From assembly GCF_001267885.1 (NCBI RefSeq), contig NZ_CP012382.1, positions 2,095,001-2,159,000 of the forward strand: a stretch of 64,000 nucleotides of DNA, read 5' to 3'. Below the pieces are notes generated by a model that searched no databases, had not been told where the DNA came from, and was given only the letters and a program-made list of their open reading frames with translations. The position numbers and the translations under genes were made by a program. Origin of the DNA: Streptomyces ambofaciens ATCC 23877. GTDB taxonomy: Bacteria > Actinomycetota > Actinomycetes > Streptomycetales > Streptomycetaceae. Each line of letters begins with the position of its first letter. The first letter of the stretch is position 1. This document shows, one piece after another, positions 1-64,000 of this stretch.

Positions 1-76
1 GGATGTCCCCGACCACCACCGACCCTACCTCTCCGGGGCCCCGGGGGTGACATCGAGACGCCCCATACCCGGCAGG

Positions 77-110
77 GCGGTCCGTACCCGCCAGTAGGGG
101 TACGGACCGC
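77..110 (-). terminator. Hairpin terminator of the M14 carboxypeptidase gene
   Basis: Perfect inverted repeat: 13-bp arms at 77-89 and 98-110 around an 8-nt loop. It lies 65 nt past the stop codon of the minus-strand carboxypeptidase gene. There is no U-tract, as is usual in Streptomyces. Confidence 0.6.
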
Positions 111-174
111 TCTGGGGCGTGGGGACCGATCACCCGATTTCGTTACACCGTGTCAGTCCCCAGCCCACTCGGAT

Positions 175-3126
175 TCACTCATCCAGGGCACGCAGCGCCT
201 GGCGGAGCAGGGCCGCCCGGGCGGCCGGCTCGGTGAGGTGCTCCAGGCCGAAGCCCAGCAGCACGGTGTCGTCCGTGGTGACCGCGCCGTACGTCTGGAA
301 CAGGGTCCCGGTACGGGCCCAGTCCTTCAGGACGGCGGGGCTGCCGGCGGGCGGCCCGGCCACCCGCCAGGCGCCGAGCGAGGTCTCGAAGCCCTCGGTC
401 ACGGCGGTGCCGCCGACGACGAGGGAGGCCTCGTCGGCGAGGACGCCGCGTCCGCCGCTGCCGGGGTCGGTGACGTAGGCGATCGACAGCTCGACGGACT
501 TCCCGGCGTAGGCGCTCAGGTCGAACGCGACCTGCCGCCAGCCGCCGGACGATCCGGTGAGGCTGTTCCACTGCCCGGTGGTGCCGGCCGCGGTGCAGCC
601 GTCGTCCGACAGGGTCAGGTAGCGCTCCAGCCAGGGGTGCTCGCTCACGTAGAACCCGGCCGAGCACTCCGCGGGCACGGCCGTGCCGGTGGCGCCGCCG
701 GCCTCGGGCAGCGTCGTCCAGTCGTCGGCGCCGGTGGTGTGCGCCTCGACCAGGGCGTGGTCGTAGCCGCGCTCAGTGTCCCACAGCAGCTGGGTGCGGA
801 GCGTGGGACGGTCGGCGGCGGTGACACCGGTGAGGTCGACGGTGCGGGTGAGGCGCTTGTAGGCGTCGTCGGTGTGGACGGCGGCGGCCATCCAGTCGCC
901 CGCGTAGGGCCCGTACGGGTTGACCGTCCCGGCGAACTTCCCGGCGCCCGCGCTCGCGAACTGGGGGTAGGTGCCGACGGGCAGCTGGTCCGAGGTCACG
1001 CTGTAGGTTCCGGCCGCGTCGAGCGGGTTGCCGGGGGCGTCACCGAGCTTGCCGGTGGTGCCGCCGAGCTTGCCGGAGCCGGTGAATCCGGTGGCCCCCG
1101 GGGTCGAGGTGCGGGTGTAGGCGCCCAGGTAATACTGGCTGAAGTCGTCGGACAGGGTGCCGCCGCCGAGGTCGACGCTGCCGCCGGCCCGCTCCCCCGC
1201 CTCGATCAGCCGGCCGCCCTCGTTGAGGAAGGCGCGCAGCTGGAGCTGGGTGGCGTTGCCGGGCACCGCGGCGCCGGTGTGGTGGACGACGGTGTCGAAG
1301 TGGGCGAGGACGCCGAGCGCGTCGGGCGCGCCCTGTGCGGCGACGTCCCAGACGGCCGCCCGCTTGCCGTTGGCCTTGAGCGCGTCCACGTAGGTCTGCG
1401 TCTGCGTGGCCTTCGCGCCCTCCTCCGCGACGACGAGGACGTCCGCGCGGGGGCGCTCGGCGATCGTGTACGTGAAGTGCTCGCTCTCCGTCCGCTTCCC
1501 GCTCTTCGTCTCGCCGGTGAACCAGACCTCGACCTCGTCGCCGCGGTCGCCGTCCTTGACCTTGGCGCGGTACTCGTCGAAGTAGAGGTTGTCCTCGCCG
1601 CCGTACCGCTCACCTCCCCGCCACGGCTTGAGGGCCATGTCGTGGACGCGTCCGCCGTTGACGCGGTACTTCAGCTCCTTGTCGCGCACGGACTTGCGGA
1701 CGACGACCGAGACCTCCTGGTCGGCGCCGCGCGAGTAGGACGTGGTGAAGGGGGCCGGGGTGAAGTCGGCGGCCTCCAGGCCGACCGCGGAGGACGGCCG
1801 GTCGGGGTGCGCGGCGCTCTCGGCGACGGAGAGCGCGAAGGGGATGTTCTTCGCGAACTCCTGCTGGATCAGCTCCTCGTCGTCGGGGAAGTTGAAGCCC
1901 GACTGGCAGTCGCCCGCGTTCCACTCGTCGTCGGGGTCCTGCTCGGAGATGGTCTGGCAGGTGGACATCTCCGGGGTGAACATCGCCATGCCGTTGACGT
2001 TGGCCGCGTGGCCGTCCGCCTCGCCGTTGGTGGTGTACAGCTCCGAGGAGACCTGCGGGTGGTAGCCGGGGATCGCGGAGTTGTCCGGCGTGCCGGCGAG
2101 CGCCTTGTAGAGGACGTCGTCCGGGGTGTTCGTGGCCACCTGCCAGCCGACTCCGTAGAGGAGGAGCTCGGCGGCGGAGTGGTAGTTGATGCCGTAGGTG
2201 AAGCCGATGCGCTTCTGGAAGGCGTCCAGGGCCTGGGTCTCGGGCTCGGAGTTCGGGCCGTCACCGCGGTAGGTCTGGCTGGTGGGGTTCGGGGAGGAGC
2301 CCTCGTCGTCGTAGCCCCACTTGTAGGCGAAGTTGCGGTTGAGGTCGACGCCGTCGCCGGTGCCGATGGTGCCGTCGCCGTTGTTGTCGCGCAGGTTCTT
2401 GCGCCACAGGCGGTTGTCGGTGTTCTCGAACGTGTAGTCGTAGCCGTCGGGGTTGGCCGACAGGAGGAACCACATTTCGGTGGAGTCGACGAGTTTCTTG
2501 ATCCGCCGGTCCTCGTCGTACTTGTCCAGGTAGTGGTGCATCAGCCGGCGGGTCATCTCCGGGGTGATCCACTCACGTGCGTGCTGGTTGGACATGTAGA
2601 GGACGGAGGGCCTGGAGCCGTCCTTCGACTTCTTCGCGTTCTTGGTGAGCTTGAGCGCCAGGATGTCCTGGCCCTTCACGGTCTTGCCGATGGAGACGAC
2701 CTTGGTGAGGCCGGGGTTCTCCTGCGCGGTCCGCAGGATCTCCTCCCTGAGGCCGCCGCTGCCGCTGTACGGGCGGAAGACGCCGTCGGCCGCGGCCTCG
2801 ACGCGCTTCTCGGCCCGGGCGGACAGGGTGTGCTCGGCGAGGCCGACGCCCTGCTTCTCCAGTTTCTCGGCCTGCCCGTCGGTCAGGTAGACCTCGACGG
2901 TGGCCGTCCCCTTGTCGGGGACCCGCTCACTGAGTTCGTGGCCGTCCTGTCCGGCGGCCAGCAGCAGCGGAACCTGCTCCTGGGTGACGTCCGCGCGGAA
3001 GACCTTCACTTCGTCCGCGTCCGGGGTCACCGGGTCCGCGGGTTGTGCCTGGGCGATGGGTGCGAAGCTCGCTCCGCCGATCAGGAGCGCGCCGACGGCG
3101 AGGATCGATCTCGCTCTTCGTCTCAT
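175..3126 (-). CDS. Secreted M14 family zinc carboxypeptidase
   Basis: Extracellular zinc metallocarboxypeptidase, expected to trim C-terminal residues from peptides. The 983-aa product is read from the ATG at 3126, because AGGGGGG lies just upstream and the protein then opens with a Sec signal peptide (MRRRARS, hydrophobic to about residue 25, AQAQ cleavage region near 28). The catalytic domain is about 115-450: zinc ligands His182 and Glu185 in HARE, third ligand His316 in NYHSAAE, catalytic Glu386 in FTPEMS. A D/N-rich loop near 247-260 (DNNGDGTIG) looks like a calcium site. The remaining roughly 500 residues contain beta-rich segments resembling immune-inhibitor-A/MAM-like modules (for example GFETSLGAW near the C-terminus), probably for substrate or surface binding. 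It stands alone, with a terminator downstream. The family call is firm; the substrate is unknown. Confidence 0.93.
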   Translation of the reverse strand: MRRRARSILAVGALLIGGASFAPIAQAQPADPVTPDADEVKVFRADVTQEQVPLLLAAGQDGHELSERVPDKGTATVEVYLTDGQAEKLEKQGVGLAEHTLSARAEKRVEAAADGVFRPYSGSGGLREEILRTAQENPGLTKVVSIGKTVKGQDILALKLTKNAKKSKDGSRPSVLYMSNQHAREWITPEMTRRLMHHYLDKYDEDRRIKKLVDSTEMWFLLSANPDGYDYTFENTDNRLWRKNLRDNNGDGTIGTGDGVDLNRNFAYKWGYDDEGSSPNPTSQTYRGDGPNSEPETQALDAFQKRIGFTYGINYHSAAELLLYGVGWQVATNTPDDVLYKALAGTPDNSAIPGYHPQVSSELYTTNGEADGHAANVNGMAMFTPEMSTCQTISEQDPDDEWNAGDCQSGFNFPDDEELIQQEFAKNIPFALSVAESAAHPDRPSSAVGLEAADFTPAPFTTSYSRGADQEVSVVVRKSVRDKELKYRVNGGRVHDMALKPWRGGERYGGEDNLYFDEYRAKVKDGDRGDEVEVWFTGETKSGKRTESEHFTYTIAERPRADVLVVAEEGAKATQTQTYVDALKANGKRAAVWDVAAQGAPDALGVLAHFDTVVHHTGAAVPGNATQLQLRAFLNEGGRLIEAGERAGGSVDLGGGTLSDDFSQYYLGAYTRTSTPGATGFTGSGKLGGTTGKLGDAPGNPLDAAGTYSVTSDQLPVGTYPQFASAGAGKFAGTVNPYGPYAGDWMAAAVHTDDAYKRLTRTVDLTGVTAADRPTLRTQLLWDTERGYDHALVEAHTTGADDWTTLPEAGGATGTAVPAECSAGFYVSEHPWLERYLTLSDDGCTAAGTTGQWNSLTGSSGGWRQVAFDLSAYAGKSVELSIAYVTDPGSGGRGVLADEASLVVGGTAVTEGFETSLGAWRVAGPPAGSPAVLKDWARTGTLFQTYGAVTTDDTVLLGFGLEHLTEPAARAALLRQALRALDE

Positions 3127-3238
3127 GAACCCCCCTAGCTGAAGCCTGTCCGACAGGCTTGAGTCCGCCACAGCAGCGAACAGATGCCAGGCTCATGACA
3201 CATCATGATCCAGTCAAGAGCGCGGCAGAGACACGCCT

Positions 3239-3279
3239 GAGCCGGTGGCGGTCACCCAAGTGGGTGCCGGCACCGGCTC
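3239..3279 (-). terminator. Hairpin downstream of whiA
   Basis: Imperfect inverted repeat with outer arms at 3239-3247 and 3271-3279 (GAGCCGGTG/CACCGGCTC) and further internal pairing (CACCCA/TGGGTG). It follows the whiA stop codon by about 60 nt on the minus strand and likely ends the uvrC-rapZ-yvcK-whiA transcript. Confidence 0.55.
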
Positions 3280-3337
3280 GTTGACGTCCCGCGCGAGGAC
3301 GGTCGGCGTGTGCGAGGAGGGAGCGGTCCTGGTCGGG

Positions 3338-4327
3338 TCAGCCGACGAGGTTGTCGGCCAGCTCGTCGCTGAGGTTGGCGTCCGTGCCGGGGATGCCGAG
3401 GTCCGAGGCCCGCTTGTCGGCCATCGCCAGCAGGCGGCGGATGCGGCCGGCGACGGCGTCCTTGGTCAGCGGCGGGTCGGCGAGGGCGCCCAGCTCCTCC
3501 AGGGAGGCCTGCTTGTGCTCCATACGGAGCCGGCCCGCGGCGGCGAGGTGCTCGGGCACGTCGTCGGCGAGGATCTCCAGGGCGCGCTGGACCCGGGCGC
3601 CGGCGGCGACGGCGGCGCGCGCCGAGCGGCGCAGGTTGGCGTCGTCGAAGTTGGCGAGGCGGTTGGCGGTGGCGCGGACCTCGCGCCGCAGCCGCCGCTC
3701 CTCCCAGGCCAGCACCGAGTCATGGGCGCCGAGCCGGGTGAGCAGGGCACCGATCGCGTCACCGTCCCGGACGACGACCCGGTCCACGCCGCGCACCTCG
3801 CGGGCCTTGGCGGGGATCGACAGCCGGCGGGCGGCGCCGACGAGGGCGAGTGCCGCCTCGGGCCCCGGGCAGGTCACCTCCAGGGAGGAGGAACGGCCGG
3901 GCTCGGTCAGCGAGCCGTGCGCCAGGAAGGCCCCGCGCCAGGCGGCCTCGGCGTCGCACGTGGCCCCCGAGACCACCTGCGGCGGCAGGCCCCTGATCGG
4001 CCGGCCCCGGCCGTCCACCAAACCGGTCTGCCGGGCCAGCTGATCACCGCCCGCAACCACCCGAACGACGTAACGCGAGCCCCGGCGCAGTCCGCCCGGT
4101 GCCATCACGATCAGCTCGGAGCTGTGCCCGAAGATCTCCAGAATGTCCTGCTTGAGCCGGCGGGCCGCTCTCGCGGTGTCCAGTTCGGCCTCGATCACGA
4201 TGCGCCCGCTCACCAGGTGAAGGCCGCCGGCGAACCGCAGAATGGCGGAGACCTCCGCCTTTCTGCAGCAGGTACGGGTGACGGGGAGCCGGGAGATCTC
4301 ATCCTTCACCGCTGCCGTCATCGCCAT
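3338..4327 (-). CDS. whiA: Sporulation transcription regulator WhiA
   Basis: WhiA controls sporulation in Streptomyces together with WhiB: it stops aerial hyphal growth and starts septation. It is a DNA-binding protein with an N-terminal LAGLIDADG homing-endonuclease-like domain (about 1-225 here) and a C-terminal helix-turn-helix (about 240-329, [23 protein letters not shown]). The N-terminus ([22 protein letters not shown]) and overall length (329 aa) match the family. Two starts are possible: ATG at 4327, overlapping yvcK by 10 nt, or ATG at 4321, giving an ATGA overlap with the yvcK stop; the second matches the mycobacterial N-terminus better. It is last in the uvrC-rapZ-yvcK-whiA operon. 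In S. coelicolor whiA also has its own developmentally timed promoter inside the upstream gene; I did not locate one here. Confidence 0.97.
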
Positions 4328-5409
4328 GGGCCGATCCTTCCATGCATCCGAAAAATACGGTCGTACGCGGCGGCCAGCAGCTCCGGGTCGTGCCTCGGGG
4401 TCCCGTCGGTCCGGGCAACCGGAGCCAGTTCGACCGCGGCGCCGAACCGTTTCGCGGCGTCGGTGAGCGAGTCACGGTCGGGCACGGCGGCCTCGTCGGC
4501 CAGCACCACGTCCAGGGCGAGTTTAGGGGCGTGTCGTCCCAAAACCTCCAAATGACGCTGCGGAGAGAAGCCCTCGGTTTCTCCGGGCTGGGGCGCGAGG
4601 TTCAAGGAGAGCACCCGGCGTGCCTTCGTCTGGGCGAGCGCGTCCAGCAGATCGGGCACGAGCAGGTGCGGGATGACCGAGGAGAACCAGGAGCCCGGGC
4701 CGAGCACCACCCAGTCGGCGTCCAGGACGGCGTCGACCGCCTCGGGCACGGCGGGCGGGTCGTTCGGCACCAGGTGGACGGACTGCACCTCGCCGGGCGT
4801 GAGCGCCACGGTCGCCTGCCCGCGCACGGTGTCCACCTCGTCGGGCCGCTCCGGGTCGTGCCCCCGGACCAGGGCCTGGAGCTCCAGCGGCACGGCCGAC
4901 ATGGGCAGCACGCGCCCGTGCGCGCCGAGCAGCTTGCCGACCAGGTCCAGCGCCTGGACGTGGTCGCCGAGCTGCTCCCACAGGGCGACGATCAGCAGAT
5001 TGCCGACCGCGTGTTCGTGCAGGTCGCCCTGGGACTGGAAGCGGTGCTGGATGACGCGGGCCCAGGTCTGGCCCCAGTCGTCGTCGCCGCACAGCGCGGC
5101 CAGCGCCTTGCGCAGGTCGCCGGGTGGCAGGACACCCAGCTCGTCACGGAGGCGCCCGCTGGAACCACCGTCGTCGGCCACGGTGACGACGGCGGTGAGG
5201 TCGCCGGTGATCCGGCGCAGTGCGGCGAGCGAGGCGGACAGGCCCATGCCGCCGCCGAGGGCGACGACCTTGGGCTGGGCGCCCCGGCGGCGCGGCTTGC
5301 CGCCGCGCGCCTGTTCGGGCCGGGCGGCGCGGGTCTCGGCGGGCCGGCCGCCGCGCCCCTCGGGCACCACCCGGCGCAGCCTGCTCAGCCGCGGAGTACG
5401 TCCTGTCAT
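4318..5409 (-). CDS. yvcK: YvcK/CofD-like gluconeogenesis factor, UDP-sugar binding
   Basis: YvcK-family protein (363 aa) related to the CofD fold; in Bacillus and mycobacteria it binds UDP-GlcNAc-type nucleotides and is needed for cell-wall homeostasis on gluconeogenic carbon. The start is the ATG at 5409, whose ATGA overlaps the rapZ stop. Residues 1-45 are a basic, arginine-rich extension ([22 protein letters not shown]). The nucleotide-binding core starts with [19 protein letters not shown], followed by [17 protein letters not shown], the diagnostic YvcK signature. [16 protein letters not shown] is the second conserved motif. The gene overlaps whiA at its 3' end and is translationally coupled on both sides, so its dose is tied to rapZ and whiA. 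Confidence 0.95.
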
Positions 5410-6422
5410 TCCCGTCCCATGTCCCGGTGGACGACCACCGTCTCCACGCCCTCCGCGGCGAGCCGGGCGGCGAGCTTCTCCGACATGGCCACGGACCGGT
5501 GCTTGCCGCCGGTACAGCCGACGGCGACGGTCACATAGCGCTTGCCCTCCCGACGGTAACCCGCGGCGATCATCTGGAGCAGCTCGGTGTAGCGGTCGAG
5601 GAACTCCTTGGCCCCGGGCTGGTTGAGGACGTAGGAGGACACCTCCTCGTTCAGGCCGGTGAACGGGCGCAGCTCGGGGACCCAGTGCGGGTTGGGCAGG
5701 AAGCGCATGTCCACGACCAGGTCGGCGTCGACCGGGAGGCCGTACTTGAAGCCGAAGGACATGACGGTGGCCCGCAGCTCGGGCTCCTCGTCGCCGGCGA
5801 ACTGGGCGTCCATCTTGGCGCGCAGCTCGTGCACGTTGAGGCTGGAGGTGTCGATCACCAGGTCGGCGTCGCCGCGCAGCTCGCGCAGCAGTTCCCGCTC
5901 GGCGGCGATGCCGTCGACGATGCGGCCGTCGCCCTGGAGGGGGTGCGGGCGGCGCACCGACTCGAAGCGGCGCACCAGGGCCTCGTCGGACGACTCCAGG
6001 AAGACGATCCTGCGGGTGACACCGCGCGCGTCCAGGTCCGCGAGGGATTCGCGCAGATTGTCGAAGAAGCGCCGGCCGCGGACGTCGACGACGACCGCGA
6101 TCCGTGCCACGTTGCCCTGCGAGCGGGCGCCGAGCTCCACCATCGTGGGGATCAGCGCGGGCGGGAGGTTGTCGACGACGAACCAGCCGAGGTCCTCCAG
6201 ACACTTGGCGGCCGTCGAACGGCCGGCCCCGGACATGCCGGAGATGATCACCAGCTCGGGGATGGCCGCCTCGTGCGCCCCGGCTGTTTCCTTGCCCGTA
6301 CTCACCTGTGCTCCGTCGTCCTGGCGCGGTGCGGAACCGGCCGCCTGCGGGCCCGGCTCCTCACCGGTCGTGCGGTGGGCCTGTTCTCGTCCCGCTGTGG
6401 GCTGTGCCTGGTGCTCGGTCAT
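5406..6422 (-). CDS. rapZ: RapZ-family nucleotide-binding protein (YvcJ-like)
   Basis: P-loop protein of the RapZ/YvcJ family (338 aa). In E. coli RapZ is the RNase adaptor that controls GlmS through the GlmY/GlmZ small RNAs; the actinobacterial role is not settled and GlmZ is absent, so a direct nucleotide or GlcN6P sensing role is an inference. Walker A is GMSGAGRS at 62-69, VVDNLPP follows, and the C-terminal domain carries CTGGKHRSV near 304-312, the strongest family mark. Residues 1-52 are a low-complexity polar extension rich in Gln, Gly and Thr that most homologues lack. The ATG at 6422 overlaps the uvrC stop as ATGA; an internal GTG before STGKE would give a more typical length. The adjacent yvcK is the usual partner. 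Confidence 0.93.
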
Positions 6423-8539
6423 CTCTCCTGCCCCCGTCGTTCGTCCGGGGTGCCCGCGGTCACGGGCTCCCCAGGGGCATCCGCCGTCGTCTCGGGTGCC
6501 CCGTCCTCGTCATCAATGATCTCTCCCGTCGCCGTGTTCACGGCGGGCGCGGCCGGGGTGGCCGCGGCGAGGGCCACGGCGACGGTCTCGGCCGTCTTGC
6601 GGCCTATGCCGGGCACCTCGCAGATCTGGTCGATCGTCGCCGTCCGCAGCTTCTTCACCGATCCGAAGTGCTTGATCAGCGCCTGCTTGCGGGTCTCCCC
6701 GAGGCCCGGCACGTCGTCCAGCGGACCGGAGCGGAAGCGCTTGGCGCGCTTCGTGCGCTGGTAGGTGATCGCGAAGCGGTGGGCCTCGTCGCGAACGCGC
6801 TGCAAGAGGTACAGGCCCTCGCTGGTGCGGGGCAGGACGACCGGGTCGTCCTCGCCGGGCAGCCAGACCTCCTCCAGTCGCTTGGCGAGGCCGCAGACGG
6901 CGATGTCGTCGATGCCCAGCTCGTCCAGGGCCCGCTGGGCCGCCGCGACCTGCGGCCGGCCTCCGTCGACGACGATGAGCTGGGGCGGGTAGGCGAAACG
7001 CCTGGGGCGGCCGTCCTCGTCCTTCAGGGCGGGGCCGTCCGTCAGCGGCGCGTCGCCGCCCGCCTCCGCCGCGTCGCTGCCGTTCTCCCCGTCCGCCCAC
7101 TCGCCGGTCCTCTCCTTGTCGGCGAGGTAGCGGCGGAAGCGGCGGGTGACGACCTCGTGCATGGAACGGACGTCGTCCTGACCGTTGCCGTGCCACAGCT
7201 GCGTGTCTCCGGCACGCCCCTTGATCTGGAAGCGCCGGTATTCGCTCTTGCGGGCCAGACCGTCCTCGAAGACGACCATGGAGGCCACCACGTCGTCGCC
7301 CTGGAGGTGCGAGATGTCGTAGCACTCGATCCGGAGCGGGGCGCTGTCCAGGCCGAGGGCGTCGGCGATCTCCTCCAGCGCGCGCGAGCGGGTCGTCAGG
7401 TCGGAGGCCCGCTTCGTCTTGTGCAGCACGAGGGCCTGCTGGGCGTTGCGCTGGACGGTCTCCATCAACGCCTTCTTGTCGCCGCGCTGCGGGATGCGCA
7501 GGGACACGCCGGACCCGCGGCGGTCGGTCAGCCACTGCTGGACCGGCTCCACCGGGTCGGGCAGCGCGGGGACCAGGACCTCCTTGGGGACGGCGTCCCC
7601 GGTCTCCTCGCCGTACAGCTGCTGGAGGGCGTGCTCGACGAGGGCGCCGGTGGTGATCTCCTCCACCTTGTCCGTGACCCAGCCGCGCTGGCCGCGCACG
7701 CGTCCGCCGCGCACGTGGAAGATCTGGACGGCCGCCTCCAGCTCGTCCTCGGCGACCGCGATCAGGTCGGCGTCGGTCGCGTCGGCGAGCACGACCGCGC
7801 TCTTCTCCATCGCCTTCTTCAGGGCCCCGATGTCGTCGCGCAGGCGCGCCGCCCGCTCGTACTCCATCTCCTCGGCCGCGTCGGCCATCTGCCGCTCCAG
7901 GCGGCGCAGGTAGGTGCCCGTGCGGCCGGCCATGAAGTCGCAGAACTCGTCGGCCAGGTCCCAGTGGTCGTCGGGGGAGATCCGGTCGACGCACGGGGCC
8001 GAGCACTTGCCGATGTAGCCGAGGAGGCAGGGGCGGCCGGTACGGGCGGCGTTCTTGAAGACACCGGCGGAGCAGGTGCGCACCGGGAAGACACGCAGCA
8101 GGAGGTCGACCGTGTCGCGGATCGCCCAGGCGTGCCCGTACGGCCCGAAGTAGCGCACGCCCTTCTTCTTGTGGCCGCGCATCACCTGCACGCGCGGGAA
8201 CTCCTCGTTCATGGTCACCGCGAGGTACGGGTAGCTCTTGTCGTCGCGGTACTTCACGTTGAACCGGGGGTCGTACTCCTTGATCCAGGAGTACTCCAGC
8301 TGCAGTGCCTCGACCTCCGTGGACACCACCGTCCACTCCACGGACGCGGCGGTGGTGACCATGGTGCGGGTGCGGGGGTGGAGGTTCGCCAGGTCCTGGA
8401 AGTAGCTCGCCAGGCGCTGGCGCAGGCTCTTCGCCTTTCCGACGTAGATCACCCTGCGGTGCTCGTCACGGAACCTGTACACCCCCGGGGTGTCCGGGAT
8501 CTCTCCCGGCCTGGGGCGGTAGCTGGAGGGGTCGGCCAT
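6419..8539 (-). CDS. uvrC: Excinuclease ABC subunit C
   Basis: UvrC (706 aa) makes both incisions in nucleotide excision repair, acting with UvrA and UvrB, which are encoded elsewhere in this window. The N-terminal GIY-YIG nuclease domain is visible at about 18-95 ([23 protein letters not shown]). A cysteine cluster follows ([22 protein letters not shown], about 150-180), then a UVR motif near 210-245. The RNase H-like nuclease domain is at about 380-600 ([26 protein letters not shown]), and tandem helix-hairpin-helix motifs are near 620-680 ([33 protein letters not shown]). It is first in the operon with rapZ, yvcK and whiA, so the promoter should lie in the 8540-8956 spacer. Length and domains are normal. 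Confidence 0.98.
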
Positions 8540-8956
8540 GACTCACACCCTACTGGCGGGGGCCGACACTCCGGCGGGCCTGTGGACGACGGGGCGGGGG
8601 CCTGTGGACGACGGGGCGGGGGCCTGTGGACGACGGGGCGGGGGCCTGTGGACGACGGGGCGGGGCCCCATCGACGACCGGCCGCGGCGCCGGGGGAAGA
8701 CGGTCCGGGGCCGGTCGGTCACACCGTGTGCCCTCGGGGAGCCGGGCCGGTGCGTTCTCGGCCAGGACCGTGTCGGGGTCGGGCGTCAGGTGTTGTCGGG
8801 ACTAGATCAACACGCTTCAATGCGGGGGGACTCGGGGCCTCGAAGCGCGGCGGACGGATGTGAGGACCTTCGCGCCGCGACCGGGGGGGGCGGCTCCGGT
8901 CGATCCGCGCCGAACGGTCTGACCAGCCGTCGTGAACTTCACAGGAAGGCCCCCGC
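8540..8956. other. Divergent spacer between uvrC and a DNA-binding protein gene
   Basis: This 417-bp spacer must carry the uvrC operon promoter (minus) and the promoter of the gene at 8957 (plus). It holds a four-copy 22-bp tandem repeat (8579-8666), then G-rich sequence. I could not assign convincing -35/-10 boxes; the segment near 8800-8825 (ACTAGATCAACACG) is the only less GC-rich patch. No coding sequence is seen. Confidence 0.5.
8579..8666. repeat. Four tandem copies of a 22-bp unit
   Basis: Units start at 8579, 8601, 8623 and 8645. The unit is CCTGTGGACGACGGGGCGGG plus two G; the first three copies are identical and the fourth differs at its last base. The period of 22 is not a multiple of three and the repeat lies 40 bp upstream of uvrC. 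Confidence 0.95.
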
Positions 8957-9907
8957 ATGCCGCACGCCACCCAGCCCTTGGACGTCGCCACCGCGGAACT
9001 CGACTCGGTGCTGCGCGGTGGCCCCTTCCACGTGGCCCTGCGCGCCGCGATCGCCGCGCGCGGGCTGCCCCTGCAGCGGGTGCAGCACCATCTGTCGCGC
9101 CGCGGGGTGAAGGTGGGCGTCACGAGCCTGAGCTACTGGCAGCAGGGCGCCCGGCGCCCGCAGCGTCCGGAGTCGCTGCGGGCCGTGCGGGCTCTGGAGG
9201 AGATACTCCAGCTGCCCGAGGAGTCGCTGATACGCCTGCTCGCGGAGACGGACGAGGACACCGTCGCCCGGCGTCCCGCGGCCCGCTCCTACCGAGCCCA
9301 CGTCGAGGCCTCCTGCGTCCTGGACGGGCTGCTGGCCGAGCTGGACCACCTGCGGTCGGACGGCGGCGTGCACAGCCTCGGGCACCACGAGCGCATCCGG
9401 GTGGGAGCGCGGCGCGAGCTCGCCGGCCGCGAGTCGCACCACATCGTCCGCGCCCACCGCGACGGCGTCGACCGCTTCGTCGCCGTCCACCACGGTGACC
9501 CGGGGTGCGCCCCCGCGCGGATGACCGTCCACGCCCTGGAGAACTGCCGCACCGGACGTGTCCGCACCCACCACGACACCGGTGTGCTCGTGACGGAGCT
9601 GCTCTTCGACACGCGGCTGCGGGCCGGGGACACCCACCTCTTCCGGTACGGGGTCGAGGACGGCACGGCGGGAGTGTCGCGCGAGTACGTCCGGGGGTTC
9701 GGCTCGGTGGGCGGGCAGTACGCGCTGCAGGTGCGGTTCGACCCCGCGGCCCTGCCGGCGCGCTGCCACCGGTTCACCCAGCACTCACCGGCGGCTCCGC
9801 GCGGCGCCCGCCAGGAACTGCTCCTCAGCGGCCCGCACCACTCCGTGCACCTCGTGGAGCCGCGGGTGCGGTCGGGGCTGCTGGGGATCGGGTGGGAGTG
9901 GGACTGA
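8957..9907 (+). CDS. XRE-like DNA-binding protein, function unknown
   Basis: A 316-aa protein with a helix-turn-helix-like N-terminus at about 20-85 (ALRAAIAARGLPLQRVQHHL, then VTSLSYWQQGARRPQRPESL), the layout of an XRE domain in which the second segment is the recognition helix. Residues 110-316 form a compact domain I do not recognise: it is rich in His and Arg and has repeated beta-strand-like segments (GVDRFVAVHHGDPG, HDTGVLVTELLFDT, GQYALQVRFDP). No transmembrane segment or catalytic motif is evident. The start is the ATG at 8957, which follows AGGAAGG by 7-8 nt. It is divergent from uvrC. The C-terminal half might bind a ligand or a sigma-factor partner; this is speculation. Confidence 0.8.
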   Translation: MPHATQPLDVATAELDSVLRGGPFHVALRAAIAARGLPLQRVQHHLSRRGVKVGVTSLSYWQQGARRPQRPESLRAVRALEEILQLPEESLIRLLAETDEDTVARRPAARSYRAHVEASCVLDGLLAELDHLRSDGGVHSLGHHERIRVGARRELAGRESHHIVRAHRDGVDRFVAVHHGDPGCAPARMTVHALENCRTGRVRTHHDTGVLVTELLFDTRLRAGDTHLFRYGVEDGTAGVSREYVRGFGSVGGQYALQVRFDPAALPARCHRFTQHSPAAPRGARQELLLSGPHHSVHLVEPRVRSGLLGIGWEWD

Positions 9908-9940
9908 ACGGACGGCGCCCGCGCGGACGGCGGGGCGCGG

Positions 9941-10366
9941 TCAGGTTCCCGGGCTCACCACGATCCGGCCCTGTTTCACCTCGACCGGAAGCTCGACGAG
10001 CGCGACGGTCGCCGGGGCGTGCAGCACCTCGCCGGACCGGGCGTCGAACTCGCTGCCGTGGCAGGGACAGACGAGCTTCGCCCCCTCCAGCTTCTTGATG
10101 GGGCACCCCGCGTGCGTGCAGACCGTGCTGAACGCCTTCAGGGCGCCGTCCTCTCCCCGGCTGACGACCACGTTCTCGTCCCGGTAGAGCTTGGCCTCTC
10201 CCCCGGCGACCGCCCCCTCCGCGCCGAGATCGACGGGCGCGGTCGGCCTGGCGGGCGCCGCGCCGTCGTCGCCCGGCGAGCAGGCGGCGAGACCGAGTCC
10301 GGCGACGGGGGTGGCGGCCGCCGAGCGCAGGACGGTACGGCGGCTCGGGAGGGGACGGCCGGGCAT
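9941..10366 (-). CDS. Rieske [2Fe-2S] protein, Tat-exported lipoprotein
   Basis: A 141-aa exported Rieske protein. The N-terminus has a twin arginine (SRRTVL, residues 8-13), a hydrophobic stretch and a lipobox LAAC with Cys29, so it is likely folded in the cytoplasm, exported by Tat and anchored as a lipoprotein. Cluster ligands are Cys83 and His85 (CTHAGC) and Cys100 and His103 (CPCHGS); Cys88 and Cys102 can form the usual disulfide. The ATG at 10366 is chosen over an upstream start at 10450 because it sits directly before the Tat signal and has a GGAG upstream. It is not the QcrA subunit, which has transmembrane helices. The redox partner is unknown. It is divergent from the LacI gene across a palindromic operator. 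Confidence 0.9.
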   Translation of the reverse strand: MPGRPLPSRRTVLRSAAATPVAGLGLAACSPGDDGAAPARPTAPVDLGAEGAVAGGEAKLYRDENVVVSRGEDGALKAFSTVCTHAGCPIKKLEGAKLVCPCHGSEFDARSGEVLHAPATVALVELPVEVKQGRIVVSPGT

Positions 10367-10465
10367 GGGAGGTCTCCACAGGTCGGGGGATGTGCAGGCC
10401 GACGATATCGGGCACCGGGTTTGTGCCCGCCGGGTGGGTCGCCAGGACATGCGAGGGATGGACTA

Positions 10466-10499
10466 GCCGCGTAAACGCTTGCGCAAGCGTTTACGCGGC
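10466..10499. promoter_or_regulatory. Perfect 34-bp palindrome, probable LacI-family operator
   Basis: GCCGCGTAAACGCTTGC (10466-10482) is followed immediately by its exact reverse complement (10483-10499). The core AAACGCTTGCGCAAGCGTTT has the central CG and flanking AAACG typical of LacI-family sites. It lies 63 bp upstream of the LacI-type gene and about 100 bp upstream of the divergent Rieske gene, so it could control both. Autoregulation is inferred. Confidence 0.8.
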
Positions 10500-10561
10500 C
10501 ATGGCCGATGGGATACGGTCCCCAGCGACGCGCCGGGAGGAACACGGAGAGGAACCCGCCG

Positions 10562-11635
10562 ATGGCGACCATGGCCGACGTCGCGCGGAGCGCCGGGGTC
10601 TCCGTGGCGACCGTCTCGCACGTGCTCAACGACACCCGTCCGGTGCGGCCGCACACCCGCCAGGCGGTCCTGGACGCCATCGAGGAGCTCGGCTACACGC
10701 CCAACACCCTCGCCCGCTCCCTGGTCACCTCCCGCACCCGCTCCATCGGGCTCGCCGTGTCGGCGATCAGCAACCCGTACTTCACGGAGATCCTCCAGGG
10801 CGTCGAGGCCGCCGCGCTGGAGCACGGTTACAGCCTCCTCATCGCCGACCCGCACGACGACCCGGTGCACGAGCGCAAGGTCGTCCAGCTGCTGCACGAG
10901 CGGCGCGTGGACGGCATGATCGTCGCGCCCTCCGCCGACCCGCGCGACCTCGTCGCCTACCTGGGCCGCCACCGCGTGCCCACCGTGTTCCTCGACCGGG
11001 TCGTCGGCACTCCCGAGGGGGACGGCACAGCGCTCTTCGACCAGGTCTGCGCGGAGAGTGCCGAGCCCACGACCCGGCTGGTCACCCATCTCGCCGGGCT
11101 CGGCCACCGTCGGATCGGCCTGGTCGCGGGCCGCCCGGGGCTCAGTACCACGCGCGAGCGGATCACCGGTTACCGGCACGGCCTCGCCGCCGCCGGGCTG
11201 CCCCACGACGAACGGCTCCTGGTCCACGGCGACTCCGAGGCGGCCGGCGGCGAACGGGCCACGGCGGCCCTGCTGTCCCTGGCGGTACCGCCCACCGCCC
11301 TGGTCACCGCCAACAACGCGATGACCATCGGCGCGCTGCGCACCCTGCGGGAGCGCGGCCTGACCGTCCCCGGCGACCTCGCCCTGTGCTGTTTCGACGA
11401 CTTCGCCTGGGCGGACCTCTTCTCCCCCCGGCTCACCGCCGTGGCGCAGCCCAGCAGGGAGCTCGGCGCGCAGGCCGTCCGGTTGCTCCTGGAGCGCCTC
11501 GCCGCACCGGACCGGCCCGCGCGGACCGTCCGGCTGCCCTGCGCCTTCGTCCACCGCACCTCGTGCGGGTGTCCCGAGCGGTCCGGACACACCGCGCAGT
11601 CCCCTACCGAGGCCCACGAAAGGAACCCGCAGTGA
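10562..11635 (+). CDS. LacI-family transcriptional regulator
   Basis: A 357-aa LacI/GalR-type repressor. The N-terminal HTH is exemplary: MATMADVARSAGVSVATVSH, then the hinge helix (TPNTLARSLVTSR). The periplasmic-binding-protein-like ligand domain covers about 60-340 (SIGLAVSAISNPYFTEIL; GHRRIGLVAGRPG; CFDDFAWADLFSPRLT). The ATG at 10562 fits the family N-terminus; longer readings add a non-conserved tail. Its stop codon overlaps the GTG of the downstream sugar kinase (GTGA), so the pair is co-translated and the effector is probably a sugar or sugar phosphate handled by that kinase. The 34-bp palindrome upstream is its likely operator. The C-terminus is slightly long and holds a CGCP segment. 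Confidence 0.93.
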   Translation: MATMADVARSAGVSVATVSHVLNDTRPVRPHTRQAVLDAIEELGYTPNTLARSLVTSRTRSIGLAVSAISNPYFTEILQGVEAAALEHGYSLLIADPHDDPVHERKVVQLLHERRVDGMIVAPSADPRDLVAYLGRHRVPTVFLDRVVGTPEGDGTALFDQVCAESAEPTTRLVTHLAGLGHRRIGLVAGRPGLSTTRERITGYRHGLAAAGLPHDERLLVHGDSEAAGGERATAALLSLAVPPTALVTANNAMTIGALRTLRERGLTVPGDLALCCFDDFAWADLFSPRLTAVAQPSRELGAQAVRLLLERLAAPDRPARTVRLPCAFVHRTSCGCPERSGHTAQSPTEAHERNPQ

Positions 11636-12540
11636 TCGTCGTCGCCGGTGAGGCACTGATCGACCTGGTACCGCAGGGCGCGGGCGCCCTCGCCGCGCTG
11701 CGGCCGGCGCTCGGCGGCGGGCCGTACAACACGGCCGTCGCGCTGGGCCGCCTCGGCTCCACCACCGCCTTCTGCTCCCGGGTGTCGTACGACGCCTTCG
11801 GCGAGGCGCTGCTGGACCGGCTGCGTGAGACCGGCGTGGACGTCTCACCGGTGCAGCGCGGCCCCGAGCCGACGACACTCGCCGTGGCCTCGGTGGACAC
11901 GGACGGTTCGGCCGCGTACTCCTTCTACGTCCAGGGGTCGGCCGACCGGCTGTTCACCAAGCCCGGCGCGCTGCCGGACGGCACGCGCGCGGTGTCGTTC
12001 GGCACCTGTTCGCTGGTCCTGGAGCCCGGGGCGAGCGCGTACGAGGAGCTGATGCGCGAGACGGCCGAGCGGGGCGTGTTCACGGCGCTGGACCCGAACA
12101 TCCGGGCCGGTCTGATCCCCGACCCCGAGGCCTACCGGGCCCGGTTCCGCAGCTGGCTGCCGTGGGTGTCACTGCTGAAGCTGTCCGCCGAGGACGCCGA
12201 GTGGCTCGGTGGCACCCCTCGGGAGTGGCTGGCCGCGGGCCCGGCCGCGGTCGTGGTGACCCGGGGCGGTGCGGGGCTGACGGTCTTCACCCGTGACGGA
12301 GGTGAGCACGCGGTGCCGGGTGAGCGGGTCGAGGTGGTGGACACGATCGGCGCCGGCGACACCGTGAACGCGGCGCTGCTGCACGGCCTCGCGGCCCGGG
12401 ACGCCCTCGACGGCGACGCCGTGGCCACGCTGGGGGCTGACGGCTGGACCGAGTTGCTGGGCTTCGCCGCCCGTGCGGCGGCGGTCACCTGCTCGCGGGC
12501 GGGCGCCGAGCCGCCGTACGCCCACGAAGTGGCCCTCTGA
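11632..12540 (+). CDS. PfkB-family carbohydrate kinase (fructokinase-like)
   Basis: A 302-aa ribokinase-fold sugar kinase starting at the GTG at 11632, which overlaps the LacI stop codon; an SD (AAGGAA) lies 8-9 nt upstream. Family marks are the N-terminal GEALIDLVP, the sugar-binding GGGPYNTAVALGRLG, FCSRVSYDAFG, and the C-terminal PfkB signature DTIGAGDTVNAALLHG near 240-255, whose Asp is the catalytic base. It resembles bacterial fructokinases more than 2-keto-3-deoxygluconate kinases, but substrate cannot be assigned from sequence. No sugar transporter sits beside it. Control by the co-transcribed LacI regulator is likely. Confidence 0.9.
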   Translation: MIVVAGEALIDLVPQGAGALAALRPALGGGPYNTAVALGRLGSTTAFCSRVSYDAFGEALLDRLRETGVDVSPVQRGPEPTTLAVASVDTDGSAAYSFYVQGSADRLFTKPGALPDGTRAVSFGTCSLVLEPGASAYEELMRETAERGVFTALDPNIRAGLIPDPEAYRARFRSWLPWVSLLKLSAEDAEWLGGTPREWLAAGPAAVVVTRGGAGLTVFTRDGGEHAVPGERVEVVDTIGAGDTVNAALLHGLAARDALDGDAVATLGADGWTELLGFAARAAAVTCSRAGAEPPYAHEVAL

Positions 12541-12596
12541 CGACGGGGTCGTGACGGGTCGGGTTCGGCGGGCCGGGGCCGGGACAGCGGTCCGGG

Positions 12597-13460
12597 TCAG
12601 CCCGTCGGCCGTACCGCCCGCAGGGCGCCGGGGCGGCGGCCGTTGAGCCGGTCCAGGGCGGCGGCCGTGGTGTCGTCCGCGGGCAGGTGCACGACGATCC
12701 GCTGGCCCTCCTCGGGGAGCGCCAGCGTCTCGTGCAGCAACCGCAGCGGCCCGGCCTCCGGGTGCTCGACGTGCTGCGTCCCGACCCGCCGGGGTGCCAC
12801 GGCCAGGTCGGCGAACCGGTCGGTGAACGGGGCCCCCACCGTCACGGTCAGCTCGTCGGCCAGCTCGGCGACGGACGGGTCCCGCAGCGGGGCCTCGTGC
12901 CGGAGCTGGGCGACCAGGTCGTCGGCCATGCGGTCCCAGTCCGGGTAGGCGGCACGGGCGCGCTCGTCGGTGAACAGGTACCGGAGCAGGTTGGGGCGTT
13001 CCTCGTCGAGCAGTCCGATCGGGCCGACCAGCCGTGCGTATCCGCCAGTGTGGGCGAGAACGTCGCCGATCCAGTTGAGCACCACGGCGGGGGTGGGCTC
13101 CAGACGGTCCAGCACCGCCCGCACGGTGGGTCGCGCGGTCCGGCCGAGCGGTGGGGCCGCGGCACACAGCAGCGGGTCGCCGCCCTCGGCCTCCTTGGTC
13201 AGCCGGCGCAGCAGCATCCGGTCCCGCAGCGACAGCTGGAGGGCGTCGGCGAGGGCGCCGAGGACCTGGGCGGACGGGTTGCGGTCGCGTCCCTGTTCCA
13301 GCCGGGTGAGGTACTCGACACTGACGCCGGCGAGCGTGGCCAGTTCGGCGCGGCGCAGGCCGGGGGTGCGGCGGCGGGGGCCGACCGGCAACCCCACCTC
13401 GACCGGGGTGACGGACTCGCGCCAGGTCCGCAGGAACGTGCCCAACTCGTTGTCGCTCAC
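12597..13460 (-). CDS. XRE regulator with MmyB-like ligand domain
   Basis: A 287-aa regulator common in actinobacteria. The N-terminal XRE HTH is at about 5-80 (GLRRAELATLAGVSVEYLTRLEQGRDRNPS). The C-terminal domain (about 105-275) is MmyB-like, a PAS-related fold; marks are NWIGDVLAHTGGYARL, LLRYLFTDERARAAYPDW and HPEAGPLRLLHETL. Members often control a divergent oxidoreductase or stress gene. Here the divergent neighbour is the YceI gene at 13562, only about 100 bp away. The start is GTG at 13460; no SD is visible, so leaderless translation is possible. Confidence 0.92.
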   Translation of the reverse strand: MSDNELGTFLRTWRESVTPVEVGLPVGPRRRTPGLRRAELATLAGVSVEYLTRLEQGRDRNPSAQVLGALADALQLSLRDRMLLRRLTKEAEGGDPLLCAAAPPLGRTARPTVRAVLDRLEPTPAVVLNWIGDVLAHTGGYARLVGPIGLLDEERPNLLRYLFTDERARAAYPDWDRMADDLVAQLRHEAPLRDPSVAELADELTVTVGAPFTDRFADLAVAPRRVGTQHVEHPEAGPLRLLHETLALPEEGQRIVVHLPADDTTAAALDRLNGRRPGALRAVRPTG

Positions 13461-13561
13461 GTCTGGAACGTACCAAGGTGCGCGGGCGGAAGGGTGGCCC
13501 TGCGACTACCACGCTCGGGCCGGTCTCCCTGCCTGGGCGCGACGCGCCCAGGGTGGAGGGC

Positions 13562-14149
13562 ATGACGAATGACACCACCGCCACCGCAAGCGCCACCGCG
13601 ACCACCGACGCCGTCGCCGCTCCCCTGCCCGTCACCCCTGGTCAGTGGGAGATGGACCCGTTCCACTCCGCCGTGAACTTCACCATCCGCCACCTCGGCA
13701 TCGCCAAGGTGCGGGGGCGTTTCACCGGGGTGCGGGCCGAACTGTTCGTGGGCGAGCGGGTCGAGGACGTCCGGGTGTCCGCGACGGTCGACCTGGCCAC
13801 CATCGACACCGGGAACGCCGACCGGGACGCGCACGTGCGCGCCTCCGACCTGCTCGACGTGGAGAAGCGGCCGACGATGACCTACCGCTCGACCCGGGTG
13901 TCGGGCGAGGGCGAGGACTGGACCATGGAGGGCGAGCTGACCATCGGCGACGTGACCCGTCCGGTGACGTTCGCCGTGGAGTTCGGCGGGCTGGGAGCCA
14001 TGCCCGGCGGCGACGGACGGCACGCCGGGTTCGAGGCGACGGGCGAGATCCGGCGCAGCGAGTTCGGCCTGGACTTCGCTCCCGGACTGCTCGGAGAGGT
14101 GGTGAAGATCCAGCTCGACATGCAGTTCGTGGAGCCGGCGGGTGCCTGA
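13562..14149 (+). CDS. YceI family lipid-binding-type protein
   Basis: A 195-aa YceI/polyisoprenoid-binding-like beta-barrel. YceI proteins bind isoprenoid or other long lipids; the role in Streptomyces is unknown. Marks are WEMDPFHSAVNFTIRHLGIAK (about 31-50), VRGRFTGVRAEL, the ASDLLDVEKRPTMTYRSTRV segment and the C-terminal IRRSEFGLDFAPGLLGEVVKI. There is no signal peptide: residues 1-27 are Thr/Ala-rich and polar, so it is likely cytoplasmic. The ATG at 13562 follows GGAGGG closely. It is divergent from the MmyB-type XRE gene, which may regulate it. Confidence 0.92.
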   Translation: MTNDTTATASATATTDAVAAPLPVTPGQWEMDPFHSAVNFTIRHLGIAKVRGRFTGVRAELFVGERVEDVRVSATVDLATIDTGNADRDAHVRASDLLDVEKRPTMTYRSTRVSGEGEDWTMEGELTIGDVTRPVTFAVEFGGLGAMPGGDGRHAGFEATGEIRRSEFGLDFAPGLLGEVVKIQLDMQFVEPAGA

Positions 14150-14166
14150 GCGAGAGCCGAGCGAAC

Positions 14167-14210
14167 GACGCGCCGGGCCCCGCGGAATCGTCCGCGGGAC
14201 CCGGCGCGTC
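14167..14210. terminator. Bidirectional terminator between YceI and uvrA genes
   Basis: 20-bp arms at 14167-14186 and 14191-14210 with a 4-nt loop (ATCG) and one mismatch that can wobble-pair on one strand. It lies between the convergent stops of the YceI gene (14149) and uvrA (14272). Confidence 0.8.
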
Positions 14211-14271
14211 GCTGTGCCGGCGGGCCGGGCCGCGACCAGGGTGCACTTCGCTCACCCGGAGCGGCCCAGGC

Positions 14272-17310
<3,039 letters not shown>

Positions 17311-17532
17311 GCCGGTCCGCACCTTTCTTGAGAGAAGTGACAGGGGCGGGGCCCCCGTCCTTCTCAGACTAGGGGGAGCCACTGACAACGCCGGTCGATT
17401 CACCAGTCGTCAACAAACCCCGACTGTCCAGCATGCCCGACGCCGCTTCCGACCATATAGCACGTGCATTCGATTAGCGGACGTCGTCCGTCACCTTCAC
17501 CCGAAGGTGTGGCGCGGTCTAGGGTCAGCACC

Positions 17533-18219
17533 ATGATTGATCACGCGCATGACCTGGCGTCTGTACGTGACGCTACCGAGCGGCTGCTCATCGCGGTCGG
17601 GAAACTGGACAACGCGTCCGTGACGGAGTCGTCACGGCTGCCGGGCTGGACCCGCGGCCATGTCCTCGCCCACCTCGCCAGGAACGCGGACGCCCTCGTG
17701 AACGTCTTCGAAGGACGCCCCATGTACGCCTCCGCCGAGGCCCGGGACGCCGACATCGAGCGGGACGCCCCCCGCCCCCTCGACGTCCAGCTCGCCGACG
17801 TGCGCGAGAGCGGGGCCCGGTTCCAGGCGGCGGGGGCCGTGCCCGCCGACTGGTCGCGCACCGTGGCGTTGCGCAACGGGGTCACCGACTCGGCCTCCCG
17901 GGTCCCGTTCCGGCGGTGGGTCGAGGTGGAGCTGCACCACGTGGACCTGGGCATCGGGTACGAGCTGGAGGATCTTCCGGCGGAGTTCACCGAGCGGGAG
18001 ACCGCGTTCCTCGCCACCCGGTTCGCCGGGCACCCGGACGTACCGCCCACCCGGCTCACGGACGGCACGCGCGCGTGGAGCACGGGCCGGGAGGCGAGCG
18101 CTCCGGAGGTGACCGTCACCGGTCCCCCGGCCGACCTGCTCGGCTGGCTGGCCGGACGTCGCGAGGGGGCCGTGCTGACGGTGGAGGGGGGCCCGCTGCC
18201 GTCACTGCCTCCCCTGTGA
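17533..18219 (+). CDS. Maleylpyruvate isomerase family (MDMPI/DinB-like) protein
   Basis: A 228-aa protein with the mycothiol-dependent maleylpyruvate isomerase N-terminal fold (DinB-like four-helix bundle). Metal-ligand-type histidines are in GWTRGHVLAHLARNADAL (about 38-55) and VEVELHHVDLGIGY (about 136-150). A short C-terminal domain has GPPADLLGWLAGRREGAVL. Such proteins use mycothiol, the actinobacterial thiol; the substrate is unknown and most are not true maleylpyruvate isomerases. The ATG at 17533 fits the family. It is divergent from uvrA. The inter-start region 17311-17532 holds both promoters, and I found no convincing SOS box there. Confidence 0.88.
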   Translation: MIDHAHDLASVRDATERLLIAVGKLDNASVTESSRLPGWTRGHVLAHLARNADALVNVFEGRPMYASAEARDADIERDAPRPLDVQLADVRESGARFQAAGAVPADWSRTVALRNGVTDSASRVPFRRWVEVELHHVDLGIGYELEDLPAEFTERETAFLATRFAGHPDVPPTRLTDGTRAWSTGREASAPEVTVTGPPADLLGWLAGRREGAVLTVEGGPLPSLPPL

Positions 18220-18224
18220 CGCCC

Positions 18225-18250
18225 GGGAGGCGGTCTTCGGGCCGCCTCCC
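18225..18250 (+). terminator. Short hairpin after the MDMPI-type gene
   Basis: GGGAGGCGG (18225-18233) pairs with CCGCCTCCC (18242-18250), with two more inner pairs possible around a TTC-type loop. It lies just past the stop at 18219 and ahead of the next gene at 18269. Confidence 0.55.
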
Positions 18251-18268
18251 GACGCTAGGCTGGCCGTC

Positions 18269-18925
18269 ATGACGTACAGCGGAGAGGTGAGGGTCGGCGG
18301 CCCCGCCGACGTGCACGAGCTCAAGGACCTGATGATCACCAAGGTCGCGGTCGGCCCGATGAACAACAACGCCTATCTGCTGCGCTGCCGGGCCACCGAC
18401 GAGCAGCTGCTGATCGACGCGGCCAATGACGCGCACACGCTGCTGGGGTCGATCGGTGACGACGGCATCGCGTCCGTCGTCACCACGCACCGGCACGCGG
18501 ACCACTGGCAGGCGCTGGCCGAGGTCGTCGCGGCCACCGGCGCCCGCACCCACGCCGGCTGTCATGACGCGGACGGCATCCCCGTGCCGACCGACGTCCT
18601 GGTCGACGACGGCGACACGATCCGGGTGGGGCAGGTGGAGCTCACCGCGCGCCACCTCGTCGGACACACACCGGGCTCCATCGCCCTGGTGTACGACGAC
18701 CCGCACGGGCACCCCCATGTGTTCACGGGAGACTGCCTCTTCCCGGGCGGTGTGGGCAACACCCACAAGGACGCGAAGGCGTTCGCGAGCCTGATCCACG
18801 ACGTGGAGACCAAGATCTTCGACGCGCTCCCGGACGAGACCTGGGTCTACCCCGGCCACGGCAACGACACCTCCCTCGGCGCGGAACGGCCCCACCTGCC
18901 GGAGTGGCACGCACGCGGCTGGTGA
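18269..18925 (+). CDS. MBL-fold metallo-hydrolase (glyoxalase II-like)
   Basis: A 218-aa metallo-beta-lactamase-fold hydrolase. The metal-binding motif is THRHADHW (HxHxDH), with HLVGHTPGS, FTGDCLFPGGVG and YPGHGNDTS supplying further ligands: the layout of glyoxalase II and persulfide dioxygenase-like enzymes. The N-terminus has a conserved VGPMNNNAYLLR segment, seen in actinobacterial homologues that may act on mycothiol thioesters; that link is inference. The ATG at 18269 is the only sensible start although no clear SD is seen. It is probably expressed from its own promoter after the hairpin at 18225-18250. Confidence 0.9.
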   Translation: MTYSGEVRVGGPADVHELKDLMITKVAVGPMNNNAYLLRCRATDEQLLIDAANDAHTLLGSIGDDGIASVVTTHRHADHWQALAEVVAATGARTHAGCHDADGIPVPTDVLVDDGDTIRVGQVELTARHLVGHTPGSIALVYDDPHGHPHVFTGDCLFPGGVGNTHKDAKAFASLIHDVETKIFDALPDETWVYPGHGNDTSLGAERPHLPEWHARGW

Positions 18926-19019
18926 ACGCCGCGCGCCCCGCGTGCCGCGCGCCCGCACCGATGGGACGGTGCGCGCCGCCGGTTCGCCCGGCACCGTCTC
19001 CGGGCGGCGGCCCGGTGTC

Positions 19020-19493
19020 TCAGGTCCGGGCCCGCCCCTCCCCGGCCAGCGCCGCGATCCGCTCCACGCCGAACAGGTAACCCTGGACACCGCACCCCGC
19101 GATCACCCCGTCGGCACGCTGCGAGACGTAGGAGTGGTGCCGGAACGACTCGCGCTGGTGGATGTTGGAGATGTGGACCTCCACCACCGGCAGGCCGTCA
19201 CAGGTGTTGAGCGCATCCAGGATCGCGACGGACGTGTGCGAGTAGGCGGCGGGGTTGATCACGATCCCGCAGTGGTTCGTCCGGGCCTCGTGGATCCAGT
19301 CGACCAGTTCGCCCTCGTGGTTGGACTGCCGGAAGTCCACCGTCCCGCCGTGCGCCGCCGCCGCCTTCACGCACAGGGCCTCGATGTCGGCAAGGGTGTC
19401 GGAGCCGTAGATCTCCGGCTGACGCTGACCCAGCAGGTTCAGGTTGGGGCCGTTGAGAATCATGATCGGGGCGTTGGCCAGGGTGCGGGGCAC
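19020..19493 (-). CDS. aroQ: Type II 3-dehydroquinate dehydratase
   Basis: AroQ (157 aa) catalyses the third step of the shikimate pathway, 3-dehydroquinate to 3-dehydroshikimate, as a dodecamer. Signature elements are all present: [22 protein letters not shown] with the catalytic Tyr, [49 protein letters not shown] with the catalytic His, and GVQGY. It starts at the GTG at 19493 after a strong SD (GGAGGAACC). It may be one of more than one AroQ gene in the genome, since it is not next to other aro genes. It is convergent with the MBL gene and divergent from the S66 peptidase. Confidence 0.96.
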
Positions 19494-19597
19494 GGTTCCT
19501 CCGGTCCGTTCGGGGTGCTGCGGCCCTTGCGCGACCGCTGCTCGGTCCCCGGTTTATCACGGTGCACCGGCGGCCCGGCCGCCCGTACCCTCCGTGC

Positions 19598-20644
19598 ATG
19601 GTGCCGATCACTTACCCGCCCAAGCCCTCGTCCGGCGACCGCGTCGCGGTGATATCCCCCGCCTCCGGGCTGCCGGGACTCTTCCCGCGCCCCTACGAGT
19701 TGGGGCTGGAGCGGCTGCGCGAGGAGTACGGGCTGAAGCCGGTCGAGTACCCGTCCACCCGGACGATGGGTGCGAAGCCCGCCGAGCGGGCCGCCGACGT
19801 CCACGCCGCCTTCGCCGACCCTGAGATCAAGGCCGTGATCGCGTCGATCGGCGGCGACGACCAGATCACCGTGCTGCCGCACCTGGACCGGGAACTGATC
19901 CGGGCCAACCCCAAGCCGTTCTTCGGCACGAGCGACAACACGAACCTCCTCGCCTACCTGCGCAACACGGGCATCGTCGGGTACCACGGCGCGAGCGTCA
20001 TGGTCGAGCTGGGACGTCCCGGAGCCATGCACCCGCAGACCGCCGCGTCACTGCGCGCGGCACTGTTCACCTCGGGCCCCTACGAGCTGCGGCCCGCCGC
20101 ACGCTGGAACGACGTCGACCGCGACTGGGCCGACCCGGCGACCTTCGACGAGGAGCCCGGGTCACGGCCCGGGTCGGGCTGGTCCTGGGTGAACGCCGAG
20201 CGGGTGACCGAGGGACGCAGCTGGGGCGGCTGCCTGGAGATCCTCGGCTGGCTGCTGATGGCCGACCGGGAGATCGCGCGCGACCCGGCGGAGTACGACG
20301 GTGGCGTGCTGCTGCTGGAGACCTCCGAGGAGATGCCGAGCGCCGCGGAGGTCTTCCGGACCCTGCGCAACATGGGCGAGCGCGGGTTGCTCCGCCGCTT
20401 CGCCGCTCTGTTGATGGCCCGTCCCAAGACGTGGTCCTTCGAACGCCCCCACAGCCCCGAGGAGGGCGCCCGGTACGCGGCGGAGCAGCGCGAGGCGGTC
20501 CTGCGGGCCATGCGCGCCTACGCGCCCGATGCCACGATCGTCTTCGACGTGGACTTCGGCCACACCGACCCGCAACTGGTCCTCCCGTACGGCGGGACCG
20601 TACGGGTCGACGGGCCCGCCCGGCGCATCACCGTCACCTACTGA
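19598..20644 (+). CDS. S66 family peptidase (LD-carboxypeptidase/MccF-like)
   Basis: A 348-aa serine peptidase of family S66, which includes LD-carboxypeptidases that trim murein tetrapeptides and MccF enzymes that detoxify microcin C-type compounds. Conserved segments are RVAVISPASGLPGLFP at the N-terminus, AVIASIGGDDQITVLPHLD, and FGTSDNTNLLAYLRNTG, where the Ser is the nucleophile; the Glu and His of the triad fit LLLETSEE and FDVDFGHTDPQLVLPYGG. No signal peptide is seen, so it acts in the cytoplasm, favouring an MccF-like or turnover role. The ATG at 19598 matches the conserved ITYPPKPSSGDRVAV start. It is divergent from aroQ. Confidence 0.9.
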   Translation: MVPITYPPKPSSGDRVAVISPASGLPGLFPRPYELGLERLREEYGLKPVEYPSTRTMGAKPAERAADVHAAFADPEIKAVIASIGGDDQITVLPHLDRELIRANPKPFFGTSDNTNLLAYLRNTGIVGYHGASVMVELGRPGAMHPQTAASLRAALFTSGPYELRPAARWNDVDRDWADPATFDEEPGSRPGSGWSWVNAERVTEGRSWGGCLEILGWLLMADREIARDPAEYDGGVLLLETSEEMPSAAEVFRTLRNMGERGLLRRFAALLMARPKTWSFERPHSPEEGARYAAEQREAVLRAMRAYAPDATIVFDVDFGHTDPQLVLPYGGTVRVDGPARRITVTY

Positions 20645-20658
20645 ACCACCGCCGCTCT

Positions 20659-20691
<33 letters not shown>

Positions 20692-20705
20692 CAGGCTCCG
20701 CACGT

Positions 20706-21806
20706 CTAGGGGTTGATCGCGAGTTCCAGATACGCCGCGAACAGCACCAGGTGGACGCCTCCCTGCAGGGGCGTCGCACGGCCCGGCACGACGGTCAGCG
20801 AGGCCACCACGACGGTCAGGGCGAGCAGCACCATGTGGGTGGGTCCCAGGCCCAGTACGAGCGGTCCGGAGAGCCACACGGACGCGAGGGCGACCGCCGG
20901 GATGGTCAGGCCGATGCTGGCCATCGCCGAGCCGAGGGCCAGGTTCAGGCTGGTCTGCACCCGGTCGCGGCGTGCGGACCGCACCGCGGCGATGGTCTCG
21001 GGGAGCAGTACCAGCAGGGCGATGATGACGCCGACGACGGCGTGGTGCAGTCCCGCGGCCGCCACGCCCTCCTCGATGGTGGGCGAGACCCCCTTCGCCA
21101 GACCGACCACGCCGATCAGGGCCAGGCCCAGCAGCCCCAGGCTGAGCAGCGCCGTACGGGCGGACGGGGCGTGGGCGTGCTCCTCGAAGGTGATCACCTC
21201 GCCCTGCCGGGTGATCGGCAGGAAGTAGTCACGGTGCCGCACCGTGAGGGTCGCGATGAACAGGCCGTAGAGGATCAGCGAGGAGATCGCGGCGAACGTC
21301 AGCTGCACGGTGGAGAACTCCGGGCCGGGCGCGCTGGTGGTGAACGTGGGCAGCACCAGGCTGAGTGTGGCCAGGGTCGCGACCGTCGCGAGGGCGGCGC
21401 CGGTGCCCTCCGGGTTGAACACCGCGATCCCGTGGCGCAGTGAGGCGACCAGGAGGCTGAGACCGACCACGCCGTTACAGGTGATCATGACGGCCGCGAA
21501 GACCGTGTCCCTGGCCAGGGTCGCGCCCTTGTCGCCGCCGTCCGCCATGAGGGTCACGATCAGCGCGACCTCGATGACCGTGACGGCGACCGCGAGGACC
21601 AGGGACCCGAAGGGTTCTCCCACCCGGTGGGCGACCACCTCCGCGTGGTGCACGGCGGCCAGCACGGCCGCCGCGAGCACGATCGTCAGGAGCGCCACGA
21701 TCCCGCCGGGCAGATCCCGGCCCCAGGTGAAGGCCAGCAGCAGGACCGCCGCCACGGGAGTGACGGTCGTCCACTGTGCGAGGAGATCCCTGGGACGACT
21801 GACCAT
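20706..21806 (-). CDS. chaA: Calcium:proton antiporter, ChaA-like
   Basis: An integral membrane cation/H+ exchanger of the CaCA superfamily, 366 aa from the ATG at 21806 (a 15-residue longer form from 21851 is possible; neither has a clear SD). About ten to eleven hydrophobic helices are visible. The two CaCA alpha-repeat regions carry the expected acidic residues: PFGSLVLAVAVTVIEVALI in the first half and VLLPETIAAVRSARRDRVQT with LNLALGSAMASIGLTIP in the second. A hydrophilic loop near 190-220 (RHRDYFLPITRQG...EEHAHAPS) splits the halves. It likely exports Ca2+ or other cations. It follows the TerC gene on the same strand after about 200 bp and may belong to the same cation-stress theme. 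Confidence 0.93.
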   Translation of the reverse strand: MVSRPRDLLAQWTTVTPVAAVLLLAFTWGRDLPGGIVALLTIVLAAAVLAAVHHAEVVAHRVGEPFGSLVLAVAVTVIEVALIVTLMADGGDKGATLARDTVFAAVMITCNGVVGLSLLVASLRHGIAVFNPEGTGAALATVATLATLSLVLPTFTTSAPGPEFSTVQLTFAAISSLILYGLFIATLTVRHRDYFLPITRQGEVITFEEHAHAPSARTALLSLGLLGLALIGVVGLAKGVSPTIEEGVAAAGLHHAVVGVIIALLVLLPETIAAVRSARRDRVQTSLNLALGSAMASIGLTIPAVALASVWLSGPLVLGLGPTHMVLLALTVVVASLTVVPGRATPLQGGVHLVLFAAYLELAINP

Positions 21807-22014
21807 GCGGCGATCGTCGCAGAGGGCTACGACACTCGCACTCCCTGTCATGCGGACCGGGGGCGCGTCCCCTCATCCGTCACACGGCCTCACGGGCCGG
21901 CGTGCACCACCCGGAACGGCCGCCGTCCACGGCGCCGACAGGAGCGGCGGACGGCTCCTCGCCGCCCGCCGCTCCCGGTGGTGCTCGCTACGCCCGGCTG
22001 GGGGCCGTGCGCGG

Positions 22015-23016
22015 TCAGGCCTCGACGCTGTCCTTCGGAGCCTCGTCGCTCCCGGTGGCAGCGGCTTCGGCCTCGGCCTGCTTCTTGGAGGCCCGGAGGC
22101 TGGTGATCGTGGTGACGATCAGGACGGAGCAGATCACGCCGAGGGAGACCGGGATGCTGATCTCGGGGACGTGGACCCCGGACTCGTGCAGGGCGTGCAG
22201 CACCAGCTTGACGCCGATGAAGCCCAGGATGACCGACAGACCGTAGGAGAGGTGCACCAGCTTCCTCAGCAGGCCGCCGAGGAGGAAGTACAGCTGTCGC
22301 AGACCCATCAGGGCGAACGCGTTGGCCGTGAACACGATGTACGGGTCCTGGGTCAGGCCGAAGATCGCCGGGATGGAGTCGAGCGCGAAGAGCACGTCGG
22401 TGGTGCCGATCGCGAGCATCACGACCAGCATCGGGGTCATGACGCGCTTGCCGTTCTGCTCGATCCACAGCTTGGTGCCGTGGTAGCGGTCGGCGACGCC
22501 GAAGCGGCGCTCGGCCGCCTTGAGCAGCTTGTTCTCCTCGAACTCCTCGTCCTCCTCGTCGGCACGGGCCTCCTGGATGAGCTTCCAGGCCGTGTAGATG
22601 AGGAAGGCGCCGAAGATGTAGAAGACCCAGGCGAAGTTGGCGATGATCGCGGCACCCGCCGCGATGAAGACGGTCCTGAGGACCAGGGCGATGAGGACAC
22701 CGATGAGGAGCACTCGCTGCTGGTACTGCGAGGGCACCGCGAACTTCGCCATGATCAGGATGAAGACGAAGAGGTTGTCCACACTCAGGGACTTCTCGGT
22801 GATGAAGCCCGCGAAGAACTCGCCGGCGGGCTGGCCGCCGCCGAAGATGAGCAGGCCGACCCCGAAGAGGCCCGCCAGGGCGATCCAGACGGCCGTCCAG
22901 ATCCCCGCTTCCTTGATCGATACGTCGTGCGGCTTGCGGCCGATGAAGAAGTCGGCCCCGATCAGGGCGGCGAGGCCCACGACGGTCAGGACCCACAGGG
23001 TCACGGAAACTTCCAC
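22015..23016 (-). CDS. TerC family membrane protein (Alx-like, putative Mn2+ exporter)
   Basis: A 333-aa TerC/Alx-type integral membrane protein with about nine transmembrane segments. Family motifs: TEKSLSVDNLFVFILIMAKF and AIGTTDVLFALDSIPAIFG, both with the conserved acidic residues in the membrane, then PYIVFTANAFALMGLRQLYF. A charged cytoplasmic loop (ADEEDEEFEENKLLKAAERRFG) and an acidic C-terminal tail are present. E. coli Alx and other TerC members are linked to manganese export. The start is GTG at 23016, eight to nine nt after GGAGG. That SD is locked in a 10-bp hairpin and preceded by a yybP-ykoY-like leader, so control by Mn2+ at the translation level is expected. Confidence 0.95.
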   Translation of the reverse strand: MEVSVTLWVLTVVGLAALIGADFFIGRKPHDVSIKEAGIWTAVWIALAGLFGVGLLIFGGGQPAGEFFAGFITEKSLSVDNLFVFILIMAKFAVPSQYQQRVLLIGVLIALVLRTVFIAAGAAIIANFAWVFYIFGAFLIYTAWKLIQEARADEEDEEFEENKLLKAAERRFGVADRYHGTKLWIEQNGKRVMTPMLVVMLAIGTTDVLFALDSIPAIFGLTQDPYIVFTANAFALMGLRQLYFLLGGLLRKLVHLSYGLSVILGFIGVKLVLHALHESGVHVPEISIPVSLGVICSVLIVTTITSLRASKKQAEAEAAATGSDEAPKDSVEA

Positions 23017-23193
23017 TACTACGCCTCCGGCAGTACGTCACACGGCAGATGTCAGCGTCGTCGCTGCCGGAGGTCTCTTCCACCCGGGTCCGGGACGCAT
23101 GACGCGTTCGGAACTCGCGGGCCGACGCCCCGGGATCTGGCCTGATCCGTATTGACGGGTACGCCGCACAGACAGGGAGTACTCCCCTCCGTA
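23017..23193 (-). ncRNA. Candidate yybP-ykoY (manganese) riboswitch leader of the TerC gene
   Basis: The minus-strand leader shows, in order, GGGGAGTAC (plus 23179-23187), CGTCAATACG (plus 23148-23157), and GGAAGAGACC close to the downstream stem (near 23080). As I recall the yybP-ykoY family, these resemble its conserved L1 (GGGGAGUA), L3-type (CGUCAA) and GGnnAGACC elements. The leader is about 177 nt long. The gene is a TerC/Alx homologue, the classic target of this riboswitch in E. coli. The 10-bp stem at 23024-23073 covers the SD and is a likely expression platform. A covariance-model search was not possible here. Confidence 0.6.
23024..23073 (-). promoter_or_regulatory. SD-sequestering hairpin before the TerC start
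   Basis: CCTCCGGCAG (plus 23024-23033) is the exact reverse complement of CTGCCGGAGG (plus 23064-23073), with a 30-nt loop. On the minus-strand mRNA the downstream arm contains GGAGG, the SD for the GTG at 23016, so the stem would block ribosome binding. Confidence 0.8.
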
Positions 23194-23199
23194 CGGACG

Positions 23200-23228
23200 A
23201 CAGTACCCCATTCCCCAAGGGAAGGTAA
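23200..23228 (-). promoter_or_regulatory. Sigma-70-type promoter of the TerC transcript
   Basis: On the minus strand, -35 TTACCT (plus 23223-23228), a 17-bp spacer and -10 TACTGT (plus 23200-23205). A start about 7 nt downstream (near 23193) falls just before the conserved leader elements, which supports both assignments. Confidence 0.55.
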
Positions 23229-23270
23229 AGAGATTCGCAAATTAAGCTCAAAAGGCCAGGTAGAGCGCCG

Positions 23271-25313
23271 TCACCGATCCCACGAACGGCGGGCCGCGGC
23301 GACCTGGGAGAGCACGTGCCGGAGGACCTGACTGCCGGGCGGCACGAGTGAGGGCTCGTACGTCCACGCGTGCCCCACCCACGGGTCGGCGAGGTGGTCG
23401 TCGGCCACCGGCGTCAGCCGGAGCAGCGAGCGCCACAGCGGATCGAGCAGCGGCCCGTACCCGGCCGAGTCCTCACGGTCGGCGACCATCATCAGGTGGA
23501 CCCCGACGGCGGGCCCTTCGTCCGCGAGGTACCGCAGCTGGTTCACCGCCCGGTCGTCGAAGCCGTGCGGGAAGTCATGGACGATCAGGAGCTGCTGGGA
23601 GGTGTCGAGCCCGGGAGGGAGCGCGTCGGGGGCGCCGCCGCGCAACGCCATCTGCACGAGATCGACGCGCTGGGTGAGGCGCGCGAGCACGTCAGCCGTG
23701 CCGGCGGCTCCCAGGGCGGGCGGGGCGGCGAGCACCCCGCTCTGCGTCAGGGGTGCCAGTGCCTGCGTGCCCGACCCGGCCGGATCGATGACGTGCACGG
23801 TGAACTCGCCCGCCGGATACACGGCGAGCAGCCGCGCCGCGTGGGCGACCGCCGTCTCCAGGCCCAGACTCCGCATCTCGTGGGAGTCGGCGAACGAACC
23901 GTCGAGCGAGGCGGAACGCCCGCTGTCGATCCACAGCCCGCGCTCCAGCGGCAGCCGGACCAGCAGGGGGATGCGTATGCGCTCGGCCTCGGGCAGGTGG
24001 AGGTCACCCAGCCGCAGGGCCATGGGGATCTCCATCGGTACGCGGTAGGCGTGCCAGACGGGGCTGTCCCAGCTCGCGAAGGCCATCGGCAGGGCGGGCT
24101 CGACGACGTCCGCCTCGGCGGCGAGCTGGGCGACGTCCCGGTCGAGGGCCTCCTGGGCCTGGGACACGAGCTGCCCGTACCGCGCGCGGGCCGCCTCCCG
24201 GGCGGCGTCGCCCTGACCGCCGATCCGGCTGCGCGGGTCGGACAGGACCTGGTCGAGCTCCTTCTCCATCCGGGAGTCGGCGAAGTCCACGGCGCTGCGG
24301 TACGCGGCCGTGGACCGGGCCAGATCCTCGAACATGCCCCACACCTGGTTGTAGAGCCGCTCCTCCATGGACCACCCGGTGGCATCGCCCGCGACGGGCG
24401 GCGCCGGCTGTCCCGGTGCGGCCGGGGGCGCGGTCGGCGGCGGAGGGGGCGGAGCGGCGTTCTGCCGGCGTGGGTGGCTGTAGTCGATGGAGCCACCACC
24501 CGTGGGCGTGGACGGCCGACCGGCGGTGGAGGGGTCCCCCGGTCCGCCGGGGTGCGGCTGTTGCATCCCTTGCTGCGGCGCGGTGGCGGGGGTCTGCGGG
24601 CCGGGAGCGGGCTCGGGGTCGTACGGGGAGACCGGTGGTACGGGGCCCGTGGCACCGTGGGGTGCGGCGGCGCCGTGGTCCGGGCCGTGCGCCGGTGCGG
24701 TGGTCTGCCGGGGACGGTCGCCGTCGGCGGTACGAGCCGGAGGCGCCGGCACGGACCGGGCCAGGCCGCCGGCCACCGCTTCGTGGATGCTCCCGGCGAG
24801 CTGGTGGGCCTCGGGCAGGTTCTGGTCGGTGAGGAGCTCGGCGATGCCTCCGGCGTAGCCTTGGCCGACGGCCCGCACCTTCCAGGCGCCCTGCCGCCGG
24901 TAGAGCTCCACCGCGACGACGGCGGACTCCGCCTCCAGACCGGTGATGGTGTAACTGGCGACCTCGTCGCCGTCGAGACCCGTGACGGCGACGAAGGGGG
25001 CGGCGACGGCCCCGAAGCGGGCCGGACCGCTCCCGGCCGCGGGCAGGGCGAGCAGCACGCTGACCCGGTGCACGGCGTCCGGCACGGCGTCCAGGTCCAC
25101 CGCGAGGCGGTGATCGGCGGCGGCCTGCCGGGAGACCTCCAGGCCGGGCAGAGTGGGCGTGCCCGGGTGGGCCACCCACTCGACGCCGTGGACCCTGCCG
25201 TTCTCGTCGCCGAGCGTGGCCCCGGCCACGACCGGTGTGCCGGCCGAGATCCGGATCTCCAGACGGGCCCGGGGAAGCGGGTGGTTCTGTCCCCGCGTCA
25301 GCTCGGCCGTCAT
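23271..25313 (-). CDS. TerD-domain protein with a degenerate FtsK-like C-terminal domain
   Basis: A 680-aa multidomain protein. Residues 15-175 are a TerD domain (LEIRISAGTPVVAGATLGDENG, YTITGLEAESAVVAVELYRRQGAWKVRAVGQGYAGG), a calcium-binding fold of tellurium/stress resistance systems. Residues 185-310 are a Pro/Gly/Ala-rich linker. Residues 315-400 are helical and charged. Residues 408-680 look like an FtsK/EccC-type ATPase: RIPLLVRLPLERGLWIDSG (447-465) sits where those proteins have strand-P-loop, but GxxxxGK[ST] is missing; VHVIDPAGSGTQAL and LLIVHDFPHGFDD (575-587, Walker-B-like) follow in the right order. This assignment is inference from motif order. The start is ATG at 25313 after GGGGGA. 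It lies between TerD and TerC on the same strand. Confidence 0.9.
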   Translation of the reverse strand: MTAELTRGQNHPLPRARLEIRISAGTPVVAGATLGDENGRVHGVEWVAHPGTPTLPGLEVSRQAAADHRLAVDLDAVPDAVHRVSVLLALPAAGSGPARFGAVAAPFVAVTGLDGDEVASYTITGLEAESAVVAVELYRRQGAWKVRAVGQGYAGGIAELLTDQNLPEAHQLAGSIHEAVAGGLARSVPAPPARTADGDRPRQTTAPAHGPDHGAAAPHGATGPVPPVSPYDPEPAPGPQTPATAPQQGMQQPHPGGPGDPSTAGRPSTPTGGGSIDYSHPRRQNAAPPPPPPTAPPAAPGQPAPPVAGDATGWSMEERLYNQVWGMFEDLARSTAAYRSAVDFADSRMEKELDQVLSDPRSRIGGQGDAAREAARARYGQLVSQAQEALDRDVAQLAAEADVVEPALPMAFASWDSPVWHAYRVPMEIPMALRLGDLHLPEAERIRIPLLVRLPLERGLWIDSGRSASLDGSFADSHEMRSLGLETAVAHAARLLAVYPAGEFTVHVIDPAGSGTQALAPLTQSGVLAAPPALGAAGTADVLARLTQRVDLVQMALRGGAPDALPPGLDTSQQLLIVHDFPHGFDDRAVNQLRYLADEGPAVGVHLMMVADREDSAGYGPLLDPLWRSLLRLTPVADDHLADPWVGHAWTYEPSLVPPGSQVLRHVLSQVAAARRSWDR

Positions 25314-25417
25314 CGCCTGTCCCCCTGCGTCACTCGTGCGTCACTCGTGATGTCGTCCGGCGTGCGCCCGTCCCGCCTGCCGGTTCCGCCTACCGGACCG
25401 CCCGTGCGTGGCGGCTG

Positions 25418-25996
25418 CTACAGGACCGGCAGGATCGCCGGCATCAGGTCCTGGAAGGTGCGGCCGTTGGCCGGGGAACCGATCGCGGTCATCGCCCAGC
25501 CCTGGCCCGCCCGGTGCACCTTGGCCATGATCTGGGCCGTGTAGGCGCCGCCGCCGGCCAGCGTGTAGCGGGCGAGCTCCTGGCCGTTGGTCTCGTCGAC
25601 CAGGCGGCAGAAGGCGTTCTGCACCTCCTGGAAGGTCTGGCCCGTGAAGCTGTTCACGGTGAAGACGATCTGGTCGATGTGGACCGGGAGGCGCTGGAGG
25701 TCGACGAGGATCGCCTCGTCGTCCCCGCCCTGGCCGACGCCGCCGACGAGGTTGTCCCCGGTGTGGCGCACGGAGCCGTCGTCGCTCACCAGGTGGCGGA
25801 AGAAGACGACGTCGACCGGCTGCTTGTCGGCGAACAGGACAGCGGAGGCGTCCAGGTCGATCTCCCTGGTGCGCGAGCCGAACAGGCCGCGCCGCGGAGC
25901 CGCCTGCCAGCCGAGACCCATGCGCACCGACGTCAGGCTGCCGCCGTCGTTCTTCTGCAGACTGATGGCCTGACCCTTGGTCATGTTGACGGTCAC
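25418..25996 (-). CDS. TerD family protein
   Basis: A 192-aa single-domain TerD protein. Marks are MTKGQAISLQKNDGGSLTSV, LGWQAAPRRGLFGSRTREIDLDASAVLF, the calcium-site segment HTGDNLVGGVGQGGDDEAI, and LARYTLAGGGAYTAQIMAKV. TerD proteins bind Ca2+ and are part of the Ter stress system (tellurite, phage, colicin phenotypes in enterobacteria; calcium signalling and development in Streptomyces). The GTG at 25996 is used because AGAGGGG lies about 9 nt upstream; the ATG at 25984 is an alternative. It lies 140 nt downstream of uvrB and about 100 nt upstream of the TerD/FtsK-like gene, so it may start the ter group. Confidence 0.95.
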   Translation of the reverse strand: MTVNMTKGQAISLQKNDGGSLTSVRMGLGWQAAPRRGLFGSRTREIDLDASAVLFADKQPVDVVFFRHLVSDDGSVRHTGDNLVGGVGQGGDDEAILVDLQRLPVHIDQIVFTVNSFTGQTFQEVQNAFCRLVDETNGQELARYTLAGGGAYTAQIMAKVHRAGQGWAMTAIGSPANGRTFQDLMPAILPVL

Positions 25997-26136
25997 GCGC
26001 TGATCCCCTCTCGGACTGTCCCCTGTTGCCGCGGCGCCCGCGGTTGACCAGAACCCTACGCAGGGGCACCGACAGCGCCCCACCCGGGAACGCACTTTGT
26101 GTCGGTCTTGCAACACAGTGCGTGCCGGGCGGGCCG

Positions 26137-28275
26137 TCAGGCCAGACCGGCCTCCTTCATCTGGCGCAGTTCCTTCTTCATCTCGGACACCTCGTCGCGC
26201 AGGCGGGCCGCGATCTCGAACTGGAGGTCCGCGGCGGCCGCCCGCATACGGGTCGTGAGGTCCTCGATCTGCCCGGCGAGCTCCGCCGCGGGGCGGTCGG
26301 TGACCGCCGTCTCCTTGGCCTTGCCCTTGCCCGCCTTGGGGCCGGCCGGCGTCTGGCCGCCGAGGGCGGGTACGGGTGCCTTGGCCCCCTTGCCGTCCTT
26401 CGACTGGCGGTAGCCGGAGCCGAGCAGTTGCTCGGTGTCGATGTCCTCCCGGGCGATCTGCGCGACGATGTCGTTGATCTTCTTGCGGAGCGGCTGCGGG
26501 TCGATGCCGTTCGCCTTGTTGTACGCGATCTGCTTCTCGCGGCGGCGATTGGTCTCGTCGATGGCCCTCTCCATCGCCGGCGTGATCTTGTCGGCGTACA
26601 TGTGGACCTGTCCGGAGACGTTGCGCGCCGCGCGGCCGATGGTCTGGATCAGTGACGTGCCGGAGCGCAGGAAGCCCTCCTTGTCGGCGTCGAGAATCGC
26701 CACGAGGGAGACCTCCGGCAGGTCGAGTCCCTCCCGCAGGAGGTTGATGCCGACCAGGACGTCGTACTCGCCGGCGCGCAGCTCGCGCAGCAGCTCCACG
26801 CGGCGCAGCGTGTCGACGTCGCTGTGCAGGTAGCGGACCTGGATGCCGAGCTCCAGGAAGTAGTCGGTGAGGTCCTCGGCCATCTTCTTGGTGAGCGTGG
26901 TGACCAGGACGCGCTCGTCCTTCTCGGTCCGCTGACGGATCTCGTGCACGAGGTCGTCGATCTGGCCCTCGGTGGACTTGACGACGACCTGCGGGTCGAC
27001 GAGGCCCGTGGGCCGGATGATCTGCTCGACGGCGCCGTCCGCACGCGAGAGCTCGTAGGCGCCCGGCGTGGCCGACAGGTAGACGGTCTGCCCGACGCGC
27101 CCCTGGAACTCCTCCCACTTCAGTGGACGGTTGTCGAGCGCGGAGGGCAGTCGGAAGCCGTGGTCGACCAGGGTCCGCTTGCGGGAGGCGTCGCCCTCGT
27201 ACATCGCGCCGATCTGCGGGACGGTGACGTGCGACTCGTCGATCACGAGCAGGAAGTCGTCCGGGAAGTAGTCCAGCAGGGTGTTCGGCGGGGAGCCGGG
27301 CAGGCGGCCGTCGAAGTGCATGGAGTAGTTCTCGACGCCGGAGCAGGAGCCGATCTGGCGGAGCATCTCCAGGTCGTACGTCGTGCGCATCCGCAGTCGC
27401 TGGGCCTCCAGGAGCTTGCCCTGCTGCTCCAGCTCGGTCAGGCGCTCCGTCAGCTCCTTCTCGATGTCGTTGACGGCCCGCTCCAGGCGCTCCGGGCCCG
27501 CGACGTAGTGGGAGGCCGGGAAGACGTACAGCTGCTGGTCGTCGCTGATGATCTCGCCGGTGACCGGGTGGAGCGTGGACAGGGCCTCGATCTCGTCGCC
27601 GAACATCTCGATGCGGACGGCGAGCTCCTCGTAGACCGGGAAGATCTCGATGGTGTCGCCGCGCACCCGGAAGGTGCCGCGGGTGAAGGCCATGTCGTTG
27701 CGCGTGTACTGGATGTCCACGAAGCGGCGCAGCAGCTCGTCCCGGTCGTGCTCCTCGCCGACCCGGAGGGGGACCATGCGGTCCACGTACTCCTGCGGGG
27801 TGCCCAGACCGTAGATGCAGGAGACGGAGGCGACCACGACGACGTCACGGCGGGTGAGCAGCGAGTTGGTCGCGGAGTGGCGCAGCCGTTCCACCTCCTC
27901 GTTGATCGAGGAGTCCTTCTCGATGTAGGTGTCCGACTGCGGGACGTAGGCCTCGGGCTGGTAGTAGTCGTAGTACGAGACGAAGTACTCGACGGCGTTG
28001 TTCGGCAGGAGCTCGCGGAACTCGTTCGCCAGCTGGGCGGCCAGCGTCTTGTTCGGCGCCATCACGAGGGTCGGGCGCTGGAGCTTCTCGATCATCCACG
28101 CGGTGGTGGCGGACTTGCCGGTACCGGTGGCGCCGAGCAGGACGACGTCCTTCTCGCCGGCCTGGACGCGCCGGGCCAGCTCGGCGATGGCCGCCGGCTG
28201 GTCGCCGTTGGGCTGGTAGGGGCTGACGACCTCGAAGGGCGCCACCGTGCGTTCGATGTGAGAGACGGGCCGCAT
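26137..28275 (-). CDS. uvrB: Excinuclease ABC subunit B
   Basis: UvrB (712 aa) is the damage-verifying helicase-like subunit that takes over from UvrA and recruits UvrC. Visible motifs are [18 protein letters not shown], Walker [14 protein letters not shown], the beta-hairpin region ([20 protein letters not shown]), DESHVT, and motifs V/VI ([36 protein letters not shown]). A C-terminal UVR domain (about 670-710, [24 protein letters not shown]) contacts UvrC, preceded by a Lys/Gly/Ala-rich linker ([25 protein letters not shown]). The ATG at 28275 follows GGTGGA; a longer start at 28305 adds ten non-conserved residues. Length is normal for actinobacteria. Confidence 0.98.
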
Positions 28276-28315
28276 GGGTTCCACCGTACGACCCCGCACT
28301 GACAACGGGTCCGGA

Positions 28316-29197
28316 TCAGCGGTTCTGCGGGGTGCGGGAGCGCCGGTGGACGAGGGTGCGGCGGGTGTGGTGCGGGGAGTGGTGGGCCGCGGGATGGCGG
28401 GTCCGGTGCGGCGGCTCGGGGTGGGCGGGGACGCCCGGTTTCCGGTCCAGCGGGACGTCGGCGGGCTGCCCCGTGACCATCAGCGGGTCGAACATCACCA
28501 CGACGCCGGCGAGGAGCAGGAAGGCGAGGGGACCGATCAGCATGGGAGCCAGCAGTTCGGCGGGCGATCCGCCGGAGGCCGGATCGGTGGTGCCGTGGAC
28601 GTGGACCTCCAGGGCGGCCATGCCCGTGTAGTGCATGCCGGTGACGGCCAGCCCCATGACGAGGCTGGCACCGACGCTCCACAGGAACCCCCGGATCTGT
28701 CCGGCCGCCCACAGGGCGGCCGTGGCGGCGGCCATGGCAATGGCGACGGACACGGCGACGGTGAGGGTGTTGTACGTCAGCTGCCCGTCCAGGCGCATGC
28801 CGGCCATTCCGAGGTAGTGCATCGAGGCGATGCCCAGGCCCGTGATGGTGCCGCCGGTGAAGAGGGCCGTTCCCCGCGCCCCCCGGTAGCCGACGATGAA
28901 GATCCCGATGCCCACCATGACGATGGCGACGGCCAGGCTGGCGAAGGTCATCAGCCAGTCGTAGCGGATCGGCGTGTGTTCGATCGTGAACCCCATCATC
29001 GCGATGAAGTGCATCGTCCAGATGCCCGAGCCGATCGCCGCCGAGCCGAGGGCGAGCCACCCGGGACGCCAGGACCGGGTGACCCTCATGGACCTGGTGG
29101 TGCAGCGCAGCCCGAGGGCACCGCCGAGACAGGCCATGAGGTAGGCCACCAGCGGTGTGACGAGTCCGTAGTTGAATCCGTCGACCGTGCCTTGCAT
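28316..29197 (-). CDS. MHYT-domain integral membrane sensor protein
   Basis: A 293-aa membrane protein with seven predicted transmembrane helices and three MHYT-type motifs: [20 protein letters not shown] and [14 protein letters not shown] domains are proposed to bind copper near the outer face and sense oxygen, CO or NO. There is no attached GGDEF or EAL domain; the C-terminus after about 240 is a His/Arg/Pro-rich cytoplasmic tail ([18 protein letters not shown]) that could bind metal. The ATG at 29197 is preceded by GAAGG. It is transcribed toward uvrB and divergent from the GDPD gene. A stand-alone MHYT protein probably signals through a partner, which is not in this window. Confidence 0.92.
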
Positions 29198-29488
29198 GTG
29201 CGGCTGCCCTTCCGCCTTCTTACGCCCCGGGTCACGCCCCGGAATGTCCTGATGTGCGCCCCTCCCGGGACCGCGCGAACGATCAGGGTCGAGTGCAGAG
29301 AGTATGACTCCCACCGGAATGGTCGAACGATTCTCCGGCAAAGAATCACGGGCCTGCCCCACTTGTGCGGTCCCGGTGAGCGGAGTTGAGCGACTCCATT
29401 CAGCCTGTGGCCATTCTGCACCCCTCTCCCGTTGACCCTCCGGTGTCACAGTGATGCTGTCCGTGATCGCTCGACGCGAGGAGTACGC

Positions 29489-30385
29489 ATGCACGCGCGC
29501 GCAGTTGCCGTCACGACCACCGCGCTCCTGGGGGTCGCCCTGCTCGCCCCCCTCTCGCACGCCCGGGCCGCCCACGCCGATGACGCCGACGGGCCCTCGG
29601 TCATCGCCCACAGGGGTGCCTCCGGGTATGCGCCGGAGAACACCCTGGCCGCCGTCGACAAGGCGGCCGAGCTGGGCATCCGCTGGGTGGAGAACGACGT
29701 CCAGCGCACCAAGGACGGCCGGCTCGTCGTCCTCCACGACAACAGCCTGCGGCGTACGACCGACGTGGAGGAGGTCTTTCCCGACCGGGCCCCCTGGAAC
29801 GTGAAGGACTTCACCGCCGCCGAGATCGCGCGACTGGACGCGGGCAGCTGGTTCGGTTCCGAGTACGCGGGCGCGCGGGTGCCGACGCTGGAGCAGTTCG
29901 TGGACCGCCTGGAGCACCACCACCAGAAGCTGCTGCTGGAGCTCAAGAGCCCGGGCCTGTATCCGGGCATCGAGCAGCAGACGCTCAAGGTGCTCGCCAA
30001 CGAGGGCTGGCTCGACCGGCACCACGTGGCCGGGCGTCTGGTCGTGCAGAGCTTCGACGCCGACAGCATCCGGACCGTCCACGGCCTCAAGCCCGCCGTG
30101 AAGACCGGGTTCCTCGGCACACCGCCGGTATCGGATCTGCCCGAGTACGCGGAGTTCACCGACCAGATCAACCCCTCCTACGGCTCGCTCTCCATGAGTT
30201 ACGTCTCCTCCGTCCACGCGTTCACGGGGCCGCACGGCCGGCCGATGGAGGTCCTCACCTGGACGGTCGACGCCGCGGACACCGCCCGGCTGGTCGCGGG
30301 GTACGGCGTCGACGGCATCATCACGAACAGGCCGGACGTCGTGCGGGACGCCGTGGGCGAGGCGGAGGACACCGTCCGCGGCTGA
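29489..30385 (+). CDS. glpQ: Secreted glycerophosphodiester phosphodiesterase
   Basis: A 298-aa exported GDPD that hydrolyses glycerophosphodiesters to glycerol-3-phosphate plus alcohol. The signal peptide is MHARAVAVTTTALLGVALLAPLSHARAAHA-type, with cleavage near 32-34. The TIM-barrel motifs are intact: IAHRGASGYAPENTLAA (catalytic His, Arg, Glu), WVENDVQRTKDGRLVVLHDNSLRRTT (metal Glu/Asp and second His), LLLELKSPGLYP, and GVDGIITNRPD. Extracellular GDPDs of this type in Streptomyces belong to phosphate scavenging (PhoP regulon); I did not find a clear PHO box, so regulation is open. The ATG at 29489 is preceded by GAGGAG. Confidence 0.95.
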   Translation: MHARAVAVTTTALLGVALLAPLSHARAAHADDADGPSVIAHRGASGYAPENTLAAVDKAAELGIRWVENDVQRTKDGRLVVLHDNSLRRTTDVEEVFPDRAPWNVKDFTAAEIARLDAGSWFGSEYAGARVPTLEQFVDRLEHHHQKLLLELKSPGLYPGIEQQTLKVLANEGWLDRHHVAGRLVVQSFDADSIRTVHGLKPAVKTGFLGTPPVSDLPEYAEFTDQINPSYGSLSMSYVSSVHAFTGPHGRPMEVLTWTVDAADTARLVAGYGVDGIITNRPDVVRDAVGEAEDTVRG

Positions 30386-30394
30386 ACCCGACCG

Positions 30395-30435
30395 GCCCGG
30401 GGTCTCGGGGCGTTCTCGTCCCCGAGGCCCCGGGC
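30395..30435 (+). terminator. Strong hairpin terminator after the GDPD gene
   Basis: 16-bp arms at 30395-30410 and 30420-30435 with a single mismatch (wobble) and a 9-nt loop, starting about 10 nt after the stop codon. Confidence 0.8.
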
Positions 30436-30465
30436 TCTGTCAGTGGCCGGCCGTACGGTGGGCGC

Positions 30466-31020
30466 ATGGACAGCCATGGGCAGTACGCGCAGCAGGTCGT
30501 GTGGACCGTCGTCGACACCGGCATCGGTCCGCTGCTGCTGGCCGCCACCCGCGACGGTCTGGTCAACGTCGTGTTCCACGCCACCGGGACCACGCGTGAG
30601 CGGGCGCTCGAACGGCTCGCGGCCCGCCTGGGCACGGACCCCGTCGAAGCGCCCGGCTCCCCGCTGCTGGCCGAGGCGATACGCCAGGTGACGGCGTACT
30701 TCGCGGGCGCGCGACGCGACTTCGACCTGTCGCTGGACTGGTCGCTGATCTCGGGTTTCAACCGGGAGGTGCTGCGCGAGCTGGCTTCCGGCGTTCCGTA
30801 CGGCTCGGTCGTCGGCTACGGCGATCTGGCGAGCCGGGTGGGTCAGCCCGCTGCCGCCCAGGCGGTGGGCATGGCCATGGGGGCCAACCCGCTGCCCGTC
30901 GTGGTGCCGTGCCACCGGGTCGTCGAGAGCGGCGGACGCCTCGGCGGGTTCGGGGGCGGGGTGGACACCAAGCGACAGCTCCTCGCCCTGGAGGGTGTGC
31001 TGCCCGAGCCGCTGTTCTGA
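30466..31020 (+). CDS. ogt: Methylated-DNA-protein cysteine methyltransferase
   Basis: A 184-aa Ogt/MGMT-type suicide repair protein that transfers the alkyl group from O6-alkylguanine (and O4-alkylthymine) to its own cysteine. The acceptor Cys149 lies in PCHRV (VVPCHRVVESGGRLGGFGGG), preceded by the helix-turn-helix segment PYGSVVGYGDLASRVGQPAAAQAVGMAMGANPLP-type, and followed by the family's DTKRQLLALEG. The N-terminal regulatory domain is short. The ATG at 30466 is the only good start; the SD is weak. It is convergent with the VOC gene. It adds to the dense DNA-repair content of this region (uvrA, uvrB, uvrC, a family 5 UDG). Confidence 0.95.
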   Translation: MDSHGQYAQQVVWTVVDTGIGPLLLAATRDGLVNVVFHATGTTRERALERLAARLGTDPVEAPGSPLLAEAIRQVTAYFAGARRDFDLSLDWSLISGFNREVLRELASGVPYGSVVGYGDLASRVGQPAAAQAVGMAMGANPLPVVVPCHRVVESGGRLGGFGGGVDTKRQLLALEGVLPEPLF

Positions 31021-31039
31021 GGGCCGGCCGCCCGGCGGG

Positions 31040-31468
31040 TCATTCGTAGTGCCGGGCCTCGACGATGTTGCCGTCCGGGTCACCGAAGTAGAAGCTGCGC
31101 CGGGCCAGGCCGCGCGCGCCGTAGGAGTCGTAGGAGAGTTCCGAGACCGGAACCGCCTGCTCTTCCAGGCGGGCGCGCAGTGCCTCGAAGTCGTGCGGTG
31201 ACAGTGCCAGGCAGATGTGGTTGACGGGATGGCCCGCGCTGCTGTCGGCGCCCGGGACCATTCTCATGCGGTCCGCCAGTGAGTGCGGCGCGAGGTCGAG
31301 GATGGTCTCGTCGTTGAGGCGCACGGAGGGGAAGCTCACGGTCCCCGCCGTGTACTCGGTGATCCGCAGCGGTTGCGTGCCGAGGGTCTTCTCGTAGAAG
31401 TCGGCCGCGGCGATCGGGTCGCGCACCCAGAGGACGACATGGTCGAGACGTGTCGTGTGGTCCGTCAT
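31040..31468 (-). CDS. VOC family (glyoxalase/bleomycin-resistance fold) protein
   Basis: A 142-aa vicinal-oxygen-chelate protein. The paired beta-alpha-beta-beta-beta modules are visible: LDHVVLWVRDPIAAADFYEKTLG (first metal His), then HICLALSPHDFEALRARLEEQAVPV (second His) and FYFGDPDGNIVEARHYE (C-terminal Glu). Such proteins act as lyases, dioxygenases or drug-binding proteins; nothing here fixes the role. The ATG at 31468 follows GGGGAA. It is convergent with ogt and divergent from psuG. Confidence 0.9.
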   Translation of the reverse strand: MTDHTTRLDHVVLWVRDPIAAADFYEKTLGTQPLRITEYTAGTVSFPSVRLNDETILDLAPHSLADRMRMVPGADSSAGHPVNHICLALSPHDFEALRARLEEQAVPVSELSYDSYGARGLARRSFYFGDPDGNIVEARHYE

Positions 31469-31588
31469 GGTTCCCCGGCTGGTCGTCCGACGTGGGGGCC
31501 GCAAGGGCTCGCCCGGGGTCCGTGCGGGGTTTGGTCCGGTCCCCGGCCCGCCAGAGATGAGGGGAACCGACGGACAGGAGGCGGACAC

Positions 31589-32497
31589 GTGGTGCTGGTG
31601 GTGTCGGAAGAGGTACGGGCGGCGGTCGACGCGCGTCATCCCGTGGTGGCCCTGGAGTCCACGATCATCGCGCACGGGCTGCCGCGCCCGCGCAATCTGC
31701 GGGTGGCGCGGGAGCTGGAGGAGGCGGTTCGCCGGGAGGGTGCCGTACCGGCGACGATCGCCGTGCTGGACGGGCGGCCTCACGTGGGCCTGGACGAGGA
31801 GCAGCTGGAGCGGGTCGCGAGCGAGGACGGCATCCGCAAGCTCGGCCACCGTGACCTGCCCCTCGCCGTGGCGGCCGGCGCGAGCGGGGCGACCACCGTG
31901 TCGGCGACCGCCCTGCTGGCCGCTCTGGCGGGCATACGGGTCTTCGCGACCGGTGGACTCGGCGGCGTTCACCGGGAGTGGACGGTGACGCAGGACGAGT
32001 CGGCCGATCTGGGTCTGCTGGCCCGTACCCGGATCACGGTGGTCTGCGCGGGCGTGAAGTCCATTCTGGACGTACCGGCGACCCTGCAGCGGCTGGAGAC
32101 ACTGGGAGTGGCCGTGGCCGGTTACGGCACCGACCGCTTCCCCGGCTTCTACCTGTCCGACTCGGGGCATCCGGTGGACTGGACGCTGGACGGCCCGGAG
32201 CAGGTGGCGGCCGTCATGCGGGCACAGGACGCGCTCGGTGGGCCGCGGTCCGCGCTCGTGGTCGCCAACCCCGTCCCCGAGGAGGAGCAGCTCGACCCCG
32301 TGCTGCACGCGCGGGTACTGGCCGACGCGCTGCACGCGTGCGAGCAGGAGGGGATCACGGGCCAGGCGGTGACCCCCTTCCTGCTCGACCATCTGGTACG
32401 GCACACGGACGGCGCCTCGCTGCACGCCAACCTGGCGGCGGTCCGCGGAAACGTGCGCCTGGCGGCACGCATCGCGGCAGCGTGGGCGGGAGCGTGA
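31589..32497 (+). CDS. psuG: Pseudouridine-5'-phosphate glycosidase
   Basis: PsuG (302 aa) splits pseudouridine 5'-phosphate into uracil and ribose 5-phosphate, the second step of pseudouridine breakdown. Signature motifs are ALESTIIAHGLPRPRNL at the N-terminus, PATIAVLDGRPHVGLD, GIRKLGHRDLPLAVA with the catalytic Lys, ATTVSATALLAALAGIRVFATGGLGGVHR, and GAGVKSILD-type VCAGVKSILDVPATLQRLETLGV. The start is GTG at 31589, 7-8 nt after AGGAGG; the second GTG is an alternative. Its stop overlaps the GTG of the downstream PfkB kinase (GTGA), forming a psuG-kinase operon in which the kinase supplies the substrate. Confidence 0.96.
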   Translation: MVLVVSEEVRAAVDARHPVVALESTIIAHGLPRPRNLRVARELEEAVRREGAVPATIAVLDGRPHVGLDEEQLERVASEDGIRKLGHRDLPLAVAAGASGATTVSATALLAALAGIRVFATGGLGGVHREWTVTQDESADLGLLARTRITVVCAGVKSILDVPATLQRLETLGVAVAGYGTDRFPGFYLSDSGHPVDWTLDGPEQVAAVMRAQDALGGPRSALVVANPVPEEEQLDPVLHARVLADALHACEQEGITGQAVTPFLLDHLVRHTDGASLHANLAAVRGNVRLAARIAAAWAGA

Positions 32498-33411
32498 CCG
32501 CGGGGCACGGCGGCGCCCTGCTGGTGGTCGGCGACGTCGTCACGGACGTCGTCGCCCGGTACCGGGGGCCGCTGTCCGCCGGCACGGACACGGCCGCCTC
32601 GATCCACCGGCTGCCCGGCGGCGCGGGCGCCAACGTGGCGTGCTGGGCCGTGTACGGCGGCTGCGGGGACGTACGGCTGCTGGGGCGGGTGGGCGCCGAC
32701 GCGGCGGCCTGGCACGAGCGGGAACTGGCGGCCCGTGGTGTGCGCCCCCTTCTCGTCGTCGACGCGGCGGCCCCGACGGGTACGGTGATCTGCCTGGTCG
32801 ACACGGGCGCCGCGGCCGAGCGGACGTTCCTCACGGACAGCGGGGCGTCGTCGCGGATCGGGCCCGAGGACTGGTCGGACGCGCTGCTCGACGGCGTCGC
32901 CCGGCTGCACCTGTCCGGTTATCTCCTGTTCTCGGAGCCGAGCCGCGCTCTGGTGGAGGTCGCCCTGGCCGCGGCACGCGCACGACGGGTGCCGGTCAGC
33001 CTGGACCCGGCGTCGGCGGGATTCCTCTCCGGGCTGGGCGTCGACCGTTTCCTCGACCTGGTCGAGGGCCTGGACGTCCTGCTGCCCAGCCGTGACGAGG
33101 CGTGCCTGCTCACCGGGCTTTTGGATCCGGCGGACTCGGCGGCGAAGCTCAGCCGGCACGTGCCCTCGGTGATCGTCAAGCAGGGCGCGGAAGGGGCGTT
33201 GGTGGCCCGGTCCGGCGTCGTATGTGCGCGGGTCCCCGCCGCACCGGCGTCGCCGCGGGACAGTACCGGCGCCGGCGACGCGTTCACCGGCGCGTTCCTC
33301 GCGGCCCTGATCGCCGGTGCGGGGCCCGAGGACGCGGCTGTCGCGGGGTGCCGGGCGGGAGCCGAGGCGGTCGTACGGGTGGGCGCGAGACCTCCGCGGG
33401 CGGCGGGATGA
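32494..33411 (+). CDS. PfkB-family kinase, probable pseudouridine kinase
   Basis: A 305-aa ribokinase-fold kinase that overlaps psuG by 4 nt and so most likely phosphorylates pseudouridine to feed it. Motifs: LVVGDVVTDVVARYRGPLSAGTD, the substrate-binding LPGGAGANVACWAV, and DSTGAGDAFTGAFLAALI, with the catalytic Asp, near 265-282. It is closer to general PfkB proteins than to E. coli PsuK, so ribose or another nucleoside cannot be excluded. The GTG at 32494 is chosen for coupling; an in-frame GTG at 32482 is an alternative. Psi released from tRNA/rRNA turnover or import is the expected substrate source. Confidence 0.9.
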   Translation: MTAGHGGALLVVGDVVTDVVARYRGPLSAGTDTAASIHRLPGGAGANVACWAVYGGCGDVRLLGRVGADAAAWHERELAARGVRPLLVVDAAAPTGTVICLVDTGAAAERTFLTDSGASSRIGPEDWSDALLDGVARLHLSGYLLFSEPSRALVEVALAAARARRVPVSLDPASAGFLSGLGVDRFLDLVEGLDVLLPSRDEACLLTGLLDPADSAAKLSRHVPSVIVKQGAEGALVARSGVVCARVPAAPASPRDSTGAGDAFTGAFLAALIAGAGPEDAAVAGCRAGAEAVVRVGARPPRAAG

Positions 33412-33597
33412 CGGCCGGCCGGTGCACGGGCCGGGAGGACGGGGTACGGGCTACGGCGGTGCGCCGTCGGCACGTCCCGATCCATGGGCTCGGTGGCGGT
33501 CGGCGGGGCCACGGTGCGTCCGGGGACCGACCGGTTCGCGGTGCTCCGCTCCACACGGCCGAGGACGGAGACCGCGGTGGACCCGGGCCGTGGCCGC

Positions 33598-34392
33598 CTA
33601 CGCCTTGCGTCCCCACGCCGAGATCATCGGAGCCGTCGCGAGATCCATGGTGCCGGAGGCGACGTTCGCGAGGTGACGGTCGATGTCCTCGTGGGTGGCC
33701 ACCCCGGCGCCGACCAGTTGGTCGCGGACCTGACGGATCGTCGCTGCTTCGAGGGCGGCGCACGCCGGCGAGGTGACCGGGAAGTGGGCATCGGCCTCCA
33801 CACGGCACAGCCCCGCCTCCCGGAGCAGGCGTGGGAGCCGTCGGCCGTAGGAGAGATCGGCGCCGCGACGGGTCAGCAGGTGGCGGAAGCCGTGCCGGAG
33901 CCGGTTCGCCAACTGCTGTTCGGGGCCGTGCTCGTCGGGGCAGAGCAGGGGCTGCAGAGCGGGGTCGGCGTCCTCGACCAGGAGGCGGCCGCCCGGACGG
34001 AGGGCCTCGACCATGGACCGCAACGCGCGTTCCCGGTCCGGGACGTGCACGAGGACGAGCCGGGCGTGCACCAGGTCGAAGCCCTCCCCCGGCGGTTCCT
34101 CCGCGCCCACGTCGTGGACGCGTACCTCGACCGGCGGGCGGCCGGCCGGAGCGACCCGGGAGGTGTCGATGTCGGTCGCGAGGACCCGGCCGGTCGGTCC
34201 CACCTTCTTGGCCAGCCAGGACACCACCGAGGTGCCTCCGGCTCCGACCTCCCAGCAACGCCAGCCGGGTCCCACGCCGAGCGCCAGGAGGTGCCGGAAC
34301 GTCGTCGGGTCGAAGAGGGTGGCGAAGGCGTCGAAGCGGTCCGCCGCCTCGGCCTGCCGGTTGTCGAGAAGGTATCCGTCGGCTCGCGTCAT
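33598..34392 (-). CDS. SAM-dependent class I methyltransferase
   Basis: A 264-aa Rossmann-fold methyltransferase. Motif I is WEVGAGGTSVVSWLAKKVGPTG, the acidic loop is ATDID (residues near 75), post-motif segments are FDLVHARLVLVHVPDRERALRSM and LRPGGRLLVEDADP. The C-terminal part resembles methyltransferases acting on small molecules in actinobacteria. The start at the ATG at 34392 (MTRADGYLLDNRQAEAADRF) fits relatives, although the SD is poor. It is divergent from corA across a G-rich repeat. The substrate is unknown. Confidence 0.88.
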   Translation of the reverse strand: MTRADGYLLDNRQAEAADRFDAFATLFDPTTFRHLLALGVGPGWRCWEVGAGGTSVVSWLAKKVGPTGRVLATDIDTSRVAPAGRPPVEVRVHDVGAEEPPGEGFDLVHARLVLVHVPDRERALRSMVEALRPGGRLLVEDADPALQPLLCPDEHGPEQQLANRLRHGFRHLLTRRGADLSYGRRLPRLLREAGLCRVEADAHFPVTSPACAALEAATIRQVRDQLVGAGVATHEDIDRHLANVASGTMDLATAPMISAWGRKA

Positions 34393-34742
34393 GCGGCGAT
34401 CATCCCAGTTGTCCGGTCTGCCTGAAGCGGTCGACGCTCCGACGCGGCGTCCCTCCGAACCGGCCGCGGGCCGCGTCTGGTCCGGGGCGGGACGGGCCGG
34501 GTCCGGGGGCGGGGGCGGGCCGGGTCCGGGGGCGGGGCGGGCCAGGTCCGGGGGGCGGGGCGGGGCCCGGGATGACCGGGCCGTGGCAGGGCCTGGTCCG
34601 GCGCGAACGGCCTGTCCACAGCCGGGAACAAAGCGGAACGCTCCCCTTCCACAGGCGCGTCCGCCCCTCCCGCCGGCCTGGCAGACTGGCGCACCAAGGC
34701 GCGGGAAGCATGGCGCGAGGGGACCCACGCGAGGGGACATGG
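34393..34742. other. Divergent spacer with G-rich repeats before corA
   Basis: The 350-bp region between the methyltransferase and corA starts. Its middle is G-rich on the plus strand and contains three tandem 22-23-bp units (34494-34561). The part nearer corA (34600-34742) is less biased and should carry the corA promoter; the SD is GAGGGG at 34728-34733. No gene is seen. Confidence 0.5.
34494..34561 (+). repeat. Three tandem G-rich 22-23-bp units (G-quadruplex-like)
   Basis: Units begin at 34494, 34517 and 34539, each GGGCCGGGTCCGGGGGCGGG plus a few bases; the third has one A substitution. Each unit has at least four runs of three or more G, so the coding-strand DNA or RNA upstream of corA could form G-quadruplexes. 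Confidence 0.85.
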
Positions 34743-35870
34743 ATGACGATGGCTGGGAATCTACGGAAGGTCACGGCCCTGGGGAGGGTCGGTGGTCTCC
34801 GCAAGGTGGCGCGGCTGGCCCGGCGCCGCCCCCGTGTGGACCTGAGCCATCCCGCCCGCTCCCCGCTGGGTTCCTCGGTGGTGAACTGCGTGACGTACCG
34901 GGACGGTGTCCGCACCCCCGAGGGCGGCGATCCGGTCGAGGCCGTGACGCGGATGCGCAAGCGAGGAGCCGGTTTCGTCTGGCTGGGGCTGCACGAGCCG
35001 ACGGATCAGGAGTTCGCGGGCGTCGCCGAGCTCTTCGACCTGCATCCGCTGGCGGTCGAGGACGCGATCGAGGCTCACCAGCGCCCCAAGGTCGAGCGGT
35101 ACGGGGAGACGCTGTTCGCCGTGTTCAAGACGGTCTGCTACGTGGAGCACGAGGAACTCACGGCCACGAGCGAGGTGGTGAGCACCGGCGAGATCATGGT
35201 CTTCGTCGGCCAGGACTTCGTGGTCACCGTGCGGCACGGGATGCACGGCTCCCTGGGACCCCTGCGGGAAGGGCTGGAGTCCGACCCCGCCCAGCTCGCC
35301 AAGGGACCGTCCACGGTGCTGCACGCGATCGCGGACCATGTGGTGGACGACTTCCTCAGCGTCATCGAGGCGTTCCAGGCGGACGTCGACCATGTCGAGA
35401 CGGAGGTGTTCGCGGAGCACGGCGCGCGGGTCGATCCGGGCCGGATCTACCAGCTCAAGCGTGAACTCCTCGAACTGAGGCGGGCCGTGGTGCCGCTCGG
35501 CCGGCCGCTGGAGGAGCTGGCCGCACGACCGCTGCGAGTGGTCCAGCCGGAGATACAGGCCTACTTCCGAGACGTCGCCGATCACCTGCTCCGAGCCACC
35601 GAGCAGATCGCGGCCTTCGACGAACTGCTCAACTCCATCCTCCAGGCACACCTCGCCCGGGTGACGGTCGCGCAGAACGAGGACATGCGGAAGATCACCG
35701 CCTGGGCCGCGATCGTCGCGGTACCCACGATGGTCTGCGGCGTGTACGGCATGAACTTCGACCACATGCCGGAACTGCACTGGCGGTACGGCTACGGGCT
35801 GGTCATCGGCGTGATAGCCACCGCCTGTCTGGCGCTCCACCGGGGCTTCCGGCGCAGCGGCTGGCTCTGA
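34743..35870 (+). CDS. corA: CorA family magnesium/cobalt transporter
   Basis: A 375-aa CorA-type Mg2+ channel, active as a pentamer. A large N-terminal cytoplasmic domain (about 60-300) has the acidic and helical segments of the family (HPLAVEDAIEAHQRPKVERYG, VLHAIADHVVDDFLSVIEAFQADVD). Two C-terminal transmembrane helices (about 315-335 and 350-368) flank the GMN signature in MVCGVYGMNFDHMPEL; the loop MPEL replaces the more common MPEL/MPEFG type. Residues 1-45 form a basic extension (KVARLARRRPRVDL). The ATG at 34743 is 9 nt after GAGGGG; ATG 34749 is an alternative. No M-box riboswitch is evident upstream. Confidence 0.95.
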   Translation: MTMAGNLRKVTALGRVGGLRKVARLARRRPRVDLSHPARSPLGSSVVNCVTYRDGVRTPEGGDPVEAVTRMRKRGAGFVWLGLHEPTDQEFAGVAELFDLHPLAVEDAIEAHQRPKVERYGETLFAVFKTVCYVEHEELTATSEVVSTGEIMVFVGQDFVVTVRHGMHGSLGPLREGLESDPAQLAKGPSTVLHAIADHVVDDFLSVIEAFQADVDHVETEVFAEHGARVDPGRIYQLKRELLELRRAVVPLGRPLEELAARPLRVVQPEIQAYFRDVADHLLRATEQIAAFDELLNSILQAHLARVTVAQNEDMRKITAWAAIVAVPTMVCGVYGMNFDHMPELHWRYGYGLVIGVIATACLALHRGFRRSGWL

Positions 35871-35887
35871 GGGCGGTCCGGCCCCGC

Positions 35888-36331
35888 TCAGACCGAGAAA
35901 CCCACGATCTTCCGCGGTACGACGCGGATGATCACGCGGGCCTCGTCCTCCTTCTCCGCGGGCGGATCGATGCCGAGGTACTTGTGGGAGAGCTCGTGCG
36001 GGAGTCTCTTCCCCTCGTCGGGGACGACCTCGGCGGTGCCACGGATCTCCACGGAGGTGTAGGGGTTGGCGAGGTCGTAGACGGAGAGGCTGATCCGGGG
36101 GTCCCGGCGGAGATTGCGCACCTTCTGGCGTCCGTCCACGGAGGAGAACAGCACGGTGTCCCCCTCGCGTTTGATCCACACCACGGAGTTCTGAGGAGCT
36201 CCGTCGGGACCGAGCGTGGCGACGGAGGCGAAGTTCCTGCCGTCCAGCAGGGCGCGGACCGGTTCGTCGAAGGAGAGCGTGGAGGTACGGGCAGCGGTGG
36301 CGTCGGCGGCAGCGCCGGAGGAGATCGTCAT
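35888..36331 (-). CDS. PPOX-class F420/flavin-dependent protein
   Basis: A 147-aa split-barrel protein of the pyridoxamine-5'-phosphate oxidase-like superfamily; the actinobacterial group TIGR03618-like binds F420 or FMN. Marks are LLDGRNFASVATLGPDGAPQNSVVWI, LFSSVDGRQKVRNLRRDPRISLSVYD, and YTSVEIRGTAEVVPDE. The C-terminus (ARVIIRVVPRKIVGF) completes the barrel. The ATG at 36331 is preceded by a 12-bp palindrome in the promoter (36349-36360), a possible binding site for a MarR-like regulator. It is convergent with corA. Confidence 0.9.
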   Translation of the reverse strand: MTISSGAAADATAARTSTLSFDEPVRALLDGRNFASVATLGPDGAPQNSVVWIKREGDTVLFSSVDGRQKVRNLRRDPRISLSVYDLANPYTSVEIRGTAEVVPDEGKRLPHELSHKYLGIDPPAEKEDEARVIIRVVPRKIVGFSV

Positions 36332-36348
36332 GGCGACAGCGTAGTTAC

Positions 36349-36360
36349 ATGCGCACGCAT
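36349..36360. promoter_or_regulatory. Palindrome ATGCGCACGCAT in the PPOX promoter
   Basis: A 5-bp perfect inverted repeat with a 2-nt centre, next to an AT-rich TATAAAAG stretch (36360-36367) that could be a -10 region on the minus strand. The 12-mer ACATGCGCACGC recurs at 37080-37091, just upstream of the kinase-like gene. No regulator is assigned. Confidence 0.4.
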
Positions 36361-36400
36361 ATAAAAGAGGGGTGGGGTGAATTCCTGTCGGGCGAGTGCC

Positions 36401-37033
36401 TCAGCCGCTCCACGCGGGATGGCGTGGATCGTCGGCGCGCACCAGGACGTCGGCGGTGCCGGAGGGATCGGCCTCCTCGTCGTAGCGTTCGAAGGCGGGC
36501 AGGGTCCAGTGCTCGGTCTCGGGGGTGCGGCGGCGCAGGGCGCCGGGACCGAGGACGAGGTGGACGCTCAGGTCGAGGGGGAACCAGTGACGCAGCAGGA
36601 AGGGCCCGTGCAGCAGCAGCGCCCCGCCGGGTGGCAGGGTGACGTAGGGGCTGCGGGTGGCGCGGTCGGTGGCCGGGTCCCACAGGTCGGGCAGGACGCG
36701 CCCGTCACCGCCGGGCCCGAGCGGGTCGAAGACCTCGCGCCAGAGGGCACCGGTGTCGTGCCAGCCGCTGTAGTAGGACTCGACGTCCTGACGTCCGTAT
36801 TCCAGTCGCAGCGAGGCCGGGCGCAGGAAGCCCTGCGTCCCGACGACGAGGGCGGGGCGGCCGCGGACGCGCAGCGCCTCCAAGACCCGTTCGGCGAGGT
36901 CGCCGGGGCGGGCGGCCGGAGCGCCGTCGAAGGCGATACGCGGCCAGGCGGCCCCGTCGGCGGGCGTGAGGTCGAGCACGCGCTCGGCGAGCAGGTCGCC
37001 GAGCCTGTCCCAGGTGATCGCTTCCAGTCGCAC
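36401..37033 (-). CDS. Uridine kinase-like protein with degenerate P-loop
   Basis: A 210-aa protein with the layout of nucleoside/uridine kinase P-loop proteins: RLEAITWDRLGDLLAERVLDL, then RIAFDGAPAARPGDLAERV where a Walker A (GxxxxGK[ST]) should be but the Lys is missing, GFLRPASLRLEYGRQDVESYYSGWHDTGAL (typical of the uridine kinase family in Streptomyces), and PGGALLLHGPFLLRHWFPLDLSVHL with a Walker-B-like end. Substrate-binding parts seem kept while the phosphate loop is not, so it may be a binding protein or use an altered mechanism. The start is the GTG at 37033, matching relatives; the SD is weak. Confidence 0.88.
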   Translation of the reverse strand: MRLEAITWDRLGDLLAERVLDLTPADGAAWPRIAFDGAPAARPGDLAERVLEALRVRGRPALVVGTQGFLRPASLRLEYGRQDVESYYSGWHDTGALWREVFDPLGPGGDGRVLPDLWDPATDRATRSPYVTLPPGGALLLHGPFLLRHWFPLDLSVHLVLGPGALRRRTPETEHWTLPAFERYDEEADPSGTADVLVRADDPRHPAWSG

Positions 37034-37196
37034 CCGCCCATGATGCGTCAGCCGCCGGTCCGCCCGCCTGGACGCTCGCACATGCGCACGCGCCGATCAG
37101 CCATGGTCGACGATGCCCGGGCGGAGGTTGACTGGGGTGATCGACGGCCGGCGGTGCAGAGCGGGCGACGACTCGACGGGTGGGAGCTGACACGAC

Positions 37197-37676
37197 ATGA
37201 TCGATGGACCGTACTTCGTGCTGACGGTACTGGGGGTGCTCGGGACCGGTATGACGGCCGGCGCCTTCTACGCGTTCTCGGCCTTCGTCATGCGAGGGCT
37301 CGCCGCGCTGCCGCCCGCGCAGGGAGTCGCCGCGATGAACGCGATCAACAGGGCGGCGGTGCGGCCGGCCTTCATGCTGCTGTTCCTCGGGACGGCGGTG
37401 CTGACCGCGGTGATCGCCGTGGTGACGTTCGTGCTGTGGCCGGACGGAGCCGCGGTGGAGCTGCTGCTGGGCAGCGCGTTGTATCTGTTCGGGTCGTTCG
37501 GCGTGACGGCGGCCGCCAACGTGCCGCGCAACACCGCGCTGCTCCGGCTGGAGCCGGGCACCGCGGAGGCGGCCGGCCAGTGGCCCACCTACGTGCGTGA
37601 GTGGACGGCGTGGAACCACGTCCGCACGGGCGCCTCGGCAGCGGCGGCGGTGGCGTACGTACTGGCCCTCACCTGA
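37197..37676 (+). CDS. DUF1772 (anthrone oxygenase-like) membrane protein
   Basis: A 159-aa protein with four hydrophobic helices (about 5-30, 55-80, 88-108, 138-157), matching the DUF1772 family, which includes fungal anthrone oxygenases; in bacteria the role is unknown. Conserved residues are in GAFYAFSAFVMRGLAALPPAQGVAAMNAINRAAVRPAF, ANVPRNTAL and WTAWNHVRTGAS; the WxxWNHxR element is the family mark. The ATG at 37197 follows GGGAG. It appears monocistronic. Confidence 0.9.
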   Translation: MIDGPYFVLTVLGVLGTGMTAGAFYAFSAFVMRGLAALPPAQGVAAMNAINRAAVRPAFMLLFLGTAVLTAVIAVVTFVLWPDGAAVELLLGSALYLFGSFGVTAAANVPRNTALLRLEPGTAEAAGQWPTYVREWTAWNHVRTGASAAAAVAYVLALT

Positions 37677-38208
37677 GCACGCGTCGGGCTCCACGAGGCC
37701 GGCGGCACCGGCACGAGCAGCGGGCTCGGTCGGCCCGGAGGGACGGGTGCACTCCCTCGCCGCGGACCTCGCCACCGCCACCGGCGCGGACCACCCGGTG
37801 CCGGGTGGAACACGGGGCGCGGGGACCCCACCGAGCGCAGGCCACCGGCGCGATCCGGACAGCCGCCCCACCCGGCACCGCCACCCGCACGACACGGACC
37901 ACCACCCCACCCCACCCGCCACCCCACACGAGACGGACCACCTCCCCCGCCCAGCACCCGTCACCGGTGCGGGAGGGAACCCGCTCGACCAAGCCGTGTC
38001 GCGGCACGGCACGGCACGGCACGGCACGACAGGCGTCCCACCGGGCTTGATACCGATGCGAGGGGGGTGGCGTCCGCCCGGGGCGGTGCGCCGTGGTCGA
38101 GGGCTCGGGCGGCCTGCGCCCGGGGGCGGCGGGACGTATCGTGGGGCGGAAGAGTGCCGCTCGACGGCGCGCACGGCCAGCCACCCCGGTGAGCAAGGAA
38201 CGACGGCC
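37677..38208. other. 532-bp spacer without a gene
   Basis: Very C-rich, low-complexity sequence between the DUF1772 gene and the gltD paralogue. It contains CCACCCCACCC-type runs (37880-37930) and GGCAC pentamer repeats (about 38001-38026). Open frames here have no SD, no family motif and a biased composition, so I call none. The promoter of the gltD paralogue should lie in the last 100 bp. Confidence 0.5.
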
Positions 38209-39699
38209 ATGGCCGATCCCAAGGGTTTCATGACCACCCCCCGCGAGGAGTGGCCCCGCAGGCCGGCCGAGGAGCGGGTCCGGGACTGGGACGAGGTGTA
38301 CGTCCCGGGCGCGCTGCTGCCGATCGTCGGCGCGCAGGCCGACCGTTGCATGGACTGCGGCGTTCCGTTCTGCCACGAGGCCTGCCCGCTCGGCAACCTG
38401 ATCCCGGACTGGAACGACCTGGTCGCCCGGTCGGACTGGCGGGCGGCGAGCGAGCGACTGCACGCCACGAACAACTTCCCCGAGTTCACCGGCCGGTTGT
38501 GCCCCGCGCCGTGCGAATCGGGCTGCGCGCTCGCCATCAACCAGCCGGCCGTCACCATCAAGAACGTCGAGTGCGCGATCGCCGACAGGGCCTGGGCGGA
38601 GGGCTTCACGCCGCCGCGGCCACCGGACCGGTTGTCCGGGAGGACGGTGGCGGTGATCGGGTCGGGGCCCACCGGACTCGCGGCGGCGCAGCAACTGACC
38701 CGGGCCGGCCACACCGTCGCCGTCTACGAGCGGGACGACCGGATCGGCGGGCTGCTGCGGTACGGCATCCCCGAGTTCAAGATGGAGAAACGCCATCTGG
38801 AGCGGCGCATCGACCAGATGCGGACCGAGGGCACCAGGTTCCGTACGTCGACGACGGTCGGGCGGGACATGGCCGCCGACGAACTGCGGGCCCGCTACGA
38901 CGCCGTGGTGATCGCCACCGGAGCGACCGCCTGGCGCGAACTGTCCGTGCCCGGCCGGGAGCTGGCCGGGATCCACCAGGCGATGGAGTACCTGCCGCTG
39001 GCCAATCGGGTGTGCGAGGGCGATCTGGAGCGCTCCCCGCTGTCCGCCGCCGGGAGGCACGTCGCCATCGTGGGCGGCGGTGACACGGGCGCGGACTGTC
39101 TGGGTACCGCGGTGCGGGAGGGTGCCGCGTCCGTGACGCAACTCGACATCTACACACGACCGGGTGCGGCGCGGGACGAGGAGGCCGAGCCCTGGCCGAC
39201 GCATCCGAAGCTGTACCGGCTGTCGGCCGCGCACGAGGAGGCGCGTGACCTGCGGTCCGCACCGGCGGCGGACGCGGACGCCAGGCTGTTCGCGGCGTCC
39301 ACCCTCCGCTTCACCGGCGACGCGGAGGGACGTGTGCGCTCGCTGCACCTGGTCGGAGTGGACGCCGGGCGCCGTCCGCTGCCCGGTACCGAGCGATCAC
39401 TCCCCGCCGATCTCGTCCTCCTCGCCCTCGGCTTCTCGGGACCCGGGCGGGAGGACGGACTCGTGGACGGGCTGGGGCTGGCGGTGGAGCCCCGCGGGAC
39501 GATCACCCGGAACCCGGACTTCGCGACGAACGTGCCGGGGGTCTTCGCCGCCGGGGACGCGGCTCGCGGGCAGTCGCTCGTCGTGTGGGCGATCGCGGAG
39601 GGACGGGCGGTGGCGGCGGCCGTCGACCGGCACCTGTCGGGCGGCACTACCCGGCTGCCGTCACCGGTCGGTCCGTACGACCGGCCGATGACGGCCTGA
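38209..39699 (+). CDS. gltD: Glutamate synthase small-subunit paralogue (GltD-like)
   Basis: A 496-aa GltD-family flavoprotein. The N-terminal region has the cysteines for two [4Fe-4S] clusters: CMDCGVPFCHEACPLGN (about 47-63) and CPAPCESGCALAIN (about 98-111). The FAD-binding site is VAVIGSGPTGLAAAQQL (about 147-163), the NADPH-binding site VAIVGGGDTGADCLGTA (about 284-300), and a C-terminal FAD motif VPGVFAAGDAARGQSLVVWAI is present. In glutamate synthase this subunit passes NADPH electrons to GltB; no gltB lies beside it, so it is an orphan paralogue that may serve another partner. The ATG at 38209 follows AAGGA. Length is normal. Confidence 0.93.
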   Translation: MADPKGFMTTPREEWPRRPAEERVRDWDEVYVPGALLPIVGAQADRCMDCGVPFCHEACPLGNLIPDWNDLVARSDWRAASERLHATNNFPEFTGRLCPAPCESGCALAINQPAVTIKNVECAIADRAWAEGFTPPRPPDRLSGRTVAVIGSGPTGLAAAQQLTRAGHTVAVYERDDRIGGLLRYGIPEFKMEKRHLERRIDQMRTEGTRFRTSTTVGRDMAADELRARYDAVVIATGATAWRELSVPGRELAGIHQAMEYLPLANRVCEGDLERSPLSAAGRHVAIVGGGDTGADCLGTAVREGAASVTQLDIYTRPGAARDEEAEPWPTHPKLYRLSAAHEEARDLRSAPAADADARLFAASTLRFTGDAEGRVRSLHLVGVDAGRRPLPGTERSLPADLVLLALGFSGPGREDGLVDGLGLAVEPRGTITRNPDFATNVPGVFAAGDAARGQSLVVWAIAEGRAVAAAVDRHLSGGTTRLPSPVGPYDRPMTA

Positions 39700-39858
39700 G
39701 CACGCCGGGCGGCCGGGTCCGTGGGCGGTTGTCCCTCGTTCCCAGTGGGCCGTTCCTTGTGGGCCGTCTTCCTGGGCCGTTCCTCCTGGGCGTCAGCGTC
39801 GGGTGGGTCGACTCGGTGCCAAGCAGTTTAAAAAACAAACATCAACAGAGTGCGCGTC

Positions 39859-40134
39859 TCAGGACAGCAGGAAGTCCGCCTCCCCCGCCTTCGCACCCTC
39901 GATGAAGGCCGTCATCTCGGCGGACGTGTAGATCAGCGCGGGACCGTCGGGGTCGGTGGACTGCCGGACCGCGACCCGGCCGTCGGCGAGTTTCATCGCT
40001 TCCAGGCAGTTGCCCCCGTTGCCGCCGCTCCAGGGCTTGTGCCAGCCCTCGCTGCCCAGTTCACGGGCGGGCATGCCGTTGTAGATCCGCTCGCCGCGGG
40101 TCCGTGGCGAGCACTGGGGCTCGATGCGCTTCAT
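39859..40134 (-). CDS. DUF397 protein
   Basis: A 91-aa DUF397 protein. The family core is at about 29-88: GWHKPWSGGNGGNCLEAMKLADGRVAVRQSTDPDGPALIYTSAEM, with the conserved GNCLE and RxSxDPxGP pattern, ending FIEGAKAGEADFLL. DUF397 proteins almost always follow an XRE-DUF5753 regulator, as here, and WhiJ-like pairs of this kind influence Streptomyces development. The ATG at 40134 directly abuts the stop of the XRE gene and has AAGGAG 7 nt upstream; the internal ATG at 40074 is an alternative. The small protein is thought to antagonise or modulate its XRE partner. Confidence 0.93.
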   Translation of the reverse strand: MKRIEPQCSPRTRGERIYNGMPARELGSEGWHKPWSGGNGGNCLEAMKLADGRVAVRQSTDPDGPALIYTSAEMTAFIEGAKAGEADFLLS

Positions 40135-40995
40135 TCACAGCTCCTTGCGGAGATCCCGGAGGATCTCCTTCGTGCGATGTGCCGTGGCGGCCTGTGCCGC
40201 CATGCGGTCCATGACCTCGAGGTGGGTCGCCACCTCGGCGCGCGCGTCGAGGTAGACGGCGCCGGTCATGTACTCGCTGTAGACCATGTCCGGCAGCTCC
40301 GGCATGGCGAATCGGAACAGCACGAAGGGCCCGTAGGTGCCGGGGTGCGGCCCGTTGGAGAACGGGGCGACCTGCAGTGTCACGTTGGGCAGCTTCGTGG
40401 CCTCGAGCAGCCTGTCGATCTGGGCACGCATCACCTCCGGGCCGCCCACGGGGCGGCGCAGCGCGGTCTCGTCCATCACGACCCAGAGCCTGGGCGCGTC
40501 GTCGCGGGTGAGCAGTTCCTGGCGTTGCATGCGCAGGTCGACATGGCGCTCGATGTCGTCGGGCCGGGTCTGCCCGATGGCTCCGGAGCGGAGCACTCCG
40601 CGCGCGTAGTCCTCGGTCTGCAGCAGTCCGGGGACGAAGTGGGGCTCGTAGGAGCGGATCAGGGCGGCCGCACCCTCCAGGCTCACGTACATCGAGAACC
40701 AGCCCGGCAGGATGTCGTGGAAGCGCTGCCACCATCCGGGCTTGTTGGCGTCCTCGGCCAGCCGGACGAAGGCGTCGGCCTCCTCGTCGCCGACGCCGTA
40801 GGCCTTCAGCAGGAGCTGGAGGTACGGGATCTTGAGGGCGACCTCGGCCATCTCCATACGGCGGACCGTGGCCGGGGCGACCCGCAGGATGCGGGCGGCT
40901 TCCTCACGCTTGAGACCGGCGCGTTCCCGCAGGTCCAGCAGGCGTCGGCCGAGAACGACCTGGCCGACCGTCGGCGCTGACCGCGGCTCGCTCAC
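40135..40995 (-). CDS. WhiJ-like XRE regulator with DUF5753 domain
   Basis: A 286-aa regulator: XRE HTH at about 10-70 (LGRRLLDLRERAGLKREEAARILRVAPATVRRMEMAE) and a C-terminal DUF5753 domain (about 95-280; YEPHFVPGLLQTEDYARGVL, RMQRQELLTRDDAPRLWVVMDETALRRPVGG, LQVAPFSNGPHPGTYGPFVLFRF). This is the WhiJ/AbaA-type architecture abundant in Streptomyces. The GTG at 40995 is chosen for its strong SD (GGGAGG, 6-nt gap); the ATG at 41028 would add eleven residues. It is co-transcribed with the DUF397 gene and divergent from an HATPase gene across inverted repeats, completing a known developmental-module layout without a BldB-like member. Confidence 0.93.
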   Translation of the reverse strand: MSEPRSAPTVGQVVLGRRLLDLRERAGLKREEAARILRVAPATVRRMEMAEVALKIPYLQLLLKAYGVGDEEADAFVRLAEDANKPGWWQRFHDILPGWFSMYVSLEGAAALIRSYEPHFVPGLLQTEDYARGVLRSGAIGQTRPDDIERHVDLRMQRQELLTRDDAPRLWVVMDETALRRPVGGPEVMRAQIDRLLEATKLPNVTLQVAPFSNGPHPGTYGPFVLFRFAMPELPDMVYSEYMTGAVYLDARAEVATHLEVMDRMAAQAATAHRTKEILRDLRKEL

Positions 40996-41176
40996 CGCCC
41001 ACCTCCCGAAGAGTCCCGAAGCATCCATGTGCGGACAGCCCGGCGGCGCCATTCGAAGACCTTTTCGAAAGTCTGGGCAGACCTTCGGTGATCTGAAGTG
41101 GCGCCGCTCGACGTGCTGTTGCGAGCAGTGTGCCACGGCCGTCCAGACCGTCACACAGCACTCTGCATTTTTCAGA

Positions 41177-41198
41177 GTGACACTTGCCAAGTGTTCAC
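41177..41198. promoter_or_regulatory. Inverted repeat in the WhiJ-like/HATPase divergent promoter
   Basis: CACTT (41181-41185) and AAGTG (41189-41193) flank GCC; GTGA and TCAC extend the arms outward (41177-41180, 41195-41198) with one extra base. A second small inverted repeat, CTCTG...CAGAG, lies at 41161-41177. Either could be the operator of the divergent XRE regulator. Confidence 0.45.
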
Positions 41199-41210
41199 GG
41201 CGGGGCGATA

Positions 41211-41843
41211 GTGGCAAGCGTGATTCCGTCCGCGCCCTTAGGAACAGACGCCACCGCGGGCTCCCTGGGCCTCGGTGCCGCCGTGGGAGCCGGCCCCTCG
41301 GGAGCCGCCGCCCCGCGCCGGTTCCGCTTCGAGCTGGCCGCACATCCGGGCTCCCCCGCGCAGGCCAGACGCCTGACGCGCGCTCGGCTGAACGGCTGGT
41401 CGGTGTGCGAGGACACCTGCGACACCGCGGCCCTGGTGGTCTCCGAGCTGGTGACCAACGCGATCGTCCACACCGCGAGCAGACACATAGTGTGCGAGCT
41501 GCACGACGGCGCCGACCTGGTCCGCATAGCCGTGCGCGACGAAGGCTGCGCCCCTGGCCGGCCCCGCCCCTCGGCCGATCAGCAGCCGGAGGACGAGCAC
41601 GGCAGGGGACTGCTCCTCGTCGACGCCCTGTGCGACGCCTGGGGCGCCCACGAGCACGGCCCCGGACTACTGGTCTGGGCCGAGCTGCCGCGGAAGGCCG
41701 ACGGGCCGCGCGATCCGTCGGAGCCCCACAACGACCTGGGCTGGGGCGCCCGCCCGAAGCCCGGCCCCGCCGACGGCACGGGCGACGACGGCGAGGCGGA
41801 GGGACGCCGGCAAGAGGCGCGCCGCGGAACGGGGACCGCATGA
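41211..41843 (+). CDS. ATP-binding protein of the RsbW/anti-sigma HATPase type
   Basis: A 210-aa protein with a GHKL ATPase domain at about 35-160: RFELAAHPGSPAQARRLTRARLNGW, the N-box DTAALVVSELVTNAIVHTAS, VRIAVRDEGCAPGRP (G1) and DEHGRGLLLVDALCDAWGAHEHGPGLLVWAEL (G2). These single-domain HATPases act as anti-sigma or regulatory kinases in actinobacteria and often accompany WhiJ/DUF397 pairs. The C-terminal 45 residues are disordered and charged. Start codon choice is uncertain: GTG 41211 or GTG 41220. The stop overlaps the next ATG (ATGA), so it is co-translated with the hypothetical gene downstream. Confidence 0.88.
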   Translation: MASVIPSAPLGTDATAGSLGLGAAVGAGPSGAAAPRRFRFELAAHPGSPAQARRLTRARLNGWSVCEDTCDTAALVVSELVTNAIVHTASRHIVCELHDGADLVRIAVRDEGCAPGRPRPSADQQPEDEHGRGLLLVDALCDAWGAHEHGPGLLVWAELPRKADGPRDPSEPHNDLGWGARPKPGPADGTGDDGEAEGRRQEARRGTGTA

Positions 41844-42280
41844 CCATGAGGGCTGCGTCCGGCATCCGACCCCTCGGTCTGGACACACTGGTCCGCCTCC
41901 AGCGCGGACTGCACGCCCCCGGGACACCCCGGCGGCTGCCCGTACCGGACGGCATGACGGCCCCGCTGGGCTGCGACGCGGTGGCGGTGCCCGCCCGCCT
42001 CGGCCCCCTGGTGCTCCCCCGGCTGCCACGCGTGGGCTGCGTCTACGCCGACGACGCGCACTGGTGGTGGATCGTCCCGTCCGACTCCGACTACGCCCTG
42101 GAATGGCCCGCGCCCGCCCGGTACGCCACCGGAGCGGTCGTCCCCGACGTCCCGAGCGTCCCCGGCCTCATCCACCGCGGGGACGGTACCGTCCCCTACA
42201 CCCCGCCCATCCCGCTCTACCTCGCACTGTGCCGGCTGACGAACACGACGCCGACGTGGTCGCGCCCGGTGAGCGCGTAG
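41840..42280 (+). CDS. Conserved hypothetical protein coupled to the HATPase gene
   Basis: A 146-aa protein with no domain I can name. Visible features: a basic N-terminus (IRPLGLDTLVRLQRGLHAP), a central segment LPRLPRVGCVYADDAHWWWIVPSDSDYALEWPAPARY with an unusual run of aromatic residues, and a Pro-rich end (IHRGDGTVPYTPPIPLYLALCRLTNTTP). There is no signal or membrane segment. The ATG at 41840 overlaps the HATPase stop as ATGA, so the two are translated together, and the protein may be the target or partner of that ATPase. Related proteins next to HATPases in other Streptomyces are likely; I recall this layout only loosely. Confidence 0.8.
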   Translation: MTMRAASGIRPLGLDTLVRLQRGLHAPGTPRRLPVPDGMTAPLGCDAVAVPARLGPLVLPRLPRVGCVYADDAHWWWIVPSDSDYALEWPAPARYATGAVVPDVPSVPGLIHRGDGTVPYTPPIPLYLALCRLTNTTPTWSRPVSA

Positions 42281-42582
42281 GGAGCCGCGGCGCCCTCCCG
42301 CACCAGGCCATCCGCCCCGGCGCCACCGCGCCCTCCCTCGCCGCCCCTCATTCCCGCCCCACCGCGCCCACCCGCACCACCGCACCTCACCGGGCGGCGC
42401 CCCTCCCGCGCCACCGCGCCGCACCCCACCTCCGCGCCTCCCGGCTTCATCCCGCGCGCCCCTTTCCGGCGTCCTCCGGCCGCGCGTGCGCCCGCGCGCC
42501 CCGGCCTGCCCGGCTCGCGCCCTGCCCGTAGGCATCCCGCCCGGCGATAGTGGCCGTCCGTCCACAATCGGGGGAGGCCGAC
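42281..42582. other. C-rich spacer before the ABC transporter
   Basis: About 300 bp of strongly C-rich sequence on the plus strand with repeated CCACCGCGCC-like words. No gene, clear promoter or hairpin is recognised. The ABC transporter SD (GGGGAGG, about 42570-42576) lies at its end. Confidence 0.5.
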
Positions 42583-44529
42583 GTGCGCAGGAAGGGCGGC
42601 ACGGAACCAGCCGGGGTGTCGGATTCGGAGCGGCTGCTCTTCGGCGGTCCGCTGCGCTACGACATGGGCTGGAGCCAGCACGCCGACGCCTTCCTGGAGC
42701 TGGGCTTCCGGGCGATGCTGACCCGGCTGCCGTCCCTGCTGGCGTCCAGTCTCAGGCTCGCCCGGCAGGCCGACCCGCGGGCGGCGCGGGCGGTGCTGTC
42801 GGCCGAGGTGGGCCGGGGGCTGGCGCAGGCGGTCAGTCTGCTCGCCGTCAACAGTGTGCTGGCCGGTCTGATGACCGCCGGGCCGATCGAGGAACGGCTG
42901 CGCCAGGCCGTTCCGGCACTGATCACCGTGGCCGCGGCGATGGTCGTCGCGGCGCTGCTGAGGGCGGCCTCGACGTACGCGACGGGGCGGCTGGAGCCCA
43001 AGGTGGAGCGGGTGGCCACCGAGCGTTACCTGGAGCGGGCGGCGGCCGTGGAGCTGTCCGCCATCGAGGATCACGCCTTCCACAAGCTCCTGGACACCGC
43101 CCAGTACGGCGCCGCCTCCGCGCGGCGCATGATCCCGTTGGGCACCCGCGTGGTGAACGCGATGATCTCGCTCATCGCGGCGGCCGGCGTACTGACCGTG
43201 CTGCACCCGGCGCTGCTGCCGCTCCTGGTGACGATGACCCTGCCGAGCGCCTGGAGCGCGCTGACCCTCGCCCGCCGCTGGTACGAGTCCTTCCACGCCT
43301 GGGTCCAGCACGAACGGGCGGGACGGCTCCTGGGCAGGCTGCTGATCGAACCCGCCGCGGCCCCCGAGATAAGGGTGCACGGAGTGGGTCCCTTCCTGCT
43401 GCGCCACTTCCGCGCGATGGCGGAGACCGCCGAGGCGGAGCAGGCCCGGCTGGCCCGGCTGGCGGCCCGTACGGGACTGATCGCGGCGGCGTGGACGGGA
43501 CTGGCGACGGCCGCGACCTACGCGACGCTCGGTGGGCTGCTGCTGGGCGGTGCGATGGCCCTGTCGGTGGCGGGTACGGCCGTGATCGCCATCCGCACCG
43601 GCTCGCAGAGCCTCGGCACCCTGGTCGTGGAGGTCAACGCGCTCCACGAGGAGGCCCTGTTCGTCGGTGACCTGGAACGGCTGCACAGGGAGGCCGCCGC
43701 CCGGGCCATCCCGGCGGGCGGCGCCTCGCTGCCCGAGGACCCCAAGGAGATCCGCTTCGAGAACGTCACGTTCCGCTACCCGGGCGACGCGACCCGCCCG
43801 GCGCTCGACGACGTGACGCTGTCGCTGCCGCTGGGCCGGATCGTGGCCCTGGTCGGCGAGAACGGCTCGGGCAAGACGACGCTGGTCAAGCTGCTCGCCG
43901 GGCTGTACACGCCGGACCGGGGCAGGATCACCTGGGACGGCGTCGACGCGGCGACGGCCGACCGGCGCTCTCTCGCCGAGCGCATCGCCATGGTGGCGCA
44001 GGACTTCAAACGCTGGCCGTTCACCGCGCGGGTGAACGTCGCGGTGGGTCGTTCCTCGGTGCCGCTCGGTGAGGAACGCCTGACCGAGGCGATCACCGAG
44101 GCCGGGGCCCAGGAGGTGGTCGCGGACCTGCCACGCGGCCTGGACACCCTGCTGGCCCGGGACTTCAGCGGCGGACACGAGCTGTCCGGCGGCCAGTGGC
44201 AGCGCGTCGGGATCGCGCGCGCCGCGTACCGGCGGGGTCACATCCTCATCGTGGACGAACCGACGGCGGCCCTGGACGCCCGGGCGGAGCTGGAGGTGTT
44301 CGAGAAGATCCGCGCCCTGGCCGGCCGCGGACAGACGGTCGTCCTGATCACCCACCGCCTGGCGTCCGTGCGCCACGCGGACCTGGTGCACGTCCTCGAC
44401 CAGGGGCGGCTCGTGGAGTCCGGGACACCGGACGAGCTGCTGGCCACCGGCGGGGTCTACGCGGAGTTGTACTCGCTGCAGGCCGAGCAGTTCACCAAGG
44501 CGCCGGTGCACGCCCCGGAGGCGAGCTGA
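42583..44529 (+). CDS. ABC transporter, fused membrane and ATP-binding domains
   Basis: A 648-aa half-transporter of the exporter (type IV/B) family. Residues about 60-350 hold the six-helix membrane domain; residues about 385-630 hold the ATPase: Walker A LVGENGSGKTTLVKLLAG, Q-loop MVAQDFKRWPFT, signature HELSGGQWQRVGIARA, Walker B ILIVDEPTAALD and the H-loop VLITHRL. It would work as a homodimer. The substrate is unknown; the family includes lipid, peptide and drug exporters. The GTG at 42583 is chosen because GGGGAGG lies 6 nt upstream. It has no transporter partner nearby and is separated from the WhiJ-like module by 300 bp. Confidence 0.94.
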   Translation: MRRKGGTEPAGVSDSERLLFGGPLRYDMGWSQHADAFLELGFRAMLTRLPSLLASSLRLARQADPRAARAVLSAEVGRGLAQAVSLLAVNSVLAGLMTAGPIEERLRQAVPALITVAAAMVVAALLRAASTYATGRLEPKVERVATERYLERAAAVELSAIEDHAFHKLLDTAQYGAASARRMIPLGTRVVNAMISLIAAAGVLTVLHPALLPLLVTMTLPSAWSALTLARRWYESFHAWVQHERAGRLLGRLLIEPAAAPEIRVHGVGPFLLRHFRAMAETAEAEQARLARLAARTGLIAAAWTGLATAATYATLGGLLLGGAMALSVAGTAVIAIRTGSQSLGTLVVEVNALHEEALFVGDLERLHREAAARAIPAGGASLPEDPKEIRFENVTFRYPGDATRPALDDVTLSLPLGRIVALVGENGSGKTTLVKLLAGLYTPDRGRITWDGVDAATADRRSLAERIAMVAQDFKRWPFTARVNVAVGRSSVPLGEERLTEAITEAGAQEVVADLPRGLDTLLARDFSGGHELSGGQWQRVGIARAAYRRGHILIVDEPTAALDARAELEVFEKIRALAGRGQTVVLITHRLASVRHADLVHVLDQGRLVESGTPDELLATGGVYAELYSLQAEQFTKAPVHAPEAS

Positions 44530-44576
44530 CGGGCACGGACACGTTGCGCCGGGCCGGGCGCCGTCACCGCCGCACC

Positions 44577-44762
44577 TCAGGCGGCCGCGTCACCGGCGGC
44601 GTGTCCGCCGCGGACGATGACCAGGAACATGTCCGTGGCGAGATCCATGACGACCTCGGCGGGCAGGCCCTCCAGACGTCGCGCGTTCGCGAACTCCTCA
44701 GCCGGCCAGGATCCACGCGGTCCGCCGGCGGGAAAGCGTTCGAGCACCGTTCGCCCGTTCAC
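44577..44762 (-). CDS. Small conserved hypothetical protein
   Basis: A 61-aa protein (MNGRTVLERFPAGGPRGSWP...FANARRLEGLPAEVVMDLATDMFLVIV) starting at a GTG at 44762 with a strong SD (GGAGG, 6 nt gap). The mixed helix-strand pattern and the SD argue for a real gene, and I recall near-identical small proteins in other Streptomyces, though not a named family. It lies downstream of the DUF899 gene on the same strand after about 155 bp. It has no Cys and no membrane segment. Confidence 0.65.
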   Translation of the reverse strand: MNGRTVLERFPAGGPRGSWPAEEFANARRLEGLPAEVVMDLATDMFLVIVRGGHAAGDAAA

Positions 44763-44917
44763 CCCGCACCTCCATGTAGCGCTGTACTCGTAGAGTTAAA
44801 CGCCAACCATGGAGCCAAAGGCTCGTGCGGTGATGGTACTGAGACATAGTTGACACTCGTTCACCGCAAAGTGTGAGCGGCGCCTCAGCCGTTCGGCCGT
44901 TTTCGCCACTCTGTGTG

Positions 44918-45607
44918 TCATCCCTCGTACTCGTCGTGGTAGCGGACTGCCTCGCTTCCCACAGGGGCACCGAAGGCCGACGCGCGTCCCTCGGGTTTCT
45001 CCCAGTGCTCCCGCCGGCCGAGCGCGGTCAGGTCGAGGAGGCTGGTGGTCGAGCCGAGTCCGTCGAGGCCTCGCTCGTAGGTCGAGTAGGTGTGGAAGAC
45101 CCGGTCGCGGTCCCGCAGGAAGCAGCTGAGTCCGGGTCGCTCGACGAGTTCACCCTCGTGTTCCCGGGTCACCTCGAAGTCGGTGTTGAAGTCGCTGACG
45201 TACGACGAGTACCAGGGCAGGGTCCAGCCCATCCGCGCCTTGAAGGGCAGGATCCTCGGGTACGGCGCCCGGGAGACGGCCGCGAACGACGTACCGCGGG
45301 CCCTCAGGTGCGCGAGGTGCCCTACCTGGTCCAGGAACGCCGAGCACCCGCGGCAGCCGGCGTCCCACTCCGGAGCGAACATGAAGTGGTGGACGACGAG
45401 CTGGTCGCGTCCCTCGAAGAGGTCGAGCAGCGTGGCCTTGCCGTCGCCGCCCTCGAACACGTACTCCTTGTCGACCTCCACCATCGGCAGTCCGCGCCGC
45501 TCGGCGTTGAGCGTGTCTCGCGCGCGCGTGGCCGCCTTCTCCTTGGCCAGTAAGGCCTCGCGCGCCGCGCGCCAGTCCGCGCGGGTGACGATCTCGGGCA
45601 GCGACAT
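44918..45607 (-). CDS. DUF899 thioredoxin-like protein
   Basis: A 229-aa DUF899 protein with a thioredoxin-like fold. The family core is visible: ARDTLNAERRGLPMVEVDKEYVFEGGDGKATLLDLFEGRDQLVVHHFMFAPEWDAGCRGCSAFLDQVGHL-type, with the CxxC-like pair CRGC near 106-109, then SRAPYPRILPFKARMGWTLPWYSSYVSDFNTDF, and GLSCFLRDRDRVFHTYSTYERGLD. Members are predicted redox or dehalogenase-like proteins; function is unproven. The ATG at 45607 follows GGAGGAG. Confidence 0.92.
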   Translation of the reverse strand: MSLPEIVTRADWRAAREALLAKEKAATRARDTLNAERRGLPMVEVDKEYVFEGGDGKATLLDLFEGRDQLVVHHFMFAPEWDAGCRGCSAFLDQVGHLAHLRARGTSFAAVSRAPYPRILPFKARMGWTLPWYSSYVSDFNTDFEVTREHEGELVERPGLSCFLRDRDRVFHTYSTYERGLDGLGSTTSLLDLTALGRREHWEKPEGRASAFGAPVGSEAVRYHDEYEG

Positions 45608-45674
45608 GGCTCCAGCTCCTCCAGTGCGACGGTCCGTCGAGGGGTGGTGACCGCCGGGACGAGCGGAACTCATC

Positions 45675-45704
45675 GCGGCTCGGTGGATTTCTTTTCCGAG
45701 CCGC
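45675..45704 (-). terminator. Hairpin between the amidohydrolase and DUF899 genes
   Basis: 9-bp arms GCGGCTCGG (45675-45683) and CCGAGCCGC (45696-45704) with a 12-nt A/T-rich loop. On the minus strand it follows the amidohydrolase stop (45734) and precedes DUF899. Confidence 0.65.
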
Positions 45705-45733
45705 CCCGCGGATGCGCGTCCAGGTGACGCGGA

Positions 45734-47158
45734 TCAGGTGTCGTACTCCTGGATGCGCCGGCCGTGCCCCCGGTCGGTCAGGGCGGGCAGCCGCTCCCCC
45801 AGTTCCCGCACCACCGCGGGGACGTCGAGGGTGAGCAGTTCGCGCTCCCGCATGAGGACCCGTCCGTCGACGATCGTCGTGCGCACGTCGGCGGACCGCG
45901 CGCTGTGCACCAGGGTGGCGGCGAGATCGTGCACGGGCTGGGTGTGCGGGCCGGTGAGGTCGACGAGGACGAGGTCGGCCCGCATGCCGGGCGCGATCCG
46001 CCCGATGGTGTCACCCAGCCCCACCGCGCGGGCGCTCTGCACCGTGGCGTGGTGCAGGGCCTGACGGGCGGAGAGCCAGCGGGGGTCGCCCTCGCTCGAC
46101 TTCTGGATCAGGGAGGTGAGGGCCATCGACTCCCACACGTCGAGCGAGTTGTTGGAGGCCGCTCCGTCGGTGGCGAGGCCGACGGGGACGCCGATGTCGC
46201 GCAGGGCGCGTACGGGGGTGGTGGTGGGCCAGGCGAACTTGAGGTAGCCGCGGGGCGCGGTCGCCACGGCCGTACGCCCACCCGCGCGCGCGAGGAGCGG
46301 CAGATCGGCCTCGACGATGCCGGTGCCGTGCGCGATGAGCACGTCGGTGTCGAGGATCCCGGTGCGTTCCAGGACCTCGATCGGCGTGGCACCGTTCCGG
46401 GCGAGGCTGGTGTCGGTCTGGTCGCGGTTCTCCGCGGCGTGCAGGTGCACGGGCAGACCGTGGTCGCGGGCGAGTCCGGCGGTGGCGGTGAGATCGGCTT
46501 CGGTCACGGTGTAGGGGGCGTGCGGTGCGAGGGCGGTCGTGATGCGGCCGCCGGCGGTGTCCCGGTGCCGCAGCGCGAACTCCAGTGACCGCTCCCGCCC
46601 TTCGGGCCCCTGCGAGGAGAAGTACGCCTGGCCCAGAAGTGCCCGCATTCCGCACTCGGCGACCACGGCGGCGACGGTGTCCATGGCGAAGTAGTGGTCC
46701 GCGAAAGAGGTGACGCCCGCGCGGATCATCTCGGCGCAGGCCAGCCGGGCTCCCAGCTCCACATCGCGTTCGGTCAGGTTGGACTCGACGGGCCAGACGA
46801 CGTCGTTGAACCACTCCTCGGTGGGCAGGTCCTCCGCCAGCCCGCGCAGGGCCACCATCGGCGCGTGCGTGTGGCAGTTGATCAGCCCGGGGAGGGCGGC
46901 CTGGCCACGCGCGTCGATGCGGTCGGCGGCGGCGAGGTCCGCCACGGCGGCGGCCGTCGTGACGGAGTCGACGAGACCGTCCCGTACGACGACGGCCGCG
47001 TCCTCCTCGAAGCCGATCCGCTCGCGCTCGTCGTGCACGAGGACGGTGCAGCCCGTGATGACCAGGTCGGCGGGCTCTCGGGAGCCGGCGGGCTCCTCAC
47101 CAGGGGCGGCGGGCTTCTCACGGAAGTCGGTGGGCTTCGCACGGTACGAAGGGGTCAT
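45734..47158 (-). CDS. Amidohydrolase, TrzA/AtzA/MtaD-like deaminase family
   Basis: A 474-aa metal-dependent hydrolase of the amidohydrolase superfamily, close to 5-methylthioadenosine/S-adenosylhomocysteine deaminases and chlorohydrolases. Metal ligands: His96 and His98 in NCHTHAP, the His of PVHLHAAENRDQ, the His of IAHGTGI and the Asp of GLATDGAASNNSLD. GMRADLVLVDL closes the beta-sandwich domain. The likely reaction is deamination of an adenosine- or guanine-like ring, but residues around the site do not fix the substrate. The N-terminal 30 residues are non-conserved. The start is ATG 47158 or GTG 47161; neither has a good SD. Confidence 0.93.
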   Translation of the reverse strand: MTPSYRAKPTDFREKPAAPGEEPAGSREPADLVITGCTVLVHDERERIGFEEDAAVVVRDGLVDSVTTAAAVADLAAADRIDARGQAALPGLINCHTHAPMVALRGLAEDLPTEEWFNDVVWPVESNLTERDVELGARLACAEMIRAGVTSFADHYFAMDTVAAVVAECGMRALLGQAYFSSQGPEGRERSLEFALRHRDTAGGRITTALAPHAPYTVTEADLTATAGLARDHGLPVHLHAAENRDQTDTSLARNGATPIEVLERTGILDTDVLIAHGTGIVEADLPLLARAGGRTAVATAPRGYLKFAWPTTTPVRALRDIGVPVGLATDGAASNNSLDVWESMALTSLIQKSSEGDPRWLSARQALHHATVQSARAVGLGDTIGRIAPGMRADLVLVDLTGPHTQPVHDLAATLVHSARSADVRTTIVDGRVLMRERELLTLDVPAVVRELGERLPALTDRGHGRRIQEYDT

Positions 47159-47209
47159 CACGCCAACGTACGGCCCGGGCGGCGAGGTGGACGTCGTCCG
47201 GCGGGACGC

Positions 47210-49096
47210 TCACCCGGCCAGGCTCGGTGCGGGGTCACGCAGTGCCACGTGCCCGCGCCGCGCGGCGAGTTCGCTTCGCAGCCCGGCGAGCCGTTCGGTG
47301 TGCCGGGGCGTGAGCCGGCCGGTGTCGTCGAGGTGCACGGCACACGCGGTGGTGGTGTCGACGAGCCGTTCGAGGACCGCGGCGACCTCGTCCGCGCCCT
47401 CGGAGTGCCGGGCGAGGGCAGGCAGCTCGGCGGCGGCCAGCGCGATCGCGGCGCGGGCTTCGGCCAGCGTGCGGTAGGCCTCGCGGCGCAGCGTCCACCG
47501 GGTGGCACGGTCGTCGGACTCACTCAGGACGTGGGCGAGATAGGCGTGCGCGGCGGCGTCGGCGGCCTCGGTGCGGGTACGGACCCTGCCGCCCCGCTGC
47601 CCCGGCATCGGCAGGTGTCCGACGACCAGCACGATGGCGCAGGCCAGCAGCGTCTCCCCGATACGGCTGACGGAGGCCTGGGGCTCACCGGCCACCATGA
47701 TCAGGGCCAGGACGAGGACGGTGACCACGGCCGTCTGCGCGGCGAAGTGCCGTGCGGCGACCGGCACCAGGGCCCCGCAGACGGCGACGAGGACCACGAG
47801 TCCTTCCGGGCGGGGCAGCACGGCGGCGACCCCGGCGAAGAGAAGCGCCCCGAGGACCGTCCCGGCCGCCCGGCACAGCACCCGGGACGCCAGCGGTCCG
47901 AGGTCGGGCTTCACGAGGAAGACGGCGGTGGCGGGAAGCCAGTACCAGTGCTGGTGCGCACCGTGCCAGGGCCCGTGGTGCAGGGCCTGGGCGACGGCGG
48001 CACTGGCCCCGAAGCAGAGGCCGGCGCGCAGCCCGTACTCCCGTCCGCCGGCGCCGAGGACGGTGCGGACCAGGGAGACGAACGACCTCCTGCGGGTGTG
48101 CAGGTCCCGGCCCCCGCCCCGGTCGAAGGCCTCGGCGGCGTGCAGGAGGGCGTCGTCCAGGGCACGCAGAGCGGGCTCGGTGCGGCTGGGTGCGGGCAGC
48201 GGACCGGCCGGGGTGTTGCCGCGGACGGCGGCGGCGAGCCGCCGTGGGCCCTCGCCGGCCCGTGCCGGCAGGGGCCGTTCCGCCCAGGCGAGCGCGGTCG
48301 CCGCCTCGCCCAGCGGCAACGCGGCGGCGTACTGGGCGTGCAGCCGCCGTTCGGCCGCTGAGGAGGCTTGGCGTCGCAGCCGGGGCCCGGTGAGCGCGTC
48401 CTGCGCCTGGTCGAGGGCTGCGGTGAGCGCGGCCCTGCGGGCGACGGCGTGCTCGGTACCCGCGGCGTCCAGGAGCGCGGCGACGGCGTCGTAGATCGCG
48501 GCGACGGCGGCCCGCTCCCCGTCGAAGCGGAAGGCGAGGCGTGAGTCCCCGGCGAGGGAGCCGGGCGTGGGCAGCACCAGCCGCAGCACGAGCAGCCATC
48601 CGGCACCGGCGAGGAAGGCCGGCGCGCTCTGCCACGCGGGGCCGGGCAGCGGCATGCCGGCCCCTACGGCGGTGGTGACCAGCAACTGCGTCCCGGCGCC
48701 GGAAGCCACGGTTCCGAGGGCGCTGAAGCCGCCTGCGACCAGTCCGAGGCCGGTCAGCACCAGCGTCAGCGGGACGCCGTCGAGACGCTCACCGGAGTAC
48801 GTCCCCACGAGCAGCCCGACCGCTCCCGCGAGCGCGGGGACGCCGATCCGCCGCACGGAGGTACGACGGCTGCCCGGCCGGTCGTTGATGCCGGCGAGCA
48901 TGGCGGCGATGGCGGCGACGACGCCCAGGGGCGCCCGGCCGGCGAGCATCGCGGCCAGCAGCAGCGGCCCGCCGGCCAGCGCGCCGCGGATCACCGCGCT
49001 CCAGGGCACGGGGCCGCGTTGGGCGCTCAGGGCGTGGGCGAGCCACGGCGGAAGCGTGGGGGCGACGGGGCGGGCGCGGCGGAGGGTGCGGAACAC
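47210..49096 (-). CDS. FUSC family membrane protein (aromatic acid exporter-like)
   Basis: A 628-aa protein with the FUSC/YccS-like layout: two blocks of six short transmembrane helices (about 33-180 and 355-490) separated by a long cytoplasmic helical region. Motifs include AAIAAMLAGINDRPGSRRTSVRRIGVPALAG and HQHWYWLPATAVFLVKPDLGPLASRVLCRAAGTVLGALL; the second is the FUSC signature. Related proteins export aromatic carboxylic acids or drugs. The C-terminal 130 residues are helical and charged. The start is GTG at 49096, with AGGAG about 12 nt upstream, a rather long gap. It is divergent from nothing; it runs toward the amidohydrolase gene. Confidence 0.92.
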   Translation of the reverse strand: MFRTLRRARPVAPTLPPWLAHALSAQRGPVPWSAVIRGALAGGPLLLAAMLAGRAPLGVVAAIAAMLAGINDRPGSRRTSVRRIGVPALAGAVGLLVGTYSGERLDGVPLTLVLTGLGLVAGGFSALGTVASGAGTQLLVTTAVGAGMPLPGPAWQSAPAFLAGAGWLLVLRLVLPTPGSLAGDSRLAFRFDGERAAVAAIYDAVAALLDAAGTEHAVARRAALTAALDQAQDALTGPRLRRQASSAAERRLHAQYAAALPLGEAATALAWAERPLPARAGEGPRRLAAAVRGNTPAGPLPAPSRTEPALRALDDALLHAAEAFDRGGGRDLHTRRRSFVSLVRTVLGAGGREYGLRAGLCFGASAAVAQALHHGPWHGAHQHWYWLPATAVFLVKPDLGPLASRVLCRAAGTVLGALLFAGVAAVLPRPEGLVVLVAVCGALVPVAARHFAAQTAVVTVLVLALIMVAGEPQASVSRIGETLLACAIVLVVGHLPMPGQRGGRVRTRTEAADAAAHAYLAHVLSESDDRATRWTLRREAYRTLAEARAAIALAAAELPALARHSEGADEVAAVLERLVDTTTACAVHLDDTGRLTPRHTERLAGLRSELAARRGHVALRDPAPSLAG

Positions 49097-49394
49097 GGGG
49101 TGCGGGGCTCCTGTGTCGTCCGGTCGAGGGCGGGGGGTGAGCCTTCGGGCGACGGTGGCCGGGCTGTGCGGTGCACGATCAAGCGTACGGTCGGTTCTTG
49201 AGGCACCGGAAACGGGCGGGTTTCCGCGGTGTGAAGTCGTTCGGGGCGGGGCGGGGCGGAGTCGGGTCGTCGGGGCTGATGCCGGGTTTCCGGCCCCCTT
49301 GGGGTCGGCACCTTCCGCGTGCGCGGTCGTCGTCTTCCGCTTGCGCGATCTTCGTCTTCCGCTTGCGCGATCGTCACCTGCCGTGCCCGGTTCG
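49097..49394. other. 298-bp spacer with tandem repeats
   Basis: Region between the FUSC gene and the nucleotidyltransferase gene, both on the minus strand. It contains three 22-bp tandem units (49312-49377), G-rich runs near 49230-49260 and the probable promoter of the FUSC gene. No coding sequence is supported. Confidence 0.5.
49312..49377. repeat. Three tandem 22-bp units
   Basis: Units begin at 49312, 49334 and 49356, consensus CTTCCGCTTGCGCGATCTTC plus GT; copies two and three are nearly identical, copy one has three differences. It lies just downstream of the nucleotidyltransferase stop (49395). Confidence 0.9.
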
Positions 49395-50162
49395 TCAGCC
49401 GGCGTCCACCGCCTCGCTCAGGGTCCGCTCGGCCTCGGTCACCGATCGTGACAGGGACCGCGGGTCCGGCAGCAGTGTCGCCAGTAGCCCGTTCATCGTG
49501 CCCAGCCCGGCCCGCTCGATGAGCCCTTTCTCGTTCGTGATCCACTCCCCCCGTGCCGCCATCACCGCATGCGCCGTCTGTGTCGTGGCGAGGGCGATCG
49601 CGCCGGCGACCTGGGTGAGGGCGCCCCTGGGGGCGTGGCCCGCCTTGGCGTAGGCGAGGGTGGCCGTGGCCGCGCCGTACCAGCGCTCCGGGGCCGTGGC
49701 GCGGAGGGCCTCCGGGTAGGAGGGGCAGGGCAGTTCGCCGCGCAGCACCTTGTTGATCGCCAGCTCGGCGACGACCAGGTACGTGGGGATGCCCGCCAGG
49801 TGGAACGTCAGCGGCTCGATGTCGAAGCGCCCCGCCTGCGCCTCCGCCACCTGGTGCTCGACCACGTCGAGGTCGCGGTAGTGCAGGTCCACCCGGCGTT
49901 CGTCGACGGTCAGCCACGCTCCCCCGTTGAAGACGCCACCGCCCCAGGCACCGACCTCGGAGACCTCACCGGGCCAGCCGAGGGCACGGACGTCGTCCGG
50001 GTCGAAGGGACCGCGGTAGTAGACCGCCAGGTCCCAGTCGCTGTCGGGGCCGTGCGTGCCCTGGGCCCTGGAGCCGCCGAGGGTGACGGCCCGGACGGTG
50101 GGCAGGGTGGCCAGCCGGTCGGCGGTGGTGTCGAGGAACACCTGGTCCGGGAGGGAGGGCAC
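49395..50162 (-). CDS. Nucleotidyltransferase-fold protein
   Basis: A 255-aa protein with a DNA-polymerase-beta-like nucleotidyltransferase N-terminus: AVTLGGSRAQGTHGPDSDWDLAVYY is the GS-x-DxD signature (about 27-50). The third acidic residue is likely in RRVDLHYRDLD. The C-terminal half is helical (EALRATAPERWYGAATATLAYAKAGHAP), as in kanamycin-type or MNT-like transferases. Possible roles are nucleotidylation of a small molecule, antibiotic or protein. The GTG at 50162 follows AGGAGG. It is divergent from the hypothetical-RidA-GNAT trio. Confidence 0.88.
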   Translation of the reverse strand: MPSLPDQVFLDTTADRLATLPTVRAVTLGGSRAQGTHGPDSDWDLAVYYRGPFDPDDVRALGWPGEVSEVGAWGGGVFNGGAWLTVDERRVDLHYRDLDVVEHQVAEAQAGRFDIEPLTFHLAGIPTYLVVAELAINKVLRGELPCPSYPEALRATAPERWYGAATATLAYAKAGHAPRGALTQVAGAIALATTQTAHAVMAARGEWITNEKGLIERAGLGTMNGLLATLLPDPRSLSRSVTEAERTLSEAVDAG

Positions 50163-50303
50163 TGCTGGGGCCTCCTGACGGGAGGGTGCGGTCGCGTGGA
50201 CGCCGAAGCGTACGCGCGGTCGGCGCGCGGTACGAGTCGATTGTCAGTGGCAGGCGTTATCAATGAAGTCGTCACTGAGCGTAGCGACGGGGGAGGTGGT
50301 GTC

Positions 50304-50825
50304 GTGAGGGCATCGCGACAGCGGGACAAAGGGAACCCGGGCGGGCACGGAGGGCGGGACGAAGGGAGCCCCGGGCCGGCACGGAAGGAGCGCGCGGTAC
50401 GGGCGCGGGAGCCCGGTGGGGCCGAGCCCGGGCCGAGGCACGGCCACGTGTCGGCGGCCGGGTTGCGGGCCAGGGGCTGGACTGCGGAGATGGTGCGCCG
50501 GCTGCTCGGGGAGCCCGATCTGCTGCGCACCCACCCGTACCTCCGCTCGGCGCCGCCGACGCGTCTGTACGCCGTGGACCGGGTGGAGGCTGTGGAGCGC
50601 GGCGCCGCCTTCCGGGCCGCGGCGGCGGCTGCGGCGCGCCGGTCCACCGCACGGCGGGGCACGGTCCGGCTCCGGAAGCGGGAGTTGCGGGCACGGATCA
50701 GCGCACGGCGGGGCGGTGAGCGGCGGTGGGGCGAAGAGCGGCGGTGGGGAAATTCGGATGCGCAGGAGGTCCGGAGAACGGACGATCGGGAGGTCGATCG
50801 CCCACCGCCCCAGGAGCCCACGTGA
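50304..50825 (+). CDS. Hypothetical protein coupled to RidA
   Basis: A 173-aa basic protein. The recognisable part is at about 55-110: GLRARGWTAEMVRRLLGEPDLLRTHPYLRSAPPTRLYAVDRVEAVE, a short HTH-like domain that recurs in Streptomyces proteins of unknown function (WxxxMVRxLLGEPD). The rest is low-complexity Arg/Gly/Ala. The GTG at 50304 has GGAGG 7 nt upstream. The stop codon overlaps the GTG of the RidA gene (GTGA), so translation is coupled. Nucleic-acid binding is a guess from charge. Confidence 0.7.
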   Translation: MRASRQRDKGNPGGHGGRDEGSPGPARKERAVRAREPGGAEPGPRHGHVSAAGLRARGWTAEMVRRLLGEPDLLRTHPYLRSAPPTRLYAVDRVEAVERGAAFRAAAAAAARRSTARRGTVRLRKRELRARISARRGGERRWGEERRWGNSDAQEVRRTDDREVDRPPPQEPT

Positions 50826-51292
50826 TCCAGCGCGTCACCGTGCCCGGCCTGTTCCCGCCGCCCACCTACGCTCATGCCTCGGTCGTCGAGGCCGGGACGA
50901 GGCTCGCCTTCCTGGCCGGGTCCGTTCCGCTCGACGCGGAGGGCCGGCTGGTCGGCGAGGGCGACCCGGTCCGTCAGGCCGAGCAGGTGATCGCGAACCT
51001 CACCGAGCAGTTGCGCGCCGTCGGGAGCTCGTTGGATCACGTCCTGTCGACCGAGGTGTACGTCGTGAGCGCCGAATCCGGCACGCTGTCCGCCGTCTGG
51101 GACGTCGTCGAGGCGTCCGGGCTCAGTACGGGCCCTCATTCCTCGACCCTGCTCGGGGTGAGCTGCCTCGGGTACCCGGGGCAGCTGGTGGAGATCACGG
51201 CGACGGCGGCCGTGTCGGACGACGCGCCCGCCGGCGTGTCGACCACCGCCGTGTCGACCACCCCGGACGTGTCGGGTCGGGAGCGTCCGTGA
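50822..51292 (+). CDS. RidA-family enamine/imine deaminase
   Basis: A 156-aa RidA (YjgF/YER057c) protein, which hydrolyses reactive enamine and imine intermediates from PLP enzymes. The core is at about 1-130: YAHASVVEAGTRLAFLAGSVPLDAEGRLVGEGDPVRQAEQVIANL, VLSTEVYVVSAESGTLSAVWDVV, SSTLLGVSCLGYPGQLVEITATA. The catalytic Arg of E. coli RidA is not obvious, so it may belong to an RidA subfamily with another role. A Thr/Val-rich tail (about 130-156) is unusual. The GTG at 50822 overlaps the upstream stop and its own stop overlaps the next GTG. Confidence 0.9.
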   Translation: MIQRVTVPGLFPPPTYAHASVVEAGTRLAFLAGSVPLDAEGRLVGEGDPVRQAEQVIANLTEQLRAVGSSLDHVLSTEVYVVSAESGTLSAVWDVVEASGLSTGPHSSTLLGVSCLGYPGQLVEITATAAVSDDAPAGVSTTAVSTTPDVSGRERP

Positions 51293-51759
51293 GCGGGGCA
51301 GAGGACGGACAACCGGTCGTCCTGAGGCGGGCGACGGCCGCCGATGCTCGGGACGCGGCCGACGTCTGGTTGCGTTCCTTCGCCGCCGCACTGCCCACGG
51401 TCGTCAGGCCTCGGACCGACGACGAGGTGCGGGAGTACTTCCATCACGTGGTGGTGCCCCTGCGTGAGGCCTGGGTGGCGGAGGCGGCACGCGGAGAGGT
51501 CGTCGGCGTGATGGTGCTGGAGGGCGAGGAGTTGTCGCAGTTGTACCTCGCCCCGGAGTGGCGCGGGCGCGGGATCGGAGACCGGTTCGTCGCCCTGGCC
51601 AAGGAGCACGGGCCGGGGAGGCTCTCCCTATGGACCTTCCAGGTCAACGCGCCCGCCCACCGCTTCTACGAGCGGCACGGTTTCACCGCCGTGGAGTGGA
51701 CGGACGGCGCGGGCAACGAGGAGCGGGAGCCGGACGTGCGGTACGTGTGGCGGCCTTAG
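51289..51759 (+). CDS. GNAT family N-acetyltransferase
   Basis: A 156-aa acetyl-CoA-dependent acetyltransferase. Motif A is LYLAPEWRGRGIGDRFVALAKEHG (Q/RxxGxG/A as RGRGIG), motif B is LSLWTFQVNAPAHRFYERHGFTAVE. Its N-terminus (VVLRRATAADARDAADVWLRSFAAA) is typical. The GTG at 51289 overlaps the RidA stop (GTGA), completing a three-gene translationally coupled unit. The substrate is unknown; with RidA it might deal with amine metabolites. Confidence 0.9.
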   Translation: MSGAEDGQPVVLRRATAADARDAADVWLRSFAAALPTVVRPRTDDEVREYFHHVVVPLREAWVAEAARGEVVGVMVLEGEELSQLYLAPEWRGRGIGDRFVALAKEHGPGRLSLWTFQVNAPAHRFYERHGFTAVEWTDGAGNEEREPDVRYVWRP

Positions 51760-51794
51760 ACGACGGCTCCTCGGCCATGCGCCATGCGTCCCTC

Positions 51795-51823
51795 GTCATG
51801 CGTCATGCGTCATGCGTCATGCG

Positions 51824-51829
<6 letters not shown>
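51795..51829. repeat. Five perfect copies of the 7-bp unit GTCATGC
   Basis: GTCATGC repeats at 51795, 51802, 51809, 51816 and 51823, followed by a degraded copy. The stop codon of the minus-strand iminopeptidase remnant (51824-51826) lies inside the fifth copy, so repeat change could alter its C-terminus. Confidence 0.95.
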
Positions 51830-52847
<1,018 letters not shown>

Positions 52848-53561
52848 TCACGCGGTGGGCAGCCCGGCCGTGTCGGCCGCCGTACGGAGCACGTCACGGA
52901 GCATCTCGGGGGTGAGACGGCCGGTGAACGTGTTGCGCTGGCTGACATGGAAGCAGCCGAAGAGGTCCAGGCCGGGGCCGTCGGGAGCGTCCAGCCTGAC
53001 GTGTCGGCCGTGTCCGAAGGCGGGGCGGGGGCGTGGCACGATCCAGCCCGCCTCGGCGAATGCCGGGAGTGCGGCCTGCCAGCCGAAGGCGCCGAGCACG
53101 ACCACCGTCCGCAGTGTGGGCCTCAGCAGCCCCAGTTCCTGGATGAGCCAGGGACGGCAGGTGTCGCGCTCGGCGGGGGTGGGCTTGTTCTCGGGCGGGG
53201 CGCAGTGCACCGGCGAGGTGACGCGCACGCCGAGCAGTTCCAGGCCGTCGTCCGCGGAGACGGCGGTGGGCTGCGAGGCGAGCCCCACGTCGTACAACGC
53301 CTGGTACAGCACGTCCCCGGAGCGGTCCCCGGTGAACATCCGGCCGGTGCGATTGCCTCCGTGGGCCGCGGGGGCGAGCCCGACGATCAGCAGACGCGCG
53401 TCCGGCGGACCGAAGCCCGGCACGGGTCGTCCCCAGTAGGTCCAGTCGGCGAAGGCGGCCCGTTTGGTGCGGGCCACCTCCTCCCGCCAGTCGACGAGCC
53501 GCGGACAGGCCCGGCACTCCTCGATGCGCCGGTCGAGTACGGAGAGGCCGCTGGTGTTCAT
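52848..53561 (-). CDS. Family 5 uracil-DNA glycosylase (UdgB-type)
   Basis: A 237-aa DNA repair enzyme that excises uracil and some oxidised or deaminated bases. [4Fe-4S] ligands are Cys16 and Cys19 (ECRACPRL) with Cys120 and Cys135 (PVHC, ERDTC). The uracil-binding and catalytic loop is [24 protein letters not shown] (about 59-82), which marks family 5 rather than family 4. The intercalating loop is [14 protein letters not shown]. The ATG at 53561 is used, with GGTGGAGG immediately before it; an upstream ATG at 53582 adds seven residues. It is another DNA repair gene in this region. Confidence 0.93.
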
Positions 53562-53742
53562 GCCTCCACCGTAGAACGCCATGCGGCCGCTGCCGGAAGG
53601 CGGCAGTGGGCGAGGCGCCGGGCACTGCGTCCGCGATCGCCCGTCACCGACCTCGACGAGCAGACCCCGACGGGCGTCCAGGCGGTGCCGGCCCGCGGAA
53701 ATAGAGGTCTCTCTCGTCCGGCCGGACGGTTAAGGTCGGACC

Positions 53743-54420
53743 ATGGCTTCCGAGCATGACGAGGGCAGGAACGGCGGGCCGGCCGCCCCACGGGACGCCC
53801 GCGCGGTACAGGCCGGGACAGCGGCCGGCGACAGCGTCGCGGAGAGGGCCGCGGACGCGGTCGGCGGCAAGGCCACCGGGCAGCGGCCCGAGGCGGTCGG
53901 TGGCCGCGGCACCGGGCAGCCCGGCCCGGGCGACGCAGCCGCCGGCGTCTCCGAGCCCCCGGACCCGAAGACCGCCGCGGCGATCGCCGCCGCCGAGGCG
54001 GCCGGGCCGCAGAACGGCGAGACCGTCCGGGTGGACAGCTGGATCTGGGCCGTGCGTCTCATCAAGACCCGCTCCCTCGGCGCGACCGCCTGCCGAGGCG
54101 GCCATGTCCGGGTGAACGGCGAGCGCGTGAAGCCCGCGTACTCCCTGCGCGTCGGCGACGAGGTGCGCCTGCGGCACGAGGGCAGGGAACGCGTCGTCGT
54201 CGTGAAGCGACTGATCCGCAAGCGCGTCGGCGCCCCGGTCGCCGCCCAGTGCTACCTCGACAACTCCCCGCCGCCCCCGCCCCGCGAGGCCGTCGCCCCG
54301 GCCGGCATCCGCGACCGCGGCGCCGGCCGCCCCACCAAGCGCGACCGCCGCGAACTGGAACGCCTGCGAGGACTCGAAAGCCTGAGCCGCGCCCGGAGGG
54401 ATGCCGAGACCAGGCCCTGA
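53743..54420 (+). CDS. S4-domain RNA-binding protein (Hsp15-like) with N-terminal expansion
   Basis: A 225-aa protein whose core (about 96-210) is an S4 RNA-binding domain of the Hsp15 type: VRVDSWIWAVRLIKTRSLGATACRGGHVRVNGERVKPAYSLRVGDEVRLRHEGRE. E. coli Hsp15 binds the 50S subunit carrying a stranded nascent chain. The C-terminal basic tail (AVAPAGIRDRGAGRPTKRDRRELERLRGL) matches Streptomyces homologues. Residues 1-93 are an Ala/Gly-rich, low-complexity region that homologues mostly lack; the usual length is about 130 aa. No better internal start has an SD. The strong terminator at 54442-54500 follows. Confidence 0.92.
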   Translation: MASEHDEGRNGGPAAPRDARAVQAGTAAGDSVAERAADAVGGKATGQRPEAVGGRGTGQPGPGDAAAGVSEPPDPKTAAAIAAAEAAGPQNGETVRVDSWIWAVRLIKTRSLGATACRGGHVRVNGERVKPAYSLRVGDEVRLRHEGRERVVVVKRLIRKRVGAPVAAQCYLDNSPPPPPREAVAPAGIRDRGAGRPTKRDRRELERLRGLESLSRARRDAETRP

Positions 54421-54441
54421 AAGCGCCGCGGCCCCGCCCGC

Positions 54442-54500
54442 GTGCCCTGCCTCGGACGCTGCCGCGGACGTCGTCCGCGGCAGCGTCCGAGGCGGGGCAC
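54442..54500. terminator. Very long perfect hairpin between S4 and DoxX genes
   Basis: Arms at 54442-54469 and 54473-54500: 28 bp, with only position 54448/54494 mismatched (U-G wobble on one strand), and a 3-nt loop. The inner 21 bp are perfect. It separates convergent genes and would terminate both. Confidence 0.9.
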
Positions 54501-54509
54501 CTGCCCGGT

Positions 54510-54986
54510 TCAGGCGCGCCGGGGCCGTACCCGGCGGAGAAGCTCCTCGTTGTGTCCGCGCCGGGCCCAGGCGACGAGCAGGAGCGGCACCATGAGGATG
54601 ACGGGTGTCGCGGCGTTGTCCCCGTCGAAGCAGGCGAGCTGGACGACGAACGCGCCGACCATCAGAGCGCCGAGGGCCGCCGCGGCCACCGACTGCAGTG
54701 CGGGGATCAACAGAGCGATCGCGCCGGCCAGTTCGAGCACGCCGATGACGTACATGCCCGCGTTGCCCCAGCCCATCGTGGCGAAGGTGTCGGCCGCCGA
54801 GGAGTGCGCGATCAGCTTGGGCAAGGCGCTCGCCCCGGCGAAGAACACCGCGAGGAGCACCTGCACCGCACGCAGGACGGTCCGGGCGCCCCGCCCACGG
54901 GCCGGTGCGGTGGAAGTCGCCGGGGCCGCGGAAGCACCAGGGCTCGACGGGGCGGCGGCGACGATCGGGGCGGCGGGCTGAGACAT
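54510..54986 (-). CDS. DoxX family membrane protein
   Basis: A 158-aa DoxX-like protein with four transmembrane helices (about 37-55, 72-92, 95-115, 125-140). Marks are ALPKLIAHSSAADTFATMGWGNAGMYVIGVLELAGAIALL, the DoxX core. Such proteins are linked to membrane thiol-redox or terminal oxidase partners; function is open. Residues 1-32 are an Ala/Pro-rich cytoplasmic tail. The ATG at 54986 follows AGGAG. It converges on the S4 gene and shares its terminator. Confidence 0.9.
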   Translation of the reverse strand: MSQPAAPIVAAAPSSPGASAAPATSTAPARGRGARTVLRAVQVLLAVFFAGASALPKLIAHSSAADTFATMGWGNAGMYVIGVLELAGAIALLIPALQSVAAAALGALMVGAFVVQLACFDGDNAATPVILMVPLLLVAWARRGHNEELLRRVRPRRA

Positions 54987-55065
54987 GAGGGTCTCCTGGT
55001 GAGCGGTCCGGGAAGCTGTCGGAGAGGTAGACCGCCCGTCGGCCCCGAACTCATCGCCGGCCCCT

Positions 55066-55746
55066 TCAGGAAACGGGCAGCGCGCTGACCCACGTCCCGT
55101 CCTCGGTCAGACGCCGGTCCACCCGGAGCCCCACCTCCTCCAGTGCCTGCTCGAACTGCTCCTCGGTCATGGGCCGGGCACGGAAGGTCTGCGTCCAGAC
55201 CGCGTCCGGGAACTCGTACTCCGCGCGCACCGAGTTGACACCGTCTCCGACCGGCTCCGACGAGACGATCCGCACGGTGAAGCCGCTGGGGTCGACCCGC
55301 TCGCGCGGCAGGTCCGTGTGGTAGTCCGCCCCCTCCTTCTGGATCAGGACGCAGCCGCCCTCCGCGACATGGCGGACGCAGGTGCGCAGCAGCCCCCGTC
55401 TCACCTCGGCGTCTCCGGCGTGCACGAGGAACGACGCCAGCAGCACGACGTCGAAGCGCTCGCCCAGGTCGAGGTCCTCGATCGGGCTGCATATCGTGCG
55501 TGTCCCGCGTACGTGCTCCAGCATCTCGGCGGACTCGTCCACCGCGGTCACCCTGAACCCCCGCTCCAGCAGCGGGTGGGTCATGCGCCCCACGCCGCTG
55601 CCCAGCTCCAGGATGTGCGCGCCCTCGGGCACGGCGGCGGCGATGACGTCCGGCTCGGCTCCCGCGGGCAGCCGCGAATAGAGCTCGACCGCACAGCCGT
55701 CCGGGGTGATGGCCCCGGGTCCCGTCCCCTGGTGTCCCTCTCGCAT
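55066..55746 (-). CDS. SAM-dependent class I methyltransferase
   Basis: A 226-aa methyltransferase: motif I HILELGSGVGRMTHPLLERG, VTAVDESAEML, PIEDLDLGERFDVVLLASFLVHAGD and VAEGGCVLIQKEG. The C-terminal half (SVRAEYEFPDAVWTQTFRARPMTEEQFEQALEEVGL) resembles small-molecule methyltransferases. The ATG at 55746 has GGAG about 8 nt upstream; the ATG at 55758 would add four residues. No pathway partner adjoins it. Confidence 0.88.
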   Translation of the reverse strand: MREGHQGTGPGAITPDGCAVELYSRLPAGAEPDVIAAAVPEGAHILELGSGVGRMTHPLLERGFRVTAVDESAEMLEHVRGTRTICSPIEDLDLGERFDVVLLASFLVHAGDAEVRRGLLRTCVRHVAEGGCVLIQKEGADYHTDLPRERVDPSGFTVRIVSSEPVGDGVNSVRAEYEFPDAVWTQTFRARPMTEEQFEQALEEVGLRVDRRLTEDGTWVSALPVS

Positions 55747-55906
55747 CCTCAGCTCCATGTCCGTCCAACGGACGGCCTCCGCACGCCCGTTCCCCTCGCG
55801 GCCCGGTTCACCCGTCGGAGTGAACGCGTCGGCCGTCCCGAACGGAGGGCGCCGGTGGACGCGCCTGTCGGCGGAGCCGGGGGGCCGCCGGCGTGGCCGG
55901 CGTACG

Positions 55907-56947
55907 TCAGAGGGGGAACCAGCCGTACCTGACGTACCAGTGCCCGCCCGCCCGCAGATGGTCCCCGACCGCCCGCTCCACCGAGGTGCGCCGCGGCAGG
56001 TCGTCGACCGGCAGGGAGGGGTCCCCGAAGACGAAGCGCACGGGTTCCTCGTCGGCGGGCTCGGTGTCCTGCGGTGCCACCCGGAAACGCTCCTGGAAGC
56101 GCACGATGTTGGAATCCGCGTCCAGATAGCCCTTCAGCTGCGGGTCGAGGAGCCAGGAGTGGCACATCGCGGCACGGTACGGCTCCTCCGGGAAGTGCCG
56201 GCGGAAGAACCGCTCGGCGAGCGCGAGTGAGCGGTCGCAGGCGGCCGGTGTGAGGGGCCCGCGGAAGTCCGGGACGTGGAGGGCGAGAGCGGGCTCGCCC
56301 GGCACCGCGTCCATCCCGGCCGCCCGCAGTACCGGAGCAGTGCGCTCCCCGACGGTGGCCCGTTCGAACTGCAACCGCCCCAGTTGGTAAAGTTCTCCCC
56401 GGAAGTGGTGCACCAGCCACCGCGGGGCGCGTACCCCGCCGGTGCCGTACCTCCTGCGATGGCTCGCCATGTTCCGCCCCAGGTCGGCGAGGGTGTGCCG
56501 GGTGACCTCCGCCGGGACGCCGCGCTCCTCGTGGTAGGCGCGTGTCCAGGGCAGCGCGGCGACGAAGACGTAGGCGGCGAAGTATCCGCCCAGCGCCTCC
56601 GGGGCCTCGGCCAGACGCTCCCCGAACCGCCGCGCGCCCTCCGCGTCGCCCGCCTCGACCCCGACGTCCCGCACCAGTTCCTCGACGCACTCCTCCAGCA
56701 GCCGTCTCGTCCCGGCGTCGCGGGTCACCAGACCGCGCCGTCCCACCAGTACGTTGATGTCCTCGTGCGGAACCGCCAGGTCCAGCAGCAGCTCGGGCAG
56801 GTCGTCGACATCCGGCAGCACGGGTCGGTCCGGGATGCCGGAGCGGTCTGGGACGCCGGAGAGGTCCGGTGTGCCCGAGCGGTCCGTAGAGGCGGGTCGG
56901 TCCGTAGAGGCGGGTCGGTCCGTAGAGGCGGGTCGGTCCGGTAGCAC
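55907..56947 (-). CDS. Acyltransferase-like protein (DUF5596-type)
   Basis: A 346-aa protein starting at a GTG (56947) after a strong SD (GAGGGGG). The main body (about 50-340) resembles the two-domain acyltransferase-like proteins annotated near DUF5596 in Streptomyces: LPELLLDLAVPHEDINVLVG, GYFAAYVFVAALPWTRAYHEERG, ALALHVPDFRGPLTPAACDRSLALAERFFRRHFPEEPYRAAMCHSWLLDPQLKGYL. Function is unproven. Residues 4-40 are a repeat region (DRPAST three times, then PD-rich). It is divergent from the DUF6343 gene. Confidence 0.8.
   Translation of the reverse strand: MLPDRPASTDRPASTDRPASTDRSGTPDLSGVPDRSGIPDRPVLPDVDDLPELLLDLAVPHEDINVLVGRRGLVTRDAGTRRLLEECVEELVRDVGVEAGDAEGARRFGERLAEAPEALGGYFAAYVFVAALPWTRAYHEERGVPAEVTRHTLADLGRNMASHRRRYGTGGVRAPRWLVHHFRGELYQLGRLQFERATVGERTAPVLRAAGMDAVPGEPALALHVPDFRGPLTPAACDRSLALAERFFRRHFPEEPYRAAMCHSWLLDPQLKGYLDADSNIVRFQERFRVAPQDTEPADEEPVRFVFGDPSLPVDDLPRRTSVERAVGDHLRAGGHWYVRYGWFPL
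56881..56934. repeat. Three 18-bp direct repeats inside a coding region
   Basis: Identical 18-bp units at 56881, 56899 and 56917, encoding DRPAST repeats in the N-terminus of the acyltransferase-like protein. The period is a multiple of three, so the reading frame is kept. Confidence 0.95.
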
Positions 56948-57004
56948 AGCGCGTTTCCCCCTCGTCGGTCTCCCGCAGTACCTTTTCCACAGGAGTGATG
57001 ATCG

Positions 57005-57262
57005 ATGCGCACCGGCAGTGAACCGGCCACCGCGCGCAGTGCCCTGCGGGCGCGCTTCTGGCTGAGCCTGTGGGGAGTGATCTGGGCCCTCTTCGGGACG
57101 GCCGCCTTCGCGGTGGTCGGGCGGCCCGGATGGGCGCTCGCGTGCGGGGTCCTGTGGCTCGTCGCCACGGTCGACCTCGTCGTGATCGTTCGGCACATCC
57201 GGCAGGGCCCGCACTACCAGCCGGGTCCGGACATCCCGCCGTACCGGCCACCGAGGAACTGA
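57005..57262 (+). CDS. DUF6343 small membrane protein
   Basis: An 85-aa protein with two hydrophobic helices (about 18-38 and 43-62), then a conserved VIVRHIRQGPHYQPGPDIPPYRPP tail. It matches the Streptomyces DUF6343 family (MRTGSEPATARSALRARFWLSLWG start). The function is unknown. The ATG at 57005 has AGGAG 9 nt upstream. It is divergent from the acyltransferase-like gene. Confidence 0.88.
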   Translation: MRTGSEPATARSALRARFWLSLWGVIWALFGTAAFAVVGRPGWALACGVLWLVATVDLVVIVRHIRQGPHYQPGPDIPPYRPPRN

Positions 57263-57349
57263 CCCGTACCGGCCGTCGAGGAACCGCCCCGGACCGGCCA
57301 TGAGGATCAGGGACACGTCAGCAGGGCACCGGGTGGGCGTCCGGACCCG

Positions 57350-57730
57350 TCACGAGTCGAAGCGCGCCTGCTGCAGGTACTCCGGGTTCGGGTCCAGAGC
57401 CGCCGCCAGCCGGAAGTGGCGTCGGGCCTGGTCGGGGCAGCCCCGGCGCTCGTAGGTGCGGGCGAGCGCGAAGTGCGCGAACGCGTTGTCCGGCTCGCGC
57501 TCCAGCACGATGGTGAACTCCAGCTCGGCCGGTCTCAGTTGCGCCGCCGCGAAGAAGGCGCGCGCACGCAGCAGTCGCGCGGCCGTGTTCTCCGGGTGCA
57601 CGCCGATGACCCCGTCGAGCAGTTTGACCGCGCCCTGCGGGTCCCGCGCCGCGAGCAGTTGCTCGGCGGCACGGAAGTCGATGACATCCGTCTCCGGAGT
57701 ACGTCCGGTCGAACCGCTGGTCTCGGGCAC
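57350..57730 (-). CDS. Tetratricopeptide repeat protein
   Basis: A 126-aa TPR protein with about three repeats (QLLAARDPQGAVKLLDGVIGVHPENTAARLLRARAFFAAAQLRPAELEFTIVLEREPDNAFAHFALARTYERRG). TPRs mediate protein contacts; no partner is apparent. The GTG at 57730 follows GGAAGG by about 8 nt. It sits upstream of nothing obvious and downstream of coaE on the same strand (gap about 110 bp), so co-transcription with coaE is possible. Confidence 0.88.
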   Translation of the reverse strand: MPETSGSTGRTPETDVIDFRAAEQLLAARDPQGAVKLLDGVIGVHPENTAARLLRARAFFAAAQLRPAELEFTIVLEREPDNAFAHFALARTYERRGCPDQARRHFRLAAALDPNPEYLQQARFDS

Positions 57731-57843
57731 GGCAGCATCCTTCCCTCTCTCGGAGGGATCAACGCCCGCGCGGGAGCCGCTATTCCAGGAGCGACAGGGG
57801 CGGCCGGGTGCGGCCACGGCCCGCTCCGTACGCGCCCGGGCGC

Positions 57844-58449
57844 TCAGCGCGACGCGTGCGCTCCGCGGGACAGCTCGGCCCACACCTCGCTCACGCGGGC
57901 TCTCAGCTCGTCCAGCGGTACGTCGTTGTCGATGACCACGTCCGCGATCTCCCGGCGCTGCTCGCGCGTCGCCTGGGCGGCCATGCGCGCACGTGCGTCC
58001 TGCTCGGTCATGCCCCGCAGCCGGACCAGGCGGTCGAGCTGGGTGGCCGGGTCGGCGTCGACGACGACCACGACGTCGTACAGCGGTGCCAGGCCGTTCT
58101 CCGTGAGCAGGGGGACGTCGTGGACGACGACGGCGTCTTCGGCAGCCGCCTCTTCCAGGGCGCGTGAGCGTTCACCGACCAGGGGGTGCACGATCGAGTT
58201 CAGCGCGGCCAGCTTCTCCGGGTCGGCGAAGACGATCGAGCCGAGCTTCGGCCGGTCCAGGCTGCCGTCCTCGGTGAGCACGCCCTCGCCGAACGCCTCC
58301 ACGACCGCGGCCAGCCCCGGGGTCCCCGGCGCCACGACCTCGCGCGCGATCCGGTCCGCGTCGATCAGTACGGCGCCGTGTTCGACGAGCAGCCGTGACA
58401 CCTCGCTCTTGCCGGCGCCGATCCCGCCGGTCAGGCCCACCTTCAGCAT
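57844..58449 (-). CDS. coaE: Dephospho-CoA kinase
   Basis: CoaE (201 aa) carries out the last step of CoA synthesis, phosphorylating the 3' hydroxyl of dephospho-CoA. Walker A is [13 protein letters not shown] at 5-17, and the family motifs [51 protein letters not shown] and [39 protein letters not shown] are all present. Unlike mycobacterial CoaE, there is no C-terminal UPF0157-like domain. The ATG at 58449 is the family start. It lies downstream of the PAC2 gene. Confidence 0.97.
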
Positions 58450-58507
58450 GAGCGGAAGCTTAGGGCCTGCCGTCGGCCGCCGTTCCGACAGGGCGGCCGG
58501 TGCGGTA

Positions 58508-58559
58508 CCGGCCCGGCGTCAGCCGTCGCCCTGGCCGGCCCGGCGTCAGCCGTCGCCCT
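58508..58559. repeat. 27-bp tandem duplication over the PAC2 stop codon
   Basis: The 25-bp word CCGGCCCGGCGTCAGCCGTC plus GCCCT occurs at 58508-58532 and 58535-58559, a 27-bp period. The second copy contains the stop codon and last codons of the PAC2 gene; the first copy is therefore a duplicated 3' end lying after the stop. Confidence 0.9.
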
Positions 58560-59484
58560 CCCGCTCCGCCAGGAAGCGTTCGAACTCGCGGCCGATCTCG
58601 TCCGCCGACGGGATGTCGACGGGCTCGGCGAGCATGTTGCCCCGGGTCTCGGCGCCCGCGACGGCGTCGTACTGGTGCTCCAGGCCCTGGACGAGCGCGG
58701 TGAGTTCCTCGTCGCCCTCCTGGACCTGACGGTCGATCTCCGTCTGCGTGCGGTGCGCCTCCGTCCGCAGGGAGTGCGCGATGCCCGGCAGGACCAGTCC
58801 CGTCGCCGCCGTGATGGCCTCCAGGACGGTCAGGGCGGCGTCCGGATAGGGCGAGCGGGCGATGTAGTGCGGGACGTGCGCGGCGACTCCCAGGACCTCG
58901 TGGCCCGCCTGCATCAGCCGGTACTCCACGAGCGCCTCGGCGCTGCCCGGGACCTGGGCCTCCTCGAACGGGCTGGGGTGGCCCGGCACGAGGTCGGTGC
59001 GGTTGCCGTGCGGGGTGATGCCGACGGGGCGGGTGTGCGGCACGCCCATCGGGATGCCGTGGAAGTTGACCGAGAGGCGGACGCCGAGACGCTCGACGAT
59101 CTGCCCGACGGCGGCGGCGAAGCGCTCCCATTCGACGTCCGGCTCGGGGCCCGACAGCAGCAGGAAGGGCGCACCGGTCGCGTCCTGCACGACCCGCACC
59201 TCGATGGCGGGCTCCTCGTAGTCCGTCCAGGTGTCCCGCTTGAAGGTCAGCAGCGGGCGACGCGCCCGGTAGTCCACGAGCCGGTCGTGGTCGAAGCGGG
59301 CGACGAGCTGGTGGGGCAGCGAGTCGAGCACCTGGTCGACGATCTGGTCGCCGGTCTCGCCCGCGTCGATGTATCCGTCGAAGTGGTAGAGCATGACCAG
59401 TCCGGCCGACTCCTGGGCGAGTGCCATGTCGACGACGGCCAAGCCCTTCGGCTCCCATGCGTACAAACCCTGCGGATCAAGCAC
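58546..59484 (-). CDS. PAC2 family protein
   Basis: A 312-aa PAC2-type protein, a family named after proteasome assembly chaperone 2 and found in actinobacteria with the Pup-proteasome; the bacterial role is not established. Marks are [102 protein letters not shown], and [31 protein letters not shown]. The start is GTG 59484 with GGGGAG upstream. It is probably the first gene before coaE on this strand. Confidence 0.93.
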
Positions 59485-59660
59485 AGTGTCCGCTCCCCTC
59501 CTCGTGTCCGTACGTCACAACGTCCGCACGTGGGCGGACATTCCCGGTAGGCGCGGTGCCGTGATCTTGGCGACGGCAGGGGGCGTTCGGGTACGGCGGC
59601 AGGGGCGTCGCCACACGGGCGCCTCCACGCGGGTGTCGCGGCACGGGTGTCGCGGCACGG

Positions 59661-59696
59661 CCGAGGGGCCGCACCTCGAAAGGTGCGACCCCTCGG
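59661..59696 (-). terminator. rpsA terminator with UUCG loop
   Basis: 16-bp arms at 59661-59676 and 59681-59696 with a single wobble mismatch; the 4-nt loop reads UUCG on the minus-strand transcript, a known stabilising tetraloop. It is 30 nt past the rpsA stop (59725). Confidence 0.85.
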
Positions 59697-59724
59697 TCGA
59701 CTACTGGGCCTCAGTGGCCCGCGA

Positions 59725-61236
59725 TCAGCTCTGGCCGCCGGCCAGCTTCTCGCGCAGCGCGGCCAGCGCCTCGTCCGACGCCAGGGCGCCGGAGTTGTCG
59801 CCGCCCTCGGAGGAGTACGAGCCGCCGCCGCCACCACCGCTGGAGGCGGCCGGAGCCGCACCCGCGGTGTCGACACCCTCGGCAGCGGCCTTCTCGTCCG
59901 CCTCGCGGGACTTGATGACCTGCGCCTGGTGCTGCTCGAAGCGCTGCTGCGCCTCGGCGTACTGGGTCTCCCACGCCTCGCGCTGGGTCTCGTAGCCCTC
60001 GAGCCAGTCGTTGGTCTCGGGGTCGAAGCCCTCGGGGTAGATGTAGTTGCCCTGGTCGTCGTAGGACGCGGCCATGCCGTACAGGGTCGGGTCGAACTCG
60101 ACCGCCGACGGGTCGGCACCGAAGGACTCGTTGGCCTGCTTCAGCGAGAGGCTGATGCGACGGCGCTCGAGGTCGATGTCGATGACCTTGACGAAGATCT
60201 CGTCGTTGACCTGGACGACCTGCTCCGGGATCTCCACGTGGCGCTCGGCCAGCTCGGAGATGTGGACCAGACCCTCGATGCCCTCGTCCACGCGGACGAA
60301 CGCACCGAACGGCACCAGCTTCGTGACCTTGCCGGGCACGACCTGGCCGATCTGGTGGGTGCGGGCGAACTGCTGCCACGGGTCTTCCTGGGTCGCCTTC
60401 AGCGACAGGGAGACGCGCTCGCGGTCCATGTCCACGTCGAGAACCTCGACGGTGACCTCCTGGCCGACCTCGACAACCTCGGACGGGTGGTCGATGTGCT
60501 TCCAGGACAGCTCGGAGACGTGGACCAGACCGTCGACGCCACCCAGGTCCACGAAGGCACCGAAGTTGACGATCGAGGAGACGACGCCGGAACGGACCTG
60601 ACCCTTCTGGAGGGTGGTGAGGAACGTCTGGCGGACCTCGGACTGGGTCTGCTCCAGCCAGGCACGGCGGGACAGGACCACGTTGTTGCGGTTCTTGTCC
60701 AGCTCGATGATCTTGGCCTCGAGCTCCTTGCCCACGTAGGGCTGGAGGTCGCGCACGCGGCGCATCTCGACCAAGGAGGCCGGGAGGAAGCCACGGAGGC
60801 CGATGTCGAGGATGAGACCACCCTTGACGACCTCGATGACGGTACCGGTGACGATCCCGTCCTCTTCCTTGATCTTCTCGATGGTGCCCCAGGCCCGCTC
60901 GTACTGGGCGCGCTTCTTCGAGAGGATCAGGCGGCCTTCCTTGTCCTCCTTCTGGAGAACAAGGGCCTCGATCTCGTCACCCACGGCGACGACCTCGTTG
61001 GGGTCGACGTCGTGCTTGATCGAGAGCTCGCGGCTCGGGATCACACCTTCGGTCTTGTAACCGATGTCGAGCAGGACCTCGTCCCGGTCGACCTTCACGA
61101 TGACGCCGTCGACGATGTCGCCGTCGTTGAAGTACTTGATCGTCTCGTCGATCGCGGCGAGGAAGGCTTCCTCGTTACCGATGTCGTTGACCGCTACCTG
61201 CGGGGTGGTTGCGGTGGTCTCGGTGCTGCTCGTCAT
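59725..61236 (-). CDS. rpsA: 30S ribosomal protein S1
   Basis: RpsA (503 aa) is the actinobacterial short S1 with four OB-fold S1 domains, at about 33-105, 118-190, 205-275 and 290-360 (for example GDIVDGVIVKVDRDEVLLDIGYKTEGVIP; GQVRSGVVSSIVNFGAFVDLGGVDGLVHVSELSWKHIDHPSEVV; GQVVPGKVTKLVPFGAFVRVDEGIEGLVHISELAERHV). It helps recruit mRNA to the ribosome. The C-terminal 100 residues are acidic and Gly-rich (SSGGGGGGSYSSEGG). The ATG at 61236 fits the family start. A clear promoter lies about 200 nt upstream, giving a leader of about 190 nt. Confidence 0.97.
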   Translation of the reverse strand: MTSSTETTATTPQVAVNDIGNEEAFLAAIDETIKYFNDGDIVDGVIVKVDRDEVLLDIGYKTEGVIPSRELSIKHDVDPNEVVAVGDEIEALVLQKEDKEGRLILSKKRAQYERAWGTIEKIKEEDGIVTGTVIEVVKGGLILDIGLRGFLPASLVEMRRVRDLQPYVGKELEAKIIELDKNRNNVVLSRRAWLEQTQSEVRQTFLTTLQKGQVRSGVVSSIVNFGAFVDLGGVDGLVHVSELSWKHIDHPSEVVEVGQEVTVEVLDVDMDRERVSLSLKATQEDPWQQFARTHQIGQVVPGKVTKLVPFGAFVRVDEGIEGLVHISELAERHVEIPEQVVQVNDEIFVKVIDIDLERRRISLSLKQANESFGADPSAVEFDPTLYGMAASYDDQGNYIYPEGFDPETNDWLEGYETQREAWETQYAEAQQRFEQHQAQVIKSREADEKAAAEGVDTAGAAPAASSGGGGGGSYSSEGGDNSGALASDEALAALREKLAGGQS

Positions 61237-61427
61237 GTGGGAAAGGGCTCCGGTACGGACATTGAAGTCGTAGGTACTGCTTACGCCGGGAGCCCGTTTC
61301 GCTCTGCAGAAGCCGGACAGCCAAGGAAGCGTCACCGAAACCAGGGGTGACACCTCGAGAACCGAGGGGACATACAACAGATGCGAGCGCGACCTGCTAC
61401 GTCTGAGGTGCGCAGGCCCGCAGCGCA
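61237..61427 (-). promoter_or_regulatory. rpsA 5' leader (about 190 nt)
   Basis: Untranslated stretch from the predicted start near 61427 to the rpsA ATG at 61236, with several hairpin-capable GC segments. Ribosomal protein S1 autoregulates its own translation in E. coli, so this leader is a natural candidate for control. No conserved family was recognised. SD: GGAG about 15 nt before the ATG, weak. Confidence 0.45.
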
Positions 61428-61433
61428 ACTTGT

Positions 61434-61462
61434 AGCATACGGGGGCAGCCGGGCAGGGTCAA
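61434..61462 (-). promoter_or_regulatory. rpsA: Sigma-HrdB-type promoter of rpsA
   Basis: On the minus strand -35 TTGACC (plus 61457-61462), a 17-bp spacer, and -10 TATGCT (plus 61434-61439). The match to the vegetative consensus is strong and the spacing ideal, as expected of a constitutive ribosomal protein gene. Confidence 0.8.
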
Positions 61463-61607
61463 TGCGCGAAGCCGCACACCCGGGGCGGATCACCGCATAC
61501 CCGGCACAAAAGCTGCCCCCGGAGGCCACCTGGGCCCCTTGACGTCCCTTGCGTGACAAGCGGGGCGGGCGGCACGGAAGAGCCCGCAGACTAGTACGAG
61601 GGAGCCG

Positions 61608-62435
61608 GTCATCCAAGAGCCCGTAACGTCCGAGGCCGAAACGGCGGAGCCCGAGGCCACCCGGCGTGCCGCCGGTGTCACGGAGAGCGCCCGCGCCAAC
61701 CGTGGGTGGTGGGACCGTAATGCGGACGAGTACCAGATCGATCACGGCACCTTCCTCGGCGACGACCGCTTCGTGTGGTGTCCCGAGGGACTGGACGAGG
61801 TGGAGGCCGAGCTCCTCGGTCCGGCTGAGGAGCTGAAGGGCAAGGACGTCCTGGAGATCGGCGCCGGCGCCGCCCAGTGCTCACGCTGGCTGACCGCGCA
61901 GGGTGCCCGGCCCGTGGCCCTGGACCTCTCCCACCGCCAGCTCCAGCACGCGCTGCGCATCGGCTCGTCCTTCCCCCTGGTCTGTGCCGACGCGGCCGTG
62001 CTGCCCTTCGCGGACGGCTCGTTCGACCTCGCGTGCTCGGCGTACGGGGCGCTGCCCTTCGTCGCCGATCCGCGGCTGGTGCTCCGGGAGGTGCACCGGG
62101 TGCTGCGCCCCGGGGGTCGCTTCGTCTTCTCGGTCACGCACCCGCTGCGCTGGGCGTTCCCGGACGAACCCGGTCCCGAGGGGCTGTCGGTGTCCGCCTC
62201 CTACTTCGACCGCACGCCGTACGTCGAGCAGGACGACGAGGGCCGCGCGGTGTACGTCGAGCACCACAGGACGCTCGGTGACCGCGTCCGGGACGTCGTG
62301 ACGTCGGGATTCCGGCTGGTGGACCTGGTCGAGCCGGAGTGGCCGGAGTGGAACACCTCCGAGTGGGGCGGCTGGTCGCCGCTGCGCGGGCATCTGATCC
62401 CCGGGACGGCCGTCTTCGTGTGCGAGCGCGACTGA
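61608..62435 (+). CDS. Class I SAM-dependent methyltransferase without a standard start codon
   Basis: A methyltransferase gene whose coding frame runs from about 61557 to 62435. Conserved segments include ARANRGWWDRNADEYQ (about residues 26-41 when counted from 61608), DVLEIGAGAAQCSRWL (motif I), PLVCADAAVLPFADGSFDLACSAYGAL and VLRPGGRFVFSVTHPLRWAFPDEPG. The N-terminal WWDRNADEYQ motif begins well before the first in-frame GTG (61773), which would delete the start of the domain. Upstream codons contain no ATG, GTG or TTG; the likeliest start is GTC 61608 after GAGGGA at 61598-61603. It could be an unusual start or a base error (GTC for GTG). It lies beside rpsA in divergent orientation. Confidence 0.75.
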   Translation, partial: VIQEPVTSEAETAEPEATRRAAGVTESARANRGWWDRNADEYQIDHGTFLGDDRFVWCPEGLDEVEAELLGPAEELKGKDVLEIGAGAAQCSRWLTAQGARPVALDLSHRQLQHALRIGSSFPLVCADAAVLPFADGSFDLACSAYGALPFVADPRLVLREVHRVLRPGGRFVFSVTHPLRWAFPDEPGPEGLSVSASYFDRTPYVEQDDEGRAVYVEHHRTLGDRVRDVVTSGFRLVDLVEPEWPEWNTSEWGGWSPLRGHLIPGTAVFVCERD

Positions 62436-62536
62436 GTCCACGTCGGCTGCACGCGCGGGCGCGCGCTGCGTGCGCCTGAGCACCACTCTCCCCACGCGCG
62501 CGGGGAGTGGTCTCGCCGCCGTACGACACTGGGGGC

Positions 62537-64000
62537 GTGATCCGTTACGACGCCCTGGACGCTCTGCCCGTGCGCGAGGCCCTGCCCGCGCTGCACGACG
62601 CCCTGGAGGGGCACGGCACCGCGGTGCTGGTCGCGCCGCCCGGTACCGGCAAGACCACGTCGGTGCCGCTCGCGCTGGCCGGCCTGCTGGGCGAGGGTCT
62701 CGCGCGGCGCGTGGTCGTGGCCGAGCCGCGGCGGATCGCGGCGCGGGCGGCGGCCCGGCGGATGGCGTGGCTGCTGGGCGAGAAGCCGGGCGCGAGCGTC
62801 GGGTACAGCGTGCGCGGTGAGCGGGTCGTCGGGCGGCACACACGCGTGGAGGTCGTGACGACCGGTGTCCTGTTGCAGCGGCTGCAACGCGACCAGGAGC
62901 TGGCGGGCGTCGACGTCGTGATGCTCGACGAGTGCCACGAGCGGCATCTGGACGCGGACACGACGGCCGCGTTCCTGTGGGACGTGCGGCAGACGCTGCG
63001 CCCCGAGCTGCGTCTGGTGGCCGCTTCGGCGACGACCGACGCGGCGGGCTGGGCCCGGCTGCTGGGCGGCGCGCCTGTTGTCGAGGCGGAGGGCGTGTCC
63101 CATCCCGTGGAGGTGGTGTGGGCACCGCCGACGCGTCCGGTACGGCCGCCGCACGGGATGCGGGTGGACCCGGCGCTGCTCGCTCACGTGGCGTCGGTGA
63201 CGCGGCGGGCCCTGGCCGAGCGGGACGGGGACGTGCTGTGCTTCCTGCCCGGCGTCGGGGAGATCTCCCGTGTGGCCGGGCAGCTGGGGGGTCTCGGTGA
63301 CGTCGAGGTGCTCCAGGTGCACGGGCGGGCGCCGGCGACGGTGCAGGACGCGGTCCTGGTGCCCGGGACACGGCGTCGCGTGGTGCTGGCGACCTCGGTG
63401 GCCGAGTCGTCGCTGACGGTCCCGGGTGTGCGGGTGGTCGTGGACGCGGGGCTGGCGCGGGAGCCGCGGGTGGATCACGGGCGCGGGCTGAGTGCCCTGA
63501 CGACGGTGCGCGCCTCCCGCGCGGCGGCGCGGCAGCGGGCCGGCCGGGCCGGGCGTGAGGCGCCGGGTGCGGTGTACCGCTGCTGGGCGGAGGCGGAGGA
63601 CGCCCGTCTGCCGCGGTTCCCGGCGCCGGAGATCAAGGTGGCCGACCTGACGGCGTTCGCGCTCCAGGCGGCCTGCTGGGGCGACCCGGACGCCTCCGGG
63701 CTGGCGCTGCTCGATCCGCCGCCGGCCGGGGCGATGGCTGCGGCGCGGGAGGTGCTCGCGGCGGTCGGCGCGGTGGACTCGGCGGGGCGGGCCACCGAGC
63801 GCGGTGCACGGCTGGTCCGGCTGGGGCTGCATCCCCGGCTGGGGCGGGCGCTGCTCGACGCGGAGGGCCTGGGGGCGGTCGGCGACGGGACGTCCGACGC
63901 CGCGGCCGAGGTCGTCGCGCTGCTCAGCGAGGAGCCACCGCGGGAGTACGGGGACGACCTCGCGGCCGCCCTGCGGGCCGCGCGGCGCGGGAACGACGCC
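62537..64000 (+). CDS. hrpB: ATP-dependent helicase HrpB, 5' part
   Basis: A 488-codon fragment running off the window end. HrpB is a DEAH/DECH-box helicase of unsettled RNA-related function. Visible motifs: Walker A VAPPGTGKTTSVPLAL (about 34-49), VAEPRRIAARAAARRMAWLLGE, VVTTGVLLQRL, Walker B MLDECHER (DECH variant), AASATTDA, HGRAPATVQDAVLVPGTRRRVVLATSVAESSLTVPGVRVVVDAGLAREPR, and ASRAAARQRAGRAGREAPGAVYRCW (motif VI QRAGRAGR). The GTG at 62537 (VIRYDALDALPVREALPALH) is the start, as this N-terminus precedes the P-loop as in relatives. Confidence 0.95.
   Translation, partial: MIRYDALDALPVREALPALHDALEGHGTAVLVAPPGTGKTTSVPLALAGLLGEGLARRVVVAEPRRIAARAAARRMAWLLGEKPGASVGYSVRGERVVGRHTRVEVVTTGVLLQRLQRDQELAGVDVVMLDECHERHLDADTTAAFLWDVRQTLRPELRLVAASATTDAAGWARLLGGAPVVEAEGVSHPVEVVWAPPTRPVRPPHGMRVDPALLAHVASVTRRALAERDGDVLCFLPGVGEISRVAGQLGGLGDVEVLQVHGRAPATVQDAVLVPGTRRRVVLATSVAESSLTVPGVRVVVDAGLAREPRVDHGRGLSALTTVRASRAAARQRAGRAGREAPGAVYRCWAEAEDARLPRFPAPEIKVADLTAFALQAACWGDPDASGLALLDPPPAGAMAAAREVLAAVGAVDSAGRATERGARLVRLGLHPRLGRALLDAEGLGAVGDGTSDAAAEVVALLSEEPPREYGDDLAAALRAARRGNDA

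Follow-up and report, generated by a model that had tools for sequence, protein, structure and literature searches.

Proteins of the TerC family act in Mn2+ export or in the metallation of exported proteins. Among regulatory RNAs, the closest described systems belong to the yybP-ykoY family (Rfam RF00080). Crystal structures of yybP-ykoY riboswitches revealed a four-way junction with stacked P1/P2 and P3/P4 (PMC11087558), and showed that an L3 adenosine, A41 in L. lactis (UCA41AUUC) and A48 in X. oryzae, contacts Mn2+ through its N7 (PMC6754395). In E. coli, such a riboswitch activates the initiation of mntP translation in response to Mn2+ (PMC9603457). A yybP-ykoY leader before terC is already known in C. 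glutamicum, where cg2157 carries an RF00080 leader with an observed transcript and a score of 49.13 bits in the Rfam used in that paper (PMC3890552). The Streptococcus mgtA aptamer has a three-way junction and binds Ca2+ more tightly than Mn2+, and its activation in vitro is stronger with Mn2+ (PMC9495176). A survey places yybP-ykoY among the widely distributed motifs, in groups including Corynebacteriaceae and Mycobacteriaceae, and the available part of its main text does not mention Streptomyces for this motif (PMC3766115). A literature search, with most subscription papers outside it, returned no accessible text that describes either such an RNA for Streptomyces or a P2-less group among actinobacteria, which is weak evidence of novelty.

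The window analysed here is a 64,000-nt stretch of Streptomyces ambofaciens ATCC 23877. The 5' leader of its terC gene is best read as a compact, P2-less relative of the yybP-ykoY riboswitch with a three-way junction and a translational switch, for which comparison of sequences suggests a probability of about 0.8, with Mn2+ as the presumed ligand. The features of the locus are as follows.

23223..23228, minus strand: -35-like element TTACCT (conserved form TTTACC, 23224-23229), assigned from position and conservation
23200..23205, minus strand: -10-like element TACTGT, conserved, 8 nt ahead of P1.1
23186..23191, minus strand: putative P1.1 5' strand (CGGAGG), partner 23068-23073
23180..23185, minus strand: L1 5' side (GGAGUA), six positions invariant in 72 of 72 aligned sequences
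23176..23179, minus strand: putative P1.2 5' strand (CUCC), a 4-position helix with partner 23078-23081
23167..23175, minus strand: single-stranded linker at the place of P2, where the consensus fold predicts no pair
23123..23166, minus strand: predicted P3 hairpin, with P3a (23162-23166/23123-23127), P3.1 (23156-23159/23129-23132) and P3.2 (23144-23148/23133-23137)
23149-23155, minus strand: L3 (UCAAUAC), loop within the P3 hairpin
23153, minus strand: third nucleotide of L3, at the place of the Mn2+-binding adenosine as assigned from PMC6754395; A in 72 of 72 sequences
23082..23122, minus strand: predicted P4 stem-loop of variable length, in which basal pairs vary with pairing kept, plus G74-Y114
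23078..23081, minus strand: putative P1.2 3' strand (GGAA), partner of CUCC
23074..23077, minus strand: L1 3' side (GAGA); GAGA in 57 of 60 and AAGA in 3 of 60 distant aptamers, in a tally that admitted these two forms alone
23068..23073, minus strand: putative P1.1 3' strand (CCUCCG), common to the aptamer and the anti-Shine-Dalgarno helix
23024..23073, minus strand: putative expression platform, in which CCUCCGGCAG (23064-23073) pairs with CUGCCGGAGG (23024-23033)
22015..23016, minus strand: terC/alx-type membrane protein gene, 333 aa, GTG start, from Pfam and TIGRFAM matches
20706..21851, minus strand: Na_Ca_ex (ChaA/CaCA-like) cation exchanger gene, directly 3' of terC and possibly co-transcribed
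23271-25313: TerD-domain gene, upstream neighbour of terC

Protein searches showed that the product of the window's terC matches PF03741 and also TIGR03718 (R_switched_Alx) at 382.6 bits, compared to a cut-off of 246.4, and it belongs to the Alx subfamily, whose name it shares with E. coli Alx. The alx and mntP riboswitches of E. coli are of the yybP-ykoY family and are likened to the present leader by description. In agreement with the first-pass annotation, three elements resembling those of the family occur on the minus strand in the order GGGGAGTAC (23187-23179), CGTCAATACG (23157-23148) and GGAAGAGACC (23081-23072), and the TerC start codon, GTG at 23016-23014, lies after them. The three-element pattern GGGGAGTA..GTCA..GAGACC, which was written post hoc once the sequence was known, has a single occurrence in the window and was absent from all 150 first-order Markov windows generated.

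Eighty loci (L003-L082) were gathered by the TerC protein alone, independently of the leader. Within the flanks examined, the TerD-domain gene was upstream of terC in 76 of them, and the Na_Ca_ex gene was downstream on the same strand in 65. The leader was present in 78 of the 80 loci, the other two being L041 and L080. This is the fair count of the leader, since L083-L112 (30 of 110 loci, L083 being the window), which contribute to the larger figure of 109 leader-carrying sequences out of 111, were found with the leader DNA itself. A search with the leader DNA (E≤0.001) gave a match in 54 of 61 genomes of the genus; the genomes behind these leader counts may overlap.

The leader had also been credited with its own promoter, a 17-bp-spaced TTACCT...TACTGT. 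Both hexamers are found on the minus strand, at 23228-23223 and 23205-23200 with a 17-nt spacer, and they belong to conserved elements: in 76 of the 78 TerC-protein-found loci, TTTACC falls in the 60-nt stretch before GGGGAGTA and, over 109 rows, the first copy sits at the promoter position in 79 and farther upstream in 26, with none in the other 4. In the ungapped columns of the -10-like hexamer, the first T, the A and the final T are kept in 102, 101 and 104 of the 109 rows, respectively. Since a sigma-70 consensus scan of 21700-23400 recognised no promoter, TTACCT/TACTGT included, the promoter is assigned from conservation and position, and that part of the claim stands without the consensus match. 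From these conserved elements, transcription would start about at the beginning of P1.1.

When the leader was folded without constraints, its minimum-energy structure contained no aptamer and was no more stable than expected from shuffled sequences (z -1.05; 35 of 200 shuffles equally stable), and comparative evidence was used for this reason instead of single-sequence folding. Numbered from 23195, the proposed fold consists of P1.1 (5-10:123-128), L1 (11-16/119-122), P1.2 (17-20:115-118), the linker (21-29), P3a (30-34:69-73), P3.1 (37-40:64-67), L3 (41-47), P3.2 (48-52:59-63) and P4 (74-76:112-114 and beyond); the first position of P1.2 in the window is C.A. Model R1 was built from 60 of 61 non-redundant leader aptamers (alignment A1; L054 left out), and alignment A2 comprises 72 sequences, namely the window, 9 from Streptomyces and 62 others. 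The RNAalifold consensus on A2 was the identical structure with the additional G74-Y114 pair, in an alignment whose fitting to R1 biases this result and the pair counts toward that structure.

Within Streptomyces alone, covariation was weak, with two-sided change in only 3 of 26 pairs, and distant loci were therefore needed. At E≤0.1, R1 matched 212 of 394 Actinomycetes genomes, in 70 of 137 genera, with the window's genus accounting for 36 of the 212; other, weak R1 matches in the own genome (E of at least 1.1) were taken as chance. Sixty distant loci were hand-picked among the R1 matches listed, so that counts on them do not describe a random sample. According to tblastn, TerC is encoded downstream in 56 of the 60 (in L178 at 29% identity only), which independently confirms the RNA matches. 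In L168, L169, L171 and L200, the aptamer precedes a protein of 272-291 aa, a candidate new Mn2+-controlled protein; the two of these proteins submitted to Pfam, from L168 and L171, matched no family. The four proteins have in common a stretch like YDYLLQTADPHxxEQIHRxAFARLxPxQR.

In A2, 97.2% of cells pair, compared to 80.1% after shuffling and at most 57.2% when the alignment was slid, and 298 cells show two-sided change against 81.7 in shuffles, again in an alignment fitted to R1. Two-sided changes were found in 19 of 26 pairs and, for helices 3-6, in 11 of 14. Alignment-free counts were made on 60 distant aptamers (L203 left out and the second copy of L194 included), for which GTCA in L3 and (G/A)AGAC(C/T) for L1' were demanded, with no aptamer lost thereby, and one unrelated GAGTA in L194 was discarded. 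P1.2 pairs in 57, 60, 60 and 60 of the 60 at its four positions, mainly as TCCC/GGGA (20), CTCC/GGAG (14), CTTC/GAAG (11) and TTCC/GGAA (10). P1.1, from the outermost pair inward, pairs in 34, 55, 56, 59, 60 and 60 (90% overall), with GGAGG:CCUCC, CGAGG:CCUCG, CAAGG:CCUUG and GAAGG:CCUUC as the main variants. The predicted helices P1.1, P1.2, P3.1, P3.2 and P4 are thus backed by covariation. Both GGAGUA of L1 and the A at the third position of L3 are invariant throughout the 72 aligned sequences.

These core positions resemble those of the RF00080 members from L. lactis and X. oryzae, which have GGGGAGUA/(G,A)AGA in L1, P1.1 as the switch helix and an invariable L3 adenosine, with UCAAUUC in L. 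lactis compared to UCAAUAC in the window (PMC6754395). By comparison with RF00080-type loci, P3.1/P3.2 and P4 are also alike. The window differs in having no P2, with a three-way instead of a four-way junction and P1.2 as a 4-position helix, and in that its element is not matched by the RF00080 model. For P2, the consensus fold (RNAalifold) has no pair within the linker; GAGUA and GUCA lie 17-22 nt apart in all 60 distant aptamers, and 18-31 nt apart in the set from Streptomyces, a stretch mostly used by P1.2 and P3. With P2 missing, the junction is three-way and the element is a variant of yybP-ykoY. A missing P2 has a precedent in the Streptococcus mgtA riboswitch, which is described as also having a three-way junction (PMC9495176) and which differs in gene and phylum and in an aptamer that binds Ca2+ too.

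The first-pass annotation had called the leader yybP-ykoY-like and proposed a run of the RF00080 covariance model, which gave no match at gathering score in the window, nor any at E≤10 in 22700-23600. No Rfam family attained its gathering score in the whole window; at E≤10, 22700-23600 gave four chance-level matches, RF00080 not among them, and the whole own genome gave two weak RF00080 matches only, both elsewhere (E 1.7 and 5.0). In 20 of the 60 distant loci, those that were searched at E≤1, no Rfam family matched. RF00080 matched 10 of 246 genomes of the phylum at E≤0.01 and passed the gathering cut-off in 1. Inspection of the model showed that its consensus structure pairs a short P2 and P3 and leaves P1 and the 3' side of L1 unpaired, and that its 3' half is U-rich. 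With P1 and the 3' side of L1 thus missing from the paired structure, the null result does not refute the relationship, and these unpaired parts may explain its poor reach in a GC-rich phylum. Conversely, R1 applied to 11 RF00080-type loci matched the same place as RF00080 (best E 1.5e-4, 0.0025 and 0.0076, the remainder at least 0.025), and there were also weak matches off that place (E 0.17-0.78); the former link the leader element to the yybP-ykoY family. The yybP-ykoY-like identity is supported by the shared L1 and L3, the covarying P1.1, P1.2, P3 and P4, the TerC/Alx gene downstream and a P1.1 strand able to pair with the Shine-Dalgarno (SD) region as well; against it stand the missing RF00080 match and the missing P2, and the RNA is classed as a variant related to yybP-ykoY, not as a member of RF00080. 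A leader RNA that is conserved but has no relation to yybP-ykoY, and shares short words with it by chance, would account for the missing RF00080 match; we regard this as very improbable given the same order of L1, L3 and L1' with covarying helices, the overlapping gene classes, the R1 matches at RF00080-type loci and the pattern's occurrence in 0 of 150 simulated windows.

The strand CCUCCG of P1.1 opens a 10-nt stretch complementary to CUGCCGGAGG, and the expression platform is thereby predicted to compete with P1.1. In the ligand-free folding model, the 10-bp helix CCUCCGGCAG:CUGCCGGAGG has pair probabilities of 0.96-0.98 and covers the SD sequence GGAGG (23024-23028), which lies 7 nt before the terC start codon and is hidden with a probability of about 1. 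Downstream helices with seven or more base pairs were found in 77 of the 78 protein-found Streptomyces loci (15% in whole-set shuffles) and in 47 of the 60 distant aptamers (19% in shuffles), and the other 13 distant aptamers have no 7-bp downstream helix. For 43 of the 47 distant helices, the partner resembles an SD and is followed at 2-18 nt by a start codon. The ability of the P1.1 3' strand to pair with the SD region suggests a translational ON switch, the simplest reading of the leader and the one that would parallel E. coli mntP.

Two folding results weigh against this reading. Enforcing the aptamer gave a fold of -68.0 compared to -82.9 for the off fold, thus 14.9 kcal/mol less stable in a calculation without tertiary contacts or metal. 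In this enforced fold, the SD was still paired, with the first terC codons, at a probability of 0.89-0.97 in the folding model, and for this reason our probability for the switch was lowered from 0.82 to 0.80. The SD/first-codon hairpin is short, has G-U pairs and would be open to ribosome competition, but release of the SD is still presumed. At 23005-23028 of the window, GGAGG can pair with UUUCC in the first terC codons, and comparable GTTTCC codons turn up, by eye, in several of the Streptomyces loci.

Persistent pairing of the SD would also suit control at the level of transcription, with the alternative hairpin working via Rho or pausing and SD pairing being secondary; Rho-dependent effects are invisible in sequence, and the low-GC relatives L248 and L264 show, by eye, a downstream hairpin with a U-tract. 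Against this, in the window the SD itself is what competes; it lies 7 nt ahead of the start codon, there is no U-tract, and a terminator scan of 21700-23400 found none on the terC strand. Control of transcription is accordingly improbable in our view.

For the translational ON switch, three steps are proposed. At low free Mn2+, CCUCCGGCAG would pair with CUGCCGGAGG near the start codon, hiding the SD GGAGG and keeping terC off; the pairing is conserved, and its regulatory effect is presumed. Judging from the identical core nucleotides, Mn2+ would then bridge L1 and L3 via the adenosine at the third position of L3, stabilising P1.1. Finally, P1.1, itself backed by covariation, would capture CCUCC, which would free the SD region and allow translation of TerC, and TerC would move excess Mn2+ from the cytoplasm or metallate exported proteins. 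The RNA switch thus probably opens the ribosome-binding site when metal is plentiful.

Model R2 (E≤0.001) matched 67 of 296 genomes of the phylum, in 49 of 198 genera. Among 40 further loci hand-chosen from the R2 matches, 15 have TerC, and six proteins from the other 25 were assigned by Pfam, two as GDT1 and one each as an M50 protease with a CBS domain, a Na/Ca exchanger, a P-type cation ATPase and a SAICAR synthetase; the proteins of L236, L242 and L243 were left out because of a probable wrong reading frame. The element thus precedes genes for the transport of Mn2+ or divalent cations. The SAICAR synthetase is the long open frame downstream of L248; L248 and L264 seem by eye to have no P2 and are perhaps under transcriptional control. 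Some genomes (G144, G262 and G197) have two to four R2 matches, and L194 carries two aptamers within 1.3 kb. A second, X. oryzae-like form of the aptamer, with (G)UCGACA(C/U)ACUG in L3, was seen by eye in L230, L232, L234, L236-L238, L242 and L243; a GDT1 antiporter downstream was confirmed for L230 and L234, the latter from a genome of the window's genus, and similar proteins were seen by eye in L232, L237 and L238.

The variety of downstream genes bears on the ligand, since the same fold might respond physiologically to another ion, either Ca2+ or Mn2+ together with Ca2+, if the missing P2 alters docking and hence selectivity. GDT1 (in Pfam a divalent cation/proton antiporter), the Na/Ca exchanger and the P-type cation ATPase among these genes would fit, as would the Na_Ca_ex gene next after terC in the window and the preference of the Streptococcus three-way-junction mgtA aptamer for Ca2+ in binding, whereas activation of mgtA in vitro is stronger by Mn2+ (PMC9495176) and the L1 core and L3 adenosine match Mn2+-specific members (PMC6754395). 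On balance another physiological ligand is unlikely. Further-reaching, and doubtful as a whole, is the proposal that the P2-less aptamer is a major Actinomycetota Mn2+ riboswitch subtype, overlooked because the reference model misses its shape, and that loss of the arm retuned selectivity toward Mn2+ together with Ca2+. A single RNA might then coordinate TerC, GDT1, P-type ATPases and Na/Ca exchangers throughout the phylum, and Streptomyces would have lost it naturally more than once. The Mn2+-responsive reading itself predicts that many actinobacteria, antibiotic-producing Streptomyces among them, control manganese efflux or metallation through an RNA, which RF00080 misses in the genomes tested. 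It also suggests that the Mn2+ aptamer can dispense with P2 but not with L1, L3 and P1.2.

Ten members of the genus had no leader-DNA or R1 match, namely six of the seven without a leader-DNA match (the seventh, G050, 82% complete, was left out) and the four listed without an R1 match, and all ten encode a TerC-like protein. Nine are orthologues with 73-86% identity, and the tenth is 43% identical. GAGTA was absent from the 230 nt upstream of terC in the nine orthologues (L269-L277), and R2 gave no convincing match in L269-L278 (best E 0.023, a partial match in L274 read as intragenic; others at least 0.54). No aptamer accompanies the two further full-length TerC genes of the own genome, and R2 found none in L217 and L219 (paralogues), L220, L221, L041 and L080, with a best E of 0.03, in L080 about 1 kb beyond the terC stop, and the others at least 0.53. 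Ten Streptomyces terC loci (L041 and L269-L277) are therefore without a recognisable aptamer, and terC can do without it. By eye, L272 and L273 retain the anti-Shine-Dalgarno hairpin though the aptamer core is missing, and several leaders among L269-L277 and L041 retain a promoter-like stretch and a Shine-Dalgarno sequence.
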